64,000 bases of DNA from Phocaeicola barnesiae DSM 18169 = JCM 13652 (lineage in GTDB: Bacteria > Bacteroidota > Bacteroidia > Bacteroidales > Bacteroidaceae): assembly GCF_000374585.1 (NCBI RefSeq), contig NZ_KB894649.1:62001-126000 (forward strand), written 5' to 3'. A model generated the notes under the pieces. That model searched no databases. It was given only the letters and a program-made list of their open reading frames with translations, and had not been told where the DNA came from. Below are positions 1 to 64,000 of the stretch, one piece after another. Position numbers and translations under genes: made by a program. How positions within the stretch are numbered: position 1 is the first letter of the stretch; each line of letters begins with the position of its first letter.

Positions 1-1656
1 ACCTTCATACCAAATACCTAAAGCATAAGTTCCTCCTTGGGCCTTATCATTGTTCGTATCCCACCAAGAAGAATCTCCTGCACCTTCGGTATAAGGATGG
101 TATGTATAATATGTTTTATCTTTAAAAGGCCATGTACCAGATTTCGTTTTAGTCTCTATATACCAGTCTTCCATTCCAGAATTCGGCAATTGTGTAGGAA
201 TTTCTAATTCTACATTATTAATTTCTGATACTATTTCATTTCGATACACAGCACGTACTAAATAACTTTTTGTCTCAGGACATACGTCAAAAAATTGTCT
301 CCGTGTATCATTTAAATCTTTCCAGGAGCTACCCTCATCATCACTATATTGATATACTAACTTCTCTTTAAGAGTATTCAAATCTCCTTTTCCTTCTTCC
401 ACAGTAATCTCTTCCACTGTAAACTCCTTTGTCCAGATATTTCCAGGAAGTACCGATACCGTAAACTCCGGCTTATGTGTAGCGATGGTATAAGTCAAAG
501 CACCGTCTGCATTGGTACGGTCATTCGCCTTGACACTTTTCAGTGTAAAGGTATTGTTCACTACCCCTTCGTTGGTTGCCAGAAGCGCACCGGTCAATGT
601 ATTGGAGAACCTCACAGAAGGTTTATTTTCCCCAATAATTGGTATATCAATACCGGCATTGATAAAATCCAACCGTTGCTCGTTTGTTAAAGCAGACAAG
701 GTATAATCCCCGTTCAGTGATTGCAAGTTCTCATCTGCAAAGTTTACCGAAAAATCCATGTCTTGAAGCGGTGAAGACAAATCGAAATCAATGCTTGCTT
801 CTGTTGGAGCAGTTTCATACACATCCAGGGTTCTGTTCTCGCTGAAACCGGTCGCACTTACCTTCGGAGCAGGCAACCATTCCATTGGAAGAGTTTCCGA
901 AACAGTCACAGTATCTACTTCTGTCTTGACAATGGTAGGAATGATACCCGGTACCATTTCCTTCAATGCCAAAGTAAGCCGACAATGAGCCTTGGCAGCA
1001 AAAGTAGCCGGATCGCTGAGTGTCTTATCCTCCAACAGTGCTTCCACCGACTTTCCGTTCGCTTTTAAAACCCCTTTAAAGGTAAAAGTCGGCTTCGAGT
1101 CAGCCCGATAATAGGCACTTCGCTTGTCTCCGTCCCCCAGCTTCAACGAAGAGTTCTCTACAGCCACTTCCACGGCATAACTGGAATAAAGTTCTTTGAA
1201 TTTGTCTGAATCTTCGAAAGTTACCGAAGCCAACGCATTGGCGACAGCACATTCCACAGTTACCGAAGCGGTATCTCCCTCTTCGATGGCTATATCTTCC
1301 TTCTTTCCTTCATAATACGGAGCATCGTAAGCCAATACCGCATTGTCTCCGAAAGAGGCTGTCACATCATACACACCGGCAGAGGCCTTGATAATGTCTT
1401 TGGTGTAGCCTGCGTCATAGATGGATTTTCCAGTCGCGCTGTTCGCTATTTTCAATTTGAACTTGTCCACAGTAGGTTTTCCCAGTTCTTGGGGAGTGGA
1501 GCGGGTTTCGGTAACAGAAGGTTCGTCCACCAATGCAACCTTGAAACCAGTAATAGCTTCTACGCCCAAGCCATCTTCATGCTGGCAGGAATATCCCAAG
1601 GATGCTACCAAAGCCATACCAATCCATAATTTCTTTGTTGATAAGAACATATTCAT
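1..1656 (-). CDS. DUF4493/PCMD-type surface lipoprotein, 3' end cut by window edge
   Basis: The frame is open from the ATG at 1654-1656 to the window edge, so the C-terminus is missing. The start gives a lipoprotein signal whose lipobox ends in GYSC about 24 residues in, which predicts lipid anchoring, probably on the outer membrane. The middle resembles the repeated beta-sandwich modules of DUF4493 proteins. Near the edge a motif with NSGMEDW begins, which matches the start of the PCMD domain (putative carbohydrate metabolism domain) seen more clearly in the next two PCMD genes. It is the last visible gene of a minus-strand operon running from 8203. The substrate or ligand is unknown. Confidence 0.75.
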   Translation of the reverse strand, partial: MNMFLSTKKLWIGMALVASLGYSCQHEDGLGVEAITGFKVALVDEPSVTETRSTPQELGKPTVDKFKLKIANSATGKSIYDAGYTKDIIKASAGVYDVTASFGDNAVLAYDAPYYEGKKEDIAIEEGDTASVTVECAVANALASVTFEDSDKFKELYSSYAVEVAVENSSLKLGDGDKRSAYYRADSKPTFTFKGVLKANGKSVEALLEDKTLSDPATFAAKAHCRLTLALKEMVPGIIPTIVKTEVDTVTVSETLPMEWLPAPKVSATGFSENRTLDVYETAPTEASIDFDLSSPLQDMDFSVNFADENLQSLNGDYTLSALTNEQRLDFINAGIDIPIIGENKPSVRFSNTLTGALLATNEGVVNNTFTLKSVKANDRTNADGALTYTIATHKPEFTVSVLPGNIWTKEFTVEEITVEEGKGDLNTLKEKLVYQYSDDEGSSWKDLNDTRRQFFDVCPETKSYLVRAVYRNEIVSEINNVELEIPTQLPNSGMEDWYIETKTKSGTWPFKDKTYYTYHPYTEGAGDSSWWDTNNDKAQGGTYALGIWYEG

Positions 1657-1685
1657 AAGTTATTTCTTAATGCTATTCCATATAA

Positions 1686-3467
1686 TCAATTCCACATTAC
1701 CGGTTCTTCACCGTATACCAGCTCAAAATCGTCCAGATACATTGTACTACCATCTCCTCCAGTGAAGTAGTCTCCGTATTTACTGGAACTAGCCACCAAT
1801 ATGAGGTACATATCCTTCGGACAATCCAAAGTTTTATACTTCAAATCGATGGTAAACTCTTTCCATTGCCCACCGGTATCGACGCATTGATTAGCAGGTA
1901 ACTCTCCGTAAGCGATAATATTATCATCCGTATCAAACTGGATGAAAGTACTGGTATCCGTATTATCAATGGTATAGGTTTTCTTCGCCAATGCGATGTA
2001 AATAGAACAGATATCCGGATCGTCCTTACCCACCGTACCACCTGGCTGATTACTGCCCACATAACCGATAGATTTAGGTGCATATTGGAACCAGCCATGC
2101 AAAGCAGTTGGACGGGAAGTAAAAGGCTGTCCAAAATTAATCTTCGCACCACTTAAGCCAACCAATCCCCCAAACGAACCTGCATATAGACTGGCTGCCG
2201 CAAATTTAACCTTATATTGCGATTTCAACTCAGCGGATTTACCTCCAGGAGTATGCACAACAGAACTATTACCTTGAGTTGGATTAATATTCACTAACGA
2301 CCCAGCTCCCTGTGTGGTACCCGGATTGCTGGAATCCCAAAATGAACCTTTTGTAAAATCACCTTCTGATACAGCATACCACGTATTACCTGACTGATAC
2401 CAGGAATCAAAGTTACCATTATATAAAGCAGTAGCGGATTCAGTAGTAAAATCAGAAGTTACTTGAACATTCCCCTCCTTATCTTTCATCCGACAAGTAT
2501 AAGTCGTACCAGAAGAAAGCCCTTTCAAGGTTGCTTCACACAGATTTCCATTCACATTTGTATTTACAGAACTCCAAGAGTCTTTTCCTTTTACCGAATA
2601 CTCTGCCGTCCATCCATCAGCAGAAGTTGCTTTCACAGAAACGTAAGCATGTTTGCTCCAGGCATTAACAGACAGTTCATTAGTAGTAGGAGTCGATGTT
2701 CCCCCTCCTTCAGAATTTTTCCGAACCTTTACTGTCCATGCGGTTCGCACTGCATCTCCTTCCCAATTGTAACGCACATAAAAGGTTTGGTTGGTAGAAT
2801 AGTCTTTAATTGTAGTCGGATCAGGATATACTTCCCCATATTCTCCTCCCAAGTCCAATTTATTTACTTGCAAATTGTTTAAATCCTCGGTATCAGCAAC
2901 CCAAATCAATACGGTATGTGTACTCTCATCGATTACATAATCAGTCATCCCTACAACATCTATCTCACGATTGATTATCTGCTGTACAAATACGGTCCAC
3001 ACGTAATCCTGATAAGTACGCAAAGTAAACATCACCGGATTGGTAAAATCCATTCGGGTATTCGAAGAAATAGGAATGCTGTCCAAAGACGAAAATCCTG
3101 TAGAAGGAAACTTTGACTCATCTTCACACAGACTTCCATCTACCAACAATGTAGCATTTGTCGGGTTACAAACCAATTGAGTAATCTTCAGACGGGAAAT
3201 ATCTACAGAATCGTTTACATAGAGAGTCACAGTGCGCGCCTTTGCATCAATGTTAGCCGCTATATTCTGTTCACCTTCAGCAGCACGCTGACCCTCCACT
3301 GTAAAAGCAGTAATACGACCTTCCACAATAGGATATGGAATATCATTTTCGATAGCGCACGAAACCACAGTCAGCAACAACACCAATGCTCCCACTATCC
3401 GTTGTCCATCTACATTCCTTTTGATTTTCATCCAATCAAAACAATATCTCATTTTCATACTTATCAT
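1686..3467 (-). CDS. PCMD-domain lipoprotein
   Basis: 593 residues. The N-terminus carries a signal peptide with lipobox VVSC, so this is a predicted lipoprotein. The start at 3467 overlaps the upstream stop as ATGA, which argues for translational coupling. An internal ATG at residue 13 would give a more ordinary signal peptide. The N-terminal half has beta-rich modules including an Fn3-like segment. The last ~240 residues form a PCMD domain beginning LYNGNFDSWYQSG and are almost identical to the same part of the gene at 4316-6079. Family knowledge: PCMD domains occur in Bacteroidetes surface lipoproteins and are proposed, not proven, to bind carbohydrate. Confidence 0.85.
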   Translation of the reverse strand: MISMKMRYCFDWMKIKRNVDGQRIVGALVLLLTVVSCAIENDIPYPIVEGRITAFTVEGQRAAEGEQNIAANIDAKARTVTLYVNDSVDISRLKITQLVCNPTNATLLVDGSLCEDESKFPSTGFSSLDSIPISSNTRMDFTNPVMFTLRTYQDYVWTVFVQQIINREIDVVGMTDYVIDESTHTVLIWVADTEDLNNLQVNKLDLGGEYGEVYPDPTTIKDYSTNQTFYVRYNWEGDAVRTAWTVKVRKNSEGGGTSTPTTNELSVNAWSKHAYVSVKATSADGWTAEYSVKGKDSWSSVNTNVNGNLCEATLKGLSSGTTYTCRMKDKEGNVQVTSDFTTESATALYNGNFDSWYQSGNTWYAVSEGDFTKGSFWDSSNPGTTQGAGSLVNINPTQGNSSVVHTPGGKSAELKSQYKVKFAAASLYAGSFGGLVGLSGAKINFGQPFTSRPTALHGWFQYAPKSIGYVGSNQPGGTVGKDDPDICSIYIALAKKTYTIDNTDTSTFIQFDTDDNIIAYGELPANQCVDTGGQWKEFTIDLKYKTLDCPKDMYLILVASSSKYGDYFTGGDGSTMYLDDFELVYGEEPVMWN

Positions 3468-4207
3468 AAATAAAACGTCATACCGATGTTAATGGAAAAC
3501 AGATTAATTTTAAAGTTACCGGAAGAAGTACGACGTTTACCGGTTTCTACCTGGTTGGTCTGCTGTTCCACCCACTTGAAATCAAAACCCATCACATCCA
3601 TCGAAACTTCTACAGCCGCAAAGTTAGTCACAAAAGCGGTCAGTCCCGGAGCAATACCAATCTGTACACTATTAGTAGTCTGGTAAGTACCATCATATTC
3701 TGTCCCCGATCCCGTAGAGTTTTTACCTTCACCGTAACTGTAAGTCAAACGGACTTCGTTGAAAAGTCCGAAAATCTTACTGTTCCCGATAGGCATATAT
3801 GTACGCAAGAAACCGGAAGCCGAATATTTATGCTCCAAGTAATACAAATCCTTCAATGAAATAGTCAAATCTCCCAAGTCAATATCCGCATTTCCCAAAT
3901 CCAGATAATCGCGACTATATGTAAAACGCACACCAGCCGCCATGTTGTCACGGAAAAAGTATCCTACGTAGGGACTCACCTTGAAATCATAACCCAAAGC
4001 CTCGAAATCTTTCAATACCAGAAAATTCAGGTTATCTTCCTCGTGTTCCGAATAAGAAACACTACCTCCAGTCATCCATTGGCCTTTGGGAATAAATACC
4101 CGCTCCTGCACCTCACGATCAATCCGCTGTATTTTACGCTTCTGTGCAGAAGCTACTAAAATGCCCACTATCAAGAATACACAAACCAGCAATATGTTTT
4201 TTTTCAT
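3464..4207 (-). CDS. Outer-membrane beta-barrel protein
   Basis: 247 residues from ATG at 4205-4207. An in-frame TTG at 4213 is less likely. A signal peptide (MKKNILLVCVFLIVG, cleavage after ASA) is followed by alternating polar/aromatic strands such as GGSVSY, GVRFTYSRDY, VRLTYSY and VEVSMDVMGFDF. The protein ends in FYL, a terminal aromatic typical of outer-membrane barrels. It is the only non-lipoprotein in an operon of DUF4493/PCMD lipoproteins, so it may be their surface partner or anchor, which is inference. Its stop overlaps the next start by 4 nt. Confidence 0.75.
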   Translation of the reverse strand: MKKNILLVCVFLIVGILVASAQKRKIQRIDREVQERVFIPKGQWMTGGSVSYSEHEEDNLNFLVLKDFEALGYDFKVSPYVGYFFRDNMAAGVRFTYSRDYLDLGNADIDLGDLTISLKDLYYLEHKYSASGFLRTYMPIGNSKIFGLFNEVRLTYSYGEGKNSTGSGTEYDGTYQTTNSVQIGIAPGLTAFVTNFAAVEVSMDVMGFDFKWVEQQTNQVETGKRRTSSGNFKINLFSINIGMTFYL

Positions 4208-4255
4208 TAACAAGTCTTTTATTTAAAATTCAATCCATCTATATTACCTCAAAAG

Positions 4256-4289
4256 CCCTTTGGTCTTCCTATAAAGAAAAGCCAAAGGG
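4256..4289 (-). terminator. Intra-operon terminator or attenuator hairpin
   Basis: Arms CCCTTTGG (4256-4263) and CCAAAGGG (4282-4289) form an 8-bp stem. On the minus strand the stem is followed by CTTTTG. It lies between the genes at 4316-6079 and 3464-4207, so it could lower expression of the promoter-distal half of the operon. Confidence 0.45.
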
Positions 4290-4315
4290 TTTTGTATCTT
4301 ACAAAAAGATATTCA

Positions 4316-6079
4316 TTATTTCCACATCACCGGTTCATCACCATACACCAGTTCAAAATCATCCAAATACATTGTACTACCATCTCCTCCAGTAAAGTAG
4401 TCACCGTATTTACTAGAGCTAGCCACCAATATGAGATACATATCTTTCGGGCAATCCAATGTTTTATATTTCAAATCGATGGTAAATTCCTTCCATTGTC
4501 CGCCGGTATCCACACATTGGTTGGCAGGTAATTCTCCATAAGCGACGATATTATCATCCGTCTCAAACTGAATGAAAGTACTGGTATCCGTATTGTCAAT
4601 GGTATAGGTTTTCTTCGCCAATGCGATGTAAATGGAACAGATATCCGGATCCCCTTTACTTACTGTACCACTCGGCTGATTATTGCCCACATAACCGATA
4701 GATTTAGGCGCATATTGGAACCAGCCATGCAAAGCAGTTGGACGGGAAGTAAAAGGCTGTCCAAAATTAATCTTCGCACCACTTAAGCCAACCAATCCCC
4801 CAAACGAACCTGCATACAGACTGGCTGCCGCAAATTTAACCTTATATTGCGATTTCAACTCAGCGGATTTACCTCCAGGAGTATGCACAACAGAACTATT
4901 ACCTTGAGTTGGATTAATATTCACTAACGACCCAGCTCCCTGTGTGGTACCCGGATTGCTGGAATCCCAAAACGAACCTTTAGCAAAATCACTTTCTGCT
5001 ACAGCATACCACGTCTTTCCAGACTGATACCAGGAATCAAAGTTACCGTTATATAAAACGGTAGCGGATTCTGTAGTGAATTCCGATGATGCCGACTCAA
5101 ACACATCTCCACATACCATCCGGTAAGTATAAGTAGTAGCAGGCTTCAATCCAGAAATTTTAGCTGTATAATCCTCACCTTCTTGCACCGCTGATACAGA
5201 TGACCATTCCTTGGCTGAATTTTCCTTATATTCAAATTTTACCTGAGCTGGATCAATTGTTATCCCACTACCAACGGTTATATTATTTGCCTCCACAAAC
5301 ACAAAATTGCTCCAAGGATTTGCTACTAACGAAGCTTGATTAGTTGCTTCTGGTGATACAGCAAAAACATATTCGAATTTATTGGTGGTAGGGTCAAGTG
5401 TAACCGTGATATTAGTTTTCCCGGACTCCGCTAATTTATAATTCAAGATATAATGATCACGAGCTTTCACTTCAGAAAACACTTTTTTCAATTTATGGCT
5501 AACTCCATCATTATTACGTACCGCAACCTCTGCAAACAAAGGAGCAACTGGGAAATATGCTGAACGGGTTTCACAAGTATCAAATAAAAGGACATTCTTT
5601 CCTAACGTATCACCGACCTGCACTGATACAGATTTGAATTTACTGACAAACTCTTTATCAAATTTAACTGTCACCTTTACATTGGCTAAAGTACAAACAA
5701 TTTTTTTGGTCACTTGCTTTCCTTTCTCGATAGTTACAGTTTCTGAACCAACATAATAAGGAATATCAAACCCAGCAGCTTGTCCATCAAAGCCATTTGA
5801 AGATGCTTTGATGGTATAAGTCCCTGTATTTAGAGTCAACAACGAATCCTTCCACATTTCCCAATCATCTGTCTGTTTCACCACCTTATTTTTAGCATTC
5901 AATATCTGAACTGCAATTTGTTTAGGCTGGTAATTTTCTGGGACTTCACTTCGACTATTAGTAGAATTACTTTCTCCAATATTAAGACAAAGATAACCTA
6001 CGGAGTCACTTAAGAATTCTTCTTTTTGGCATGAAGAAAAAAGAAAAACTGCAATTAATATATAATAAATACGGCTCAT
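4316..6079 (-). CDS. DUF4493 + PCMD lipoprotein
   Basis: 587 residues with a lipoprotein signal (FLFSSC). The N-terminal ~230 residues look like DUF4493, with the recurrent layout of signal, short acidic linker, then a GYLCLNIG-type strand. A middle Fn3-like stretch leads to a C-terminal PCMD domain of ~240 residues that nearly matches the one at 1686-2440. It lies 4 bp downstream of the preceding operon gene. The part upstream of the PCMD domain differs from the 1686-3467 paralogue, so only the C-terminal half has been shared or homogenised. Function beyond surface lipoprotein is unknown. Confidence 0.85.
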   Translation of the reverse strand: MSRIYYILIAVFLFSSCQKEEFLSDSVGYLCLNIGESNSTNSRSEVPENYQPKQIAVQILNAKNKVVKQTDDWEMWKDSLLTLNTGTYTIKASSNGFDGQAAGFDIPYYVGSETVTIEKGKQVTKKIVCTLANVKVTVKFDKEFVSKFKSVSVQVGDTLGKNVLLFDTCETRSAYFPVAPLFAEVAVRNNDGVSHKLKKVFSEVKARDHYILNYKLAESGKTNITVTLDPTTNKFEYVFAVSPEATNQASLVANPWSNFVFVEANNITVGSGITIDPAQVKFEYKENSAKEWSSVSAVQEGEDYTAKISGLKPATTYTYRMVCGDVFESASSEFTTESATVLYNGNFDSWYQSGKTWYAVAESDFAKGSFWDSSNPGTTQGAGSLVNINPTQGNSSVVHTPGGKSAELKSQYKVKFAAASLYAGSFGGLVGLSGAKINFGQPFTSRPTALHGWFQYAPKSIGYVGNNQPSGTVSKGDPDICSIYIALAKKTYTIDNTDTSTFIQFETDDNIVAYGELPANQCVDTGGQWKEFTIDLKYKTLDCPKDMYLILVASSSKYGDYFTGGDGSTMYLDDFELVYGDEPVMWK

Positions 6080-6083
6080 AGTA

Positions 6084-7382
6084 TCATTTTACAACCTTTA
6101 CCTTTAAACTTGATCCTTTTTCATTCTCTTTATTATCCTTTACAGTAATAATAAATTCATGACCAGATGTCTCAGTTGCATCTAAACTAGAAAGGGCCTC
6201 AAAAAAAGCGCCAACAGGGAAAATATATTCAGTGTCACCTGCTGCTGGAACCTTTAAGCCTGGAGCTATATATGATAATATTTCTTCCAAAGAATTATTA
6301 CCAACTAATTCTACGCCAGTTGAAAAATTTACTCCTTCCAATAATCCTAAAGCATCTTCAAAGCTATTATTATCTGCCTTTATCACAACCATTACACTTT
6401 TTATTCCAGCTTCAGCCTTAATCGTAACATTTGCATTTTTCGAAGCATCATCTGGTAATATGTATGTGCTTTGTGGAATAATAACAGAAGGACCTTCTTC
6501 TTCTGAATCTTCCGTATCTTCTTCATCTCCTGGTTTCTCCGGCTCACTAGGTTCCGTTACTTCATCATCACCTTCCACCGGAATCTCTACAGTCTCATCT
6601 TTTTCTGTAAAAGTAATTTCCACTTTAACCTCTATTCCACCAACGCCGGTATTCGCATCCGGATCCCCAGGCGTCATAGTGATCTTCAGGTCGTCTGAAC
6701 CGCCCCAAAATTCAGAATCTGCATCTTCAGGTTTAGAAATCAAACGGGTTTCAGAAACCTTTACACTGTCTTTAGTTATCGCCTCTATCTGTACTTTAAT
6801 GGCAGATACCCCTTCTTGAATCAACCAATATTTTGCTTTTGGATTTTTATCGGCTTCTGTGTAAGTCAAAATATGCTGACTACCATCTGTTACAGTAATA
6901 TCCCATGTATCAAAGGTATTCAAGAATTCTGTATCATAAACCATCTGAATTTTGGTATTTTCCATCTTACACACCACTTCGGCTGTCTCTGTTACATCCT
7001 TCTTAATGGTTAATGGAGTCTGACCGCCATAATAGGGGTTATCCATCACTGCTTCCAAAATACCATTGGTATGTGCTGTAACCGTATAGTTTCCAACCGG
7101 CAAAACAATCGGTGATTCCTCCAACATTTTTTCATAACTTTCAAAAATCTTGGTATACTCTACATCTGTTCCCACAATCTCAACAGGAAAATCGTTGGCA
7201 CTAACAGAAGAATCCTCTGCACGAGAAGAGCCTTGCCCAACAGCGACTCCCAAATCCAGATATCCCACTTCAGAATAAACAATCTCTGTATTACCTTTCA
7301 GCTCATCTTTCATTTCACATGAAGCCAGACCGGCCGCCATCAGCATACCGGCTACATATATCATTGTTTGAATTTTTTTCAT
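6084..7382 (-). CDS. DUF4493 domain lipoprotein
   Basis: 432 residues. The signal peptide ends in lipobox LASC at about residue 22. The N-terminal domain carries the DUF4493 hallmark SEVGYLDLGVAV, followed by a second beta module. Around residues 270-295 there is a strongly acidic linker rich in Glu, Asp, Pro and Ser. A C-terminal module of ~125 residues follows. No PCMD domain is present. It is packed between two other DUF4493 genes with gaps of 4 and 11 bp and must be co-transcribed with them. Confidence 0.85.
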   Translation of the reverse strand: MKKIQTMIYVAGMLMAAGLASCEMKDELKGNTEIVYSEVGYLDLGVAVGQGSSRAEDSSVSANDFPVEIVGTDVEYTKIFESYEKMLEESPIVLPVGNYTVTAHTNGILEAVMDNPYYGGQTPLTIKKDVTETAEVVCKMENTKIQMVYDTEFLNTFDTWDITVTDGSQHILTYTEADKNPKAKYWLIQEGVSAIKVQIEAITKDSVKVSETRLISKPEDADSEFWGGSDDLKITMTPGDPDANTGVGGIEVKVEITFTEKDETVEIPVEGDDEVTEPSEPEKPGDEEDTEDSEEEGPSVIIPQSTYILPDDASKNANVTIKAEAGIKSVMVVIKADNNSFEDALGLLEGVNFSTGVELVGNNSLEEILSYIAPGLKVPAAGDTEYIFPVGAFFEALSSLDATETSGHEFIITVKDNKENEKGSSLKVKVVK

Positions 7383-7393
7383 CAGTATTATTT

Positions 7394-8203
7394 TTATTTT
7401 GTTTCAACTTTCTCGTCTACCCATTCTGAAGGAATCTCAATATCCACTGGAATATCATTGGTGGTTTCATCAACATCGATGACAATACCCAAATTACCTT
7501 GCGATACAGTTGGAACAATCTTCATCTTTAAAGCTTCATTGGGGCTCAATTCGTATGACTTATCAATTGTAGTAGTTTTACTTTTCTTGTCTACCAATGT
7601 AATCACAGCTTTCACTGATTCTTTCTGACTAACCTTTAAATAAACAGGATCTGTATTAGTCTTTGTCCAAACAAACGAAGCATCCAGATCAGCATTCTCA
7701 TTCGCTATCGCTAAAGTATGGAAAGCAACCGAATAATCCTGATAGTATTCAGCCATTTTTGTATCAAATTCTACTTTCACACGTGCACAAACAGGCTGAC
7801 AAGTCACTTCTACTTGTGACTGATCACTATTAACATTGAACGTCTTAATACCTTCAACATACATCCCGGTAGTAGAAGTAGCCTTGTCTTCTCCATAGAA
7901 AGCTTTCAGTTCATAACCTCCATTAGTCAATTCTATCACTTCCTCCGGTATATCAGCATATTTCCACTCCATACCACTAACCACCTTTCCATCTTTCAAA
8001 ATTTGCACCGTATAATTATCCAGATTGGAATAAGCTGATTCATCCACCGCTCTGGATTCAAACTGTGTATCGGTTAAAATATTCAGACTGACAGTTCCAT
8101 AACCATCGTTATTCATTGGACTGTCCTCCGTCGAAGAGCAGGAAGCCATCAAAGAGAGCATCGCACATACTCCCACGGCATTTAAAAAGACGTTTCTCAT
8201 CAT
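7394..8203 (-). CDS. DUF4493 domain lipoprotein, first gene of operon
   Basis: 269 residues beginning with tandem ATGs. The signal peptide has lipobox MASC. The mature protein is a single DUF4493 unit (GYGTVSLNILTD near the N-terminus, then strands ending in a DIPVDIEIPSEW segment). It is the promoter-proximal gene of the six-gene minus-strand cluster reaching past position 1. Single-domain, two-domain and PCMD-fused versions side by side suggest expansion by duplication and domain shuffling. The ligand is unknown. Confidence 0.85.
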   Translation of the reverse strand: MMRNVFLNAVGVCAMLSLMASCSSTEDSPMNNDGYGTVSLNILTDTQFESRAVDESAYSNLDNYTVQILKDGKVVSGMEWKYADIPEEVIELTNGGYELKAFYGEDKATSTTGMYVEGIKTFNVNSDQSQVEVTCQPVCARVKVEFDTKMAEYYQDYSVAFHTLAIANENADLDASFVWTKTNTDPVYLKVSQKESVKAVITLVDKKSKTTTIDKSYELSPNEALKMKIVPTVSQGNLGIVIDVDETTNDIPVDIEIPSEWVDEKVETK

Positions 8204-8513
8204 TATTTAAATTTTCTCTATTTTTCTCAGTTTTTCACGGTGCAAAATAACGACAAACCACTCATCCCTACAAGGTCTGTTTTTTTTATTTTTCGCCAAT
8301 TTTTCGAGAATCTACCCACGAAATCAGGACCCCAATTGTTCCATTTTTCATTTTCGGGGATTTTCAGACAAGAACTCTCCACACAAAAGAACCGGACTCT
8401 CTGCTATTTGAAAGAAACACTTTCCATCGACTTTCAACATCGCAACATCCCCCTATTCTTTTTCAACCGGCTGTTACAAGCTGAACAGGTCCAACCACTT
8501 AGCCAGCTGTCAA
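8204..8513. other. Intergenic region, operon promoter expected here
   Basis: No credible gene. The stretch is AT-rich next to the DUF4493 operon start and must hold its minus-strand promoter, but no clean TTTG/TAnnTTTG pair was found; only the weak TTATTTTG around 8240-8247 was noted. Open frames here are continuations of shadows of the exonuclease gene. Confidence 0.4.
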
Positions 8514-9005
8514 TCAGAGTATTTTCATCGCTATCCACGCACAGGCCTCCGCATCGGCCAAGGCATGGTGATGATTCTCCAACCGGTAACCGCAAAGGGC
8601 CGCTACCGTATGAAGCTGATGGTTCTCTGCTTTCGGGAAGGCACGACGGGAAGCCCAAAGGGTATCGTAGAACGTATAATCGGGATAATCCATGCAATAA
8701 CAACGGAACACCGCTTTAAGGCAACCTTCATCAAACGATTTGTTGTGTGCTACCAGTGGAAGTCCTTCTATCAGCGGAGCGATCTGCGCCCAGACCTTCG
8801 GAAAAACCGGAGCAGAGTCGGTATCTTCCCGGCAGAGTCCGTGCACCCGCGTACAGAAATAGGTATAATAGTTCGGCTCCGGCTGAATAAGGGAATAGAA
8901 GGAATCCACTATTTCGCCGTTACGTACTACGACTACGCCTACGCTACAGACACTCGTCCGCTCGCTGTTGGCGGTTTCAAAATCAATCGCTGCAAAGTCT
9001 TTCAT
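8514..9005 (-). CDS. DEDDh 3'-5' exonuclease family protein (DnaQ-like)
   Basis: 163 residues, a stand-alone exonuclease domain. Catalytic residues are visible: D8 and E10 in IDFETAN, D92 in AHNKSFD, and H146 with D151 in the HxxxxD motif near the C-terminus. This is the DEDDh pattern shared by DNA polymerase III epsilon and related proofreading or repair exonucleases. It is about the length of a minimal domain and has no BRCT or polymerase part. It would act in the cytoplasm on DNA or RNA 3' ends; the physiological substrate cannot be read from sequence. Confidence 0.9.
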   Translation of the reverse strand: MKDFAAIDFETANSERTSVCSVGVVVVRNGEIVDSFYSLIQPEPNYYTYFCTRVHGLCREDTDSAPVFPKVWAQIAPLIEGLPLVAHNKSFDEGCLKAVFRCYCMDYPDYTFYDTLWASRRAFPKAENHQLHTVAALCGYRLENHHHALADAEACAWIAMKIL

Positions 9006-9126
9006 CGTTTGGTATTCTTATGTATTAACGTTGCTGTAAAAAACAACAATCATAATTCCGGCTCTATCACATGAAAAAGCTGTTTTTCCATAATAGAATA
9101 GAACTGTAACAACAAGAATCATGGTT

Positions 9127-9257
9127 CCGGCCTTAGTTTTGAGGCGAAAAAGCGAAGAATCGTTTTCCGGCGAAAAGAAACGCAGGCTGTCTGAGCGAAG
9201 CGAGTTCCTGCGTTTCCGACGGAGAACAATTCGTAGCCGCCTCAAAACGGAAGCCGG
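9127..9257 (+). repeat. Intergenic repeat, copy A (inverted relative to copy B)
   Basis: This ~130-bp segment has the order CCGGCCTTAGTTTTGAGGCG, then a core containing CTGAGCGAAGCGAG, then CCGCCTCAAAACGGAAGCCGG. It reappears in reverse complement at 10545-10675. Its outer parts are themselves inverted (TTTTGAGGCG and CGCCTCAAAA), so a single copy can fold. The two copies flank the alcohol dehydrogenase gene. Confidence 0.75.
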
Positions 9258-9272
9258 CGGTTTTTCTTTTTG

Positions 9273-9308
9273 TTACTTTTTCTTTTGGCCGCCCAAAAGA
9301 AAAAGTAA
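9273..9308. terminator. Perfect 16-bp hairpin beside repeat A
   Basis: Arms 9273-9288 (TTACTTTTTCTTTTGG) and 9293-9308 are perfect complements around the loop CCGC. The pyrimidine-rich arm is preceded by further T tracts. It could terminate transcription in either direction or be the terminal part of the adjacent repeat. Confidence 0.5.
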
Positions 9309-9398
9309 AAGCAATTATCTACCATCAGTCAAAGGTAGCGAATAAAAACGGATTTATCAAAGAGAAAAAGCTGACACAGAAGTTTTTTCATCGGAGAA

Positions 9399-9430
9399 AT
9401 TGACACTTTCAGAGATTCTGAGTACTTTTG
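9399..9430 (+). promoter_or_regulatory. Sigma-ABfr-type promoter for the alcohol dehydrogenase
   Basis: ATTG at 9399-9402, a 20-bp gap, and TACTTTTG at 9423-9430 fit the Bacteroides -33/-7 pattern with one mismatch. The start codon is 22 bp downstream. Confidence 0.6.
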
Positions 9431-9452
9431 AAAAACTTAAAATAAAAGAATC

Positions 9453-10490
9453 ATGCTAGCCTATACCTATATCGAACACGGCAAATTCTCCCTGCTGGAG
9501 AAACCCGTTCCTCAACTGAAAGACCCGAAGGATGCTCTGGTACGCGTCACCCTGGGAAGTATCTGCACCAGCGACCTCCACATCAAACACGGAAGTGTAC
9601 CACGTGCCGTACCCGGCATTACGGTAGGCCATGAAATGGTGGGTGTCGTGGAACAGGTCGGCGCAGACGTACACAACGTAAAACCCGGCGACCGGGTAAC
9701 CGTCAACGTAGAAACCTTCTGTGGAGAATGTTTCTTCTGCCGGCACGGATACGTGAACAACTGTGAAGACCCGGACGGCGGATGGGCCTTGGGTTGCCGC
9801 ATCGACGGAGGACAAGCAGAATATGTCCGTGTTCCCCATGCCGATCAGGGACTGAACCGCATCCCCGACGAAGTAACCGACGAACAGGCGCTTTTCGTAG
9901 GCGATATCCTGGCGACCGGATTCTGGGCGGCCCGCATCTCGGAAATCAAGGAAGAAGATACGGTACTCATCATCGGAGCCGGCCCTACGGGCATCTGTAC
10001 CCTACTCTGTACCCTGCTGAAACATCCGGAACGCATCATCGTCTGCGAACAATCGGAAGCACGTGCCCGCTTCGTCCGGGAACATTATCCCGATGTTTCC
10101 GTAGTCGGACCGGAAGCCTGCAAGGAATATGTCCGGCAGCACAGCAGCCACGGGGGTGCCGATGTGGTGATTGAAGTGGCCGGAGCGGAAGATACGTTTC
10201 GCCTGGCGTGGGAATGTGCCCGTCCGAATGCCATCGTCACCGTTGTAGCCCTCTATGACCAGCCACAGATACTTCCGCTACCGGACATGTACGGCAAGAA
10301 CCTTACCTTCAAGACCGGCGGCGTGGACGGATGTGATTGTGCCGAGATTCTCCAGCTGATAGCTGAAGGGAAGATTGACACGACTCCTCTCATCACCCAT
10401 CGTTTCCCACTGAATGAAATTGAAGAGGCTTACCGCATTTTCGAAAATCGTCTGGATGGGGTGATTAAGGTTGCGATAACGGGGGTATGA
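9453..10490 (+). CDS. Zinc-dependent alcohol dehydrogenase (MDR family)
   Basis: 345 residues, the usual length for medium-chain dehydrogenases. Catalytic zinc ligands are C38, H60 and E61 in the VGHEMVG segment. The structural zinc lobe is C90, C93, C96 and C104. The Rossmann motif GAGPTG lies near residue 175, and E197-like acidic residues after it favour NAD(H). It would oxidise an alcohol or polyol or reduce an aldehyde; the substrate cannot be assigned. It is monocistronic, with its own promoter, a hairpin immediately after the stop, and inverted repeats on both sides. Confidence 0.9.
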   Translation: MLAYTYIEHGKFSLLEKPVPQLKDPKDALVRVTLGSICTSDLHIKHGSVPRAVPGITVGHEMVGVVEQVGADVHNVKPGDRVTVNVETFCGECFFCRHGYVNNCEDPDGGWALGCRIDGGQAEYVRVPHADQGLNRIPDEVTDEQALFVGDILATGFWAARISEIKEEDTVLIIGAGPTGICTLLCTLLKHPERIIVCEQSEARARFVREHYPDVSVVGPEACKEYVRQHSSHGGADVVIEVAGAEDTFRLAWECARPNAIVTVVALYDQPQILPLPDMYGKNLTFKTGGVDGCDCAEILQLIAEGKIDTTPLITHRFPLNEIEEAYRIFENRLDGVIKVAITGV

Positions 10491-10495
10491 TTTTA

Positions 10496-10525
10496 CTTTT
10501 TCTTTTTGGTGTCAAAAAGAAAAAG
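10496..10525. terminator. Hairpin right after the alcohol dehydrogenase stop
   Basis: Arms CTTTTTCTTTTTG (10496-10508) and CAAAAAGAAAAAG (10513-10525) are exact complements with loop GTGT, starting 5 bp after the stop codon. It matches the hairpin beside repeat A in composition and relative position, so it is probably part of the same repeat unit used as a terminator. Confidence 0.55.
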
Positions 10526-10544
10526 CTAACAAAAAGAAAAAACA

Positions 10545-10675
10545 CCGGCTTCCGTTTTGAGGCGGCTCCGGAACAGTTTTCGTCGAAAGCGCAGGAACTC
10601 GCTTCGCTCAAACAGCCTGCGCTTCTTTTCGCCGAAATCCATTCCTGCACTTTTCGCATCAAAACTAAGGCCGGA
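10545..10675 (-). repeat. Intergenic repeat, copy B
   Basis: Reverse-complement copy of 9127-9257, including the core AACTCGCTTCGCTC and the end AAAACTAAGGCCGG. Differences are scattered substitutions and small indels, so it is an old or diverged pair. A further partial copy of its right end follows at 10749-10790. Confidence 0.75.
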
Positions 10676-10748
10676 TTTTTTATCTCATCGAATCCCTGCA
10701 AAATGCACGATTCTAATAATTCATCGAAACAATCTTCATTGTTCGTCA

Positions 10749-10790
10749 GAATCTATTCCTACACTTTTCGCATCAAAACCGAGGCCGGAA
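10749..10790 (-). repeat. Partial third copy of the intergenic repeat end
   Basis: ATTCCTACACTTTTCGCATC followed by AAAACCGAGGCCGG repeats 10640-10674 with few changes. It lies directly before the end of the FKBP gene. Confidence 0.6.
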
Positions 10791-10802
10791 CCTTTTGTCT
10801 TT

Positions 10803-11201
10803 TTAAGCGATTCCCAACAGTTCGATTTCGAAAATCAGGGTCGAACCGCCGGGAATACCGGGTTGTGAGAACTTGCCATATCCCATTTCGGAAGGGATGT
10901 AAACTTCCCACTTATCGCCAACGCACATCTGCTGCATGGCAATAATCCACCCTTCTATCAAGTCACTCAACCGGAATGCGATGGGAGCTCCACCCCGACT
11001 GCTGTCGAACTTCTTGCCGTTGATGGTCCAACCGCTATAATGGGCTGTCACGATGCTCCGGGGAGTAGGATGCTTGCCATCGTCGGCTCCCTTCGTCAAT
11101 ACCTTATAATAAATGCCTTTGGGCAACGGTTGCACCCCTTCTTCGGCAGCCTTGGCCGCCAGCCAATCTTTGTTGGCCTGGATGTATTCTTTCTTTGCCA
11201 T
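10803..11201 (-). CDS. FKBP-type peptidyl-prolyl cis-trans isomerase
   Basis: 132 residues when started at the ATG at 11199-11201 (MAKKEYIQANKDWL). A longer frame to 11246 is rejected because a promoter-like -7 element lies inside it. The C-terminal FKBP fold is recognisable by the segments VTAHYSGWTINGKKFDSS, GWIIAMQQMCVGDKWEVYIPS and GSTLIFEIELL. There is no signal peptide, so a cytoplasmic folding helper that isomerises X-Pro bonds is expected. It is short relative to periplasmic Mip-like FKBPs because it lacks a dimerisation domain. Confidence 0.9.
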   Translation of the reverse strand: MAKKEYIQANKDWLAAKAAEEGVQPLPKGIYYKVLTKGADDGKHPTPRSIVTAHYSGWTINGKKFDSSRGGAPIAFRLSDLIEGWIIAMQQMCVGDKWEVYIPSEMGYGKFSQPGIPGGSTLIFEIELLGIA

Positions 11202-11226
11202 ATTTGAATAAATTGAAAAACGTGGA

Positions 11227-11257
11227 TAAAGATAGGCATTTTTCACTACCTTTGAAA
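11227..11257 (-). promoter_or_regulatory. Probable promoter of the FKBP gene
   Basis: On the minus strand TTTC (11254-11257), a 19-bp gap and TATCTTTA (11227-11234) give two one-base deviations from TTTG-N19-TAnnTTTG. It overlaps a plus-strand TACCTTTG at 11247-11254, so this is a tight divergent pair. Confidence 0.4.
11247..11254 (+). promoter_or_regulatory. -7 element for the flavin reductase gene
   Basis: TACCTTTG fits TAnnTTTG exactly. No TTTG is found at the right distance upstream. The leader to the start at 11407 would be ~145 nt and contains no convincing gene. Confidence 0.4.
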
Positions 11258-11406
11258 CTGGAAGACGTAACGAATATTGAAACCAGAAAGAAAATCCATG
11301 CGGATGGTCTGTCAGGTTTCCCCGTCAACTCCCTGTTGAGAGTCATCGGATACGGGCTTTACATGTCTTTTAAACGACGGATAAAAACCTTTTAAATACA
11401 GTTTCT

Positions 11407-11967
11407 ATGAGAAAGAATTTCGGATCAAAAACCTGGTTGTACCCCATGCCCGTATTCATCGTGGCTGCGTACGACGAGAACGGTGTCCCCAATGCCATGA
11501 ACGCGGCCTGGGGCGGTATCTATACAGACAATGAAGTGGGCATCTGCCTGTCCGAAGGCCACAAGACCACGCAGAATATCCTGGCCACCAAAGCCTTCAC
11601 CGTAAGCATGGGCACGGCCGAGTTTGTGACCGCCTGCGATTACGTGGGTATCGTTTCGGGCAACAAGGAGCCCGACAAGCTACAGAAAGCCGGCTTCCAC
11701 ACCCAGAAATCAATATATGTCAATGCTCCTATCATCGAGGAACTGCCGATGACACTGGAATGCGAACTCCTCTCGTACGATCCGGAAACCTGCCAGCTGG
11801 TAGGAAGCATCGTCAATGTATCAGCTTCCGAAGAAATCCTGGATGAAAACGGGAAAATCGATCCGACAAAACTGAAGCCGATTACATACGACCCCATCCA
11901 CCACAAATACCTGGTACTGGGCGAACAGGTTGGCAACGCTTTTGCCGACGGGAAGAAACTGGTATAA
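11407..11967 (+). CDS. Flavin reductase-like FMN-binding protein
   Basis: 186 residues covering one flavin reductase domain (split-barrel FMN-binding fold). Recognisable segments are PMPVFIVAAYDENGVPNAMNAAW at the N-terminus and EGHKTTQNILATKAFTVSM, which normally surround the FMN phosphate. It probably transfers hydride from NAD(P)H to flavin, or serves as a small flavoprotein in oxygen handling. No partner monooxygenase or rubredoxin is adjacent. Cytoplasmic. Confidence 0.88.
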   Translation: MRKNFGSKTWLYPMPVFIVAAYDENGVPNAMNAAWGGIYTDNEVGICLSEGHKTTQNILATKAFTVSMGTAEFVTACDYVGIVSGNKEPDKLQKAGFHTQKSIYVNAPIIEELPMTLECELLSYDPETCQLVGSIVNVSASEEILDENGKIDPTKLKPITYDPIHHKYLVLGEQVGNAFADGKKLV

Positions 11968-12087
11968 TCCTTTTTCGAATCATTACTTTTGAAACTGACC
12001 GAATATGCCATGCTACCTGCTGAGCAAGGACGAGCAAAGCCATACCCACGTCGTTCCGTTATTGACCCGTAAAAAATAAACAGATAC

Positions 12088-12580
12088 ATGGAAAACAGAA
12101 GACTGTCGGCTTCCATAGCCCGAAAAATCCAACGGATGCTGGAGGGAGAAACCCTTCCTTCCAGTACCCTTCCCTCCTGGATAGCCCAGGAACTGCTGGA
12201 AGAGGGGTTGCTCAGTGTATTGTCCAAAGGCAGCCGGAAATCTTACCGCCTCATTGATGCGGAGGCTTGCATGCAGTACATCGGCAACCGGTATACCGGC
12301 GGAGCGACGCTGTCCCGATGGATAGAAGCATTTCGGCGATTTCGACCTGGCGGGTATCCACATCTACCTGACTGAATTCTATCGGTTCCTGGGAAACCGG
12401 GCCTCGTTCTTCGTACCGACAGATCTGGAAGAAAGGCTGAAGAACGGCAACAGTACATTGTACAATAAGCAGTACGCCTACTATAAAGAGATGAAAGTCA
12501 CCGACCCTCGTCTGGAACCGCTTGTAGAAATGATCCATCGCTACCGGCGGGTCTACGAACAGGAAGGTTACCTGGAATAA
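12088..12580 (+). pseudogene. Broken wHTH/Toprim-like gene (DUF7281-type), frameshifted and shortened
   Basis: An N-terminal part (12088 to ~12330) encodes a winged-helix-like segment with RKIQRMLEGE and YRLIDAEACMQYIG. From ~12331 the meaningful frame shifts by +1 and reads HFGDFDLAGIHIYLTEFYRF, ending EQEGYLE at 12580. FDLAG with acidic residues resembles the Toprim-like part of DUF7281 proteins as I remember them. In frame 2 a stop lies just upstream (near 12326), so the two parts cannot be one protein. The central section also seems to be missing. The family name is from memory and unverified. Confidence 0.5.
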
Positions 12581-12593
12581 ATGATGCCCGGAC

Positions 12594-12627
12594 ATTGCCG
12601 GAATCTCCCCAACAATCCGTACCTTTG
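12594..12627 (+). promoter_or_regulatory. Promoter of the MBL-NUDIX pair
   Basis: TACCTTTG at 12620-12627 fits the -7 consensus. ATTG at 12594-12597 is 22 bp upstream, slightly beyond the usual 19-21 bp. The start codon follows 20 bp later. Confidence 0.5.
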
Positions 12628-12647
12628 CCTCCTCATGCGATAAACTT

Positions 12648-13400
12648 ATGAAACTGACCTATCTTTTCCATAGCGGCTTTGCCCTCGAGACAGACCGGTG
12701 CATCCTGGTATTCGACTACTGGATGGACCCTGCCCACGTCGTCCCTCGGCTTCTGAAGTCGGATAAACCGATGTATGTCTTCTCCAGCCACTTCCACGAA
12801 GACCATTTCAACCGTGACATTTTCTCCTGGAAAGCCGAAAAGTCCAATATCCGATACATCCTTTCGAAAGACATCCTGAAACGGCGCCGCGCGCGGAAGG
12901 AAGAGGCCGATGTGTGGCTGGCCAAAGGTGGAACCTGGCAGGACGAATGCCTCCACGTAACCGCTACAGGCAGTAACGACAGCGGTGTATCATGGGTCAT
13001 CGAAACGGACGGACGCTTCGTCTTCCATGCAGGCGACCTGAACAACTGGTATGCCCGCTTCCTGACCGACGATTATCAGGGAGGCCTCATCCATAGTCCC
13101 GAGTTCGGTACGGACATCGACCCGGAAAAGGAAGAGAAACTGTTTCTGGGAGAGCTGAAGGATATCCGGAAACTCACGGACCGTTTCGACATAGCGATGT
13201 TTCCCGTAGACGGACGCATCGGCAACGGTTATACCCGGGGCGGACGACAGTTCATCGAACGCTTCCAGGTAGGATTGTTCGTTCCCATGCACTTTGTGGC
13301 GAGCGGTTTCGAATCGGCTGCCCGAATGAAGGAATTTACTGATGCCCGTAACATTCCCTTCTGGAGCATCGACAAAGAAGGAGCTTCCATGGAATACTAA
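12648..13400 (+). CDS. MBL-fold metallo-hydrolase
   Basis: 250 residues. The metal-binding signature HxHxDH is present as SSHFHEDHF (H48, H50, D52, H53), and a later FHAGD supplies the bridging Asp. VPMHF near the C-terminus provides the last His. The compact form is typical of UlaG/YcjY-like stand-alone hydrolases rather than glyoxalase II or RNase J. The substrate is unknown. A NUDIX gene begins 19 bp after the stop, so the two are co-transcribed and may both clean up small phosphorylated or ester metabolites (inference). Confidence 0.85.
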   Translation: MKLTYLFHSGFALETDRCILVFDYWMDPAHVVPRLLKSDKPMYVFSSHFHEDHFNRDIFSWKAEKSNIRYILSKDILKRRRARKEEADVWLAKGGTWQDECLHVTATGSNDSGVSWVIETDGRFVFHAGDLNNWYARFLTDDYQGGLIHSPEFGTDIDPEKEEKLFLGELKDIRKLTDRFDIAMFPVDGRIGNGYTRGGRQFIERFQVGLFVPMHFVASGFESAARMKEFTDARNIPFWSIDKEGASMEY

Positions 13401-13419
13401 ACACGAATAAAAACAGAAC

Positions 13420-13803
13420 ATGAAACAGATAGAAGTAGTAGCGGCGGTCATCTGCCACAACGGAAAATTTTTCGCCACCCAGCGCGGTTATGGCGAATTC
13501 AAAGACTTTTGGGAGTTCCCCGGAGGAAAAATGGAACCCGGTGAAACACGTGAAGAAGCTCTGAAACGGGAAATCCGCGAAGAACTCGATACGGAAATTT
13601 CAGTCGATACTTTCCTCACCACGGTAGAATACCCCTACCCTGCTTTTCACCTGACCATGCACTGCTTCTTCTGCTCCGTCCGCTCCGGTCACCTGGAACT
13701 GAAGGAACATGAGAATGCAGCCTGGCTACGGTTGGAGGAACTGGACAATGTAAATTGGTTGCCGGCCGATGTGGAAGTGGTGAAGGCGATAAAGAATCAT
13801 TGA
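13420..13803 (+). CDS. NUDIX hydrolase (MutT-like)
   Basis: 127 residues. The Nudix box GX5EX7REUXEE is intact: G36, E42, R50, E51, E54 and E55. The following Gly is replaced by Asp. FPGGKMEPGE and the size are typical of MutT/CTP pyrophosphohydrolase-type enzymes that hydrolyse 8-oxo-dGTP or modified nucleoside triphosphates. It is the second gene of a pair with the MBL hydrolase. Confidence 0.9.
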   Translation: MKQIEVVAAVICHNGKFFATQRGYGEFKDFWEFPGGKMEPGETREEALKREIREELDTEISVDTFLTTVEYPYPAFHLTMHCFFCSVRSGHLELKEHENAAWLRLEELDNVNWLPADVEVVKAIKNH

Positions 13804-14067
13804 TGCTTCTCCTGATATTCATTCTGCGAATTCTGATTTCCGGCCTCAGATGGATAAAGTCACTGATTTTTTCACCTTAAAACAGCAAACCAAGTTTCTT
13901 TTGCTGATGAGTCATCGTTCATGGTAGGGACGGGGTCAGCCTGCCCGAATGCATCCATATTACTGAACAACCCTAAAATCAATTTACCACATTTCCTACC
14001 AATTTCCCTCCAAAATCGCCCTTCATATCATTATATTTTGTATTTTCAGCCGATAAATCCGATTATT

Positions 14068-17000
14068 ATGCTGAAGAAGGGGATATACGAAAACATCATC
14101 AATCAGAGAATGGAGCGGGAGATACGCACTGCCGAAACGGAAAACCTGGTTTGTGTACGTGAAGAGATAGACAATACCGAAGCTCCACAAATGCTGGCGG
14201 ACTACCTGGCCAAAGCCATCCGGCAGAAGCTTCAGGAAACGGAAGACCTGCAGGACCGCATGGCAATCATCAACCGCATTCTGACAGAGTACGGACTGAT
14301 AGAAGATGTACAGATCACCGACACCTCGAACCTGCTGATGGAAGTGATGACACAAGAAAAGAACCTGCTCCAGCAAAACAGCCGTTCCGAAACAATCCGT
14401 CCCCAATCAGGTTTCCGGGTAAGCAACCTGTTTACCGGCGGAAACAGTGCCCTGTCACTGGGAGAAGAAATCAGGCGGGAAATAGCCAGTGCGGATGAAA
14501 TTTACTTTATCGTCTCTTTCCTGAAAGTGTCCGGTCTTCGTCTCCTTCTTGAAGATCTGAAAAAATTCTGTGAACGCGAAGGGACCCGCCTGCGTATCAT
14601 TACCACAACATATTGCGGTGCCACCCAAGGCAAGGCCATCGAGCAGTTGTCCCAGCTTCCTCATACCGAAATCCGAATTTCTTACCAGACCGAAATCGAA
14701 CGTCTGCATGCCAAAGCTTACATCTTTGTACGGAATTCCGGTATGCATACGGCCTACATCGGTTCATCCAACCTGTCCAAGTCCGCCCAGACCGACGGAC
14801 TGGAGTGGAACATGCGCGTCACCAGCGTAGAAAATCCGCACATCATCAAGACCGCCCTGGCCACTTTCGATATGTATTGGAACAGCCCGAATTTCGAGGA
14901 CTTCCGCATCGGAGGCATCCGGAAATTCAACGAAGAACTCCAACGGAACAGCTTTCGGGAAAAAGCCGATAGCCTTGTCTACCAACGTTTCTCCCTACTT
15001 CCGCATCAGAAAAAAATACTGGACCGTCTGAAAGTGGAACGCGAAGAACGGCAGAATTTCCGGAACCTGATTGTGGCCGCTACTGGAACCGGAAAAACCG
15101 TCATTTCCGCTTTCGATTACCTGACCTTCCGGCGACAAGCTGTACAAGAAAACCGTAAGAGCCGCATCCTTTTTACTGCTCACCGGGAAGAAATTCTTCG
15201 TCAATCCCTGAAGACTTACCGCAGTGTATTACAGGATACTAATTTCGGCTCTTTGTGGGTGGGCAACTACCAACCGCAATCGGCAGAAGACTACGGACAT
15301 CTCTTCGTATCCATCTCCATGTTCAATTCCCGCTTCGAACAGCTGTTCGCCCAATTACCGCCGGATTATTACGACTACATTGTCATCGATGAGGCCCATC
15401 ACAGTCAGGCAGACAGCTATCGGAAGCTTCTCTCGCACTTTCATCCACGGTTACTCATCGGTCTGACCGCCACTCCGGAACGTATGGATGGCAAAGACCT
15501 CCGACCGGACTTTGGAGGACGTATCAGCGCAGAGATACGTCTGCCCCAAGCTCTCCAAGCCGGTCTGCTCACGCCTTTCCAATACCTCTGTATTGCCGAT
15601 GATACCGATCTGAGCGATGAATCACTCTGGAGCGGACAACGGTACATCACCGAACGTCTGGCCGACAAGCTCTGTCTGCCGGAACGGGCCGGACACATCG
15701 TAGAAGCCCTGCACCGTTACCTGGCCGACGAATACACCTGCCGGGCTCTGTGTTTCTGTGTCAACAAGCGGCATGCGGATTTCATGGCCGAACAATTCCA
15801 ACGGTACGGATTCAACGCCCGAAGTCTGACCAGCGATACTCCACAGCCACAACGGAAGCAATTGGCCGAAGACCTCCGTAACAGCAGGATACATTACCTC
15901 TGCGTAGTAGACATCTTCAACGAAGGTGTGGACATCCCCGAAGTCGATACGGTATTGTTCCTCCGCCCCACCGAAAGTCTTACCATCTTCCTGCAACAAT
16001 TAGGTCGTGGCCTACGCCTGTCCCCAGGTAAAACGGAACTGACTGTCCTCGATTTCGTAGCACAAGCCAATCAGCAATACGATTTTGCCGGCAAGTTCCG
16101 TGCCCTCTCCCTTCGACCGGAAAAGAATATTATCCAACAGATAACAGATGGATTCACCTTCCTGCCCGCAGGATGCAGTATCATCATGGAGAAGGTGGCC
16201 CGTGAACATATCCTGAACAACATCCAACAGGCTATCTACAACAAGTCACGACTGATAAAAGAAATAAACACATATCATCAGTTGCCCACCCTCACCCAGT
16301 TTCTGGAAAACAACGGACAAGACATCCGCATCCTATATACGCAGAACAAATGCTGGACTTCGCTCAAACGTGCGGCTGGACGAATCAGTTACCAAGATAC
16401 TCCGACCACCCGTCGACTGGAAAAAGGAATGGGTAACCTGGTACATCACAATACATCCTCCTTCCTTCACTTCGTGAAAGACTTTACCCAAGGGAGCAAG
16501 GAATATCTGAATAAGAAGAACTTATCTTACACAACCATGCTCTACTACGACCTGTATCAGGAACGAATCGACAAGACCGAGTTCAAGGACGCAGGCATGT
16601 ATAAGGCACTGGACATCTTACACGAAGAAGAGTACAGATACTTCAAGCAGGAAATGGCGGAAATCGTTTCCTACCGTCTGGAAAATCTGGAGATCACCAC
16701 CTCTCCGTTAGGTGATACCGTCTTACCGGGTATAGAGTTATACGGATGTTATACACGTGAGGAAATCTTTACACTCACCGGTCGCCAGACTGAAAACCGA
16801 AGGATGCAAGGTTCAGTATCAGGAGTATTCACCCTACCGGAGTATAACACAACCTTGCTGTTTGTGACGCTGAACAAATCGGACAAAGACTTTTCTCCTT
16901 CCACCCAATACGATGATTACATCATCAACAAGGATTATTTCCATTGGCAATCCAAAAATACGGACGCACACAACAATGCGGGAGGCCAAATCTATACCCG

Positions 17001-17187
17001 ACAACCGGAGAAGCACAACAAGATTGTGCTGTTCGTACGCGAAGAAAAGAAAGATGGTTTCGGAAATACTACACCTTTCCACTGCTTCGGTCTGGTAGAT
17101 TATGTCTCTTCACACGGCAATTTTCCGATGAACATCACCTGGAAGCTGCATCAGCCCGTTATGGCACAATACCTGAAAGTAGTATAA
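14068..17187 (+). CDS. PLD-nuclease / SF2 helicase / DUF3427 protein
   Basis: 1039 residues from ATG 14068. A frame start at 13921 is rejected because an AT-rich promoter-like region (TATATTTTG near 14033-14041) lies between. The order is: N-terminal ~130 residues, a PLD-like domain with H214-K and the GSSNLSKSA segment near 232, then an SF2 helicase core. The core has Walker A ATGTGKT near 337, DEAH box VIDEAHH near 440, LTATPERMDG near 464 and motif VI QQLGRGLRLS near 643. DUF3427 is at the C-terminus. A single HxK copy means it would need to dimerise for nuclease activity. This architecture is common in defence islands; role inferred from McrBC and DpnII downstream. Confidence 0.85.
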   Translation: MLKKGIYENIINQRMEREIRTAETENLVCVREEIDNTEAPQMLADYLAKAIRQKLQETEDLQDRMAIINRILTEYGLIEDVQITDTSNLLMEVMTQEKNLLQQNSRSETIRPQSGFRVSNLFTGGNSALSLGEEIRREIASADEIYFIVSFLKVSGLRLLLEDLKKFCEREGTRLRIITTTYCGATQGKAIEQLSQLPHTEIRISYQTEIERLHAKAYIFVRNSGMHTAYIGSSNLSKSAQTDGLEWNMRVTSVENPHIIKTALATFDMYWNSPNFEDFRIGGIRKFNEELQRNSFREKADSLVYQRFSLLPHQKKILDRLKVEREERQNFRNLIVAATGTGKTVISAFDYLTFRRQAVQENRKSRILFTAHREEILRQSLKTYRSVLQDTNFGSLWVGNYQPQSAEDYGHLFVSISMFNSRFEQLFAQLPPDYYDYIVIDEAHHSQADSYRKLLSHFHPRLLIGLTATPERMDGKDLRPDFGGRISAEIRLPQALQAGLLTPFQYLCIADDTDLSDESLWSGQRYITERLADKLCLPERAGHIVEALHRYLADEYTCRALCFCVNKRHADFMAEQFQRYGFNARSLTSDTPQPQRKQLAEDLRNSRIHYLCVVDIFNEGVDIPEVDTVLFLRPTESLTIFLQQLGRGLRLSPGKTELTVLDFVAQANQQYDFAGKFRALSLRPEKNIIQQITDGFTFLPAGCSIIMEKVAREHILNNIQQAIYNKSRLIKEINTYHQLPTLTQFLENNGQDIRILYTQNKCWTSLKRAAGRISYQDTPTTRRLEKGMGNLVHHNTSSFLHFVKDFTQGSKEYLNKKNLSYTTMLYYDLYQERIDKTEFKDAGMYKALDILHEEEYRYFKQEMAEIVSYRLENLEITTSPLGDTVLPGIELYGCYTREEIFTLTGRQTENRRMQGSVSGVFTLPEYNTTLLFVTLNKSDKDFSPSTQYDDYIINKDYFHWQSKNTDAHNNAGGQIYTRQPEKHNKIVLFVREEKKDGFGNTTPFHCFGLVDYVSSHGNFPMNITWKLHQPVMAQYLKVV

Positions 17188-18083
17188 CGCTTCCCTATCT
17201 GTAGCTGTTGGAATCCTCGAATCACCTACGGATAACCAACATGCCACGAGCTATCATTCTATCACTAAACAAAAGGAATATCCGACATTTTTCCCATAAT
17301 TCACCCAAATCAACAACCTGAGGTTCATCCAAAATCCATCAATCAGTACAAGAACGTTAATATCCAGTTTCCCGTAGCTGCAAATATCAGAAGTATAATA
17401 GCCTCATCTGTTAAACACACACATTTAATTAACATATCCAGCAAAGTTTCTCCCACGGAAAACGATTAGACAGATGCAGTTAAACGCCTAATTCTTTCCG
17501 CTTAAACCCGAAGATACATGCAGTCAAACATCCGGACGTTCTGGGATAGAAGCAAAATGAAGTGAATCTGGATCTGGAACAAGCAGATTCCGGAGCGTTC
17601 TTCAAATTACATTTTATCTCATATACGACCATAAAATAAGCACACGAACATCACTTTCTAGCCGTCTATCGGACATCATCTATCAATACGTCCATTTACC
17701 TATCTTTTCAGCAACACACCAATTCATGAGAATACGATTTTCATATAAAGCCTTGAGTTGGGGGTAGAATTTCGGATGTACAGGTAGGTAGAATTAACAG
17801 AATGACAGAACGACACGTTACTATACAACTGTTATTTACTACCCCGACCAATGAATAAACCAAACATCCTTGCCTAACAAAGGGAAGAAACATAAATTAC
17901 TGAAGGAATATCTCAAAATATCGAATCAAATCCTTGTCCAAGTAAAATTCAGACCTTTTTTCAAACAATCCAATCTTTTCTTCCTATATTTGTACATATC
18001 ATCACATATACCTGTTACTAACCAGTTATTGTAAGAAGATGATTAAAAAAACGGAATTTGTTAGTAACCAAATAAAAACCGCT
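17188..18083. other. ~0.9 kb gene-free AT-rich stretch
   Basis: No frame of convincing length on either strand and no recognisable RNA. The right end holds the promoter element at 17985-17992. It separates the helicase from the SH3 gene and may be decayed sequence between defence modules. Confidence 0.5.
17985..17992 (+). promoter_or_regulatory. -7 element upstream of the SH3 gene
   Basis: TATATTTG matches TAnnTTTG. No TTTG at the expected distance. It lies ~90 bp before the chosen start. Confidence 0.4.
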
Positions 18084-18734
18084 ATGAAAAAAGTTATTTT
18101 ATCACTTATTCTTGCTACATGCACAGGCATGTTCTGTTCCTTAAATGCTCAAGAGTACAAGATACCTGCCAAGGTAGTCGTAATTACCAAACAAGATGTC
18201 AACATCCGCAAAGCACCGCAAACATCGGCAGCTGTCGTGGAAAAAGCCTCAACAGGAGCCATGTATGAGTTAATCAGCCAACAAGGCTCCTGGTATGAAG
18301 TGAAAGACATAAAGACCGGAAACAATGTTTATGTATCAGCAACAGTCGGACGTCTGGCTACAGGTAACCAGATTAGCAGGACAGATAAAGGGCTGGTAGA
18401 AAAAGAAGAATCCACGGATTTTATTTACCAGAAACAGAAAAAGATGCAGAACGGGGAACAAACCACATCTTACGCATTCTATCAGAAACAGGAAAAGAAT
18501 ATAATTTACGCTACTGTATCACAGACAACCGCTTCAATGACAGGAAGTATGTTTACCCAAGAAGTGTATTATAAAGGCAAACAGATGGGATGGTACCTGT
18601 TATTCAACGAAACAATTGACATGGACGGAGCCGTACAAAGCCAACTGGAACAACCGGTCATTGTTTTTGCCAATGGCTCACAAGGAGTAATCATAAACGG
18701 AGAAAGCTATAAAAAGGTCAGCAATAGTTTCTGA
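18084..18734 (+). CDS. Secreted bacterial SH3-domain protein
   Basis: 216 residues from ATG 18084, which starts directly at the signal peptide MKKVILSLILATCTGMFCSLNAQ. An upstream ATG at 18039 would add 15 residues. Residues ~25-90 form an SH3b domain with the DVNIRKAPQTSAAVVEKAS segment. The rest has no known domain. Export to the periplasm is predicted; SH3b domains often bind cell-wall peptides, but no catalytic domain is attached. A strong terminator follows, so it is monocistronic. Confidence 0.7.
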   Translation: MKKVILSLILATCTGMFCSLNAQEYKIPAKVVVITKQDVNIRKAPQTSAAVVEKASTGAMYELISQQGSWYEVKDIKTGNNVYVSATVGRLATGNQISRTDKGLVEKEESTDFIYQKQKKMQNGEQTTSYAFYQKQEKNIIYATVSQTTASMTGSMFTQEVYYKGKQMGWYLLFNETIDMDGAVQSQLEQPVIVFANGSQGVIINGESYKKVSNSF

Positions 18735-18766
18735 AAATCTATGTTTCTCAATATGAGAAAACCAAT

Positions 18767-18809
18767 ATCCGTTCCGGCTTTGATTTACCAGTCATCAGCC
18801 GGAACGGAT
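18767..18809 (+). terminator. Rho-independent terminator after the SH3 gene
   Basis: Arms ATCCGTTCCGGCT (18767-18779) and AGCCGGAACGGAT (18797-18809) are perfect 13-bp complements with a 17-nt loop, followed by TTTATAT. Confidence 0.75.
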
Positions 18810-19145
18810 TTTATATACCCTATTCGATTAAGAGATACGACAACAGCAGTGAGTCTTCCACATCCACATGAACCGAAAACCACGCTACAAAGGAGATGTA
18901 CCTGATTCGAGAGACAGAGAACACGAAGTCAACAAGCAGAAGTATTGAGAGAAAAAAGATGCTACACATCCATATCCGAACTACATAAAAACATATGCTG
19001 ACACATGATTTTTCTGTAGGAAGATGTATCTTTGTGGGACAACTTCCTGGGATAAAATGTATATGCCGTGCGTAAAGGATTATACATCAAGACCTAGCAA
19101 GTTGAGGATTCAATAGACATTAACCACTAAACCAACATAACTGAC
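18810..19145. other. Intergenic leader of the McrBC cluster
   Basis: No gene seen. It contains the -7 element at 19027-19034, and then ~105 nt of leader before the first gene. Confidence 0.4.
19027..19034 (+). promoter_or_regulatory. -7 element of the McrBC operon
   Basis: TATCTTTG matches TAnnTTTG; no TTTG at 19-21 bp upstream. Confidence 0.45.
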
Positions 19146-19643
19146 ATGCGAAATTTCATTACGACACGAGCCGGTGCCTCATTTTATGCAGGCGAAAGGT
19201 ATACTTTCGTAGTCCGGCAAAACCACCTGGAGCTGGTAATCAAAGTCGGAAAAAATCTGTACGGTGTGGTCTGTATACTGCTTACCGGTCCGGAAACCGT
19301 CAGTCTGACATGTAATTGGGGGCATTTCTTTGACCGCGTATATAATCACAAGGAACCGAAAAAGCTGTTGTCCATGTTACAGAAGACCTGCCCTACTGTT
19401 TGTGAACTCTTCACCGGAGAAACGCCATACGACTGCATCACACTACCCGATGAAGACCAGCTGGATGCAATATCCATCAGCCTGAAACGGAATATGGAAC
19501 AAAAGAGTATCTTCTCCCTGCTGGACAATAAAGAAGTGCTGCATGAAGCCGAAAAGCTGTTTGATTTCTGCTGTAAACTGTACAACGAAATCAAAGAGAA
19601 ATGTCCGTTTGAAGGATGGAAAAAAGGGTTGATGGAAATCTGA
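19146..19643 (+). CDS. Unknown protein preceding McrB
   Basis: 165 residues, no signal peptide or membrane segment, several Cys. I do not recognise a family. The N-terminal half looks beta-rich (FYAGERYTFVVRQNHLELVIKVG) and the C-terminal half helical (NKEVLHEAEKLFDFCCKLYNEIKEKC). It lies 59 bp before mcrB on the same strand and behind the only promoter element seen, so it is probably co-transcribed. It may be an accessory or control factor of the McrBC system; this is inference from position only. Confidence 0.6.
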   Translation: MRNFITTRAGASFYAGERYTFVVRQNHLELVIKVGKNLYGVVCILLTGPETVSLTCNWGHFFDRVYNHKEPKKLLSMLQKTCPTVCELFTGETPYDCITLPDEDQLDAISISLKRNMEQKSIFSLLDNKEVLHEAEKLFDFCCKLYNEIKEKCPFEGWKKGLMEI

Positions 19644-19702
19644 AACAGGGAACAGACTCATTCCGCCACCACATATAAACAATCACCCAAGACATCAGCA
19701 AT

Positions 19703-22162
19703 ATGACAAATATAAATTCAGAGAATCTTACCTCAATCATCGAGGCATACAAGGTCTATTTCAAAGAGTATTTTTCCTTTGAAATCTATAAATGGAAAGC
19801 GGTGGAATACTTTCAGACGTACTGGAATATTGAAGCCGTCAACTTCAAAGAAATGCTGGTACAGGCCTTTAGCAAGACAAAAAATCTGCTGAGTTCGATG
19901 AATAATTATCCTCAAAAAATGCTGCAGGAATTCTGTGAAATAGACGAAACAAAAGTACGCGAAATGTTTCGGATGTTGTTTGACGAAAGCCAGCAGGTCG
20001 TATTCCGGATAAGCCAATTCCGTAAAAGTGCTGATGAATTGTTGAAGCAGTGGGGAAAAGGTAAGCAGCATTATCAGACGCTCAATGCAATGACCACGTA
20101 TCTTTGGCTTCGTTACCCAGACAAGTACTACATCTATAAGTATTCTTGCGCCCAGAAAATGGTGAGGGAACTGACTCCGTCAATGGTACTCAAGAAAGGA
20201 AGCGGAGCAGAAGAAGCTATCAAAGTATTTCAGTTATATGACGAGGTTGCTGAAGTGCTTCGGAAGGATAATGAGATAAAGTCAATGCTGTCCAGCATTC
20301 TAACGGACGATTGTTACCCGGACAAAGAACTGAGAACAACTGTTGTGGATTTGGCATATTTCGTAGGACGGTTCTACCATCCCAAACATGAAACACAGCC
20401 TGTTCCAGGGACGAAAGTACAAACCTGGATTTATTCTCCAGGAGAGGGTGCCCGTAAATGGAATGAATGTGTGGCCAACGGAAAGATGTATCTAGGCTGG
20501 GATGATATGGGGGATCTTGATCCGTATGAGAGCCGTGAGGAGATGAGAGAGCGGATGAAAGAACTGTACGGAGAAGAAAAGGATTACCGGAATGACAGTC
20601 TGGCCACCTGGGAATTTGCCAACGAAATGAATGTGGGTGATGTCGTATTTGCCAAGAAAGGCCGCGGATGCATCATCGGACGAGGTGTAGTAACAGGAGA
20701 TTATGAATACGATGAGAGCCGGACGGAATATATGCATGTCAGAAGTGTGAAATGGAACAAGGTAGGTGAATGGACTTTACCGGATGTGGTTGCCATGAAA
20801 ACATTGACGAATTTGACATCCTATACAGATTATGTAAAGAAATTGAATGAACTGGTGGAAGGTGAAACAGAATCAGAAGCCATACACAACTACTGGTGGC
20901 TATGCGCCAATCCTAAAATCTGGAGCATGGCGGGCTGGACGGTCGGTGAAGATCAGGAGTATACACTTTATAATACGGCAGGAAACAAGCGTCGTGTGTT
21001 CCAACATTTCCTGAATGCACGAGTCGGAGATAAGGTGGTTTGTTACGAGGCAAACCCTACCAAGCAGATTACCGGTCTGGCGGTCATCTCGAAAGAAAGT
21101 GACAGTGAAAGAATCTGTTTCCGGAAAGTTGAAACATTGGCTTCACCCATAGATTTGTCGGAAGTCAAAACGGTGCCGGAACTGGCGGATATGGAATTTC
21201 TGGTGAATCCGAACGGTAGTTTCTTTCACCTGACAGAAAAGGAATATACAGCGTTGCTCAATCTCATCCGGGAAGAAAACGATAGCATCCAACCGATAAA
21301 ATCTATCGAAAAATACACGAAAGAAGATTTTCTGAAAGAAATGTTTATGGGTGAGCAGGACTTCAATACCTTAAGCCATCTAATCCGGACCAAAAAGAAT
21401 GTCATCCTGCAGGGGGCACCCGGAGTGGGAAAGACTTTCTGTGCCCGCCGCCTGGCACAGGCCATGATGGGTGAAAAGGATGAAAGTCGTATAGCCTTGA
21501 TTCAATTTCACCAGAACTACTCCTACGAGGATTTTGTAATGGGATACAAGCCATCGGGAGAGACCTTCGAACTACAGAAAGGCATCTTCTACAAATTCTG
21601 CATGCTTGCCACCAATCATCCGGAGAAAGAGTATTTCTTCATCATCGACGAGATTAACCGGGGAAATTTGTCAAAAATATTCGGGGAACTGCTGATGCTG
21701 ATTGAAAAGGACTACCGGGGTGAGAAACTGACGCTGGCCTATAAAGACGAGAAATTTTCAGTACCTGAGAATCTGTATCTCATCGGGATGATGAACACAG
21801 CCGACCGAAGTCTGGCATTAATCGATTATGCGTTACGCCGTCGGTTCAGTTTTTTCGAAATGTCACCAGGTTTCAACTCGGAAGGCTTCAAGACTTATCT
21901 GAAGGAAAAGAACAATACCCGTTTGGACGAGCTGGTAGAACTTGTCAAGGAACTGAACCGTCAGATTGCTGCCGATGATTCGTTGGGACGGGGATTCGAA
22001 ATAGGACACAGCTATCTGTGTACGAAAGGAACCGTAACGGATGAATGGCTGAAAGAGATTGTAAACTACGACATACTTCCGATGCTACGGGAATATTGGT
22101 TCGACAATAGGCCGGAAGTAGATAGATGGTCGAACAAGCTGAACGACATTTTCCATGACTAG
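19703..22162 (+). CDS. mcrB: McrB-like AAA+ GTPase with EVE-like DNA-reading domains
   Basis: 819 residues. The N-terminal ~230 residues are helical and unassigned. Two EVE/PUA-like regions follow: one around YLGWDDMGDLD (residues ~260-380) and one around HNYWWLCANPKIWSMAGW (~395-500). Such modules read modified bases in McrB relatives. The AAA+ core has Walker A GAPGVGKT near 571, Walker B/sensor IIDEINRGN near 646 and the McrB hallmark MMNTADRS near 697. With McrC it should form a GTP-driven complex that cuts DNA carrying modified cytosine (family knowledge). The last 8 nt overlap mcrC. Confidence 0.9.
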   Translation: MTNINSENLTSIIEAYKVYFKEYFSFEIYKWKAVEYFQTYWNIEAVNFKEMLVQAFSKTKNLLSSMNNYPQKMLQEFCEIDETKVREMFRMLFDESQQVVFRISQFRKSADELLKQWGKGKQHYQTLNAMTTYLWLRYPDKYYIYKYSCAQKMVRELTPSMVLKKGSGAEEAIKVFQLYDEVAEVLRKDNEIKSMLSSILTDDCYPDKELRTTVVDLAYFVGRFYHPKHETQPVPGTKVQTWIYSPGEGARKWNECVANGKMYLGWDDMGDLDPYESREEMRERMKELYGEEKDYRNDSLATWEFANEMNVGDVVFAKKGRGCIIGRGVVTGDYEYDESRTEYMHVRSVKWNKVGEWTLPDVVAMKTLTNLTSYTDYVKKLNELVEGETESEAIHNYWWLCANPKIWSMAGWTVGEDQEYTLYNTAGNKRRVFQHFLNARVGDKVVCYEANPTKQITGLAVISKESDSERICFRKVETLASPIDLSEVKTVPELADMEFLVNPNGSFFHLTEKEYTALLNLIREENDSIQPIKSIEKYTKEDFLKEMFMGEQDFNTLSHLIRTKKNVILQGAPGVGKTFCARRLAQAMMGEKDESRIALIQFHQNYSYEDFVMGYKPSGETFELQKGIFYKFCMLATNHPEKEYFFIIDEINRGNLSKIFGELLMLIEKDYRGEKLTLAYKDEKFSVPENLYLIGMMNTADRSLALIDYALRRRFSFFEMSPGFNSEGFKTYLKEKNNTRLDELVELVKELNRQIAADDSLGRGFEIGHSYLCTKGTVTDEWLKEIVNYDILPMLREYWFDNRPEVDRWSNKLNDIFHD

Positions 22163-23195
22163 AGATAGGAATATCTGGATACGCAACGTGTATTACATGC
22201 TTTCGTATGCCTTCGAGGAACTGAAAAAGAACAACTATGAGCAGATTGCCCGAGAAGAATTCGATCGCATACAGGATTTGTTTGCCGAAATCCTTTTCAA
22301 GGGGGTATCAGCACAGCTGAAGCGCGGACTGTACCGGGAGTATGTAACCCGGACGGAAGATCTGCCGTTACTGAAGGGGCGTCTGGATATACGGGAAACC
22401 ATCAACAACCGGATGCGTTGCCGGAATGTATTGCGTTGTGAGTACGATAATCTGTCGGAAAACAACCTGTTCAATCAAGTGTTGAAGACAACGTTGGATG
22501 TCCTGTGTCACGAACGGAGTGTGTCGCCCGTACAGAAGGCAAAACTAAAGCAACTGATGCCTTTCTTCTCAGAAGTAGACAAGATAGACATCCGGAACAT
22601 CCGATGGAACAATTTTGTGTATCAAAGAAACAATCAGGCGTATCGGATGCTGATGAATGTATGCTATTTCATCATCGATGGTATGCTTATGACAACAGAG
22701 ACCGGAAAGTATAGGATGGCTACTTTCTCGGACGAACACATGTGCCGCCTGTTTGAGCGGTTTGTGCTGGAATACTATCGTGTGCATCACCGGGAATTGT
22801 CACCCAACCCTGATCGGATTGAATGGAATATCTGCCCGGAAGAAGACTCGATGATTGATTTCCTGCCTACCATGCGGAGCGACATCGTCCTACACCGGGC
22901 AGACTGGACACTGGTCATCGATACAAAATATTACAGCCATGCCATGCAACATCATTTTGACAAGCCTACCATCCATTCTGCGAATATGTACCAGATATTT
23001 ACCTATGTGAAAAATCTGGATGTGGAAAACGCAGGAAAAGTAAGCGGCCTGCTTCTATACGCAAAAACAGACGAAGAGATTACGCCTGATCTGTCAGCCT
23101 CATTCGGCAAGAACCGCATTCGGGTAAGGACGCTCGATTTGAACCAAGAATTCTCTGGCATAGCCCGACAACTGGAGGAGTTTCTTGAATGGTGA
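22155..23195 (+). CDS. mcrC: McrC-family nuclease subunit
   Basis: 346 residues. The C-terminal PD-(D/E)xK nuclease is visible as RSDIVLHRADWTLVIDTKYYS (Asp near 242, DTK near 255). The N-terminal part with YMLSYAFEELKKN and LKGRLDI is characteristic of McrC. It would be the endonuclease partner of the McrB motor. The start overlaps the mcrB stop by 8 nt, so expression is coupled. Confidence 0.92.
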   Translation: MTRDRNIWIRNVYYMLSYAFEELKKNNYEQIAREEFDRIQDLFAEILFKGVSAQLKRGLYREYVTRTEDLPLLKGRLDIRETINNRMRCRNVLRCEYDNLSENNLFNQVLKTTLDVLCHERSVSPVQKAKLKQLMPFFSEVDKIDIRNIRWNNFVYQRNNQAYRMLMNVCYFIIDGMLMTTETGKYRMATFSDEHMCRLFERFVLEYYRVHHRELSPNPDRIEWNICPEEDSMIDFLPTMRSDIVLHRADWTLVIDTKYYSHAMQHHFDKPTIHSANMYQIFTYVKNLDVENAGKVSGLLLYAKTDEEITPDLSASFGKNRIRVRTLDLNQEFSGIARQLEEFLEW

Positions 23196-23262
23196 ATATA
23201 TCAGCTTTCATCCCAAAACAACAAAAAACAGCCAAAAATGAGTTTATATCGGGGAAAAGCAG

Positions 23263-23270
23263 TAACTTTG
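23263..23270 (+). promoter_or_regulatory. -7 element upstream of the DpnII-type operon
   Basis: TAACTTTG fits TAnnTTTG. The -33 region is only AT-rich. It lies in the 230-bp gap between mcrC and the methylase gene and gives the restriction-modification operon its own promoter. Confidence 0.45.
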
Positions 23271-23347
23271 TACGAAGCAAGCATACCGCTACCATTGAAA
23301 CAATGGCCCAAAAAGAAGAGACAGACTGAACAGTCATAACCCTAAAA

Positions 23348-23422
23348 ATGAATGAAAGCTACGACCTTTCTGCATCTGAAGAGGCTTTGTCCGACTTTGA
23401 GGTACAGAAAAGCCGTTTTTAA
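23348..23422 (+). CDS. Very short leader frame, doubtful
   Basis: 24 codons (MNESYDLSASEEALSDFEVQ and four more) between promoter and methylase, ending 4 bp before the methylase start. It could be a leader peptide or the stub of a lost gene. No family recognised. Confidence 0.2.
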   Translation: MNESYDLSASEEALSDFEVQKSRF

Positions 23423-23425
23423 TAT

Positions 23426-24370
23426 ATGGCAATGAAAGCGAAACCCTTTATCAAATGGGTTGGAGGTAAAAGCCAACTCATCGAGCAACTGGATTCTTTA
23501 TTACCAGCTGACTTTGATAACCGTAGAAACGTTACTTACATAGAGCCTTTTGTAGGTGGTGGAGCCATGCTCTTCTACATGCTACAGCGTTACCCGAATA
23601 TCAGACATGCTGTCATCAACGACATCAATCCGGACCTCATCGGCTGCTATCGGACCGTCAGGGATTTTCCGGAGGAATTGATAGCGTCGTTACAACAGAT
23701 AGAAAAAGAATATCTCGAATTGGGAACTGAAGAAGAACGGAAAGATTTCTTTATGACTGTCCGGACAAGATACAACCTGAAAAATCTTGATCCTGTAGAA
23801 AATACGACGCTCTTTTTCTTCCTGAACAGGACTTGTTTCAATGGGCTCTACCGGGTAAACAAGTCCGGTGCATTCAATGTCCCCTTCGGCAAATATACAA
23901 ACCCGACTATCTGTGACGCGGATACCATCCGCATCGACAGCAAGTTGCTGCAAAGGGTGGAGATCCATCAAGGTGACTTCGAACAGACATTCGAATACGC
24001 TGAGGGAGACACCTTTTTCTATTTCGATCCGCCTTACCGGCCATTGAGCGATACTTCCAGTTTCAATGACTATACAAAAGAATCATTCAATGACGCAGAC
24101 CAGATAAGGCTGAAAGCCTATTGTGACAAGATACATAAAGCCGGTTTCTCCTTCATGCTCAGCAATTCGGACTGTAAAGGGAAAAATGAAACCGATAATT
24201 TCTTTGACAAACTGTATCAGGATTATATCATAGACAGGGTATGGGCCTCCAGAAGTATCAACGCCAACCCGAACAAGCGCGGAAAGTTGACAGAAATTCT
24301 TGTACACAACTATGCTCTGACCAAGAAAACTGAACAGGAACCCATACTTGAACTCAGATTATTCGCCTAA
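23426..24370 (+). CDS. dpnM: DNA adenine N6-methyltransferase, D12 class (Dam/DpnM-like)
   Basis: 314 residues. The N-terminal KPFIKWVGGKSQ is the AdoMet-binding motif of D12-class methylases, followed by YIEPFVGGGAMLFY. The catalytic DPPY lies near residue 200. The best fit is the DpnM/Dam group that methylates A in GATC, supported by the DpnII-like nuclease that overlaps its stop by one base (TAATG). It protects host GATC sites. Confidence 0.9.
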   Translation: MAMKAKPFIKWVGGKSQLIEQLDSLLPADFDNRRNVTYIEPFVGGGAMLFYMLQRYPNIRHAVINDINPDLIGCYRTVRDFPEELIASLQQIEKEYLELGTEEERKDFFMTVRTRYNLKNLDPVENTTLFFFLNRTCFNGLYRVNKSGAFNVPFGKYTNPTICDADTIRIDSKLLQRVEIHQGDFEQTFEYAEGDTFFYFDPPYRPLSDTSSFNDYTKESFNDADQIRLKAYCDKIHKAGFSFMLSNSDCKGKNETDNFFDKLYQDYIIDRVWASRSINANPNKRGKLTEILVHNYALTKKTEQEPILELRLFA

Positions 24371-25197
24371 TGCCTATGAAAGATTTCAACCGATTCATGT
24401 CTCAACTGCAGGAGACCAATCAGACATTGGATTTCTTCTGTGATTTCGACAAGATTTCCCAAAACGTTGAAGACATCAAACTCAGTCTTTGTATGCTCAA
24501 CAGCCTGATTGGTGCGACTGATATGCGCCAGGCCGTCGAAACAATCTGGAGAAGAGACAAATCTGCCTTCAACGTAATGGACATCCTCATCGCCGTCAGA
24601 AGTGAAGGAAAGAAAAAAGTTCTCAATTCACTCGGACAATGTGTTGTGTTAGACTCGTTGTTCAGTTCTGTTGAAGGTGTCATGGAATTTCTGAAGGACA
24701 CAGGTCTGACAGAAGTTTTCCAGCAACAGAAGATAAGGAATCTGGTGGACTATGTATTCGGTATAGAAACCGGACTCGATACCAATGCCCGCAAGAACCG
24801 GAGCGGTCATGTCATGGAAGCCACGATCGCCCGCACGTTTGACAACAAAGGAATCATATACAGGCAAGAAGTGTATTCCAGCGAATGGCCTTCTATCTCA
24901 CAGGTACTCGGAGATGATGAGAAGCGTTTTGATTTCGTCATCCAGACACTGCAGAAAACCTATCTGATAGAAGTCAACTTTTACAGTGGAGGAGGATCTA
25001 AATTGAACGAAGTAGCCCGATCCTATTCGGATATCGCTCCCAAAATCAATTCTGTTCCTGGTTTCGAGTTCGTGTGGATTACTGACGGAATCGGATGGAA
25101 AAGCGCAAAGAACAAACTTCAGGAAGCCTACAACATCATTCCGAGTATTTACAACCTGACCAATCTGGAAGATTTCATGAACCTAGTAAAAGCCTGA
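24370..25197 (+). CDS. dpnB: Type II restriction endonuclease, DpnII/MboI family (GATC)
   Basis: 275 residues. The sequence resembles DpnII along its length. The likely catalytic region is KRFDFVIQT then YLIEVNFYSGGGSKLNEVAR (Asp near 187, Glu near 199). The start lies in the TAATG overlap with the methylase. It should cut unmethylated GATC sites on incoming DNA. Symbol given by analogy with the pneumococcal system. Confidence 0.9.
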   Translation: MPMKDFNRFMSQLQETNQTLDFFCDFDKISQNVEDIKLSLCMLNSLIGATDMRQAVETIWRRDKSAFNVMDILIAVRSEGKKKVLNSLGQCVVLDSLFSSVEGVMEFLKDTGLTEVFQQQKIRNLVDYVFGIETGLDTNARKNRSGHVMEATIARTFDNKGIIYRQEVYSSEWPSISQVLGDDEKRFDFVIQTLQKTYLIEVNFYSGGGSKLNEVARSYSDIAPKINSVPGFEFVWITDGIGWKSAKNKLQEAYNIIPSIYNLTNLEDFMNLVKA

Positions 25198-25200
25198 GAA

Positions 25201-26526
25201 ATGAAAGAGTTTACCGCATTTTGTCAATCATTCAAAGGAATAATGGACAGGCACCCGCAATTGGATATAGAAGGTGCAAGAGAAATAATCCAACAGATTA
25301 ACGAATTCCTTTACACGACCCACCCACATATCGGTACAATTGAGAAATTCGGAAACACATTCAACTATTTTTCCGATTTCCATAAGTTCTGGCACAAGCA
25401 CCATCAGGAAATTCTGAATTGCGAGATAGACGAATGCAAATGTGAACAAGTAGCCGATGCCCTTCATGCCGTTTTTGTCCAAACACACGGTGCCGCATTT
25501 ACCTCAGTTTATGACACATGTGACCTCCCAAATGAAGATATATGTCGTATACGCTTTCTGACCGCCAACCAAGATTTCAGAGGTTCACGCAATTTTTCTT
25601 TTCTTGCAGAAGTTTTCAGCAATGACAACTCCATCTTTGACGAAAACAACATTCTGGCCGATCCGGATGATTTTCTGAAGAAAATCGAAGTCGGTAACTT
25701 GTCCCAAAACGACAAAAGACTGAAATACGCTACAAACATTGCCCAATTTCTACTTTCGCATGAGTGTACCCCTTACAGACTCATCGATAAATATCACCGG
25801 AACATCTATGCCCTACGAAACGATTTGATAGCCTGTAACGCAGGCTATGGAAACAAGAAGGCAGACATGTTTGTACGAGATATGGTTGTGCTGGGAATAT
25901 GGCAGAATGTTACAGATTTCGAACGCATCAATGTGGCTAGCGATGTCAATACAATTAAAGTCGCATTGAAAACAGGAATCATCCGAACAGCCATTCCGTT
26001 GGTATCAAGTTTCCTGGACATCTTCTGTTACCAATATGAATACATTGATGACATGAATGCCGCTGCCTGGCGACGTGTCTGGGAAATCTGGAAGCAGAAA
26101 TATCCGAAAGAAAGCATCTCAAGCCCGTGCCTGATGGACTACTTTGTCTACAACGTAGTAGGACGCCAATTCTGCAAAGAAAGTCTTCCTATCTTCACAT
26201 GCCCTAACGGTCATATATTCAGATGGCATTCTGCCAAAAACACGACCTGTCAGGTATGCTACAGACAAGGAATCCGAAGAGTTTCTGCTTCTATTATCAG
26301 GAAATGTATGCCCTGTGAAGATGAAGAAGGAGCTATCGCCATACTGAATACTGAATATGTAAAATCCTTGCCTGAAGGACAAAAAATCACAAGATGCCCC
26401 TTTGCAGATATCTGTAACGACAAGAAACATTTGAGACCTCCGAAATCCATCAGCATCATGGGACAGACAGGATGGCAATCTGCCTATACGAACAAAGGAG
26501 AAGGAGGTGGTGGCTTAATGGCCTGA
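25201..26526 (+). CDS. Unassigned HhH-like, Cys-rich protein inside the DpnII operon
   Basis: 441 residues, starting 3 bp after the nuclease stop, so clearly co-transcribed. I do not recognise a named family. Residues ~211-226 (NAGYGNKKADMFVRDM) look like the helix-hairpin-helix of HhH-GPD DNA glycosylases, followed by DVNTIK, where those enzymes carry their catalytic Asp. The C-terminal ~120 residues have paired cysteines (TCPNGHIF, TTCQVC, KCMPC, RCPFADIC) that could hold zinc or an iron-sulphur cluster. Possible roles are base excision at GATC sites, control, or repair of self-cutting; none is shown. Confidence 0.6.
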   Translation: MKEFTAFCQSFKGIMDRHPQLDIEGAREIIQQINEFLYTTHPHIGTIEKFGNTFNYFSDFHKFWHKHHQEILNCEIDECKCEQVADALHAVFVQTHGAAFTSVYDTCDLPNEDICRIRFLTANQDFRGSRNFSFLAEVFSNDNSIFDENNILADPDDFLKKIEVGNLSQNDKRLKYATNIAQFLLSHECTPYRLIDKYHRNIYALRNDLIACNAGYGNKKADMFVRDMVVLGIWQNVTDFERINVASDVNTIKVALKTGIIRTAIPLVSSFLDIFCYQYEYIDDMNAAAWRRVWEIWKQKYPKESISSPCLMDYFVYNVVGRQFCKESLPIFTCPNGHIFRWHSAKNTTCQVCYRQGIRRVSASIIRKCMPCEDEEGAIAILNTEYVKSLPEGQKITRCPFADICNDKKHLRPPKSISIMGQTGWQSAYTNKGEGGGGLMA

Positions 26527-26541
26527 CAACAATAAAAGATT

Positions 26542-27435
26542 ATGATTGAACCTTACTATAAATCAGCAAAAAACGATTTCCTATTGGCCAAAGGAGATAC
26601 ATTCAGGCTACTTCATGAATTTGACTTCAAATTCGATATGATATTTGCCGACCCGCCTTATTTCCTGTCCGACGGAGGTATAAGCTTACAGTCCGGACAA
26701 GTGGTATGTGTCAACAAAGGGAAATGGGATGAATCCAAGACTCCGAAAGAGATGGAAGCATTCAATAAGGAATGGTTGCGTTTATGCCGTGACAAACTTA
26801 AAGATAATGGAACCATCTGGATCAGCGGAACATATCACAATATCTTCTCGGTAGCCAACTGCCTGACAGAACTCGGCTATAAGATTCTGAACGTAATCAC
26901 CTGGCAAAAGACCAACCCGCCGGCAAATATCTCCTGCCGCTTCTTCACCTACAGCACAGAATTCATTATCTGGGCCAGGAAATTCAAGAAAGTACCACAC
27001 ATTTACAACTATGAGCTGATGAAAAGTATCAACAATAACAAACAGATGACTGATGTGTGGAGACTTCCAGCCATCGGACGTTGGGAAAAGTCATGTGGAA
27101 AACATCCCACACAAAAACCGCTTTCTGTACTGGTCCGTATCATTCTCGCGTCCACTAATGGAAACGCCTGGATATTCGACCCGTTTGCAGGTAGTAGCAC
27201 AACCGGTATCGCTGCCAACTTGTGCGGAAGACGCTTCTGCGGAATCGAACAAGAAGAAGAATTCTGTGTCATGAGTAAAGCCCGACGGGAAGAACTGGAA
27301 GACAATACTATCCGAAAAACACTTCGTCATCATATAGTTGATTTCAAGGTCATCGATTCACTCCCTGCAACCGATATACCCTCGATACTTTGTGAAGAGC
27401 ATGCGGTTGAATACGGTAAGCTACCTTTTGAATAA
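26542..27435 (+). CDS. dpnA: Second N6-adenine methyltransferase, DpnA-like (beta class)
   Basis: 297 residues. The catalytic DPPY (FADPPY, ~36-41) comes before the AdoMet motif DPFAGSSTTG (~212-221), the beta-class order. GKHPTQKPLSVLVRII is typical of the N6_N4_Mtase family. In the pneumococcal DpnII system the second methylase DpnA works on single-stranded DNA and protects incoming transforming DNA (established knowledge); the same role is inferred here. It is the last gene of the operon and converges on recD2 with a 23-bp gap. Confidence 0.88.
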   Translation: MIEPYYKSAKNDFLLAKGDTFRLLHEFDFKFDMIFADPPYFLSDGGISLQSGQVVCVNKGKWDESKTPKEMEAFNKEWLRLCRDKLKDNGTIWISGTYHNIFSVANCLTELGYKILNVITWQKTNPPANISCRFFTYSTEFIIWARKFKKVPHIYNYELMKSINNNKQMTDVWRLPAIGRWEKSCGKHPTQKPLSVLVRIILASTNGNAWIFDPFAGSSTTGIAANLCGRRFCGIEQEEEFCVMSKARREELEDNTIRKTLRHHIVDFKVIDSLPATDIPSILCEEHAVEYGKLPFE

Positions 27436-27458
27436 TATTTACATTACTATAAAAGTAC

Positions 27459-29669
27459 TTACATTGCCGGCTCGGCAGCCATTGCCACCGGTTCATCTTC
27501 AACGGTCTGGTACGGCAAGCCCATAGGGCTATCCTGTAGTTCCCCGCGCAGACGCTCCTTCAGTTTGGTATTGCGCTTGTTCACCGTAAGGTTACGGATG
27601 GCATAGGCCAAGGCTTTAGGTTGCCCTATCAGCACACAGATCTTTTTTGCCCGGGTAATGCCTGTATAAATAAGATTGCGCTGGAGCATCACGAAATGCG
27701 TCATCAGCACAGGAATCACCACGATAGGATATTCAGAGCCTTGCGATTTATGGATGGTAGTAGCGTAAGCCAAAGTCACCTCATCAAGTTCCGAAGCCTC
27801 GTACTCTACCAGACTACCGTCGAAACGGATGCAAAGCGTACGGTCTTCCATATTGACCTTTTCAATGATGCCGATGTCACCGTTGAATACATTCTTATCA
27901 TAATTGTTACGGATCTGCATCACCCGGTCGCCCAACTTGTAGTTGATTCCACCCCGGCTGATCCCCAGCGTAGAAGTGTTGAGCGCCTGCTGGAGGAGCA
28001 TGTTCAGATTCCCCGCCCCCACGACACTCCGTTGCATAGGCGTAAGTACCTGTATGTTGCTCAACGGCTGGTTGTACGCCTTGGGCAGCCGATGCTTGAC
28101 CAGCTTCACAATCTCCTCGGCCACCTGCTCAGGGTCATCCTTTCTGATGAAAAAGAAATCAGTATCCTTGCCATTGCTGGTATCAGGATAACGCCCCTGG
28201 TTGATGGCATGGGCACTCATCACGATACGGCTGCTTTGAGCCTGGCGGAAGATACGGGTAAGACGAATGACAGGTACCTGCCCGGAGTCGATGATGTCTC
28301 TCAACACATTGCCGGCACCGACACTCGGCAACTGGTCGATGTCGCCCACCAGAATGAGCCGCATCTGTACCGGAATCGCTTTCATCAGATTATACATCAG
28401 GATGATGTCTATCATGGAACATTCATCCACGATGAGCACATCTCCCTCCAGGGGATTATCATCGTTCCGCTTGTAGCCGTCCTGCGGATTAAATTCCAGC
28501 AGGCGATGAATGGTTTTTACCTCCATACCGGTAGCCTCACTCATACGCTTGGAGGCACGTCCGGTGGGAGCAGCCAGCAGGACACGAAGACCGGCCGCTC
28601 TGTAGGCGGCTATGATACCTTGGGTAGTCGTAGTCTTACCGGTACCCGGACCACCCGTCAGCACCATCACCCGGGACCGGACCGCCTGCCTGATAGCCGC
28701 CACCTGCACATCATCGTATCCGACACCCGTAGCCTTCTCGATGGCCTGGATATCGATATTTCCTTCGAATAGAGCGGAAGACCTGGAAGTCATCAAAGCA
28801 AGCAGCCTTCTGGCCGTTCCACGTTCCGAATGATAAAACGGAGGCAGATAAATGGCCTCCTGTTCACGGATAAGATCTTCGGAAGCAATCATCCCAGCCA
28901 TGGCCTGCACGATGGGCTCCCGATCGGCCTCCAACAGCTTGCCGGCGGCTTCGATAAGTTGCTCCTCTACCGCATAGACATGTCCCTCATCGGCCAGTTC
29001 GTTGAGTGTATACTGTATACCGCTCCTGCACCGGCGCAAGTCATTCTTTCCGTATCCCATCTTTCCGGCTATGCCATCGGCCGTCTTGAATCCGATGCCC
29101 CAGATATCGTCAGCCAAGCGATAAGGGTTTTCCTTCACTTGATCAATGCTTTCCTTGCCATACTGCCGGTAAATCTTGGCCGCATAGGCTGTACTCACGC
29201 CGTACTGTTGCAGAAAGAGCATCACATTCTTGATGTCCTTCTGCTTTTCCCAGCTTTCGCGAATCTTCTCCACACGCTTCTTACCGATACCGGGCACTTC
29301 ATAAAGACGTTCGATATCCTCCTCGATGATGTCGATCGTTTCTGTACCGAAACGCTCCACGATCAGATGGGCGAACTTAGGGCCGATGCCTTTCACCAGT
29401 CCGCTTCCCAGATACTTCTCGATACCATATACCGTAGCAGGCATGACTTCTTCCCACGTCTCGCAGACGAACTGGCGTCCGTACCGCTTGTCCATCTTCC
29501 ACACGCCGTCGCATAACAGCACAGCCCCCACCGGTACATCCAGCAGGTTGCCTACCAAGGTCACAAGATCCGCATAATCCTTGACCTTCACCCGCATCAC
29601 GGCATATCCGTTCTCCTGGTTCTGGTAAGTAATGTGTTCTACTACGCAACGTAACTTCATCATAGCCAT
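27459..29669 (-). CDS. recD2: RecD2-type SF1B DNA helicase
   Basis: 736 residues. The N-terminal OB-like segment and helix-hairpin-helix repeats (GIGPKFAHLIVERFG, VPGIGKKRVEKI, GIGFKTADGIA) are the RecD2 hallmark, distinguishing it from RecD of RecBCD. The helicase core has Walker A TGGPGTGKTTTT near 338 and Walker B LIVDECSM near 410. The C-terminal YATTIHKSQGSEYP is the UvrD-like motif. A 5'-3' DNA helicase in repair is expected. It is last in a four-gene minus-strand operon from 32307. A 383-codon frame on the opposite strand is a shadow. Confidence 0.92.
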   Translation of the reverse strand: MAMMKLRCVVEHITYQNQENGYAVMRVKVKDYADLVTLVGNLLDVPVGAVLLCDGVWKMDKRYGRQFVCETWEEVMPATVYGIEKYLGSGLVKGIGPKFAHLIVERFGTETIDIIEEDIERLYEVPGIGKKRVEKIRESWEKQKDIKNVMLFLQQYGVSTAYAAKIYRQYGKESIDQVKENPYRLADDIWGIGFKTADGIAGKMGYGKNDLRRCRSGIQYTLNELADEGHVYAVEEQLIEAAGKLLEADREPIVQAMAGMIASEDLIREQEAIYLPPFYHSERGTARRLLALMTSRSSALFEGNIDIQAIEKATGVGYDDVQVAAIRQAVRSRVMVLTGGPGTGKTTTTQGIIAAYRAAGLRVLLAAPTGRASKRMSEATGMEVKTIHRLLEFNPQDGYKRNDDNPLEGDVLIVDECSMIDIILMYNLMKAIPVQMRLILVGDIDQLPSVGAGNVLRDIIDSGQVPVIRLTRIFRQAQSSRIVMSAHAINQGRYPDTSNGKDTDFFFIRKDDPEQVAEEIVKLVKHRLPKAYNQPLSNIQVLTPMQRSVVGAGNLNMLLQQALNTSTLGISRGGINYKLGDRVMQIRNNYDKNVFNGDIGIIEKVNMEDRTLCIRFDGSLVEYEASELDEVTLAYATTIHKSQGSEYPIVVIPVLMTHFVMLQRNLIYTGITRAKKICVLIGQPKALAYAIRNLTVNKRNTKLKERLRGELQDSPMGLPYQTVEDEPVAMAAEPAM

Positions 29670-29708
29670 TCTCTGTATTACCGTTTTACTTTATCCGAAA
29701 ACAAGGAA

Positions 29709-30377
29709 TCACCGGAGCAGCGCATCAATCGCTTCTTCCGGGACCTCCGGCAAGATACTCCGGAACTGAGCCAGCAAGCGCTGACGGGATTCTTCGGGAG
29801 TACGTTCCGGATGACAAGCCTCTCTACCGAAAAGAGCTTCAGGGGTGGTCAGCAACGACCATCCCCACCCGTATTCCCTGCCATGACGGTCATGCGGATA
29901 GACGAAATCTTCGGTCACGATGTAGCCGCCCATCTCCAGACGCGTCAGGTAGGCATCGAAACGGCTACGCATCTTCGGTCCCGTAAAGCCACAGGCGGCA
30001 CGTAGTTTCCGGGTTATCAGACTACCGTATTCCTTCAGCGTGACCAGGATAATCTCTTCGATGCTTCCTTCTTCCGGTTGCGGATAAAGGCTGCGCCGGT
30101 AATTGCAGAAATCGGGCCACCATTCCCGGCTGATGAAACCGGCCTTGCGCTGGAAAAACTTCCCGTAGGCACAGCCACTTTCCTGCAGAATCGGACCTTT
30201 CCATTCCCACAACGGCCATTCCCAGCCTCCGTCCGGAAGCCTCGTATACTGGCAATCCTCATCTGCGACCTCCTCGGCCGACCACCCTGACACTCCCATC
30301 GCCAGCAAGGGCAGGAAACCCACCTGACCGATGTAGTCTATCAGCTCCTGACACGTATGTATCTTTTCCGCTTTCAT
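29709..30377 (-). CDS. AlkZ-related wHTH protein
   Basis: 222 residues with no signal peptide. The GKAGFISREWWPDF-like central part and the helix-rich region LITRKLRAACGFTGPKMRSRF, then YIVTEDFVYPHDR, suggest a winged-helix fold like part of AlkZ/YcaQ interstrand-crosslink glycosylases. It is much shorter than AlkZ (~400 residues), and the catalytic QxQ motif of AlkZ is not seen, so it may be non-enzymatic. The start overlaps the DUF169 stop as ATGA, and recD2 begins 40 bp later, which places it in a DNA-repair context. Confidence 0.55.
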   Translation of the reverse strand: MKAEKIHTCQELIDYIGQVGFLPLLAMGVSGWSAEEVADEDCQYTRLPDGGWEWPLWEWKGPILQESGCAYGKFFQRKAGFISREWWPDFCNYRRSLYPQPEEGSIEEIILVTLKEYGSLITRKLRAACGFTGPKMRSRFDAYLTRLEMGGYIVTEDFVYPHDRHGREYGWGWSLLTTPEALFGREACHPERTPEESRQRLLAQFRSILPEVPEEAIDALLR

Positions 30378-31090
30378 TTTCCCAACTCTCCATTCATTCT
30401 TTTCCGGACAATGGAATAAGCCTTCTGGAAAAGGGCGGAATGCTCCATCGTCTGTAACATCTCCCGGAAACGGCTCATGGGGATGGTAAAGCTCAGCTCG
30501 TCGGCCGGAACCAACGGCCGGGCCGACGGATCCAGCATACCGAGGAAGCAGCTCCGTCCGCCTCTCCTGTTTTCCTGTACGGCAAAAGCCACAATGCTAC
30601 AGCATCCCGAAGCGAAACGGGTACAGACGGCATCGTCGGCATCGTTGTCAAAGAAAGCCCAGGAGCACAGGCCGGAAAGCCTGTCGGGCGTAGCGAAGAA
30701 CAAGATACCTTCCACCGAATCGAAATCCGTCAGACGGTCCATCCGGACAAAGTTCAGAAACAGCTTCTCCGTCAGACGGATATCCAGCTTATCGATGAAT
30801 GCCTTCACCTGTTCCCGGGTCTGCTTGTAGTGCTCGGTTTCGGACACAAAGGCCGGAATCCGCTCCTGCATCGGAGCGAACGCGGTATAGAGGCTCCCCC
30901 CGCCGCACAACACATTCTGAGCCGTCAAGGTCAACGGTTCGCCTTCGCATACTTTCCGTATGGCTCCGATCATGCAACGGGGTACCTTCTTCCCTTCTAC
31001 GGCCGGTGTATCACTGTAGCCAAACGCTATCGGAAGAGGCGCCGCCTCGCCGAAAGCTTCTCTATATTTTTGCAGGAATCTCTGTATCAT
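30374..31090 (-). CDS. DUF169 family protein
   Basis: 238 residues. The order fits DUF169/COG2043: PLPIAFGYSD and CMIGAIRKVCEGEPLTL, then NVLCGGG and FATPDRLSGLCSWAFFD, then FASGCCSIVAF. Many Cys are conserved in the family, suggesting a redox or metal role, but no activity is known to me. It sits between the ADP-ribosylglycohydrolase fusion (11-bp gap) and the AlkZ-related gene (4-nt overlap). Confidence 0.8.
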   Translation of the reverse strand: MIQRFLQKYREAFGEAAPLPIAFGYSDTPAVEGKKVPRCMIGAIRKVCEGEPLTLTAQNVLCGGGSLYTAFAPMQERIPAFVSETEHYKQTREQVKAFIDKLDIRLTEKLFLNFVRMDRLTDFDSVEGILFFATPDRLSGLCSWAFFDNDADDAVCTRFASGCCSIVAFAVQENRRGGRSCFLGMLDPSARPLVPADELSFTIPMSRFREMLQTMEHSALFQKAYSIVRKRMNGELGK

Positions 31091-31101
31091 ACCACACCAT
31101 T

Positions 31102-32307
31102 TTACTTCTGAAGAACCTTCACAAAATCATCGGGCAAAATCACATTTTTCACCTCGAGCGCCTCCGAGAACAAGGGAGCGATTTCCTTCACGGTAAACCC
31201 CGCGATACCACAACCGATACGGGTCACATAGAAAGTCAGCTCCGGATGACTACGTGCGAAACCGATGAACTCATCCACATAAGGGCGGATGGTCTCTACC
31301 CCACCCTGCATGGTAGGAATCGCGTAACTCTGTCCCTGCAGACCGACGCCTTGCCCCCAGACCGCCCCGAAACGGTCGGCAGCCAAACGGGCAGCACCTC
31401 CGGCATGCATACCGGCCAGGTTACTGCCGAACACAAACACTTCATTGTCCTTCAACGCCGAGATTCGCTCGGGTGTATACATCCTGTCATACATATACTG
31501 TTCCTCCTTGATGATTTTATTTCCATACTTCTGTTCGAACTCCTCCACCACCTTCCGCAAGGAATAAGGGAGATACCCCATCCCCTTCTTGCATAATTCC
31601 TCCGGAATACCGAAGAATGCCTCGGCAATGGAACCCGTGATACATGCCAGCGTATCGCTGTCACCCCCCAGGCTGATGGCATTACGGATGCTGTCTTCAA
31701 AATCCTTCCCGTCGAGGAAGGCGACGATGGCTTGCGGCACCGTGTCCTGGCAGGTGGCCCCCCAACCGTAAGACTCGCGGATACCGTCGCAGGTAAAGCT
31801 GAGGTCGTAACCGAAACGGGAAACAACTGCCGTCCGTATCTCCTCTTTCGTCGCGCCAATACGGGCCATGAAGATGCACAAGGCCGTCGCCTGCGCTCCC
31901 TTGATACCCTCCGGATGATTGTGCGTACAAGCGGCCGATGCCTCAGCAGCAGCCAGAACCGTATCGATAGTCTGGAACGCCCATCCTACCGGCCCCACCC
32001 GCATGGCACTCCCGTTTCCACAACTGTTGTAAGGTGCGAAATCGCCGGTCGCTGCCCGCTTGACCCAGCGTATGAAACTGTTTCCATAAGCGCCCATCGG
32101 ATGCGGATACCGGGAGGCATAACGGAAGTAATACGGTCCGCTATCCTTCGTCCCTGCTCCGTCCAGCAACCATTCGGCGGTTGCCACCGTCAGAATGCTA
32201 TCGTCTGTATATTCTCCCCGTTCCGGAAAGAACGGAAAATCCTTAGTCTTGATGTTGTGAAATTCGTAGATACTGCCCACGATGTCACCGATAATACTTC
32301 CTAACAT
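31102..32307 (-). CDS. ADP-ribosylglycohydrolase fused to a macro-like domain
   Basis: 401 residues. Residues 1-~250 form a DraG-type ADP-ribosylglycohydrolase: GDIVGSIYEF, EYTDDSILTVATAEWLL (acidic metal site) and SLGGDSDTLACITGSIAEAFFG (second metal site). The C-terminal ~130 residues (VFVFGSNLAGMHAGGAAR, then QGQSYAIPTMQGG and VTRIGCGIAGF) look like a macro-domain-related ADP-ribose pocket. The protein may remove ADP-ribose by two chemistries, or bind with one domain and cleave with the other. It is the first gene of the operon leading to recD2. Confidence 0.8.
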   Translation of the reverse strand: MLGSIIGDIVGSIYEFHNIKTKDFPFFPERGEYTDDSILTVATAEWLLDGAGTKDSGPYYFRYASRYPHPMGAYGNSFIRWVKRAATGDFAPYNSCGNGSAMRVGPVGWAFQTIDTVLAAAEASAACTHNHPEGIKGAQATALCIFMARIGATKEEIRTAVVSRFGYDLSFTCDGIRESYGWGATCQDTVPQAIVAFLDGKDFEDSIRNAISLGGDSDTLACITGSIAEAFFGIPEELCKKGMGYLPYSLRKVVEEFEQKYGNKIIKEEQYMYDRMYTPERISALKDNEVFVFGSNLAGMHAGGAARLAADRFGAVWGQGVGLQGQSYAIPTMQGGVETIRPYVDEFIGFARSHPELTFYVTRIGCGIAGFTVKEIAPLFSEALEVKNVILPDDFVKVLQK

Positions 32308-32624
32308 ATTCCATCAATCATGCATGAATCGAATTCTATCTTCCATTTACAGCTGATAACCGTTCCGCCTGAAATCCGGTTGACCGGCTACCAAACTTCA
32401 GCAAGTTACGACACTTTCCTGAAACCACCAAAATCTACGGTAAAATTTCCGACGGATACATATCACTGAGGTGTATAAAATGCCCCGTAACAGGACAGTC
32501 CACATCCCCCAAAGACCGCTTTCCAGAACAGGAACTTATGGAAACAGATCCGATTAAGCATCATTAACAGAAATACTGTAGTGGTTTTTCATCCAAAGGC
32601 TGTTTTCAAGTAAAACAAGTTCCT
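32308..32624. other. Divergent intergenic region
   Basis: Separates the minus-strand repair operon from the plus-strand lipoprotein genes. No gene and no clean consensus promoter seen on either strand. Confidence 0.4.
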
Positions 32625-33185
32625 ATGAAAAAATTAATCTACACTTCATCAGCATGGACAGGCTTTTTCTTTTTAGCAGCAACACTAATTCTATGCTCCT
32701 GTCACAAAGACGAGTACTCGCCCATATCGGCCACCAAACAGCAAAGAGGAATCCTCCTTACCTTCAGTAGTGAAAGCAATAAGAAACCGCTGGATGACAA
32801 CAGATTCGTAGCAGGTATTACTGTTTTCGGAAACGAATCGCAGGCACAATTGCCCTGCACCGTCAAAAAAATAAACGGGAAACCGTATCTTTTCTTTGTA
32901 GCCGATTTACCGGATGCAAAGAACATGAAATTTACAGGAGACCAGAAGAAGGCTACCGCCATGACGGAAATCACTCTGAAAGTGAATAAGGAAAAGGCCA
33001 CTCTGAAATGCTATTTCCAATACCAGGATGCCAGTAAACCACCTATGCCCACAGCCAGCAACACGTCCATTATCCTTGAAAGCATTACACTGGACAGGAA
33101 AACCATCAAACGAGGGAACAAGACCGTCATTGACGGGAACCTGGTATTTCCCTTACAGATGGACGCGAAAGGAAAACTACACTAG
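32625..33185 (+). CDS. Unknown lipoprotein
   Basis: 186 residues. The signal peptide has a lipobox LCSC (Cys near 26). The mature part is basic and beta-rich with no domain I recognise; the end carries Lys-rich stretches (TLDRKTIKRGNKTVIDGN). It overlaps or abuts a small lipoprotein gene and a beta-barrel gene downstream on the same strand, so the three probably form an envelope operon. Confidence 0.7.
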   Translation: MKKLIYTSSAWTGFFFLAATLILCSCHKDEYSPISATKQQRGILLTFSSESNKKPLDDNRFVAGITVFGNESQAQLPCTVKKINGKPYLFFVADLPDAKNMKFTGDQKKATAMTEITLKVNKEKATLKCYFQYQDASKPPMPTASNTSIILESITLDRKTIKRGNKTVIDGNLVFPLQMDAKGKLH

Positions 33186-33232
33186 TGAGAAACAGACTTA
33201 ATCGCATACATAGACTCATTCACAACAGCCTT

Positions 33233-33385
33233 ATGACAAGAATCATTTTACCGTTAGATTTTTTCCTGCTGGGAGCAACCTGTTTCCCTTCATACGAGGG
33301 CGAAGGAGCGGCAGCCGACCTACAGCCTTCAGGCACCATTCTGCCTAACGTGCCCAACCAAGAAGACTCCATCAGCCAACCTTAA
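33233..33385 (+). CDS. Small lipoprotein (~50 residues)
   Basis: From ATG 33233 the frame reads MTRIILPLDFFLLGATC, a short signal with lipobox LGATC, then ~33 acidic and Pro-rich residues. An in-frame GTG at 33185 that overlaps the previous stop is possible but would bury the signal. No family recognised. Confidence 0.45.
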   Translation: MTRIILPLDFFLLGATCFPSYEGEGAAADLQPSGTILPNVPNQEDSISQP

Positions 33386-33397
33386 AACGCTTATCCA

Positions 33398-34009
33398 ATG
33401 ACCAATCATGTAAGAATCAGATACATTTTCACAGCCATATTGCTTCCATTCATCTGGGAGAATGTAGAGGCTAAGGAACCTCAAAAGGTTACCCAAAGCG
33501 AAACGAAATTTCATGTGACACTGGACTACCACTACAACTTCGGGCTGGCAACCAAAGAAAAATGGTGGAACAACGGTGAACGGCTGGGTGGACATTCGCT
33601 CCACCTGACAGCCTTATACAATATTACACCCAGAATCGCTACAGGTATCGGTATCGGAGCCGACCGGTATACCCATCCCGACTTCAACACCATCCCCATT
33701 TATGGAACCTTCCGTTACAGCCCAATTACCAAAATTCCGAAAGGTTATCTTTACACCAACCTCGGATATGGTTGCTTCGCCAACGAAGCCATATCTTCCG
33801 GATGGATGTGGGACTTAGGAATCGGTTACACAAAAATGTTCCGGAAACATTTCGGGTTGAATTTCCAGATAGGATATAACCTGAAAGAGTTTGCGGACAT
33901 TCCATCTTACAGATACGATATCGATTCCGAAAATACAGTTATAACCTATTTAGGAAAGGTAAAGGATTTGCGTCATTCGCTCTCATTCGGGATTGGTATG
34001 GTATTCTAA
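33398..34009 (+). CDS. Outer-membrane beta-barrel protein
   Basis: 203 residues. Signal peptide ending near VEAKE, then about eight amphipathic strands (FHVTLDYHYNFGL, GHSLHLTALYNI, RIATGIGIGADRY, GYLYTNLGYGCF, WDLGIGYTKMF, GLNFQIGYNL). It ends GIGMVF with the C-terminal Phe expected for BAM-dependent insertion. It lies 13 bp after the small lipoprotein. Function unknown. Confidence 0.75.
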   Translation: MTNHVRIRYIFTAILLPFIWENVEAKEPQKVTQSETKFHVTLDYHYNFGLATKEKWWNNGERLGGHSLHLTALYNITPRIATGIGIGADRYTHPDFNTIPIYGTFRYSPITKIPKGYLYTNLGYGCFANEAISSGWMWDLGIGYTKMFRKHFGLNFQIGYNLKEFADIPSYRYDIDSENTVITYLGKVKDLRHSLSFGIGMVF

Positions 34010-34049
34010 CTCCAGTCATCCACATTCCTATCCCATGGACCGACCTTTG

Positions 34050-34868
34050 CTATCTTCCAGGAGGAGCAATCACCGGCGAACCACCCTGCCGTTTGTCACT
34101 GATGACATTCCGAAGTACTTCAAACAGGATTCCACCGACATCAATCCCCAAATCAAACTTGTTGAACTTGTAATGAGGCACCACGACAGGTACGGTTTGC
34201 CACCCACGCTGGGGATCGTAATAACGCTGCACACCAACATCCACGCCGAATCTGTCCGTAAAATCGTAACCGATGGTAGCACCGTACGCATCCCGGTTAA
34301 AACCATACAGGTTACGCGGAGTATAGGAACCAAAAGCAGTAATCCTGAATCTGTCAGTCGGATGATAAACCAGCGCACCGGAAAATCCCAAAGACTGACC
34401 GACGCTCATCGGCAAACTATACTTGACGGCATTTACCCCTGCCTGAATATCGAAATAATCATTTAGCGCATAACGAAACTGGAAAGAAGCCTGGTTGATT
34501 CGCCCAAGTCCCGGCAAGGTACTCTGCGAACCGCTGCCGTAGAAGTAAGGAGAAATCCGTCCGCCTGTCTGATAATCCCCATAAAACATCGGAGACGGAT
34601 TCGTATAATAGGGAGGCAGGAAAAAAGGCTTCTGCAATTTCCATTCCACGTTTGTATTAACCTTGAGGGTATCCATCAGGTTATCCACCTCTACCCCTTT
34701 CGTCCCTGCATAGGAAGGAGAAAAATCGGGAGAAATGTTTTGCCAACCGGGAATGGTCTTCAAACTATCTTCAGACAGTCTGATACTGTCTTTACTGATA
34801 CCTTCCTGAGCATAAACACCCATCGGCAGACAACCTAGCAGAGAGAACCACAGATATCCGAACTTCAT
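34050..34868 (-). CDS. Conserved Bacteroidales outer-membrane protein, unknown role
   Basis: 272 residues. Cleavable signal (LPMGVYAQ), then a Ser/Asp-rich linker and strands such as RINQASFQFRYALNDYFDIQAG and DRFGVDVGVQRYYDP. The C-terminal FDLGIDVGGILFEVLR is followed by a short basic tail, which is unusual for a barrel end. Convergent with the 33398 gene. No family name assigned. Confidence 0.65.
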   Translation of the reverse strand: MKFGYLWFSLLGCLPMGVYAQEGISKDSIRLSEDSLKTIPGWQNISPDFSPSYAGTKGVEVDNLMDTLKVNTNVEWKLQKPFFLPPYYTNPSPMFYGDYQTGGRISPYFYGSGSQSTLPGLGRINQASFQFRYALNDYFDIQAGVNAVKYSLPMSVGQSLGFSGALVYHPTDRFRITAFGSYTPRNLYGFNRDAYGATIGYDFTDRFGVDVGVQRYYDPQRGWQTVPVVVPHYKFNKFDLGIDVGGILFEVLRNVISDKRQGGSPVIAPPGR

Positions 34869-34954
34869 AAGCCTCCAGTTTTAGTATCTTCAAATGTAGT
34901 AAAAATACTTGAATTTCATGACTAAAAAAAGATTTATTCATCATTAGACGACAA

Positions 34955-34992
34955 CCGACCTGCCTCACCTAATCACAGGCTCGGCAGGTTGG
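34955..34992 (-). terminator. Hairpin after the small lipoprotein gene
   Basis: Arms CCGACCTGCC (34955-34964) and GGCAGGTTGG (34983-34992) pair with one G-T position. No immediate T-tract on the minus strand. Confidence 0.35.
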
Positions 34993-35003
34993 AAGATCGC
35001 AAT

Positions 35004-35147
35004 CTATTCATGTAGAATCACTTTAATGGTTTCATTCTTATTATACGGATTACATGTCAGGCTGGCACAACCCGAAAAGTATAGTACCATAATACAAAGT
35101 ACAATCCAAACAATGAACGGTCCTTCCTGAAAGAGTCTGTTCTGCAT
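35004..35147 (-). CDS. 47-residue membrane-anchored small lipoprotein
   Basis: ATG at 35145-35147, stop at 35004-35006. It reads MQNRLFQEGPFIVWIVLCIM and then VLYFSGC, a hydrophobic signal ending in a lipobox, followed by ~20 residues. Small Cys-terminated proteins of this type are common and often missed in Bacteroidales. It has a hairpin downstream. No function assigned. Confidence 0.45.
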   Translation of the reverse strand: MQNRLFQEGPFIVWIVLCIMVLYFSGCASLTCNPYNKNETIKVILHE

Positions 35148-35288
35148 AACACATCTGGTTTTAATTCATCCTTAAAGATTCAGCACATTCTAAAACAGGT
35201 GCTTTACCTTAAAGACAACCCTGAACAGAAAAACCACTATCCGTATATCCAACTTTTTTGTATTTTACCCCACAAAATTTCCCAAAAG

Positions 35289-35320
35289 TTTGCGCAATCT
35301 ACAAAAAGTCCCGTCCTTTG
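35289..35320 (+). promoter_or_regulatory. Probable promoter of the pyridoxamine kinase gene
   Basis: TTTG (35289-35292), 20 bp, then GTCCTTTG (35313-35320), which keeps the TTTG half of the -7 element. It sits 21 bp before the chosen ATG and would be inside the gene if the start were at 35258. Confidence 0.45.
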
Positions 35321-35341
35321 CAGGAGAAATACCGCAAGCTT

Positions 35342-36343
35342 ATGGCAGACAATTACACAGAACAACAATACGGACGGAACCAGGAAGAAAAAGCCCCCCT
35401 GGGAAAAGGGCAGAATGACAAAAACGAGAAAAAGGAATCTACGGGCATCCACCGGCATCCGGGAAGCTTCCTGCAGAACCAGACAAAGAAAGTCGTTGCC
35501 GTCCACGACCTTTCTGGTGTAGGACGGGTATCGCTGATGGCCGTCATCCCCATCCTCTCGTCCATGGGTTTCCAGGTATGTCCACTTCCTACTGCCGTAT
35601 TGTCGACACACACCCAGTATCCTACCTATTCCTTCCTCGACCTGACCGAAGAAATGGAACACATCATCGAGAACTGGGAAAAACTGGGAATCCGTTTCGA
35701 TACCTTTTACACCGGCTACCTCGGTTCGCCGAAACAGGCACAGATTGTCGAAGCATTCATATCGAAATTCCGTCGTGAAAACGACATGGTGGTAGTCGAC
35801 CCTGTGCTGGGAGACAACGGTCACCTGTACAAAGGGATTACCGGAGAAATGGTCACCGAGATGAAAAGACTGGTTCGGCAAGCCGACATCATTACCCCTA
35901 ACCTGACCGAACTGTATTACCTGCTGGACATGCCTTCTCAGGAACATATTACAGATGCAGAACTGAAAAAGGCATTGAAGGCACTTTCCGACCAAGGACC
36001 GAGCATTGTCATTGCTACCAGTGTACCTGTCAGCGGAGACCCACGGTCTACATCCGTCTATGCCTACAACCGCCTAGGCAACCGCTACTGGAAAGTGACC
36101 TGCCCTTACCTGCCGGCACATTATCCCGGTACCGGCGATACGTTTACCAGTGTCATTACAGGTTCCTTGATGCAGGGCGACAGCCTGCCTATCGCACTCG
36201 ACCGTGCTACACAATTCATCCTGCAGGGTATCCGTGCGACTTTCGGTTACGAATATAATAATCTGGAAGGTATCATGCTGGAAAAGGTATTGCACAACCT
36301 GAATATGCCGATTCAGGTAAGCAGCTACGAACTGGTGGAATAA
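35342..36343 (+). CDS. pdxK: Pyridoxamine/pyridoxal kinase family protein
   Basis: 333 residues from ATG 35342. A ribokinase-like core begins near KKVVAVHDLSGVGRVSL (residue ~48); VVVDPVLGDNG, IITPNLTEL and the anion-hole motif PGTGDTF follow in the PdxK/PdxY order. It phosphorylates B6 vitamers for PLP salvage (family knowledge). About 45 extra charged residues precede the core; family members usually start close to it. The extension may be real or a start-site issue. Confidence 0.85.
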   Translation: MADNYTEQQYGRNQEEKAPLGKGQNDKNEKKESTGIHRHPGSFLQNQTKKVVAVHDLSGVGRVSLMAVIPILSSMGFQVCPLPTAVLSTHTQYPTYSFLDLTEEMEHIIENWEKLGIRFDTFYTGYLGSPKQAQIVEAFISKFRRENDMVVVDPVLGDNGHLYKGITGEMVTEMKRLVRQADIITPNLTELYYLLDMPSQEHITDAELKKALKALSDQGPSIVIATSVPVSGDPRSTSVYAYNRLGNRYWKVTCPYLPAHYPGTGDTFTSVITGSLMQGDSLPIALDRATQFILQGIRATFGYEYNNLEGIMLEKVLHNLNMPIQVSSYELVE

Positions 36344-36439
36344 ACCATCCGGAAGCGGATACTTTCCATCAGATGTTTTCCCCAGTAGCCAGATTCATCA
36401 TTCATTCCGGCAACCGAAATTCAGCGGAGATAGCTTTCC

Positions 36440-36472
36440 ATTTCAAACAGCTTCCTGGAAGCTGTTTGAAAT
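36440..36472. terminator. 33-bp perfect palindrome between convergent genes
   Basis: ATTTCAAACAGCTTCC (36440-36455) and its exact complement (36457-36472) surround a single T. It lies between the kinase stop and the GH16 stop and is followed by TTCTT. It probably acts as a bidirectional terminator. Confidence 0.55.
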
Positions 36473-36510
36473 TTCTTGGCTAAGATTCTATCAGAGGTTC
36501 TTCCGGCAGT

Positions 36511-37314
36511 TTATTTACCTGGTTCCCACTGGTAATAACGTACCCAGTCTACATGCATCTCCACTGGAAGGTCAAGCGTATCGACCTTACCTACCCAATT
36601 GCCACCCAACTGCATATCGATAAGCAGGTAATAAGGTTTGTCGAAGGGGAACTGTCCCTCCTTATCGGTTTTTATACGCGGATAAGAAAAAGTGCGGCAA
36701 TCGTTCACATAGAACACAACACTGTCCGGATACATCTCGACGGCATATACATTGTAATCATCCGGACGAATGGCAGCTGTATTTCCCTGCGGCGGATTGT
36801 TCCTGATATTCAGATGCTGGGTATAGACAGAATGCACCGTTTGATAGACTATGGAATCGTAATTCAACCGTTCCATGATATCTATCTCACCTCCCGTAGG
36901 CCATGGGTATTTTTCCTCTTCAAAAGGCTTCAGCCAGATAGCCGGCCATGCTCCACGGGCACCTTGCAATCTGGCTTTCACTTCCAGTCTACCGCCATGA
37001 AAGGCTCTCTTGTATTTGGTATATACCCCTCCGGTTATGTACATCGCCGTATCGGCTTCCCGATTGGGATTCATCACTCCTTTCAGTATCAGGTTCCCGT
37101 CTTTCACTTCGTAACAGCATTCATTGTCCGACATGTGACGGGCCCATTCGGGATGCCAGCGAGGGATTTTCGACCATGTCAACGTATCAAAGGTTTCACC
37201 TTCAAAACTATCTTCCCAAACCAATTTCCAACCGGACGAATGTTTCTGCGAAGTACAGGACATCATCCCGCCGAAAACTGACAAGGCTATCGCTCCTATA
37301 AAAAACTTCTTCAT
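36511..37314 (-). CDS. GH16 family glycoside hydrolase lipoprotein (laminarinase-like)
   Basis: 267 residues from ATG 37314, with lipobox MMSC (Cys 20). The catalytic motif is GEIDIMERLN with nucleophile E143, D145 and acid/base E148. The extra residue in EIDIME is the beta-bulge form typical of beta-1,3- or beta-1,3/1,4-glucanases. Surface anchoring and degradation of beta-glucans such as laminarin are inferred. No SusC/SusD pair is adjacent, so it is not in a classical polysaccharide locus. Confidence 0.9.
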   Translation of the reverse strand: MKKFFIGAIALSVFGGMMSCTSQKHSSGWKLVWEDSFEGETFDTLTWSKIPRWHPEWARHMSDNECCYEVKDGNLILKGVMNPNREADTAMYITGGVYTKYKRAFHGGRLEVKARLQGARGAWPAIWLKPFEEEKYPWPTGGEIDIMERLNYDSIVYQTVHSVYTQHLNIRNNPPQGNTAAIRPDDYNVYAVEMYPDSVVFYVNDCRTFSYPRIKTDKEGQFPFDKPYYLLIDMQLGGNWVGKVDTLDLPVEMHVDWVRYYQWEPGK

Positions 37315-37340
37315 GATTCTCTTATATTCAAACACAAATA

Positions 37341-37348
37341 CAAAAGTA
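37341..37348 (-). promoter_or_regulatory. -7 element of the GH16 gene
   Basis: The minus strand reads TACTTTTG at 37348-37341, 27 bp before the chosen ATG. No TTTG at the right distance, but it supports the 37314 start over an upstream GTG. Confidence 0.45.
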
Positions 37349-37359
37349 ACAGATTATCT

Positions 37360-37767
37360 TTATTCCGTGTCCAGTATGCCACGAATAATCGCCTGATACA
37401 TGGACTTGTCTTCGCAGATTCCTTCCTCGTGGTAATAGAGATTTTTCTCTAATGTTGTCTGATAAATACGAATAGATAAAGAAGATTCATCTTCCCGAAC
37501 AGGCCGGATAATGATACTGAGTTCTGTACGTCGACCTAAAATGACACTCAATAAATTCTCATTTTTCACATACTTCTTTGCTTTGATAAAACCGGATGTA
37601 GTATCTACACAATCTATAAAATACTGATTTTTATGCAAGTAACCTATAGTCTTATGGAATAGACTATCCTTATTCTGATCAACTGTATACGGTTCCAAGG
37701 TCTGGGCATCTACATTGCCAACATACAGGTTCAACAGGATAATGCTGATAAAAAATAGAGATTTCAT
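37360..37767 (-). CDS. Periplasmic protein of unknown function
   Basis: 135 residues with a cleavable signal peptide (MKSLFFISIILLNLYVGNVDAQ). The mature part has mixed beta strands with Lys-rich segments (FIKAKKYVKNEN, SIIIRPVREDESSLSIRIYQ), reminiscent of small lipid-binding or assembly-factor folds, but no family was recognised. It lies between the GH16 and TonB-receptor genes on the same strand; links to either are unproven. Confidence 0.6.
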   Translation of the reverse strand: MKSLFFISIILLNLYVGNVDAQTLEPYTVDQNKDSLFHKTIGYLHKNQYFIDCVDTTSGFIKAKKYVKNENLLSVILGRRTELSIIIRPVREDESSLSIRIYQTTLEKNLYYHEEGICEDKSMYQAIIRGILDTE

Positions 37768-37830
37768 AGTCTGTCTGTGTATTTATTATGATTCATTTAA
37801 ACGATATTCAAAAGGACTTTAAATCATGGT

Positions 37831-40233
37831 TCAATGGCCGAAACGCGAAGCATCTACTTCCTTCTTTTCCTTGTTGATACTACCTCCAAAACGGTAAACG
37901 AATTTCACTGAAACGGTACGGCTGTATTGCCCCATGTTCAAGTCGATGTGCTGACCGGCATAGCGGTTTCTAACCTTCATACGCATGGTATCGAACAGGT
38001 CGGAACAGTTCAGGCTCAGGCTTGCCTTGTCGTTCAGAAAATTCCACTGCGCACCTACATTGACCGTAAAGACAGGCTTCGTATCGCTGATACCGGAAAT
38101 CATGCTTGAACGGTACATTGCATCCAGGTCAAATCCGAGGTCGGAACCCACCGAAAAATGATTCTGCATGGCCAGCATACCAGCCCATTTGTTTCGGTCG
38201 AAAGGAATATCCCAGAAGTTATCGCAGCGGTTACGGTCATTCAGGACAGTAGCATTCACCTGCGAGGAAAGCCAATTGCCAATACTGAACGGAACATTGG
38301 CACTCATGCCGAAGGACTGATAATAGTTCCAGTTCTGCGTGCGGTACACAAGCGCCAGACGGTCTTTCGCCTGATACATATCCATCGTGAAATAATCGTT
38401 GGTTCGTTCATAGAACAGCGACAGCATGTACTTCTGAAGGAAGAGATAATTGGCTTTCACACTATACACATTGGCAGGACGTAATCCCTCGATGGTCTGA
38501 AGCTCTTCGTAGGCATTCATATAGGTGGTACTGGTCTGCATGTCCCAATAAGTAGGATAATCCTTTTCAGACGATACACCCAACATAAACGTATGTTTTT
38601 CCGAAGGCGAATAAGTCAGGCTAGCCTGCGGATAGACCGCCCATTTATGATAGTTCCCGATGGAATAATACTCACCGGTTGCCGAAAGAGAAAGGGACAG
38701 CCCGTTTTCAAACTCCTTGTCGAAGCCGGCATAAAAGTTGGTAATCTGTTCATACAGGCGCGAAGAAAAATTATCCACATCTTCCTTTCCCTCAGCCTGA
38801 TCGAAGAACTGACTATTCCTGTTATCAGTATAATCATAGCGGACACCGTACTTCAATGTCCAATCATTGGCAAGAGCGTGATGCTGGTCGGCATACACTG
38901 AAAACCTGCGTATCTTCTGGTCCGATGTATAATCAAGCAGCTGACGAGTATTATCTGTCAGTCTGCTCTCCAGACGATTGTAGTCATTCATCGAATAGTC
39001 TGTATAGTCCACTCCAAGATCAAGTCCGAAGCCGGAAGAATAACGGGCAAAAACATTGTGCAGCCGGCTGTCCTGCAACTTGTCGTTGTGACTGTTCTGG
39101 AAGTTTCCGTTTACATCAATCGCCCCTTTACCGTTGTTCGACACAGCACCGTTGTAACCTACACTCAACTCATTATCCTCGTTTATCTGATAACCGTATT
39201 CGGCATAGATGTTATGCCTCCAGCCCTTCGTGTTAATTTTCTGTATCTGCGTGATGTCATATACCTTCCCGTCATAATTGTGTTTGGAAGCCAGGTCCAT
39301 TACAGTCATGATATGCGAATACCCCGGATTATAGGAGACATTCAGCGATGACTTGCCTTTCGTCATCAGGAAGTTTACATTACCGCTGTAACTGCTGAAA
39401 TACTGGTTGCTGTAGCTGGCCGAGATCTCACTCTGAAGGGTATTTTCTGAAGCCTTGGCCGTTACGATATTAATGGCAGCACCGCGTACATGATATTCTG
39501 GCGGCGTGCTGTACATCACTTCGGCTGTCTGGACCTGTGAAGCAGAGGTGTTCTTCAACAGTTCGACGAGCTGTTCCTGGGTCAGTGTACTTGCCTTACC
39601 GTTCAGAATCACCGTCACATCCTTGGCCCCTGCCAAGGAAAGTTTACCGTTCCTGTCCTGCACTCCTGGTAGCTTACAGATGGCCTCGTAAGCGTTATTT
39701 ACAATATGCTTTTCCGTGATAGCCGAAATATCATAATTCAGTTTCCCCTGTTCCACGGTAACGAACGGACGTTCCCCCTCGATTACCACTTCATCTAAAT
39801 TATAGTCTTTCGATTCCAAAACAATAATGCCGGCATCATGCGTCTGTCCCTCAACCAACCTGGTCTGATAAAGCAGATGCTGGACTATAAGCTGATAACT
39901 CTCTGGTTCGGACTCAAGTACGAATGTACCGTCAGCTGCAGATATGGCTGCACCCAGATAGGTTGAATCAGGCAACTGCATGACGATGGTAGCACCTTCT
40001 ATCGGCTGCTGGTTGATATCTACTATTTTTCCTGTTGTCTGGTTCCCATAAGTTCCGCATGAATCGGATGCCGTTCCCGATACAAACGTACTGTCAGACG
40101 AATTCAGAACGGCCACATTCACCAATGGCAAAGCCATGTTTTCTGTATCTACCTTACCAGACAGACGATGCTGGGCCTGTACCGGTAATGTCAGCATACT
40201 GCATAGCAATATGCCAATGTCGTGTGTTTTCAT
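37831..40233 (-). CDS. TonB-dependent receptor-like outer-membrane protein
   Basis: 800 residues. After the signal peptide come two CarboxypepD_reg-like pieces: an incomplete one (LSGKVDTENMALPLVNVAVL, cut after DSCGTYG) and a full one (TTGKIVDINQQPIEGATIVM). A plug-like region follows (NNAYEAICKLPGVQDRNGKL, then VILNGKASTLTQEQLVELL), and then a long beta-barrel of the OMP_b-brl_3 type. The last residues are polar (EKKEVDASRFGH), unlike a canonical terminal Phe/Tyr. The substrate is unknown and no SusD partner is adjacent. Confidence 0.8.
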   Translation of the reverse strand: MKTHDIGILLCSMLTLPVQAQHRLSGKVDTENMALPLVNVAVLNSSDSTFVSGTASDSCGTYGNQTTGKIVDINQQPIEGATIVMQLPDSTYLGAAISAADGTFVLESEPESYQLIVQHLLYQTRLVEGQTHDAGIIVLESKDYNLDEVVIEGERPFVTVEQGKLNYDISAITEKHIVNNAYEAICKLPGVQDRNGKLSLAGAKDVTVILNGKASTLTQEQLVELLKNTSASQVQTAEVMYSTPPEYHVRGAAINIVTAKASENTLQSEISASYSNQYFSSYSGNVNFLMTKGKSSLNVSYNPGYSHIMTVMDLASKHNYDGKVYDITQIQKINTKGWRHNIYAEYGYQINEDNELSVGYNGAVSNNGKGAIDVNGNFQNSHNDKLQDSRLHNVFARYSSGFGLDLGVDYTDYSMNDYNRLESRLTDNTRQLLDYTSDQKIRRFSVYADQHHALANDWTLKYGVRYDYTDNRNSQFFDQAEGKEDVDNFSSRLYEQITNFYAGFDKEFENGLSLSLSATGEYYSIGNYHKWAVYPQASLTYSPSEKHTFMLGVSSEKDYPTYWDMQTSTTYMNAYEELQTIEGLRPANVYSVKANYLFLQKYMLSLFYERTNDYFTMDMYQAKDRLALVYRTQNWNYYQSFGMSANVPFSIGNWLSSQVNATVLNDRNRCDNFWDIPFDRNKWAGMLAMQNHFSVGSDLGFDLDAMYRSSMISGISDTKPVFTVNVGAQWNFLNDKASLSLNCSDLFDTMRMKVRNRYAGQHIDLNMGQYSRTVSVKFVYRFGGSINKEKKEVDASRFGH

Positions 40234-40424
40234 CAGCTAATTGTGTTTAAGTTTCTACAAAAGAATGAAGAAAAAAGAAACAGTCAAATCCTTCTTACAT
40301 TTTTTAGTTTCATTTCATGTAAATTATCCGGAACCCTTTCAAATTCCGGATAAATAAAAGGTTCTAGTCAGACAGCCCTGCCTACTTGACAACAAAAACC
40401 AACAATACCTATCTCCGCTTGTTC

Positions 40425-40844
40425 TCATTGTATATTGAATTCAATGTACAGCTTTCCGTAAACCACATAACCGGAATAGCTGAACTGAAGCGTTTCATCC
40501 ACTCGCTGAGTCCCGGTAAATGTAAAACGTACCGATTCACCTTCCGTTTCTTGAATCAAGGTAAATTCTTCGATTTCGAGGGATGCATATCCTTCAAAGA
40601 AATTTTTCAGAACCATATTTCCGGTCTGCAAATCCTTCGTATGGAAGGTGACTGAAGCCTTTTCGGACACCTCCTTCCCGTTGATGGTCGCCGACAGATG
40701 ACAGGCATCATCGGTCGGTGTATAATTCCCATCCAGATAACTTATCAGTTCAAAACCTTTGTCCGGTGTATCATCGCCACAAGAAATAGAACTCATAGAA
40801 ATCATTCCTAAGGCCAATAAGCCCAATACCCAATCTAGTCTCAT
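40425..40844 (-). CDS. Small lipoprotein at the end of the sigma/TonB operon
   Basis: 139 residues. Signal with lipobox ISC (SMSSISC). The mature part is a small beta sandwich or calycin-like pattern (ATINGKEVSEKASVTFHT, VRFTFTGTQRVDETLQFSY). It is 43 bp downstream of the DUF4249 gene and on the same strand, so it is probably part of that operon and surface-associated. No family named. Confidence 0.65.
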   Translation of the reverse strand: MRLDWVLGLLALGMISMSSISCGDDTPDKGFELISYLDGNYTPTDDACHLSATINGKEVSEKASVTFHTKDLQTGNMVLKNFFEGYASLEIEEFTLIQETEGESVRFTFTGTQRVDETLQFSYSGYVVYGKLYIEFNIQ

Positions 40845-40887
40845 AATATTTTACTTTTTTATTTGATAAGAATTTTAAACATACTTC

Positions 40888-41850
40888 CTATTTAAGAACG
40901 GATTTTAAATCCACTTGGACCGACCGGCTTTGCACACCACCTACAATACCTGTCCCGCCTGTGATATTGGAATAGTGAGGAGAGGGTTCCACCAGTCCGA
41001 AATCCACCAGATTACCGTTGACAGACTCCTCATCCGTATTGAAAATACCTGTCAAATAATGATAATAGGCCTCCGACAGTGAATAAAGGATGACTTTACG
41101 GGGACGTGAGTCATCAGTATACAAAGGAGCCTTTTCTACAATCTTCAGCGTGTATCGGTTTCCATTGAACAAATCATCTGTAAACGTTCGCCCTTCATTT
41201 CCATAGATACCTGTATCCGTTGTGACTCCATCAATAACGCCCTGTTGTGTCAGAAAGACATCATCGTACGAATAGTCAATCGTTTCGGCGGCTATTCCGT
41301 CACCACTTTCTATTCGGATGAAGTAAAAGTTACGTTCCTCTGAGGGGTCGGTAAAAGTGATGTAATAGGTCACTTCGTACGACTTTCCATAGGTGACACC
41401 GTCGGGAGTCCAGTACATCTGGTCAGGATCGTCAAAAATACGGGCGGTCAGTCTGACACTTTCTATGGATACCGCTTCAGGAATAATTCCCTGTCCGGAC
41501 ACATGCCCGAGGGGACTATCTGCTTCCAGACTGATGAGTTCACCGACCAAGGGACGATAATCTGACAAATACATCCGACCCGTTTCATCATAACGCAATG
41601 TTTCCACAAACCTGCCGTTCACACTCATTCTTACTTCAGCATCCGCTATATTGGTATCTGTTTCCCGATGGTCGGTAAAAAACACCGTACGGGCTATCTG
41701 TACCCGGACAACCGTATCGGGTGAAAGTATGCTGTTAAGCACAAGGGTCGGTTCAGGACGATACTTTTCCAGATCGATGTCCTTGTAACAGGCCGTCAGT
41801 GAGAAGCCTGCCAGTACCGCCCAAATACAAGGATGAAAATGTATATTCAT
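40888..41850 (-). CDS. DUF4249 domain lipoprotein
   Basis: 320 residues with lipobox LTAC. The N-terminal YRPEPTLVLNSILSPDTVVRVQIARTVFF and the central YYITFTDPSEERNFYFIRIE are typical of DUF4249, which regularly accompanies FecA-like TonB receptors in Bacteroidetes. It lies 14 bp after the receptor gene, so it is probably an outer-membrane partner in uptake or signalling. Ligand unknown. Confidence 0.85.
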   Translation of the reverse strand: MNIHFHPCIWAVLAGFSLTACYKDIDLEKYRPEPTLVLNSILSPDTVVRVQIARTVFFTDHRETDTNIADAEVRMSVNGRFVETLRYDETGRMYLSDYRPLVGELISLEADSPLGHVSGQGIIPEAVSIESVRLTARIFDDPDQMYWTPDGVTYGKSYEVTYYITFTDPSEERNFYFIRIESGDGIAAETIDYSYDDVFLTQQGVIDGVTTDTGIYGNEGRTFTDDLFNGNRYTLKIVEKAPLYTDDSRPRKVILYSLSEAYYHYLTGIFNTDEESVNGNLVDFGLVEPSPHYSNITGGTGIVGGVQSRSVQVDLKSVLK

Positions 41851-41864
41851 ATATCTAGTGTCTG

Positions 41865-44351
41865 TTAGAATTTATACGTATAAGAGACAGAGGGAATGAC
41901 TGGGAACAAAGCAAACTGCCGGAAGCGGGGAGCCAACGGTGTACCGTCCATACTCTGTTTCTGGTTGTTCTTCTCTATCATAATGGGGTTCATACGGGAA
42001 TAGGCATTATAGAGTGAGACGTTCCATATCCCGGTCCGTCCGCGTCTTAACGGACGATAGATATTGATGCCCACATCCAACCGGTGATAGGCCGGCAGAC
42101 GCACATTGTTCTTCCCTGCGTAATAATCGAGCATTTCCTCATCTTTATGTGGATAAGAGGGAACAATGTCCGTGGGATAACCGTCCGGATAGGAATAGTT
42201 CTCAAGCGACAGCGTAACCCTGTTCCCGGTCATAAATACCCATCCGGCATTCAGTTCCACCCGTTCGGAACATTTCCAGATAGCCGACAAGGTTACCTTA
42301 TGACGGTTATCGTATTTCGACGGGAAACGTTTTCCTCCATTCAGGTCAGCAAAAAGCCGGTCGCTCCACATCAGCCCGTAACCGATGAAACCGTGCAGTT
42401 TTCCGAAATCGGCTTCTGCCTGAAAATCGGCTCCATAAGCTCTGCCGCTTCCACTGGTCAGTCTGTCTTCCCAAGTAGCAACCTGTAAATCCTTGTAATT
42501 ATCCCGGTACTCCAGCAGATTGTTCATCTTCTTATAATACCCCTCGACGGAAAAAATATACTTTTTGCCGGGCGACACATAGATACCAGCCGAAACCTGG
42601 CCGGAAGTCAGCGGTGAAAAATTCCGGGTGATGGGGAGCCAGTAGTCGGTAGGCAAAGAAATGTAATTGTCGCTTACCTGCTGCACAAACTGGCTCATCC
42701 GGGCATATCCGGCTTTCAGACTGACCACCGGACTCAGCCGGAAATCAGCCGAGATACGTGGCTCGAAAACCTGATATTGATTTCCTTCCACCCGAAAGAA
42801 AGAACCATGCAATCCGGCATTGAACCGCAACCAGCGAAAAACTTCAAGGTCACCCTCCAGATAAGCGTTCCACTCGTTGGCAATTACCCGACTTTCACTG
42901 TTCACATTTTCCGACGGTAGAGAGGTGGATTCCCGTACCTTCTCTTCCGGCGCATAACGATGGTGTGTGTATTGCGTTCCCAGACGGATGATGATCCGGT
43001 CGGACGGGATAAACACCAAAGATGCATCTACGCTAAGGTCGTGAATGGCATTTCGGTTCTCGTTTCGAGACCCGTTGTTTTCATAGCCGTTCTCACCCTC
43101 CCGACCCGATACCGTTTCTACCGTCTTCCTGAAATCAGACTGATAGCGTGTATAAGAAGCCTTCATGTTATATGCGAAGAGAGTATTGATAGGAAGGTGC
43201 CACCTCAGTGAAGTCAGCATATTCCCCCACCCCAGCCGGTTTTCATTTTTATGGAAATAAGGACCCGTATCTTCCCCGTCACCCGAAAAACGATGTTCCC
43301 CCATCTTGAGGCGGTCATGCCCATAATATCCCAGCAGGGAAAGTGTACCGAAACGTCCCAACCGTTGGCTGAGTTTCAGATTAAAATCCGTAAAATTATA
43401 ACCGGCTATAACCTTCTCACCGGATTTCTTTTTCGAGGCGTTGATGATAGCCAGAGCCGGTACGGAAACCAGTTCCAGCCAGGAACGTCTGAGTGCAACA
43501 AACATAGAAGTCTGGTCTTTCACTAATGGACCGGAAAAACTGACATTGGCCGACGTCAGTCCCACCGTAAAGTTTCCATGCCAGTTTTCATAGTCTCCGC
43601 TTTTCATGGAAAGGTCTGTCACACTGGAAAGCCTTCCTCCGTAACGTGCCGGGAAAGTACTCTTGTAGAAAGTCAGATGACTGACTGCATCGGCATTAAA
43701 AGGAGAAAACAACCCACCCAAGTGATTGGTCTGGTAGACGGGACATCCGTCAACAAGAAACAGGTTCTCATCATTTTCGCCTCCCCGGACAAACATACCG
43801 GCAAATCCTTCCGTACCGGCAGATACACCGGGTTGAAGTTGAAGCGCCTTGATGACATCCGGTTCACCCAAAAGTGTCGGTACGTTTCGGATAGCGTTAT
43901 AATCCATTACAGTTATCCCCATTTGCGAGTTCCGGAGCTTATCAATATGAGGGGCAGTCTTGACTACTTCCTGCAAATAAAAATTACGCACTGTATCTTT
44001 TGTGACTGAATCCGACAGATTCTCCAATTTATATCTTGACAGCTTTTTCCTCTTGATAATCAGTTGATTTCCACGTTTTACAAACATGAGTCCATACCGT
44101 TCCAACGCATCTTTCAGAATGGCATCCAACGGTTCGTTTTCATAATCCAAATGAATTTCTTTTCCATTTTCCAAATCGGATTCTTTATAGGCAATCCGGC
44201 AACCGGTCTTTTCCCTGATCAGTTCCAAAAATCCGGTAGCATTATACATTCCTTCGATGGAAAATACAGTCTGATTCAAATGTTGGGCATACAAGGTACT
44301 TCCTGCCATAAAAGTAAACAGGCATGAGAGTAAAAATTGTTTAGTTTTCAT
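41865..44351 (-). CDS. TonB-dependent receptor with STN signalling domain
   Basis: 828 residues. Signal peptide, then an STN/secretin domain (FLELIREKTGCRIAYKESD, residues ~35-105), then directly a plug (PTLLGEPDVIKALQLQPGV, FVRGGENDENLFLVDGCPVY) and a 22-strand-type barrel ending VSYTYKF. The carboxypeptidase-like module often found between STN and plug in Bacteroidetes is not seen. With FecR and the ECF sigma upstream this is a trans-envelope signalling receptor: ligand binding would release the sigma factor. The substrate could be a siderophore, but this is unproven. Confidence 0.9.
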   Translation of the reverse strand: MKTKQFLLSCLFTFMAGSTLYAQHLNQTVFSIEGMYNATGFLELIREKTGCRIAYKESDLENGKEIHLDYENEPLDAILKDALERYGLMFVKRGNQLIIKRKKLSRYKLENLSDSVTKDTVRNFYLQEVVKTAPHIDKLRNSQMGITVMDYNAIRNVPTLLGEPDVIKALQLQPGVSAGTEGFAGMFVRGGENDENLFLVDGCPVYQTNHLGGLFSPFNADAVSHLTFYKSTFPARYGGRLSSVTDLSMKSGDYENWHGNFTVGLTSANVSFSGPLVKDQTSMFVALRRSWLELVSVPALAIINASKKKSGEKVIAGYNFTDFNLKLSQRLGRFGTLSLLGYYGHDRLKMGEHRFSGDGEDTGPYFHKNENRLGWGNMLTSLRWHLPINTLFAYNMKASYTRYQSDFRKTVETVSGREGENGYENNGSRNENRNAIHDLSVDASLVFIPSDRIIIRLGTQYTHHRYAPEEKVRESTSLPSENVNSESRVIANEWNAYLEGDLEVFRWLRFNAGLHGSFFRVEGNQYQVFEPRISADFRLSPVVSLKAGYARMSQFVQQVSDNYISLPTDYWLPITRNFSPLTSGQVSAGIYVSPGKKYIFSVEGYYKKMNNLLEYRDNYKDLQVATWEDRLTSGSGRAYGADFQAEADFGKLHGFIGYGLMWSDRLFADLNGGKRFPSKYDNRHKVTLSAIWKCSERVELNAGWVFMTGNRVTLSLENYSYPDGYPTDIVPSYPHKDEEMLDYYAGKNNVRLPAYHRLDVGINIYRPLRRGRTGIWNVSLYNAYSRMNPIMIEKNNQKQSMDGTPLAPRFRQFALFPVIPSVSYTYKF

Positions 44352-44358
44352 CGTGTCT

Positions 44359-45297
44359 TCAGTGTTTTATACAAATAGTAATCATTTGGTTGTGACCGGT
44401 TCTCCAGGTAAGGCGCTCATCCAATACGCAAAGAGTTTCCAGTACTTCTCTGACGGTAACCGTCGAATCGAATTCAAGGGTATATCTCTCTTCCGAAGTA
44501 CCTTCCAGCCTGATTGGAATATTGAATCTCCGTTCAAGCGAATTTCTGATTTCCTCTAAAGTAGCGTTCCGGAAATACAAGTAAGGAGGTTTTCTGGTAG
44601 AAACGTGTATCTGATGTGTAGCTTTGTCGTAGACGAAATACTCGCCGGGATGCAACACAAGTCGTTCTGGACACGCTGTCGTAGATACTTCGATGATTCC
44701 CGTTTGCAGGTAGGCAGTAGCCTGTTTATCTTCCGGATAATCATTCACATTGAATCGGGTGCCCAGTACCCTTGTTTTCAGATTGCTACTTTTCACAATG
44801 AAAGGCTTGTCTGAAAGATGGACTACATCGAACCATGCCTCCCCTTTCAGACTAATCTGGCGGATGGTATCATCAAAAGCTTTCTGAAAAACAATTTCGG
44901 AAGAAGGACTCAAACAAACCGTAGATCCATCCGGTAAAGTGAAAGTCTTCACTTCTCCTTTTTCGGTGGTGACTATCTGTGTAAAGGAGTCTTCTCCAAA
45001 ATTCCATAGCCAAACGGAAACAGCCAGTACACAAATCAGCAATGAAGCGGCATACCCATATCTGAGCCAATGACTCCTTGAACTTCTGAAACCCAACCGA
45101 CCAGAAATCTGCCCCCATGCATCTTTCATATTCCGACGGCCGGAAACGGTTTCTGTTTCGTTCCAACAATGAAGCAGTGCCTCTTCTTTAAGCGCTGCGT
45201 TTTCATCCTCACAAAGCCAATGCTGTATCTTGTTCTCCAAGCTTCGTGGATACCGACGGTTAAAGTATCGTCTGATAATTTCGTGAACATAATTCAT
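44359..45297 (-). CDS. FecR-family anti-sigma factor
   Basis: 312 residues. Cytoplasmic N-terminal ~80 residues, one membrane span (YGYAASLLICVLAVSVWLW), then the periplasmic FecR domain (TTEKGEVKTFTLPDGSTVCLSPSSE, ISLKGEAWFDV, VLGTRFNVNDY) and a C-terminal DUF4974/STN-like part (FRNATLEEIRNSLERRFNIPI). It should bind the ECF sigma factor and the receptor STN domain. Only 7 bp separates it from the receptor gene. Confidence 0.93.
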   Translation of the reverse strand: MNYVHEIIRRYFNRRYPRSLENKIQHWLCEDENAALKEEALLHCWNETETVSGRRNMKDAWGQISGRLGFRSSRSHWLRYGYAASLLICVLAVSVWLWNFGEDSFTQIVTTEKGEVKTFTLPDGSTVCLSPSSEIVFQKAFDDTIRQISLKGEAWFDVVHLSDKPFIVKSSNLKTRVLGTRFNVNDYPEDKQATAYLQTGIIEVSTTACPERLVLHPGEYFVYDKATHQIHVSTRKPPYLYFRNATLEEIRNSLERRFNIPIRLEGTSEERYTLEFDSTVTVREVLETLCVLDERLTWRTGHNQMITICIKH

Positions 45298-45364
45298 AGG
45301 TTTCTTTTTCTACCAAGTACAAAGACAGATGACTACACTCACGTTCACAAGACAAACAATTAAC

Positions 45365-45916
45365 TTATGATAACATACAGAGCCAAAAGATAAGATAGGC
45401 AGCAATAGCCTCTCTGATTTCCTTCAATGCCAGACTGACCTGATTCTCCACACTTCTTTTACTTATTCCCAATCTATCGGCAATTTCTTCATTGCTCAAT
45501 CCTTGCTCCCTGTTCATCCGATAGATACGTTGCCGCTGTTCGGGCATCTCCGAAACTACCATTTCTATCAACAAAGCGATTTCTTTGGCAAAGAACGTAT
45601 CTTCTACCATATTACCTGTACTGACATCAGCTTGCGCCTCCAGCGGTTCCGATGAAAAGACCATTTCTTTCTTCAGGTAGTTAATGGCCGCATTGCGTGA
45701 TGAAACGAAGATGTAGTTCTGTAGACTTCGGGTGGCGTCCAGTGTCTTCCGGTTAATCCATAAATTGACAAACACATCTTGTGCCAAATCCTCGGCAATA
45801 TCATGCTTCTTAATGATTCCTGTAATAAAAGTCACCACTCTTATGTAATAAGCCTGATAGAGTCGTTTGAAGGCATGTTCATTATCCTGCTGTATTTGAA
45901 GAATCAGATTATCCAT
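45365..45916 (-). CDS. ECF RNA polymerase sigma-70 factor
   Basis: 183 residues. Region 2 (AFKRLYQAYYIRVVTF, AEDLAQDVFVNLW) and region 4 with a helix-turn-helix (RIYRMNREQGLSNEEIADRLGISKRSVE) place it in the Bacteroidetes FecI-like group. The C-terminus is hydrophobic (AIAAYLIFWLCMLS). It leads the sigma/FecR/TonB/DUF4249/lipoprotein operon and is probably autoregulated. Confidence 0.93.
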   Translation of the reverse strand: MDNLILQIQQDNEHAFKRLYQAYYIRVVTFITGIIKKHDIAEDLAQDVFVNLWINRKTLDATRSLQNYIFVSSRNAAINYLKKEMVFSSEPLEAQADVSTGNMVEDTFFAKEIALLIEMVVSEMPEQRQRIYRMNREQGLSNEEIADRLGISKRSVENQVSLALKEIREAIAAYLIFWLCMLS

Positions 45917-45960
45917 CGGTATCGTAACACATAAATATGCAATTCAAATTAGAATTTTAT

Positions 45961-45968
45961 CAAAGATA
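45961..45968 (-). promoter_or_regulatory. -7 element of the sigma-factor gene
   Basis: The minus strand reads TATCTTTG, ~45 bp before the start codon. The TTTG further upstream is too far (27 bp), so the match is partial. Confidence 0.4.
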
Positions 45969-46060
45969 GAATAAAATCAAGATATAATCTTTTCGCAAAC
46001 CTGCGGTTTAAGATATTTTACGTTTACCATGAACTGACCATATTCAATATTGTGGTTTAA

Positions 46061-46951
46061 TCAAAACTTGAAGATATAAGAAACCACAACCGCCTTTACA
46101 CCTCCATCTGGATATTTTTCTTTATAATACTCCGTAAGGTCCTTATAGAAATAGAGATCTGGTGTAGGCCCTGCACTTCCTGATTTAGTGGAACAACCTA
46201 AAAACACATCAAATGAAGGGTAGTTCGTCTCATTTCCTGATTCATCCAGAAACGACCATTCCATGAAAGCTTGTACTTGTCCTTCCGGAGGCATCAGATT
46301 ATATATCTCCGGAATCTCCTCAGAATTTCTATTAATACCTTTTATGAGACCGGGACCCCATACGTTGGTATCGTCTTTTATTGCAATCCATTTTCCTAAA
46401 TATTCTTCATCAAAACCGGAATACAACAAATAATGATAATCTAACGGCAGAATGGGGTAAGTCTTTAAATCTTCTTCAACCACCGCTTTATTATCGGCTT
46501 CAACCGCATATCGGTACATCGGTAAAGGCTGCTCCTCATAATACCACTTGGGTATCAAATGTGAAGGTAAATCCTTTGAGTCTCTTTTTTCTTTAGACAA
46601 TATCTCGAGTAAATCATATTCTGTCCAGGCGGGTTGCCCCATACGATAATCCAAGTAACTTGTTCCGCTGATTTTTATTTTGTATTCATACCCTTCTTCA
46701 AACTCAAAGCCATCAATAGAAACAAGAGCTTCCCAATCCTTGGTATCATCCTTCTTTACAGCATATACATCAGACAAGTAATTAAATCCATCAGACCAGC
46801 CGGTACCTAGTATTTTTTCTGATGCAACCGTCAAGACATACTCCTTGTAACCTGTCACTTTTCTCCCTTCTTCATTTTCTTTATCACAACTGATAAAGAT
46901 AAATGCAAACAGGAACAACATCAGAATCCCCAATAGATCTTTAATTTTCAT
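46061..46951 (-). CDS. DUF4377-like lipoprotein, paralogue signal of the next gene
   Basis: 296 residues from ATG 46951, with lipobox FISC. An upstream in-frame GTG at 47011 is rejected because the signal peptide would be buried. The first domain (EYVLTVASEKILGTG, then WEALVSIDGFEFEEGYEYKIKISG) resembles DUF4377 with its heat-shock-HslJ-like partner. The rest is unassigned. Its signal peptide is nearly identical at DNA level to that of the gene upstream, with which it forms an operon. Confidence 0.7.
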   Translation of the reverse strand: MKIKDLLGILMLFLFAFIFISCDKENEEGRKVTGYKEYVLTVASEKILGTGWSDGFNYLSDVYAVKKDDTKDWEALVSIDGFEFEEGYEYKIKISGTSYLDYRMGQPAWTEYDLLEILSKEKRDSKDLPSHLIPKWYYEEQPLPMYRYAVEADNKAVVEEDLKTYPILPLDYHYLLYSGFDEEYLGKWIAIKDDTNVWGPGLIKGINRNSEEIPEIYNLMPPEGQVQAFMEWSFLDESGNETNYPSFDVFLGCSTKSGSAGPTPDLYFYKDLTEYYKEKYPDGGVKAVVVSYIFKF

Positions 46952-47029
46952 CCCTTTAATTTTTGAGACTATAATTTCGTTTTTACTTTCATTTTCTCTA
47001 TCGTTTCCCACTCGTCATACACTTCCATA

Positions 47030-47593
47030 TCATTCGTACACTCCTTCGAAATGATATACTATTTTCGGAAAATCTTCATATTTATCGCCGTTAATCCACA
47101 ATTCCATAGGAGAAACATTGAATGCTATAAAATTTGCATTAACCAAGGCATCACCACCATAGTTTTTTGAAAATACAATTCTGATGGTAGGAGGAGCACC
47201 ATATCCCCCCAATATCTCAACATCTTTAGGATTCAATGTAAAGTTTATGGTGCTATCATCCCGCTGGTCAAAATAATAACCAGCAATGACTTCTATTTCG
47301 CCTATCTCATTGAATCGGTCTGACAGGACTTCATCCGATATTAATTCCATATATGGTTGTAATGACAGATTAAACTTTAGAGAATCATATGAGATTGTCA
47401 TTGCGTTTTGTAATGTTTGGTCAAAACCATTCGGACCACTAACATGCACAGTACCATGATAAGTACCTTTCATTTCAAACAGTGCTTGCTGGATATCTTC
47501 TTTTGAGAAACCATTTTCGTCTTTATCGCAACTGATAAAGGTAAATGCAAACAGGAACAACATTAGAGTTCCCAATAAATGTTTTGTTTTCAG
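47030..47593 (-). CDS. DUF4840-like lipoprotein with non-ATG start
   Basis: 188 residues if started at CTG 47591-47593, where the text LKTKHLLGTLMLFLFAFTFISC lines up with MKIKDLLGILMLFLFAFIFISC of the paralogue. The codon that should be ATG is CTG; a TTG at 47575 gives a shorter alternative. The mature part (KGTYHGTVHVSG, NFTLNPKDVEILGGYG) looks like DUF4840. Either it uses CTG/TTG initiation or it is weakly expressed. Confidence 0.6.
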   Translation of the reverse strand: MKTKHLLGTLMLFLFAFTFISCDKDENGFSKEDIQQALFEMKGTYHGTVHVSGPNGFDQTLQNAMTISYDSLKFNLSLQPYMELISDEVLSDRFNEIGEIEVIAGYYFDQRDDSTINFTLNPKDVEILGGYGAPPTIRIVFSKNYGGDALVNANFIAFNVSPMELWINGDKYEDFPKIVYHFEGVYE

Positions 47594-47730
47594 AAATTAC
47601 GAAAAAGGTCTAAGTGATTGAAAATGAGTTGCAGTTACCAACTCATAGTAGTAATAGGTTACGAATTAGTTAGTTATCTGCTGTTTTATTCTTCTGCGCG
47701 TTGCGTAACCTTCAAAGAACTCTTCGTATG

Positions 47731-47762
47731 CAAAAGTAGCACTTTAATGGCATATATTGAAA
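47731..47762 (-). promoter_or_regulatory. Promoter of the paralogous lipoprotein pair
   Basis: On the minus strand TTTC (47759-47762), 20 bp, TACTTTTG (47731-47738). It deviates from consensus at one base. It also shows the chromosomal backbone extends at least this far before the mobile remnant. Confidence 0.5.
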
Positions 47763-47861
47763 TAAAAATCCAGCTTTTTAAGCTCCACAGACAAGTTTTT
47801 CCGTAAAAGCGAATTTATTCGTAGGAACATCATCATCAATAAATTGACGACCATGTTCCTA

Positions 47862-48068
47862 CTATTGCATAAGCATAGAAAAGGGCTTTGCGTCACGCCT
47901 GAACCATGTCCAGACTGATGATGCAAGGCCCCTTTCTTTTTTTTTGCTTATGCCACAAGCGGTGCTTTTACGGCTGTTACCTGTTGATTTTCTTTTTTTG
48001 TCGGTTCCTCTAATCGAAAACGGAATGTTTGCCGATTTCACGTTTTCGCCGCATCCTTTTTTTGACAT
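47862..48068 (-). CDS. Short basic frame in mobile-element leader, doubtful
   Basis: 68 residues, Lys/Arg-rich (KKGCGENVKSANIPFSIRG, TDKKRKSTGNSRKSTACG). It sits downstream of a good minus-strand promoter and overlaps a hairpin, so it could be a leader of a lost mobilisation gene rather than a protein. No family recognised. Confidence 0.25.
   Translation of the reverse strand: MSKKGCGENVKSANIPFSIRGTDKKRKSTGNSRKSTACGISKKKERGLASSVWTWFRRDAKPFSMLMQ
47883..47945 (+). terminator. Terminator hairpin with long T-tract in mobile remnant
   Basis: GGGCTTTGCGTCA (47883-47895) pairs fully with TGATGCAAGGCCC (47919-47931) in RNA, allowing two G-U pairs, followed by CTTTCTTTTTTTTT. The outer flanks CATAAGCA and TGCTTATG are also complementary. 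No plus-strand gene is left upstream. Confidence 0.5.
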
Positions 48069-48184
48069 TTCCTTTCTTTCTTTTCCCGGAACATTTCATA
48101 TCCAATATGCCTTCACATCCGTTTACCTCCATTTTGATGGTCTTTCAGGCAGTCGCATCAGGTGGATCGTTCCCGTTCTGGGTG

Positions 48185-48215
48185 CAAAGGTAAATCCGGG
48201 ATTGGGATGCTCAAT
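48185..48215 (-). promoter_or_regulatory. Orphan minus-strand promoter
   Basis: ATTG (48212-48215), 19 bp, TACCTTTG (48185-48192) on the minus strand, nearly consensus. It reads leftward into a region with no clear gene; the gene it served is probably lost. Confidence 0.45.
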
Positions 48216-48426
48216 GGTTTTTAGAAAAAATCTCCAGCCCTGCGGGTAGTATTTTTTCTTTGAAAACCCTTGCTCTACCCACTCCCTACCTTTTTGAAGC
48301 ACCCGAAACGAAAACGACCGAAGCGACAGAAAGACGCATTAAAAAAAATGTCGGATAAACGGGAGGCATATAATGTTGGAAACTCAACTCCCTCAGCTCT
48401 TGAATCCGCATTAAAAATAAAAACAA

Positions 48427-48781
48427 ATGGATATGGAAGCAGCAGTAGCAACAAAATTCGTGAAGTGGGAAGTTCCGACATTGGAAAGCCTACATGAGTG
48501 CAAGGTTTACAGACTTCGTATGAAAGTGAACAATGGCGAGGTGCTGAACAGAGAGGAAAAGAATTGGATAACCGAAAAGGTAAAACAGCAATACCTATTT
48601 CAAAAGTGCGATACCATTGCAAGGATGGCGGTTTGACTTCTCCGACATACTGAGGACATTCCTTGTAAGCCAGTACGGACAATGGAGAGAATACAAGGCT
48701 ATGGACAAGACGGCACTCCGCAAGATATTGTACGGAAGAATTGACAGAATAGTAGAACTTGACAAACGACACCCAAAATGA
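48427..48781 (+). pseudogene. Conjugative-element hypothetical gene, +1 frameshift
   Basis: The frame starts at 48427 and reads FVKWEVPTLESLHECKVYRL and RLRMKVNNGEVLNREEKNWI, then runs out at 48636. Removing one A from the run 48582-48585 restores a frame reading NSNTYFKSAIPLQGWRFDFS through DILRTFLVSQYGQWREYKAM to 48781. That is the layout I recall for a ~117-residue gene of CTnDOT-like elements. The stop overlaps the next start as ATGA, so the operon order is preserved. Confidence 0.7.
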
Positions 48782-48993
48782 CAGCAGCAATGAACATAAG
48801 ACAGACAGCGCAATCCGTTGGACTTGCAGTATTCACATTTCTGTTGCGCTGTTTCCTTTGGATAGTCAATATCCTTTGGTACATCATCAGAGAAATAGTC
48901 TGTGGAGTATTCCGAATGGTTATCAATGTAATGGTATTCATCATATTCCTCATTGCCATTTTCGGCTTTCTCCTATGGCTACTGACACTTTGA
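48778..48993 (+). CDS. Small two-helix membrane protein of the conjugative remnant
   Basis: 71 residues. After a short polar N-terminus nearly all residues are hydrophobic (LAVFTFLLRCFLWIVNILWY; FIIFLIAIFGFLLWLLTL), giving two membrane spans. The start overlaps the previous stop. Unknown function; typical companion gene in Bacteroidales conjugative elements. Confidence 0.6.
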   Translation: MTAAMNIRQTAQSVGLAVFTFLLRCFLWIVNILWYIIREIVCGVFRMVINVMVFIIFLIAIFGFLLWLLTL

Positions 48994-49017
48994 ATTAATT
49001 CCCAAAAGCATAACATT

Positions 49018-49236
49018 ATGAAACGATACAGCAAGACAGCAGCGCAGCAATGCAGATTTTACGAGGTGGACAACATCTTTGAGTATATGGTGGAAACCTA
49101 CATCAACGGCAACCATTCAACCCTAAGAAGGCTATACCACGAACTCAACAAGGAAGCGAGAAAGGATTTTATCGGTTTTCTTTTGGTGGAATGCCCCCCA
49201 CAATACCACACGGAGATTTTACAAGAGATTGTCTGA
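49018..49236 (+). CDS. Conjugative-element hypothetical protein
   Basis: 72 residues, cytoplasmic and helical (QCRFYEVDNIFEYMVETYIN, RRLYHELNKEARKDFIGFLL). It is evenly spaced within the small-gene cluster before pcfK, 24 bp after the membrane-protein gene. No function known. Confidence 0.6.
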   Translation: MKRYSKTAAQQCRFYEVDNIFEYMVETYINGNHSTLRRLYHELNKEARKDFIGFLLVECPPQYHTEILQEIV

Positions 49237-49254
49237 CCACATAAAGGAACGGAT

Positions 49255-49512
49255 ATGAACAGGACAACGGAAAAGATACCCACATGGAGTTTAGCCTACA
49301 TCATCAATGGCGATGCAACCGCACTCACAGACGATGAAGTTCAGACAATAGACAGATGGATGAAGCAATGGCAAGTACAAGATGTTTCACCCCTCACAGA
49401 TGAAGAAGGGAACGCACAGCCTTATTTCACCCATTACCCCCTTTTCGGACTTCCCACAGAAGTGGAAGATTGCGAGATACTTTATTTGAACGACAACCCG
49501 ACTAAAATTTGA
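49255..49512 (+). CDS. DUF6926-like conjugative-element protein
   Basis: 85 residues. IPTWSLAYIINGDATALTDD, then DRWMKQWQVQDVSP and YFTHYPLFGLPTEVEDCEIL match my memory of DUF6926 proteins found next to pcfK in Bacteroidales elements. Family assignment from memory. It lies 4 bp before the truncated pcfK. Confidence 0.55.
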   Translation: MNRTTEKIPTWSLAYIINGDATALTDDEVQTIDRWMKQWQVQDVSPLTDEEGNAQPYFTHYPLFGLPTEVEDCEILYLNDNPTKI

Positions 49513-49516
49513 GATT

Positions 49517-49693
49517 ATGAAAGGAACAGACCATTTCAAACGAACCATACAGATGTTTTTGGAGCAGAGAGCAGCGGAAGATGAACTATTCGCCAAAAGC
49601 TACCGCAACCCAGCTAAGAACATAGACGATTGTGTCACATGCCTGGTTGCTATTGTTTTCTGTTTCATGCGGTTTACCTCATTTTGTTTATAA
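49517..49693 (+). pseudogene. pcfK: PcfK-like gene, truncated after ~41 codons
   Basis: The first ~41 codons read MKGTDHFKRTIQMFLEQRAA then EDELFAKSYRNPAKNIDDCV, the N-terminus of PcfK-like proteins of Bacteroidales conjugative elements. From ~49640 the frame turns into an unrelated hydrophobic tail (CLVAIVFCFMRF) and stops at 49693. The junction marks where the element was cut by a deletion or by insertion of the fimbrial locus. Confidence 0.75.
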
Positions 49694-49709
49694 TTTCTCC
49701 TATGAAAAT

Positions 49710-49740
49710 GCAGCCCGCTTACCTTGCGGTAGCGGGCTGC
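49710..49740. terminator. GC-rich hairpin with GNRA-like loop
   Basis: The minus strand forms GCAGCCCGCTACC / GCAA / GGT-A-AGCGGGCTGC, a long stem with one bulged A and a GCAA tetraloop, followed by ATTTT. It stands next to the terminator at 49771 and could stop transcription from either side. Confidence 0.55.
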
Positions 49741-49770
49741 GGTGTCTGTATGATGTTGCCGGGCACAAAA

Positions 49771-49791
49771 GCTCCCGCCCGGAACGGGAGT
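49771..49791 (-). terminator. Terminator of the fimbrial operon
   Basis: On the minus strand CTCCCG and CGGGAG pair around a 7-nt loop, followed by CTTTTGT, one base after the last fimbrillin stop codon. Confidence 0.65.
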
Positions 49792-51456
49792 TTATTGATT
49801 ATTCTTGACCACAAAATTATCTGCAGTAAATCCAACCCGTGTTACCCAATCGCTACCCTCAAATGCAGTCTTCATGTCTGCATCTTTCACATAAATGGTT
49901 ATCTTGCTCTTTTCGAGATTATAGAAAGGCGACTCGCTATCATCACCTGGAGTATAATTGAAGGTCGGTACAGCCTCGCAAAGAGACAGGTCTATGGTTG
50001 TCAAAGAACTGCACCCGACGAAAACTGTATTATTGAATACACTGGTTTCCGGTCCGAATGATACGCTTGTCAAACTGCTACAATTGCGAAATAAGGCAGC
50101 TTCTATGCTGGCGACTTTCGTTTTACTCAAGTCAATCGTTGTCAGACTCGTACAGCCCCAGAAAGAAGAGAACTCCATTACTTCCAGTGTGGATGGAAAT
50201 TCCACAGACTGTAATGCTGTACATTCAGAGAACGTACTACCATTCCAAGAATCACCAATCACTTTTAATCCTTCGGGGAGCTTGATGGAAACCAATCCTG
50301 TTATTTGCACAAAAGCCCGGGCTGGAATGGAGGCGAGCTTTGCCCCCTTAAGGTCGAGTGAGAGCGTTGCATCGGTATTATTTGTCATATATTTCTTCAA
50401 GGCGGCAATGTCCGCATCATTCATCGGGCCTGATATGGCAAGGCTTCCATCCGTACCGATAGCATCCACTATCAATTGGGGATTTTCTGCAATCTGTCCT
50501 TCTTTGTATGTCGTAATGCTATTATTGTTTTTATCAACTTTTGGATCCTTCTGTTCCTCAGCTTCACCTTCTCCATTATCCGCAATAACAGGCCCTCCGT
50601 CATACCAGTTCTCTACCGTAACAGACGAGATGGTAATCATGTTCTTGCCCACCGTCAGGGCGTAGGTATAGCTGTTCGAGGCAGACAAAGCGGGTATGCC
50701 TTTCACAAGAAGCTCCTTTGTGTCGTCGCTGTCGTCTGCCTTTACCGTCACGGAGAGGAACGTTTCCGACTCATTCAGCGTGGTAGGACTAAGCAGGGCG
50801 TAGAACTTCCCGTTGTCATCCTTATAAGCATTTACTGCAATGCCGCCGGTTTTCGGTGTTCCGTTCTCATAACCGGACGTGTTGCCATGCACGGAGATAG
50901 CGGTGACGCTGTATCCGGTCTTGTACTGGTCGAGGAACTTAATATCGCCGATAACCACACGTGCCATCTTGCGTGTCAGATTGAGCGTTATGCTTCCGTC
51001 CGCCGAGGCCGGCTTGGTCTGGGCTCCGGAATAGGTCATGTAGTCGGCGTTCCCAATGGCTTCGAGCGAGTTTTGCTCCTTGGGCACGTCGAAGGTGGTC
51101 ATGGAGGCATTGTTCTTGTCAACCGGGTAATAGGCGTTGAAAGTGAGCGACGAGCTTGTCCACTTCAAGTAACCGCTTTCGGGACCCCAGTCCGCGCCTT
51201 CCTTCGTGTAGATTACGGCGTCTTGGCCTTCTGTTCCGACAGATATCCGGTCGCCGTCCTTGAATGCGGTCTGTTGTGTGTCATCGGTCGGAAAACTTCT
51301 GGTAATCACGTTCTTGCCGGCCGTAGCGTTGACACGCACGGCGAGCGGGTCGTTTGGATAGGAGATATTCTCCAGGTCATCGTTGCTGCAAGCGGCAAGC
51401 AGGGCAAGCAGGGCAGCAGCTCCAAAATATTTCATTCTTTTCATTTGATATGTCAT
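49792..51456 (-). CDS. Fimbrillin-family lipoprotein with LRR tail
   Basis: 554 residues. Lipobox LAAC. Residues ~25-290 form a fimbrillin (Mfa-like) domain with KNVITRSFPTD near the expected RgpA/RgpB-type cleavage site and strands such as SGYLKWTSSSLTFNAYYPVD. The C-terminal ~230 residues have LRR_5/BspA-like repeats (IKLPEGLKVIG, VEFPSTLEVMEF, FRNCSSLTSVSFG, FVGCSSLTTIDLS). Such a fusion could place an adhesive LRR at a fimbrial tip. It is last in the operon. Tandem ATGs make 51456 or 51444 the start. Confidence 0.85.
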   Translation of the reverse strand: MTYQMKRMKYFGAAALLALLAACSNDDLENISYPNDPLAVRVNATAGKNVITRSFPTDDTQQTAFKDGDRISVGTEGQDAVIYTKEGADWGPESGYLKWTSSSLTFNAYYPVDKNNASMTTFDVPKEQNSLEAIGNADYMTYSGAQTKPASADGSITLNLTRKMARVVIGDIKFLDQYKTGYSVTAISVHGNTSGYENGTPKTGGIAVNAYKDDNGKFYALLSPTTLNESETFLSVTVKADDSDDTKELLVKGIPALSASNSYTYALTVGKNMITISSVTVENWYDGGPVIADNGEGEAEEQKDPKVDKNNNSITTYKEGQIAENPQLIVDAIGTDGSLAISGPMNDADIAALKKYMTNNTDATLSLDLKGAKLASIPARAFVQITGLVSIKLPEGLKVIGDSWNGSTFSECTALQSVEFPSTLEVMEFSSFWGCTSLTTIDLSKTKVASIEAALFRNCSSLTSVSFGPETSVFNNTVFVGCSSLTTIDLSLCEAVPTFNYTPGDDSESPFYNLEKSKITIYVKDADMKTAFEGSDWVTRVGFTADNFVVKNNQ

Positions 51457-51474
51457 TTTGTATGTTATATGTGT

Positions 51475-52446
51475 TTATTCAGTCTCCAAGTTCCCGTTGT
51501 CATCGGTTGTCCACTCGGAAGCGGAAATATTTTCGATGTTCGTGATGTCTTTGCCCACAAGCAGGTTAAGCGTATAGGCGTTGCCTTCTTTGAAGGCAAA
51601 TTCCGCATTGTTATAGACAAAGGTGCGTTCATCATCGACAATGAAGGTTATCGTGAAAGCCGCCGTCTGCGGCACAAGGATGGCTTCGGCACTCTTGCTG
51701 TAGCCTTCAACGGCAGCGTCGGAGAGCATCATCTTGATTTCCGATTTGCCGCCTGTGGCACTCACGCTGCCACTGGTAAGGTTCATAGTGTATCCGGTCT
51801 GGGTTTCACCCAATGTGACGGAGTTCAGCGAGGGTGTTGCACCATTCTGCGTCATCTCCGTGCCGTAGCGGATATTCACTGTCAGCTTGCTCAGCGCATG
51901 CCCCATTTTTACGTTCAGCTTCTTGGTGTCGGTATCATAATAAATGTCGTTGCCTGTCTCCGGTGCATTGGGCGTGACACTGGCGGCGGCGTAGAGTACG
52001 TCCGACTTTCGGCCGTTCTCTTCGATTGTCTGGTCCGATTCCACATTTCCGGTAAACTGGTTACTCAAATTGGTATTTTCGTTATATGGGGCGTATGCCG
52101 TCACATTGACAGGAGTGGACTCGTTTTGCCAGAGCATCAACCACGGGGTAGTCTTGTCGCTTTTATAGGAAGCCCATATGCCGGAATCGTCCTTTTTCAT
52201 ATACACGTTGCTGAATGTGTAGGTGGAGTTGTTTTCGTTCTCCACGAACAGCCCAAATTCTGCCAGCCCGTTTTCGGCATAGCCTACTGCACGGGTCTGC
52301 ATATTGTTCACTCCGGCTTCCAACCGAATCACGTTGTCATCGGGCAGCACGCTTTGCTGTGTACCCGTAAGCTCGTCGTCGTTCGAGCAGCCTGTCAGCA
52401 CTGTGGCGGCAAGGACTGCAAGGGTCAAAATGTTTGCTTTTTTCAT
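51475..52446 (-). CDS. Fimbrillin family protein
   Basis: 323 residues, lipobox LTGC. QTRAVGYAEN near the N-terminus resembles the Arg-directed maturation site of Mfa-like fimbrillins. The rest is a typical two-domain fimbrillin (VNVTAYAPYNENTN, KLNVKMGHALSKLTVNIRYG, PQTAAFTITFIVDDER). As the plainest module of the four it is the likely shaft subunit. It lies between the two larger fimbrillins with gaps of 18 and 83 bp. Confidence 0.88.
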   Translation of the reverse strand: MKKANILTLAVLAATVLTGCSNDDELTGTQQSVLPDDNVIRLEAGVNNMQTRAVGYAENGLAEFGLFVENENNSTYTFSNVYMKKDDSGIWASYKSDKTTPWLMLWQNESTPVNVTAYAPYNENTNLSNQFTGNVESDQTIEENGRKSDVLYAAASVTPNAPETGNDIYYDTDTKKLNVKMGHALSKLTVNIRYGTEMTQNGATPSLNSVTLGETQTGYTMNLTSGSVSATGGKSEIKMMLSDAAVEGYSKSAEAILVPQTAAFTITFIVDDERTFVYNNAEFAFKEGNAYTLNLLVGKDITNIENISASEWTTDDNGNLETE

Positions 52447-52529
52447 TTGAACTATTTTCTGTTAAGTTGTTAATTATTTATCTTTCAAAGATTCCTTTTT
52501 CGGATGGAACCGGAATTCCGTCCGACGGT

Positions 52530-54449
52530 TTATTTTTCCTCCAATGTCGGCAGCGCTCCGTTGAGTACGTACTTCCAGCTTTCAGAATTCAATGCGGCGT
52601 TCATCTGTGTAACGGCATTCTGCCAGTCGCCGTCCGTCACCTTGGTGGTTTCGCCGGTACCTACCTGGTCTTCACCGATGCCTTGTTCCTGGCCGTTGTC
52701 TCCCCAGTAGCAGGCGGTGATGATACCGCCATACGGCATGAGGCCCTTGAAGTTCCGTCCCGCCACGCCGCCTGTGGCTCCTCCCGGGCCGCTGACAGTC
52801 CCTTTGGCATGGTAGCAGGCAGTCAGGGTGCCTAAATCGTTGCTTCCCGTTACGCCGCCTACATAGACGGTGCCGCTTCCGCTACCGGTCACGCTGCCCC
52901 AGGCATAGCAGGCTTTGAGGGTGCTGGATGAGCCGTTGTTTCCCACTACACCGCCGGCAAAATAGGAGCCTGTACCGCTACTTTCAATGGTCACGTTGCC
53001 CGTGGCATAGCAGGCGGTCAGGGTGGCACCACTATTCGTAGATCCCGCTATGCCGCCGGCATAGGTCACGCCCTTCACTGTGGCCGAGGAGCTGCATCCG
53101 GTAAGGGAACCGCCCACTTGGAAGCCTACTACACCGCCTGCGATGCTATGACTACCGCTACAGCTGACGCTGCCCGACACCGAGCAGTTTTCAATGTTGC
53201 CATAGCTCCATCCCGCCACGCCGCCGACATCGCTCGTACCGTTATCGCTTTCTATCTGTACGTCCTTCAGCGTCACGTCCTTCACCTTGCCGCCGGAGCC
53301 GATGCAGCCGAACAGGCCCACATAGCGGTCACTCGTCGTAACGGTCAACCCCGTGATGGTATGGCCGCCGCCGTCGAAGGTGCCGGTGTATGGGTTGTCA
53401 TAGGTTCCTATCGGCGTCCAGTTGATGCCTGTCAGGTCGATGTCGTTGTCGAGGGTGATGTTGATGTCGGTATTACCGCTGTTCACCTCATCTGCCGCTA
53501 CCTTCAGTCCTTCACCGCTGTAAATGGTGATGGTTCGGGTATTGGAATCGTATGAGTAGGCTTCGGTCGCTTCTGCGCCATCAATGGAAGTACCGTTTTC
53601 CCAGTCCGACACGCTGATGCCCGCATCGTCCAGTTTGATGTTGTCGCGTCCCAGCACAAGGTTCACCGTAGTGTATCTGCCCGGTTGCAGGTCTATGCCT
53701 GAAGGGTGGGTATAGGTATATACCTTGCCGTTCTCCAGCGTGACGTTGATGGTGCGGAACCCGCTCTGCCCGGGAATCATGATGCCGGCAAAGCTGGCGG
53801 ATGTGCCCGTGAAGGGAATCACCACAAGGTTTTGACCGGTGGCCGGGGTTACCTCGACAGGATTCTCTAAATAATTCACGGTGGCTTCGGTGCATGCGAC
53901 TGCCGTTACCGAAACCACTTCGGGAGCAATTGTCCACTCGTTGCGGAACGAAAGGTTTACCACGAGCTTTGCCATTACATGCTCAAACTCCAGTTTCACG
54001 GCAGAACCGGTGGGCTTGGCCGTGGTCCTCGCCACCAGCAGGTCGCTCGCGGTCTGGTTATTGAAGTCCAGCGTATAGGGGTCGGCATCGTAATCGGTAG
54101 CTCCGTTGCGCTCGGGATAGATGCCGAGGAAATAGTGGTCGGACGTATTGTCGGCCCAAAGCATCTGCGGCTCGGCGGTCCATGTGCCGTCGCCGCCTAA
54201 TGTATTGATGGAGTTGTCCACCACAAGCCGCTGCATGTCGTTGTCGGCTCCTAACCAGGCATAGACACTGATGCGGTCATTCGTCTCGAAGGTGGTCGAG
54301 TTGCCGCTATGGACCACACGGGTCATGGCTCCCACGGATGCCGTTACCCTTATCTGTCCAAGGTCTTGCGGTGGCAGTACATCGCTGTCGGTGCTGCACG
54401 CAGCCAACAGGATAGCGGTTGTTGCCAATAATAGATTCTTTATATTCAT
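52530..54449 (-). CDS. Fimbrillin family protein with GLUG repeats
   Basis: 639 residues, lipobox LAAC. The N-terminal ~290 residues are a fimbrillin domain (AMTRVVHSGNSTTFETNDRI, KLEFEHVMAKLVVNLSF). The C-terminal half begins YSYDSNTRTITIYSGEGL and holds at least five GLUG-type repeats (VGLFGCIGSGGKVKDV, VGGVAGWSYGNIENCS, GGVVGFQVGGSL, AGGIAGSTNSGATL, AGGVVGNNGSSSTL). GLUG repeats form beta-solenoids in adhesins, so a tip or decorating adhesin is likely. Confidence 0.88.
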   Translation of the reverse strand: MNIKNLLLATTAILLAACSTDSDVLPPQDLGQIRVTASVGAMTRVVHSGNSTTFETNDRISVYAWLGADNDMQRLVVDNSINTLGGDGTWTAEPQMLWADNTSDHYFLGIYPERNGATDYDADPYTLDFNNQTASDLLVARTTAKPTGSAVKLEFEHVMAKLVVNLSFRNEWTIAPEVVSVTAVACTEATVNYLENPVEVTPATGQNLVVIPFTGTSASFAGIMIPGQSGFRTINVTLENGKVYTYTHPSGIDLQPGRYTTVNLVLGRDNIKLDDAGISVSDWENGTSIDGAEATEAYSYDSNTRTITIYSGEGLKVAADEVNSGNTDINITLDNDIDLTGINWTPIGTYDNPYTGTFDGGGHTITGLTVTTSDRYVGLFGCIGSGGKVKDVTLKDVQIESDNGTSDVGGVAGWSYGNIENCSVSGSVSCSGSHSIAGGVVGFQVGGSLTGCSSSATVKGVTYAGGIAGSTNSGATLTACYATGNVTIESSGTGSYFAGGVVGNNGSSSTLKACYAWGSVTGSGSGTVYVGGVTGSNDLGTLTACYHAKGTVSGPGGATGGVAGRNFKGLMPYGGIITACYWGDNGQEQGIGEDQVGTGETTKVTDGDWQNAVTQMNAALNSESWKYVLNGALPTLEEK

Positions 54450-54496
54450 ACGTTTGCTGTTTTAATCAGTTATAAATATATAGTCAGCACAGCGGT

Positions 54497-55549
54497 TTAC
54501 GCACCCGGAAAAAATATGTTACCGCCATAGTCGCCTTCGAGCGGAGCCCAGTCGGTGATGGTGATGTCACCCACCGTCAGTTCCGGGTCGGGGTCGGGTT
54601 CCGGCCAGTATGGCGGAGGAGTAGGTTCAGGGTCAGGAATCTCTATGGTTCCTTCCATTTGCAGGGTGCTTCCTGCACTCAGGTCGGCCAGTTTGTCCGT
54701 CACGTCCAGACTGAACGTCACAGTCCTTCCGTCTGTCAGTTCCAGGCGGAAGGACAGGGTATTCCCGGCTTTCGGAAAGGCTCCCAGCGAACACAGGAAC
54801 AGTTCCAGCCCCTGAATCTTCTCTGCCCGTGAGCGGGTGAGCTGTTTCACCTGGAAGACGGCGGTCACCGCTTCGCCCGTCGGTGTGCCTTCTGGCAGGA
54901 GGACAGCCCCCGTCATACCCGTCAGGGTGATGTCGCCTTGTTCCTTGATTTCCACCGCTTCATCCAGCGTCAGGCTGATGCGCAAGGTGCGGGTCCGTTC
55001 GTGCATGCGCAGTGTCACGTCCGTAGTGTCGCCTGCCGTCACACAGTAGAGGGTGTCTGCCGTCCACAGCCGTTCCGGCATTGACAGCAGCTGTCCCGCC
55101 TCATCCAGTTCCAGGGTGGCGAGTCCGTCGGACGTCACGGTGACGGCTTCGGGGATGTTCCATGCCGTTATGTGGTATTCACCCGCGGTCAGAGTGTCCG
55201 GGTAGAGACAGGGAGTTCCGGCAGGAACGGTGAGCGCCTTTCCGGCCAGGTTCAGTACAAAGTCCGCAGGCAGGTCTGCGGTGCCTGCCGTCTGTTCCCA
55301 GAGAGGAGTGAAGACCAGACAGCCGGCCGTGGGTGCGGGTTGCGGCTCAGGTTCTGGCTCCGGTTCTGGCTCCGGTTCGGGCTCCGGTTCCGGCTCAGGC
55401 TCGGGCTCCGGTTCCGGTTCCGGCTCGGGTACAGTCTCCTCGGGAGTGACCGAGTCATCGTTCCCGCAGGCAGTCCATAGCGGCAACAGTATGAGCAGGA
55501 ATGCATAGAGGTAATGTCTGATTGTCTTTAAGTAGTTCCTTTTTTTCAT
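54497..55549 (-). CDS. FimB/Mfa2-like fimbrial anchor with long PE repeat linker
   Basis: 350 residues; lipobox TAC (LPLWTAC). After ~20 residues comes a run of ~14 Pro-Glu pairs (about residues 41-69), then FimB/Mfa2-like beta domains (FVLNLAGKALTVP, DVTLRMHERTRTLRISLTLD). It lacks the Arg maturation site of the other three subunits and is first in the operon, as expected for the membrane anchor. The start codon overlaps a leader-frame stop as ATGA (see findings). Confidence 0.8.
   Translation of the reverse strand: MKKRNYLKTIRHYLYAFLLILLPLWTACGNDDSVTPEETVPEPEPEPEPEPEPEPEPEPEPEPEPEPEPQPAPTAGCLVFTPLWEQTAGTADLPADFVLNLAGKALTVPAGTPCLYPDTLTAGEYHITAWNIPEAVTVTSDGLATLELDEAGQLLSMPERLWTADTLYCVTAGDTTDVTLRMHERTRTLRISLTLDEAVEIKEQGDITLTGMTGAVLLPEGTPTGEAVTAVFQVKQLTRSRAEKIQGLELFLCSLGAFPKAGNTLSFRLELTDGRTVTFSLDVTDKLADLSAGSTLQMEGTIEIPDPEPTPPPYWPEPDPDPELTVGDITITDWAPLEGDYGGNIFFPGA
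55340..55432. repeat. Hexanucleotide repeat encoding Pro-Glu linker
   Basis: Imperfect repeats of GGCTCC/GGTTCC type (plus strand) code for alternating Pro-Glu. Copy number changes would alter linker length without breaking the frame. Confidence 0.7.
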
Positions 55550-55608
55550 TGTATAGTAATTATGTTATTTAGGGAATTTTTAATGGGGTAAACGTGACAT
55601 ACGGATAC

Positions 55609-55651
55609 GAAAAAGGGCGGAAAGCTCCCGTAAAAAGGAGTTTCCACCCTT
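55609..55651 (-). terminator. Terminator/attenuator hairpin in the fimbrial leader
   Basis: The minus strand pairs AAGGGTGGAAA with TTTCCGCCCTT (one G-U) and CTCC with GGAG around an 8-nt loop, with one bulged C, followed by a T run. It lies 60 bp before the anchor gene start. Confidence 0.65.
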
Positions 55652-55704
55652 GCATGTATTGATGATAATAAGTATATTAACGCGCGAAGATACGCCGGTC
55701 GCAA

Positions 55705-55722
55705 TGTGTGTGTGTGTGTGTG
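55705..55722. repeat. (TG)9 / (CA)9 dinucleotide tract
   Basis: Nine uninterrupted TG units on the plus strand in the fimbrial leader. Such tracts are prone to slipped-strand changes. Confidence 0.85.
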
Positions 55723-55977
55723 TTTACACAAATCTCACACATTTCCAAATTTGCAACACACTTTTTTGAATATAGGTATATGCACGATGCAGCGGACAAC
55801 GGAATGTTGCCTGAACAGATTGCCATATTTCCTGAAATGTGCTGTAAATCAAAATACATTGTCATTCAATTATTAAATTCCGTTTGCAAAGTTAGCGGAT
55901 TTTAACGGAAAGTGAGAGGACAATCTTAGAAAATTTGAAGGACAATTCAAGGAAAAATGCTCATAATGAGGGACAAT

Positions 55978-57117
55978 TCAGGGAATTTCCTTAAATTGTC
56001 CTTCTGTGTTCTTGTCCTGCATCCCGGATTTCAGGTTTCGGCTGTAAGTCCTTACATTGGAAAAACCGCAATGTGTAGCAATTTCTTCACGGCTTGCCGA
56101 AGGGTGTTCTTCCCGGTATCGGACAGCGGCCTCAATCCTGAGCCGGTTCAGTTCCTTATAAAAGGAACCGAAACGTTCTTTCATGACAATGGATACATAT
56201 TTCCGGTTGCTCTTTACCGCATCTGCCAGTTCGCCGATTTTCAGGTTCGGATTCAGGTAAAGCCTGTCCTCGGTCAATGCTGCCCGTATTTTCGCTTCCA
56301 GTTCATCCTTGGCATCAACAGACAGCAGGCTGCTGCCGCTTTCCTGATCTGACAGTACCGTTTCTATTTTCTCCACTATGAGTTCTTCCGTTTCTTCTAC
56401 CACCTCCCGATATTCTTTTCGTTGCGGATGCAATATCCGTATCAAAAGTACGATGTGCATGACAGAAATGACCAGCTGGAACCACATGTTATAATTATGG
56501 TCGCCTGTAAAAAACAGCCACCATGCGGCTCCCAGATACAGCACCGGCATGAATACGACAAAACCGGCAAAACGTACCGGAAAATCTTCACTGTTGGAAT
56601 ATTCTTCCTGCATGTGTAGGCGAATCTGGCGCAACAGCCAGCTTGTGGTATGCAACAGCATGGCTGTAAGCAGCAGGGAATATCCTCCGATAAGGAGAAG
56701 AAGCATATCACGATGGCGGTAGAGGGTATCTCCGCCAATCCAGCCGTATATCCAACAGACCAGTATAATGACAAGAGGAATGATACCGGACAATACAAAT
56801 ATCAGTCTGCGGTGTCTTGTCTTGCTGAAGAAAAACCGGCGGAACGACAACACGCCCGCACCGGGCAACAGCAGCATAAGAAAAACACGCATAAAGAAGT
56901 ATGCGTCCGGGCTGTCCATGCGGAAAAGCCATACCACAGGCAAGGCAAAACAGGCATAGATAATTGTGACGAGCTTGCGGGCCGGATAAAAATAGGTTTC
57001 TTCCTCGTCAAACGGACGGCACATGTGGAAATAACGCACCAACGCACAAAACAGTGACGTAACGACCAGTATCAGGCAGGATGCCGCATAATATATTTCA
57101 GGACCTTGTATTATCAT
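55978..57117 (-). CDS. Membrane-anchored AraC-family transcriptional regulator
   Basis: 379 residues. Six to seven membrane spans fill residues ~1-235 (AASCLILVVTSLFCALV, LPVVWLF, LIFVLSGIIPLVIILVCWIYG, LLLLIGGYSLLLTAMLL). The cytoplasmic C-terminus carries an AraC-type double HTH (LKIGELADAVKSNRKYVSIV, ASREEIATHCGFSNVRTYSR). Such regulators are known beside Bacteroidales fimbrial operons. It lies 429 bp upstream of the anchor gene on the same strand and is the obvious candidate to control it. Confidence 0.85.
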   Translation of the reverse strand: MIIQGPEIYYAASCLILVVTSLFCALVRYFHMCRPFDEEETYFYPARKLVTIIYACFALPVVWLFRMDSPDAYFFMRVFLMLLLPGAGVLSFRRFFFSKTRHRRLIFVLSGIIPLVIILVCWIYGWIGGDTLYRHRDMLLLLIGGYSLLLTAMLLHTTSWLLRQIRLHMQEEYSNSEDFPVRFAGFVVFMPVLYLGAAWWLFFTGDHNYNMWFQLVISVMHIVLLIRILHPQRKEYREVVEETEELIVEKIETVLSDQESGSSLLSVDAKDELEAKIRAALTEDRLYLNPNLKIGELADAVKSNRKYVSIVMKERFGSFYKELNRLRIEAAVRYREEHPSASREEIATHCGFSNVRTYSRNLKSGMQDKNTEGQFKEIP

Positions 57118-57233
57118 TTCGGATTTCTAAAAATTTTGCGAATTTACAAAAATCCGTTCGTATTAGGCCTCTAATCAGAGCTTTTTATCATCTAACCCCC
57201 TTATTTTTCATATGTATGTCAAAGAACAATGGA

Positions 57234-57635
57234 TTATTTCTTTATTTTTATGGCTTTTACTAAATGAAGCTCCTTTATACCGAGTTTACGAAGTTCGGGT
57301 GAATGCACATAAATGACACCGACCTCATAAGTGTCGGGCTTCACATGAAAACTGTAAAGCAGATAACCGGTATATGGTTTGGCAAGCAGGCACGCATGGT
57401 AATGATACTTTCCGTCACTCACCGGAAAAATATACTCTTTCCCGCACAGACACCTGAAAATGCCGTAGGCTTCGTCCTCGCTGAACACACGAACCATCCT
57501 GATGTCCGTGCGGTTGCGTGTATAGGGCTGACCGATGGCCTTGCCGTCCGGGAAAAGGACGGCAAGGATGCTGTCGGAATCCCCTTTCTCCGACGCAAAT
57601 GACCTGATGTCGCCTGCTGACAAAGCACTCTTCAT
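57234..57635 (-). CDS. Unknown small cytoplasmic protein
   Basis: 133 residues, no signal or membrane segment. It has a beta-rich core (GIFRCLCGKEYIFPVSDGKYHY, YLLYSFHVKPDTYEVGVIYV) and a C-terminal Lys-rich helix. I do not recognise a family. It lies 117 bp upstream of the AraC regulator on the same strand, in the same insert-like region as the fimbrial operon. Confidence 0.55.
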   Translation of the reverse strand: MKSALSAGDIRSFASEKGDSDSILAVLFPDGKAIGQPYTRNRTDIRMVRVFSEDEAYGIFRCLCGKEYIFPVSDGKYHYHACLLAKPYTGYLLYSFHVKPDTYEVGVIYVHSPELRKLGIKELHLVKAIKIKK

Positions 57636-58055
57636 CGTTCTAAAATTTTTTTGGTTTCAAATTTAGTTCGTGAAGAATCCTTCGTCGCTACGCAAATCAT
57701 TGAGGAATACTGCAATTCTCGTTCACGCCTCATTTTCTTGCGTGAGTTGTTAGTAACTCACTGGAAGTTAGTATTTTCTATATTCTTCCAACCTCATCAT
57801 AACCTGTTTTGAGCATGGTCACGAATTGGTAACGCTGCGATGTCCTAACTTGGCTTTTTCATTGCTTTTTCTGTCTTTCATTTTTTCAAGCCATCTTCCT
57901 AAAACGCCTATCTGCCAATAACTTTGCTACATTTTTCTGTTTATCACTTTTTATTCGTACTTTTGTAGTATTAACATCAATATTTTTAGGTTTGTACTAT
58001 TATAATGAAGTTTCTGCAGAAATACTGCATAGCTCATTCTACTAAATCATTTCTC
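57636..58055. other. Gene-free end of the fimbrial/mobile region
   Basis: No credible gene. It contains TACTTTTG at 57958-57965 inside GTACTTTTGT, one base off the GTANNTTTGC core reported for CTnDOT-type attachment sites, and inverted GTGAGTTGTTAGTAACTCAC near 57742. It may be an element end or just a promoter whose gene is lost. Confidence 0.35.
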
Positions 58056-59270
58056 TCATCGGGCATTGAACCTGAAACCGATTCCCAGCATCAGGTTGTT
58101 GGGGTCCTTGAAACGATACAGCTGATAGCCCGTATGCAGGAAAAGATACTTCGTAATATTGGTCTTCAGGACAAAAGTCTGGTAGAAAGAATTGTTATCC
58201 GCTCCGTGACAAAAGAAATTCTTTCCTATACCCAGATTGATGGAAAAGATGGGCATGACGATTTCGGCACGCAGGGAAAGGCCAGCCGAAAACTGCTCCC
58301 GGAAAGGAGGACGATAAAACTGCAGTTCATCCGGGTCGGACGGAAAATAATCGTTAGCCACGTGATTCCCGATATTGGCACTCTCATCGTACTGCATATC
58401 CAGCGAAACGCCAGCCCGGAAATACTTGCTGAAGTTATAGAGCGGGTTGAAATTCAATCCTAAAATACCGAAAGACCCTGGAGCCAGTACCGGATTCGAA
58501 TCGGCTGGAAAGATTCCCCGTTTCCGGGTAGCACCATACACAATGAGGTCATAACTCACATATCTATGAAAAGTATTTTCCCGTTGCAGACCGGAAGAAA
58601 GGATTCTTTCCGGCGCACCATTTCCAAAGAAATGCGTAACACCTACAGAGGCCCCAATGGTATTCACCCCGGAATTCGGGTAATGGGTATTTCCGTTGGA
58701 GTAATGCGTGACGTCTATCCCTGCCCGCAAATTTGTGTTGGGGGCAAGCTGCCAGTTCAGCATAAAGCCTAAATTGATGTAGGCATTGATTTTCGAACCG
58801 ACCACCCGATTCCACGGATTAGTCTCTTCATCATATTTCTTCCATCCGAAAGAAGCCCCGAAATTCCATTCATAATCCAGTGAAAGTTTCGGAGTGAGAG
58901 CTGCTATCCTGGAAGTTTGGAATACATAGACTGCCAATGGGTTCCCTACTTCCGACGGGCAGAAGAAAGTATTGTAAGCGATACCGATACCCTGTACGGC
59001 ATACGGATACATCCTACCCATCTTGGTAGAAGGCGAGAACCTGAATCCATATTTCAGATGACCGGAAAGAGTGGCATCTATTCTTTCGCCTGTACTGTTC
59101 GCTCCTCTGAAAAACTCATGAGTCTGAAATACGTAGGCGGGACGGAAATCAGCGCCAATCATGTGGATTACCTTTCTGGAAACAGAATCAGCTTCGTAGG
59201 CCGATACATAAGCGGCCGATAAAATCAGGGACAAGACAAGCAAGCGGGTCTTGAGTATCATCGTATTCAT
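58056..59270 (-). CDS. PagL-like lipid A deacylase / acyloxyacyl hydrolase family
   Basis: 404 residues from ATG 59270; an upstream TTG at 59303 is rejected. Signal peptide, then a beta-barrel. The PagL-family segment is DVTHYSNGNTHYPNSGVNTI, with the His-Ser pair expected for catalysis. Family knowledge: outer-membrane 3-O-deacylation of lipid A or similar acyl cleavage. It is much longer than PagL of proteobacteria (~170 residues) but similar to Bacteroidales homologues. It has its own promoter, so lipid A remodelling may be separately regulated. Confidence 0.75.
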   Translation of the reverse strand: MNTMILKTRLLVLSLILSAAYVSAYEADSVSRKVIHMIGADFRPAYVFQTHEFFRGANSTGERIDATLSGHLKYGFRFSPSTKMGRMYPYAVQGIGIAYNTFFCPSEVGNPLAVYVFQTSRIAALTPKLSLDYEWNFGASFGWKKYDEETNPWNRVVGSKINAYINLGFMLNWQLAPNTNLRAGIDVTHYSNGNTHYPNSGVNTIGASVGVTHFFGNGAPERILSSGLQRENTFHRYVSYDLIVYGATRKRGIFPADSNPVLAPGSFGILGLNFNPLYNFSKYFRAGVSLDMQYDESANIGNHVANDYFPSDPDELQFYRPPFREQFSAGLSLRAEIVMPIFSINLGIGKNFFCHGADNNSFYQTFVLKTNITKYLFLHTGYQLYRFKDPNNLMLGIGFRFNAR

Positions 59271-59328
59271 AACGGGAGCGGCAACTTCTTTTTTAATATT
59301 CAAAGCTAAAAGTGTGTTTATTCATAGA

Positions 59329-59360
59329 CAAATATAGCAGGTTTATGTTTTGCTTCCAAC
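59329..59360 (-). promoter_or_regulatory. Promoter of the PagL-like gene
   Basis: On the minus strand GTTG (59360-59357), 20 bp, TATATTTG (59336-59329). One mismatch to consensus. Confidence 0.6.
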
Positions 59361-59439
59361 TTTAAAATTAAAGAAATCATAAGATGGATAGACCCTGTTT
59401 TTCTTTCCGTCCGGTAAGATTTCCCCAGCTACATCCAAA

Positions 59440-59530
59440 AACGAACGTTTGTTTTGAATCAAACACGAGCATGTTTTCATGCATTCGTCCGTTCGTTTTA
59501 ATCAAAACATGCTCATGTTTCAAGGAAGAC
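59440..59530. promoter_or_regulatory. Cluster of small dyads between divergent genes
   Basis: At least three dyads occur: GCATG-TTTT-CATGC (59469-59482), AAACATG-CT-CATGTTT (59505-59520) and GTTTT-AATC-AAAAC just before it, plus GAGCATGTTTT and its complement at 59467-59477 and 59504-59514. They could be operator sites for the PagL-like and nitroreductase genes. Confidence 0.4.
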
Positions 59531-59681
59531 ACGAGTATATTTTTCAGAACCTGACGTACGTTATTCCTACACGTACCTTTATCCCCAAATATCATACAAT
59601 GACCCAGTCAAGAGTCTTCTGGAATTTGAAGTGATGGATTTATTTTCAAATGCCAAAGCACCATATTCCCGTTGAAATACG

Positions 59682-59689
59682 TACATTTG
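59682..59689 (+). promoter_or_regulatory. -7 element of the nitroreductase gene
   Basis: TACATTTG fits TAnnTTTG, 28 bp before the start codon. No TTTG at the proper distance. Confidence 0.5.
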
Positions 59690-59717
59690 CCGGCAAGTAA
59701 CCTTTAAAACAAGCATC

Positions 59718-60248
59718 ATGGATTTCGAACAACTCATCAACGCCCGGCAAAGTGACCGGAAATACGATACCCAACCCATAGACCGTGCCCTACTGGTGCG
59801 TTGCCTGGAAGCGGCACGCATCGCCCCGTCGGCCTGTAACTCACAACCCTGGAAATTCGTCGTCGTAGACGACCCCAAACTGCTGGCCGGCATGAAGGAA
59901 GCGGCGGCAGGAATGGGCATGAACAAATGGGTAACCGATGTACCGGTCATTGTAGCCGTAGTGCTGGAGAAAATGAATCTGACCGCCCGGATAGGCAGTG
60001 TCATCAAGGATAAGGAATACTCCTTGCTGGACGTAGGCATCGCCGTAGAGCATTTCTGCCTGCAAGCTACCGAGCTGGGACTGGGAACCTGCATCATCGG
60101 CTGGTTCGACGAAAAGAAAGTAAAGAAGCTGCTGGACATTCCCAAACGCAGGGTTCCGTTGCTCATCAGCGTAGGTTACCCCGCCTCCGAACACCGGAAA
60201 AAGGTACGCAAGCCACTGGAAGAAATGAGCAGTTGGAACAAGTACTGA
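59718..60248 (+). CDS. Nitroreductase family protein
   Basis: 176 residues, short member of the FMN-dependent nitroreductase family. RQSDRKYDTQPID and EAARIAPSACNSQPWKFVVV bind FMN phosphate; YSLLDVGIAVEHFCLQATEL and LGTCIIGWFDEKKVKKLLDI complete the fold. It probably reduces quinones or nitro compounds with NAD(P)H. Its last ~70 bp are repeated at 61601-61673 on the other side of the Abi gene. Confidence 0.92.
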   Translation: MDFEQLINARQSDRKYDTQPIDRALLVRCLEAARIAPSACNSQPWKFVVVDDPKLLAGMKEAAAGMGMNKWVTDVPVIVAVVLEKMNLTARIGSVIKDKEYSLLDVGIAVEHFCLQATELGLGTCIIGWFDEKKVKKLLDIPKRRVPLLISVGYPASEHRKKVRKPLEEMSSWNKY

Positions 60249-60250
60249 GG

Positions 60251-60437
60251 ACGGAAAAGACTGGACGTACAGGAGGAATACCTGCAGAAGTTCAAAAAGA
60301 TTCTGAATGCACGTCAGCTTCAGACAGTGATGAAGCATCATAAGCTGAAAGGCCCACATCCGAATTTCCCGGCTCCGGGATATAACGGCGCATGCCGGAC
60401 CAACTGCCCGGCCAACGCACCGGCAACCAATAACTGA
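60251..60437 (+). pseudogene. 3' fragment of the Spy/CpxP-like gene
   Basis: Directly after the nitroreductase stop, KRLDVQEEYLQKFKKILNAR, then QLQTVMKHHKLKGPHPNFPA and an end CPANAPATNN repeat the C-terminal third of the gene at 61837-62361, with substitutions and a 7-codon deletion. It has no start and is fused in mid-gene to the nitroreductase 3' end at ACGG. Confidence 0.85.
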
Positions 60438-60558
60438 TGATACCCATACCCTGAATGCACATAGCCAGCGCTTCACTGGATTCTGGGTCAAGCCCGGAAT
60501 GACATTAGTGGGAAAAAACGTGGTTATCATGCCCAACCCACATTTCTCTTGCGAAGGG

Positions 60559-60590
60559 TTTGGTGAATTCAAAATAAAGTCATACCTTTG
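60559..60590 (+). promoter_or_regulatory. Consensus sigma-ABfr promoter of the Abi leader RNA
   Basis: TTTG (60559-60562), exactly 20 bp, TACCTTTG (60583-60590). Both elements match the Bacteroides consensus. The start of transcription would be about 60596-60598. Confidence 0.75.
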
Positions 60591-60595
60591 CAGTA

Positions 60596-60646
60596 CGAGA
60601 ACCCCCAAGCCTCTCAACGATGCTAAAATCGGGGGTCGTTTTATTT
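60596..60646 (+). ncRNA. Short structured leader RNA of the Abi gene
   Basis: About 45-50 nt from the predicted start. ACCCCC (60601-60606) pairs with GGGGGT (60631-60636), and outer ACG (60595-60597) with CGT (60637-60639). GAGA (60597-60600) can pair with TCTC (60612-60615) across this stem as an H-type pseudoknot, competing partly with the ACG pair. TTTTATTTTT follows, as in an intrinsic terminator. The Abi start lies 14 bp after the hairpin. It may be a guide-like or antitoxin RNA, or an attenuator. Confidence 0.45.
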
Positions 60647-60652
60647 TTATGC

Positions 60653-61555
60653 ATGACCATCCATTTCCATAAAACCTACCAGACTCCCGCAGATATTGTA
60701 GCCCTGCTACAAAGTAGAGGATTAAATATTGATAATCCCAAACGTGCAGAGCACTACATCCGGAGCATCGGTTATTATCGGTTCAGTGCCTATCTGTATC
60801 CCCTGTTGCAAATGCCCAAAGAAGCCCATCAATACAAAGTGGGCAGCACATTCCAAGACGCACTCAACTTGTACCGTTTCGACAAGAAGTTACGGCTCTT
60901 TCTATTTAACGAGATAGAGAAAGTAGAGATAGCCCTACGCAGTGCGTTGGCAAACATTGCGGCAGAGGAAACGGGCAATATTTTTTGGATGACAGATGTC
61001 TCAATGTTCGCCAACGAAGACAAGTTCAACCGGACAATGACGTTGGTGGACAAAGAACTGACTAACTCGAAAGAGGATTTTATCCTGCATTTCAAAAAGA
61101 AATACAGCAATACCTATCCGCCAGCATGGATGCTCATGGAGATTTTGCCTCTCGGTATCGTTACCCGCATATACGAGAACATCAAGTCAAATGCCCTAAA
61201 AAAGAAGATTTCCGGCTACTTCAATCTGCCTGTTCCGATGTTCATTTCATGGCTCACGGTAATAACCCTTACTCGAAATTCCTGTTGCCACCATTCAAGG
61301 GTATGGAATAAGATATATGCTGTCAATCCCAAAGTAGCCAAAAAGAAGCTGAAACGGCCTTGGATCAGTGAAGAGGTTTCTCCTTATAGGACATTTTATG
61401 AAATCTGCATCATCAAGTGGTTTGTTGATATCGTGTCCCCCAACAATGACATGAAAATTCACTTGCAAGAGCTATTGGCAGATTTTCCGATGATAGACAT
61501 CAAGGCTATGGGCTTCCCTACGAACTGGCAAGAAGAACCACTTTGGAAGGAATAG
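60653..61555 (+). CDS. Abi_2-family HEPN protein (AbiD/AbiF-like)
   Basis: 300 residues from ATG 60653; an in-frame ATG at 60620 lies within the leader hairpin and is rejected. The family pattern is clear: HFHKTYQTPADIVALLQSRG, then YYRFSAYLYPL, RFDKKLRLFLFNEIEKVEIA and the C-terminal TRNSCCHHSRVWN. RNSCCH fits the HEPN RNase motif R-x4-H. Known Abi_2 proteins abort phage infection, and AbiF-type members have been described as RNA-controlled relatives of Cas13 (recollection, unverified). A cytoplasmic RNA-cutting toxin is inferred. Confidence 0.85.
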   Translation: MTIHFHKTYQTPADIVALLQSRGLNIDNPKRAEHYIRSIGYYRFSAYLYPLLQMPKEAHQYKVGSTFQDALNLYRFDKKLRLFLFNEIEKVEIALRSALANIAAEETGNIFWMTDVSMFANEDKFNRTMTLVDKELTNSKEDFILHFKKKYSNTYPPAWMLMEILPLGIVTRIYENIKSNALKKKISGYFNLPVPMFISWLTVITLTRNSCCHHSRVWNKIYAVNPKVAKKKLKRPWISEEVSPYRTFYEICIIKWFVDIVSPNNDMKIHLQELLADFPMIDIKAMGFPTNWQEEPLWKE

Positions 61556-61600
61556 CCTCACCAACCAGACACATCCACGGATACACATATTTTGTCATTC

Positions 61601-61673
61601 CCGCCTCCGAACACCGGAAAAAGGTACGCAAGCCACTGGAAGAAATGAGCAGTTGGAACAAATACTGAGAACG
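61601..61673 (+). pseudogene. 3' fragment of the nitroreductase gene
   Basis: CCGCCTCCGAACACCGGAAA through the stop codon repeats 60181-60253 with two substitutions. It has no upstream part. It marks the right edge of the Abi insertion. Confidence 0.85.
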
Positions 61674-61836
61674 TTACAGACTATTTAGAGAAACTAAAAT
61701 AGGTTATCGGAATAAACCTTGTCTGCACGGAATTGTCAAATGAACAAATGCGGTAAGAAACACTACAGATGCTAACTGGTACCTATGCAATCTGTCAGCT
61801 GATTCCGCACAAGTTTAATCCTAAAATAAGAAGACT

Positions 61837-62361
61837 ATGAAAATGACAATGAACCGCTTATTTGTGACAATGACTTTGGCTGCCTTGCTGTGCAGCGGAA
61901 ACGTAATGGCCCGTAACCCTCAGAAACCGGAAAAGCGGGAACTGACTCCGGCAGAACGGATGGATGCCTCTCTGAAAAGACTGGAAGGCCGGCTGATGCT
62001 GGACGAAGAGACCGCCGCCAAGTTCGCTCCACTATATAAGGAATACCTGGAAGCGCTCCGCAACTGCCGTCCGGAATGTCCGAAAGAAAAAGGCCAGAAA
62101 GAATGTACGGACGCAGAGATAGAGAAACGTCTGGAGGAACACATCGCCTGCGAACGGAAAAGACTGGACGTACAGGAGGAATACCTGCAGAAGTTCAAAA
62201 AGATTCTGAATGCACGTCAGCTTCAGGCAGTGATGTCGCCGAAAGGAATGGAAATGAAGCATCATAAGATGAAAGGCCCACGTCCGAATTTCCCGGCTCC
62301 AGGTAACAACGGTACATGCCGGGCCAATTGCCCTGCCAATACTCCGGCACCCAATAAATAA
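61837..62361 (+). CDS. Spy/CpxP-like periplasmic protein
   Basis: 174 residues. Signal peptide ending GNVMA, then helical mature part: ELTPAERMDASLKRLEGRL, EETAAKFAPLYKEYLEALRN and KRLDVQEEYLQKFKKILNAR. This helical hairpin with an LTP start resembles Spy/CpxP and related DUF4890 proteins, which act as periplasmic chaperones or envelope-stress sensors. The C-terminus is Pro-, Gly- and Cys-rich (FPAPGNNGTCRANCPANTPA). Originally it must have followed the nitroreductase gene directly. Confidence 0.75.
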   Translation: MKMTMNRLFVTMTLAALLCSGNVMARNPQKPEKRELTPAERMDASLKRLEGRLMLDEETAAKFAPLYKEYLEALRNCRPECPKEKGQKECTDAEIEKRLEEHIACERKRLDVQEEYLQKFKKILNARQLQAVMSPKGMEMKHHKMKGPRPNFPAPGNNGTCRANCPANTPAPNK

Positions 62362-62385
62362 GAAAATACCCCTATCCCTAAAACA

Positions 62386-62418
62386 AGCGGGGCAACCGGT
62401 TAATCCGGTTGCCCCGCT
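62386..62418. terminator. Bidirectional terminator
   Basis: AGCGGGGCAACCGG (62386-62399) and its perfect complement (62405-62418) flank a 5-nt loop. The gene on the plus strand ends at 62361 and a minus-strand gene ends at 62453, so it serves convergent transcripts; a T-rich run lies on the minus side. Confidence 0.8.
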
Positions 62419-62452
62419 ATGATTATATACACGTATAGTTTCCGTCAGGATA

Positions 62453-63538
62453 TCAACCCAACAAGGTCTGCATATATTCCTTCATGGCAGGTACAGCCGC
62501 CTTCGCTTCTTCGTACAGACGGTACTGAGCCAATGTACGCACGTAGTTATGTTCCGGATAACGGATCTGGTAATACGTATCGCCGTTGATGTAGTCGGCC
62601 AGGAAACGGACAGCCTGCATGTACGGGAACAGAGTTACCGCATACGGCAACATCTCAATTTCTATCGGAGTCAGGAAAGAAGAAGCAGATTCCAGGTATC
62701 CCTTCACGAAAGGCTTGAATACTTCGATGTTGAAATGCACCTTGTTCAAGTCCGGTTCATCTTCGGCGCTGGTATTGGCAGCCGAACGGAGGAAATCACC
62801 GAAATCGGAGAATACGAAGCTCGGCATCACGGTATCCAGGTCGATAACGCACAATACCTCACCCTTTTCGTCGAACAGCATGTTGCTCACTTTCGTATCG
62901 CAATGACAGATACGTTTCGGCAGTTTGCCCTGACGATACAACTCTTCGGCGCAACACATCTCTTTTGCATCCTTTTCGATGGCATCTACCAGTCCCTGCA
63001 CCTTTTCCAGACGACCGGCCGCATTGGCAGCAACCGCTTCGCGCAACTGCTTCAGACGGAACTCCATGTTATGGAAATCAGGAATGGTTTCGCCCAACTT
63101 TTCCGGGATATCGGCCAGCATGGCTTCGAATTCGCCGAACTTCAGACCTACCAGGTAAGATGATTCCGGAGTAACGGCTTCCAACGTCTGAGAACGAGGA
63201 ATGAATACAGAAACACGCCAGTATTTTTCACCGTCGAAATAATAAGTCTTTCCTTCTTTGGTAGGGAGGAAACGCAACACCTTACGGTCAATATCTGTTT
63301 CGCCCCGTGCTTCCAGCTTCTTGCGAATATGACGGGTGACACACTCGATGTTATGCTGTAACATGTCCACATCCTGGAACACCGCATTGTTGATACACTG
63401 CAGGATATAATCCGGAGCAGCAGGGTCTTCAGTTTCAACTTTAAGTGTCTGATTGATAAGTCCGGCACCTAACGGAATAATTCGAGCAACTTTACCGATT
63501 TCAGGAAATTGTGCGACAATAGCATCTAATGCAGCCAT
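62453..63538 (-). CDS. Aminoglycoside-phosphotransferase-fold sugar kinase (NahK-like)
   Basis: 361 residues. Brenner motif HCDTKVSNMLF with catalytic Asp near 214 and DxD-type VIDLDTVMP near 233. IIPLGAGLINQTLKVETE begins the kinase N-lobe. Closest in memory to N-acetylhexosamine 1-kinases of gut bacteria, which phosphorylate GlcNAc/GalNAc in mucin-sugar use; substrate is inferred. Cytoplasmic and monocistronic. Confidence 0.8.
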   Translation of the reverse strand: MAALDAIVAQFPEIGKVARIIPLGAGLINQTLKVETEDPAAPDYILQCINNAVFQDVDMLQHNIECVTRHIRKKLEARGETDIDRKVLRFLPTKEGKTYYFDGEKYWRVSVFIPRSQTLEAVTPESSYLVGLKFGEFEAMLADIPEKLGETIPDFHNMEFRLKQLREAVAANAAGRLEKVQGLVDAIEKDAKEMCCAEELYRQGKLPKRICHCDTKVSNMLFDEKGEVLCVIDLDTVMPSFVFSDFGDFLRSAANTSAEDEPDLNKVHFNIEVFKPFVKGYLESASSFLTPIEIEMLPYAVTLFPYMQAVRFLADYINGDTYYQIRYPEHNYVRTLAQYRLYEEAKAAVPAMKEYMQTLLG

Positions 63539-63652
63539 AGTAAATTTAGTTTTTAAAGTTAATCAATCCTTTTGCCACGGGTCCTTATCATAAATCTGTT
63601 GATAATCAGTTCCGAATCCTCTGAAAGGAATAAACTGCCGGGCAAACCGTGA

Positions 63653-63660
63653 CAAAGATA
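63653..63660 (-). promoter_or_regulatory. -7 element of the sugar kinase gene
   Basis: The minus strand reads TATCTTTG, giving a ~110-nt leader. No TTTG at 19-21 bp. Confidence 0.45.
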
Positions 63661-63712
63661 TAAGAACATTTCAAGAAAAACGGCATTTTGCGCAACTTTT
63701 TCTATCATTTCC

Positions 63713-63743
63713 TTTGACATCCCCCCAAAAGTTTCTAGATTTG
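63713..63743 (+). promoter_or_regulatory. Consensus promoter of the TPR gene
   Basis: TTTG (63713-63716), 19 bp, TAGATTTG (63736-63743); both boxes match. The start codon is 24 bp downstream. Confidence 0.7.
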
Positions 63744-63767
63744 CCGCCGCTAAAAAATGAAATACAT

Positions 63768-64000
63768 ATGAAAACACTATTCTTTATCCTTTTCTGCACC
63801 TTCCTGACAGCAGGTGCCATCCATGCCAAAGACCTACAACGTCCAGACTCTGAAAACTACCTGAAAGGAGTAGAAGCGCTGAACGAAGGAGATACCGAAA
63901 AAGCATACGAATACCTGAAGGCCGAACTGGCCCAAAATCCGGAAAACGGATACGCCCATTGTTACATGGCACTTATCTGCAATTTCTCCGGAGATGTAAA
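63768..64000 (+). CDS. Exported TPR-repeat protein, 3' end beyond window
   Basis: The first 77 codons are visible. Signal peptide MKTLFFILFCTFLTAGAIHA, then a TPR unit (NYLKGVEALNEGDTEKAYEY, AELAQNPENGYAHCYMALI). More repeats or a fused domain presumably follow outside. Exported TPR proteins often organise complexes; nothing more can be said. Confidence 0.75.
   Translation, partial: MKTLFFILFCTFLTAGAIHAKDLQRPDSENYLKGVEALNEGDTEKAYEYLKAELAQNPENGYAHCYMALICNFSGDV

Follow-up and report, generated by a model that had tools for sequence, protein, structure and literature searches.

A (CA)n leader frame upstream of a fimbrial operon of Phocaeicola barnesiae resembles a phase-variable transcription attenuator and has counterparts across Bacteroidota

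Can the number of CA units in a small upstream reading frame decide whether a fimbrial operon is transcribed? This question is raised by a locus of Phocaeicola barnesiae DSM 18169 = JCM 13652, located in the stretch of 64,000 nucleotides analysed here (contig NZ_KB894649.1, positions 62,001 to 126,000; referred to as the window). On the minus strand, which carries all features described below, an AraC-like regulator gene is followed by a repeat array, a -7 box, a leader ORF, a (CA)9 tract, a hairpin and a fimbrial operon. The first gene (54497-55549) encodes an Mfa2/FimB-type fimbrial anchor lipoprotein (Pfam Mfa2 1.1e-6, above the cut-off). It precedes genes for three fimbrillin-like proteins, one with GLUG repeats (52530-54449; Mfa_like_1 2.6e-38), one without a further assignment (51475-52446; Mfa_like_1 1e-29) and one with BspA-type leucine-rich repeats, which is a possible tip protein (49792-51456; Mfa_like_1 2.4e-18, LRR_5 1.5e-20). 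With an Mfa2 anchor and three Mfa_like_1 proteins the cluster qualifies as a type V (Mfa/Fim) fimbrial operon, the operon structure being inferred from the spacing of the genes. A protein search of the genome contigs collection with the anchor gene gave no match. The anchor protein contains a long Glu-Pro repeat, (EP)n, right after the lipobox region (55310-55445); here the coding sequence is itself repetitive, and its length could vary.

The AraC-like gene upstream of the leader (57117-55978) is an ORF with membrane segments and a weak HTH_18 match (E=4e-4, below the Pfam cut-off). Between this gene and the leader promoter P1 lies an array of GGACAATT/AATTGTCC repeats (55917-56004), with direct copies at 55979-55971, 55948-55940 and 55925-55918, spaced 31 and 22 nucleotides apart, and inverted arms at 55937-55955 and 55986-56004. 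We infer that this array probably provides the operators of the neighbouring AraC-like regulator.

The (CA)9 tract (55705-55722), the proposed switch, is situated inside the leader ORF. It is far beyond chance, as shuffling the window 100 times produced no match. The 3.62-Mb genome gave five matches to (CA)5, every one of which corresponds to this single tract, no other run of at least five CA units being present. A search of Rfam returned only a chance mir-466 match on the repeat. With nine units, the frame starting at ATG 55865 crosses the tract and ends at 55677 (TAA, 55679-55677), approximately 25 nucleotides ahead of an intrinsic-terminator-like hairpin (55651-55610) that is followed by TTTTT. 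The predicted fold of this hairpin amounts to -25.4 kcal/mol, as compared to -10.7 +/- 2.5 in shuffles (z -5.9). With 8 or 11 units, the leader frame ends at 55546 with a TGA codon (55548-55546) that overlaps the ATG of the anchor gene at 55549 as ATGA. The arithmetic thus confirms what a preliminary description of this DNA had claimed, namely that a minus-strand leader frame crosses (CA)9 to stop at 55677, and that loss of one CA unit or gain of two moves the stop to the anchor start. These two changes do carry the frame across the hairpin, as had been stated. However, the gain of a single unit, which had not been counted, does so as well, since the 10-unit frame ends at 55580, past the hairpin. 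Both n=3k+1 and n=3k+2 therefore pass the hairpin in the window and only n=3k+2 reaches the anchor start, so that ON is not a single clean frame at this locus.

We consider it quite probable that the locus is a phase-variable, translation-controlled transcription attenuator, the switching and its effect on expression being inferred. According to this proposal, P1 would yield a leader mRNA whose small ORF enters (CA)n, and strand slippage would alter n and thereby the frame in which ribosomes exit the tract. In the case of n=3k, including the assembled nine-unit allele, translation would stop at 55677, the hairpin would form and transcription of the fimbrial genes would end early (OFF). In the case of n=3k+1 or n=3k+2, ribosomes would translate across the hairpin, which would be blocked, and transcription would go on (ON). 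By analogy with Pil1 of Streptococcus gallolyticus, n=3k should be the OFF state of the window, while opening of the terminator would be expected in either of the other two states. With n=3k+2, ribosomes would also end at the ATGA (55549-55546), where re-initiation on the anchor gene might occur. Opening of the terminator combined with re-initiation had been suggested before; the opening is supported by the comparative statistics given below, though by no experiment, and it does not need the frame ending at 55546, because a tract of either n=3k+1 or n=3k+2 units leads the frame across the hairpin. Re-initiation is accordingly kept as a possible addition and not as the core of the mechanism. 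That the tract slips within a population, that the leader is translated and that the terminator is active are likewise inferences.

A scan for GTGTAAA(CA)8 yielded 106 stretches, and the arrangement recurs in Phocaeicola/Bacteroides, Alistipes, Prevotella, Paraprevotella, Parabacteroides, Odoribacter, Butyricimonas, Riemerella, Bergeyella and others. When bare CA tracts were scanned without the GTGTAAA prefix, the same context was found at 33 of 65 non-identical tracts, and the tracts without this context come largely from other lineages. Few tracts emerged from a wide draw across the phylum, and most of these were CA runs of other classes without relation to the family; therefore, the family is not universal. 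One match in IMG/VR (L203) was considered as a viral copy and rejected, its flanks being the same as those of the Riemerella columbina loci.

The repeat number varies considerably among these loci, the homologous ones carrying 8 to 42 CA units. The leader homologous to that of the window in Phocaeicola/Bacteroides (GTDB genus) has 9, 11, 12, 13, 19, 20 or 21 units between closely matching flanks. In B. mediterraneensis, two loci (L005 and L012) are identical in regulator, leader and first gene over 1.4 kb (700 nucleotides on each side) except for 19 versus 21 units, and eight places in Bergeyella zoohelcum with identical flanks carry 10, 23, 26, 37 or 39 units. The values of n mod 3 are evenly spread (25/26/29). 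At only 8 of 46 loci does the assembled allele correspond to the longest frame, hence most assembled alleles may be in short frames, an indication that is too weak to lean on. As a further observation, at least ten tract-bearing leaders per genome are present in Bergeyella zoohelcum (NZ_JH932293.1) and Riemerella anatipestifer CCUG25054, each located, where readable, before a 'VGINT' surface-type protein.

The leader ORF was compared among these loci. At 58 loci, only one frame lacks a stop in the 36 nucleotides that precede the tract, and upstream of those 36 nucleotides this entry frame continues without a stop for a median of 35 codons, as compared to 7 for the other frames (p 2e-14). Moreover, 58 of 76 loci have a TAnnTTTG box with an in-frame ATG 8-45 nucleotides further on, from which the frame is open to the tract, although the control for this count is weak, as the TAA at the tract often blocks the other frames. 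In the window, the -7 box of P1 is TAACTTTG (55887-55894), for which the Phocaeicola homologues conserve TA(A/T)CTTTG; a TTG at -33 is missing here, and a TTG at a distance of 18-21 nucleotides occurs at 33 of the 76 loci. The start at ATG 55865 proposed in the preliminary description holds as to its frame, but this codon reads ATT in three homologous leaders (L007, L008 and L019), all of which keep the same-frame ATG 55859, which on comparison is the likely start. The amino acids of the leader are not conserved: between the window and L007, changes by codon position number 3/11/12, and the peptides are unlike. The lack of peptide conservation would be expected if only openness of the frame matters, yet it leaves us without a positive sign of coding.

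Downstream of the tract, the longest frame reaches within 35 nucleotides of the first gene at 31 of 54 non-redundant loci, whereas 10.5 +/- 2.2 are expected from dinucleotide shuffles (combined Fisher p 8e-20); the second-longest frame at these 54 loci is no longer than expected from the same shuffles. The long frame ends at the ATGA of the first gene at nine loci, including the window and loci of Odoribacter, Paraprevotella, Butyricimonas and Riemerella columbina. It ends within 25 nucleotides of the first gene at 17 of the 54 loci and is fused to it in frame at eight. These endings lend some weight to an alternative in which n acts on translation of the first gene alone, via re-initiation at ATGA or in-frame fusion, and not on transcription, a possibility that we deem rather unlikely without setting it aside. 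However, an ATGA ending follows automatically once the frame is open to the gene, because 41 of the 54 first genes begin with ATGA, and several long frames stop 30-60 nucleotides before the gene. In addition, an effect on translation alone does not account for the terminator-like hairpins that stand between the tract and the first gene at 33 of the 54 loci, as compared to 4.2 expected, strong by prediction, mostly unrelated in sequence and in every case crossed by a frame. Exactly one frame reaches the hairpin at 26 of these 33 loci and two frames do so at 7, while none has zero or three; shuffles would leave 17.8 of the 33 with zero.

The remaining 21 loci lack a hairpin by the criterion used, and some of these are in-frame fusions. 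Since the loci share ancestry to an extent that is not known, the p-values err on the optimistic side; in addition, several cut-offs were set with the data already in view. With these reservations, sequence and comparative statistics together establish the leader frame, the predicted terminator, the frame geometry and the variability of n.

A second element has to be considered at the tract itself. In the window, TTTG (55749-55746), 19 nucleotides and TAAA (55726-55723) directly abut the CA repeat, and TTTG-N19-TAA(A) is found in this position across Bacteroidia: among 54 unbiased tracts that adjoin a TA, 27 have the spacing of 19, and no other spacing is represented by more than 3 of them. 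The element resembles a Bacteroidota -33/-7 promoter in which CACA replaces the TTTG of the -7 box, and its role is unexplained. It could work as a promoter with the transcription start inside (CA)n, so that the tract length tunes initiation, escape or the 5′-UTR and the upstream ORF is irrelevant. No DNA-level signal near the tract is sharper than the spacing of exactly 19, and this spacing fits the Bacteroidota -33/-7 architecture, for which the -7 consensus TANNTTTGY has been published (PMC12632263). Nevertheless, the TTTG half of that box is missing, the -33/-7 spacing is fixed whatever the value of n, and such a promoter predicts neither the open upstream frame, nor the canonical TAnnTTTG before the leader ATG, nor the one or two frames crossing the terminator. 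The frame that stays open upstream, together with the P1 boxes and the geometry at the terminator, leads us to regard this explanation merely as a rival, and as an improbable one. A further motif, CGCGCGTTAATATAC, similar to CGCGCGTnAATATAC, was recognized by eye in aligned contexts and without a statistical test at 55686-55672 in the window; CGCGCGTnAATATAC-like sequences lie 20-35 nucleotides past the tract in several genera (among others L037, L043, L064 and L082).

Two established types of DNA switch were tried and rejected: a promoter-spacing switch of the hif type, as the distance from TTTG to TA is 19 irrespective of n and the tract lies downstream of both elements, and a Bacteroides invertible promoter, as no inverted repeats flank promoter and tract, those present in the region being the 55917-56004 array or weak 11-12-mers. 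The notion that the tract is merely a slippery relic with coincidental frame patterns can practically be dismissed, for although neutral drift would also give the even spread of n mod 3 and the leader peptide is not conserved, it leaves unaccounted for the statistics that many genera yield on frame, terminator and spacing, as well as the position of the genome's only CA tract before a surface operon.

The leader attenuator that we favour would serve more than fimbriae. First genes after the tract include fimbrillins, Mfa1-like proteins, OmpA/DUF3575 proteins, TonB-dependent receptors and a histidine kinase, as well as Pvc16_N of contractile injection systems in Alistipes and unnamed 'VGINT' surface-type proteins in Flavobacteriia, for which neither Pfam nor NCBIfam gave a name. 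The leader precedes a gene of the Pvc16_N (DUF4255) type in three loci of uncultured Alistipes/Prevotellaceae (L043, L070 and L112), confirmed by Pfam for L070, the other two beginning alike; this placement suggests phase-variable contractile injection systems. We lean towards the view that these loci form an ancient, phylum-wide family of contingency loci, in which leader attenuators of the (CA)n type that possess a dedicated TTTG-N19-TAA(A) element switch fimbriae, OmpA-type proteins, TonB receptors, contractile injection systems and Flavobacteriia surface proteins; some genomes would have at least ten independently switching copies. Within such a family, TTTG-N19-TAA(A) would perhaps be a second promoter or a sigma-dependent pause that unites RNA polymerase and ribosome at the tract.

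In trp-type attenuators, the position of the ribosome on the leader decides whether a terminator forms. Their input is the amino-acid supply, whereas the input of the Bacteroidota element would be a heritable repeat length. The closest likeness is to an experimentally proven case, the Pil1 and Pil3 loci of S. gallolyticus, where short GCAGA repeats lie in a leader ORF before a pilus operon, and the repeat number shifts the frame and varies among isolates (PMC3894217). There, the short frame stops before a stem-loop terminator, and repeat changes that put the frame out of register lengthen the peptide into or past the terminator, upon which pilus transcription rises in a translation-dependent manner (PMC3894217). 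The Bacteroidota element appears to have every part of the Pil1 design that a sequence can reveal: a repeat tract inside a leader ORF upstream of the operon, an intrinsic terminator between leader and first structural gene, and a stop that shifts with repeat number from before to beyond this terminator, in the window and at the 33 loci. The repeat number likewise differs from species to species and, in one genome, among copies that are otherwise identical, though this is not variation within the population of one strain. The two systems differ in that pentamers, sortase pili and a Firmicute stand against a CA dinucleotide and type V fimbriae, OmpA, injection-system and other genes. Moreover, the long frame in Bacteroidota often runs on to the ATG of the first gene or fuses with it, and TTTG-N19-TAA(A) is an extra. 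No sequence relation between the S. gallolyticus and the Bacteroidota leaders was seen, and the family appears to be unrelated in sequence to Pil1. The (TA)n tract of hifA/hifB in Haemophilus influenzae is likewise a dinucleotide repeat controlling fimbriae, but it lies between -35 and -10 and alters their spacing (PMC2651432), whereas in Bacteroidota the spacing is constant and the tract lies in the leader ORF. The invertible promoters of Bacteroides and UpxY-mediated antitermination of capsule operons also place phase variation or antitermination before surface-structure operons, and in the same phylum; they act through DNA inversion by a recombinase and through a NusG-like protein (PMC12632263) and not through a repeat tract in a leader ORF. 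A description of such a CA-repeat leader switch in Bacteroidota was not found in open-access full text, subscription journals and preprints being outside the scope of this search. Hence, a widespread CA-repeat on/off switch before Bacteroidota surface-protein genes has apparently not been described.

Phase variation in gut Bacteroidota has been described mainly as DNA inversion. If the proposal is correct, a repeat-based attenuator read by the ribosome would constitute a second, overlooked layer, and the one known leader-attenuation switch, that of S. gallolyticus, would have a widespread independent counterpart. A count of CA units in available genomes and metagenomes would directly reveal the state of the switch, and the many tract-bearing leaders in Bergeyella and Riemerella genomes offer potential for combinatorial variation. 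From Phocaeicola to Riemerella, such a switch would determine the cells in which fimbriae, injection systems and further surface proteins are produced.
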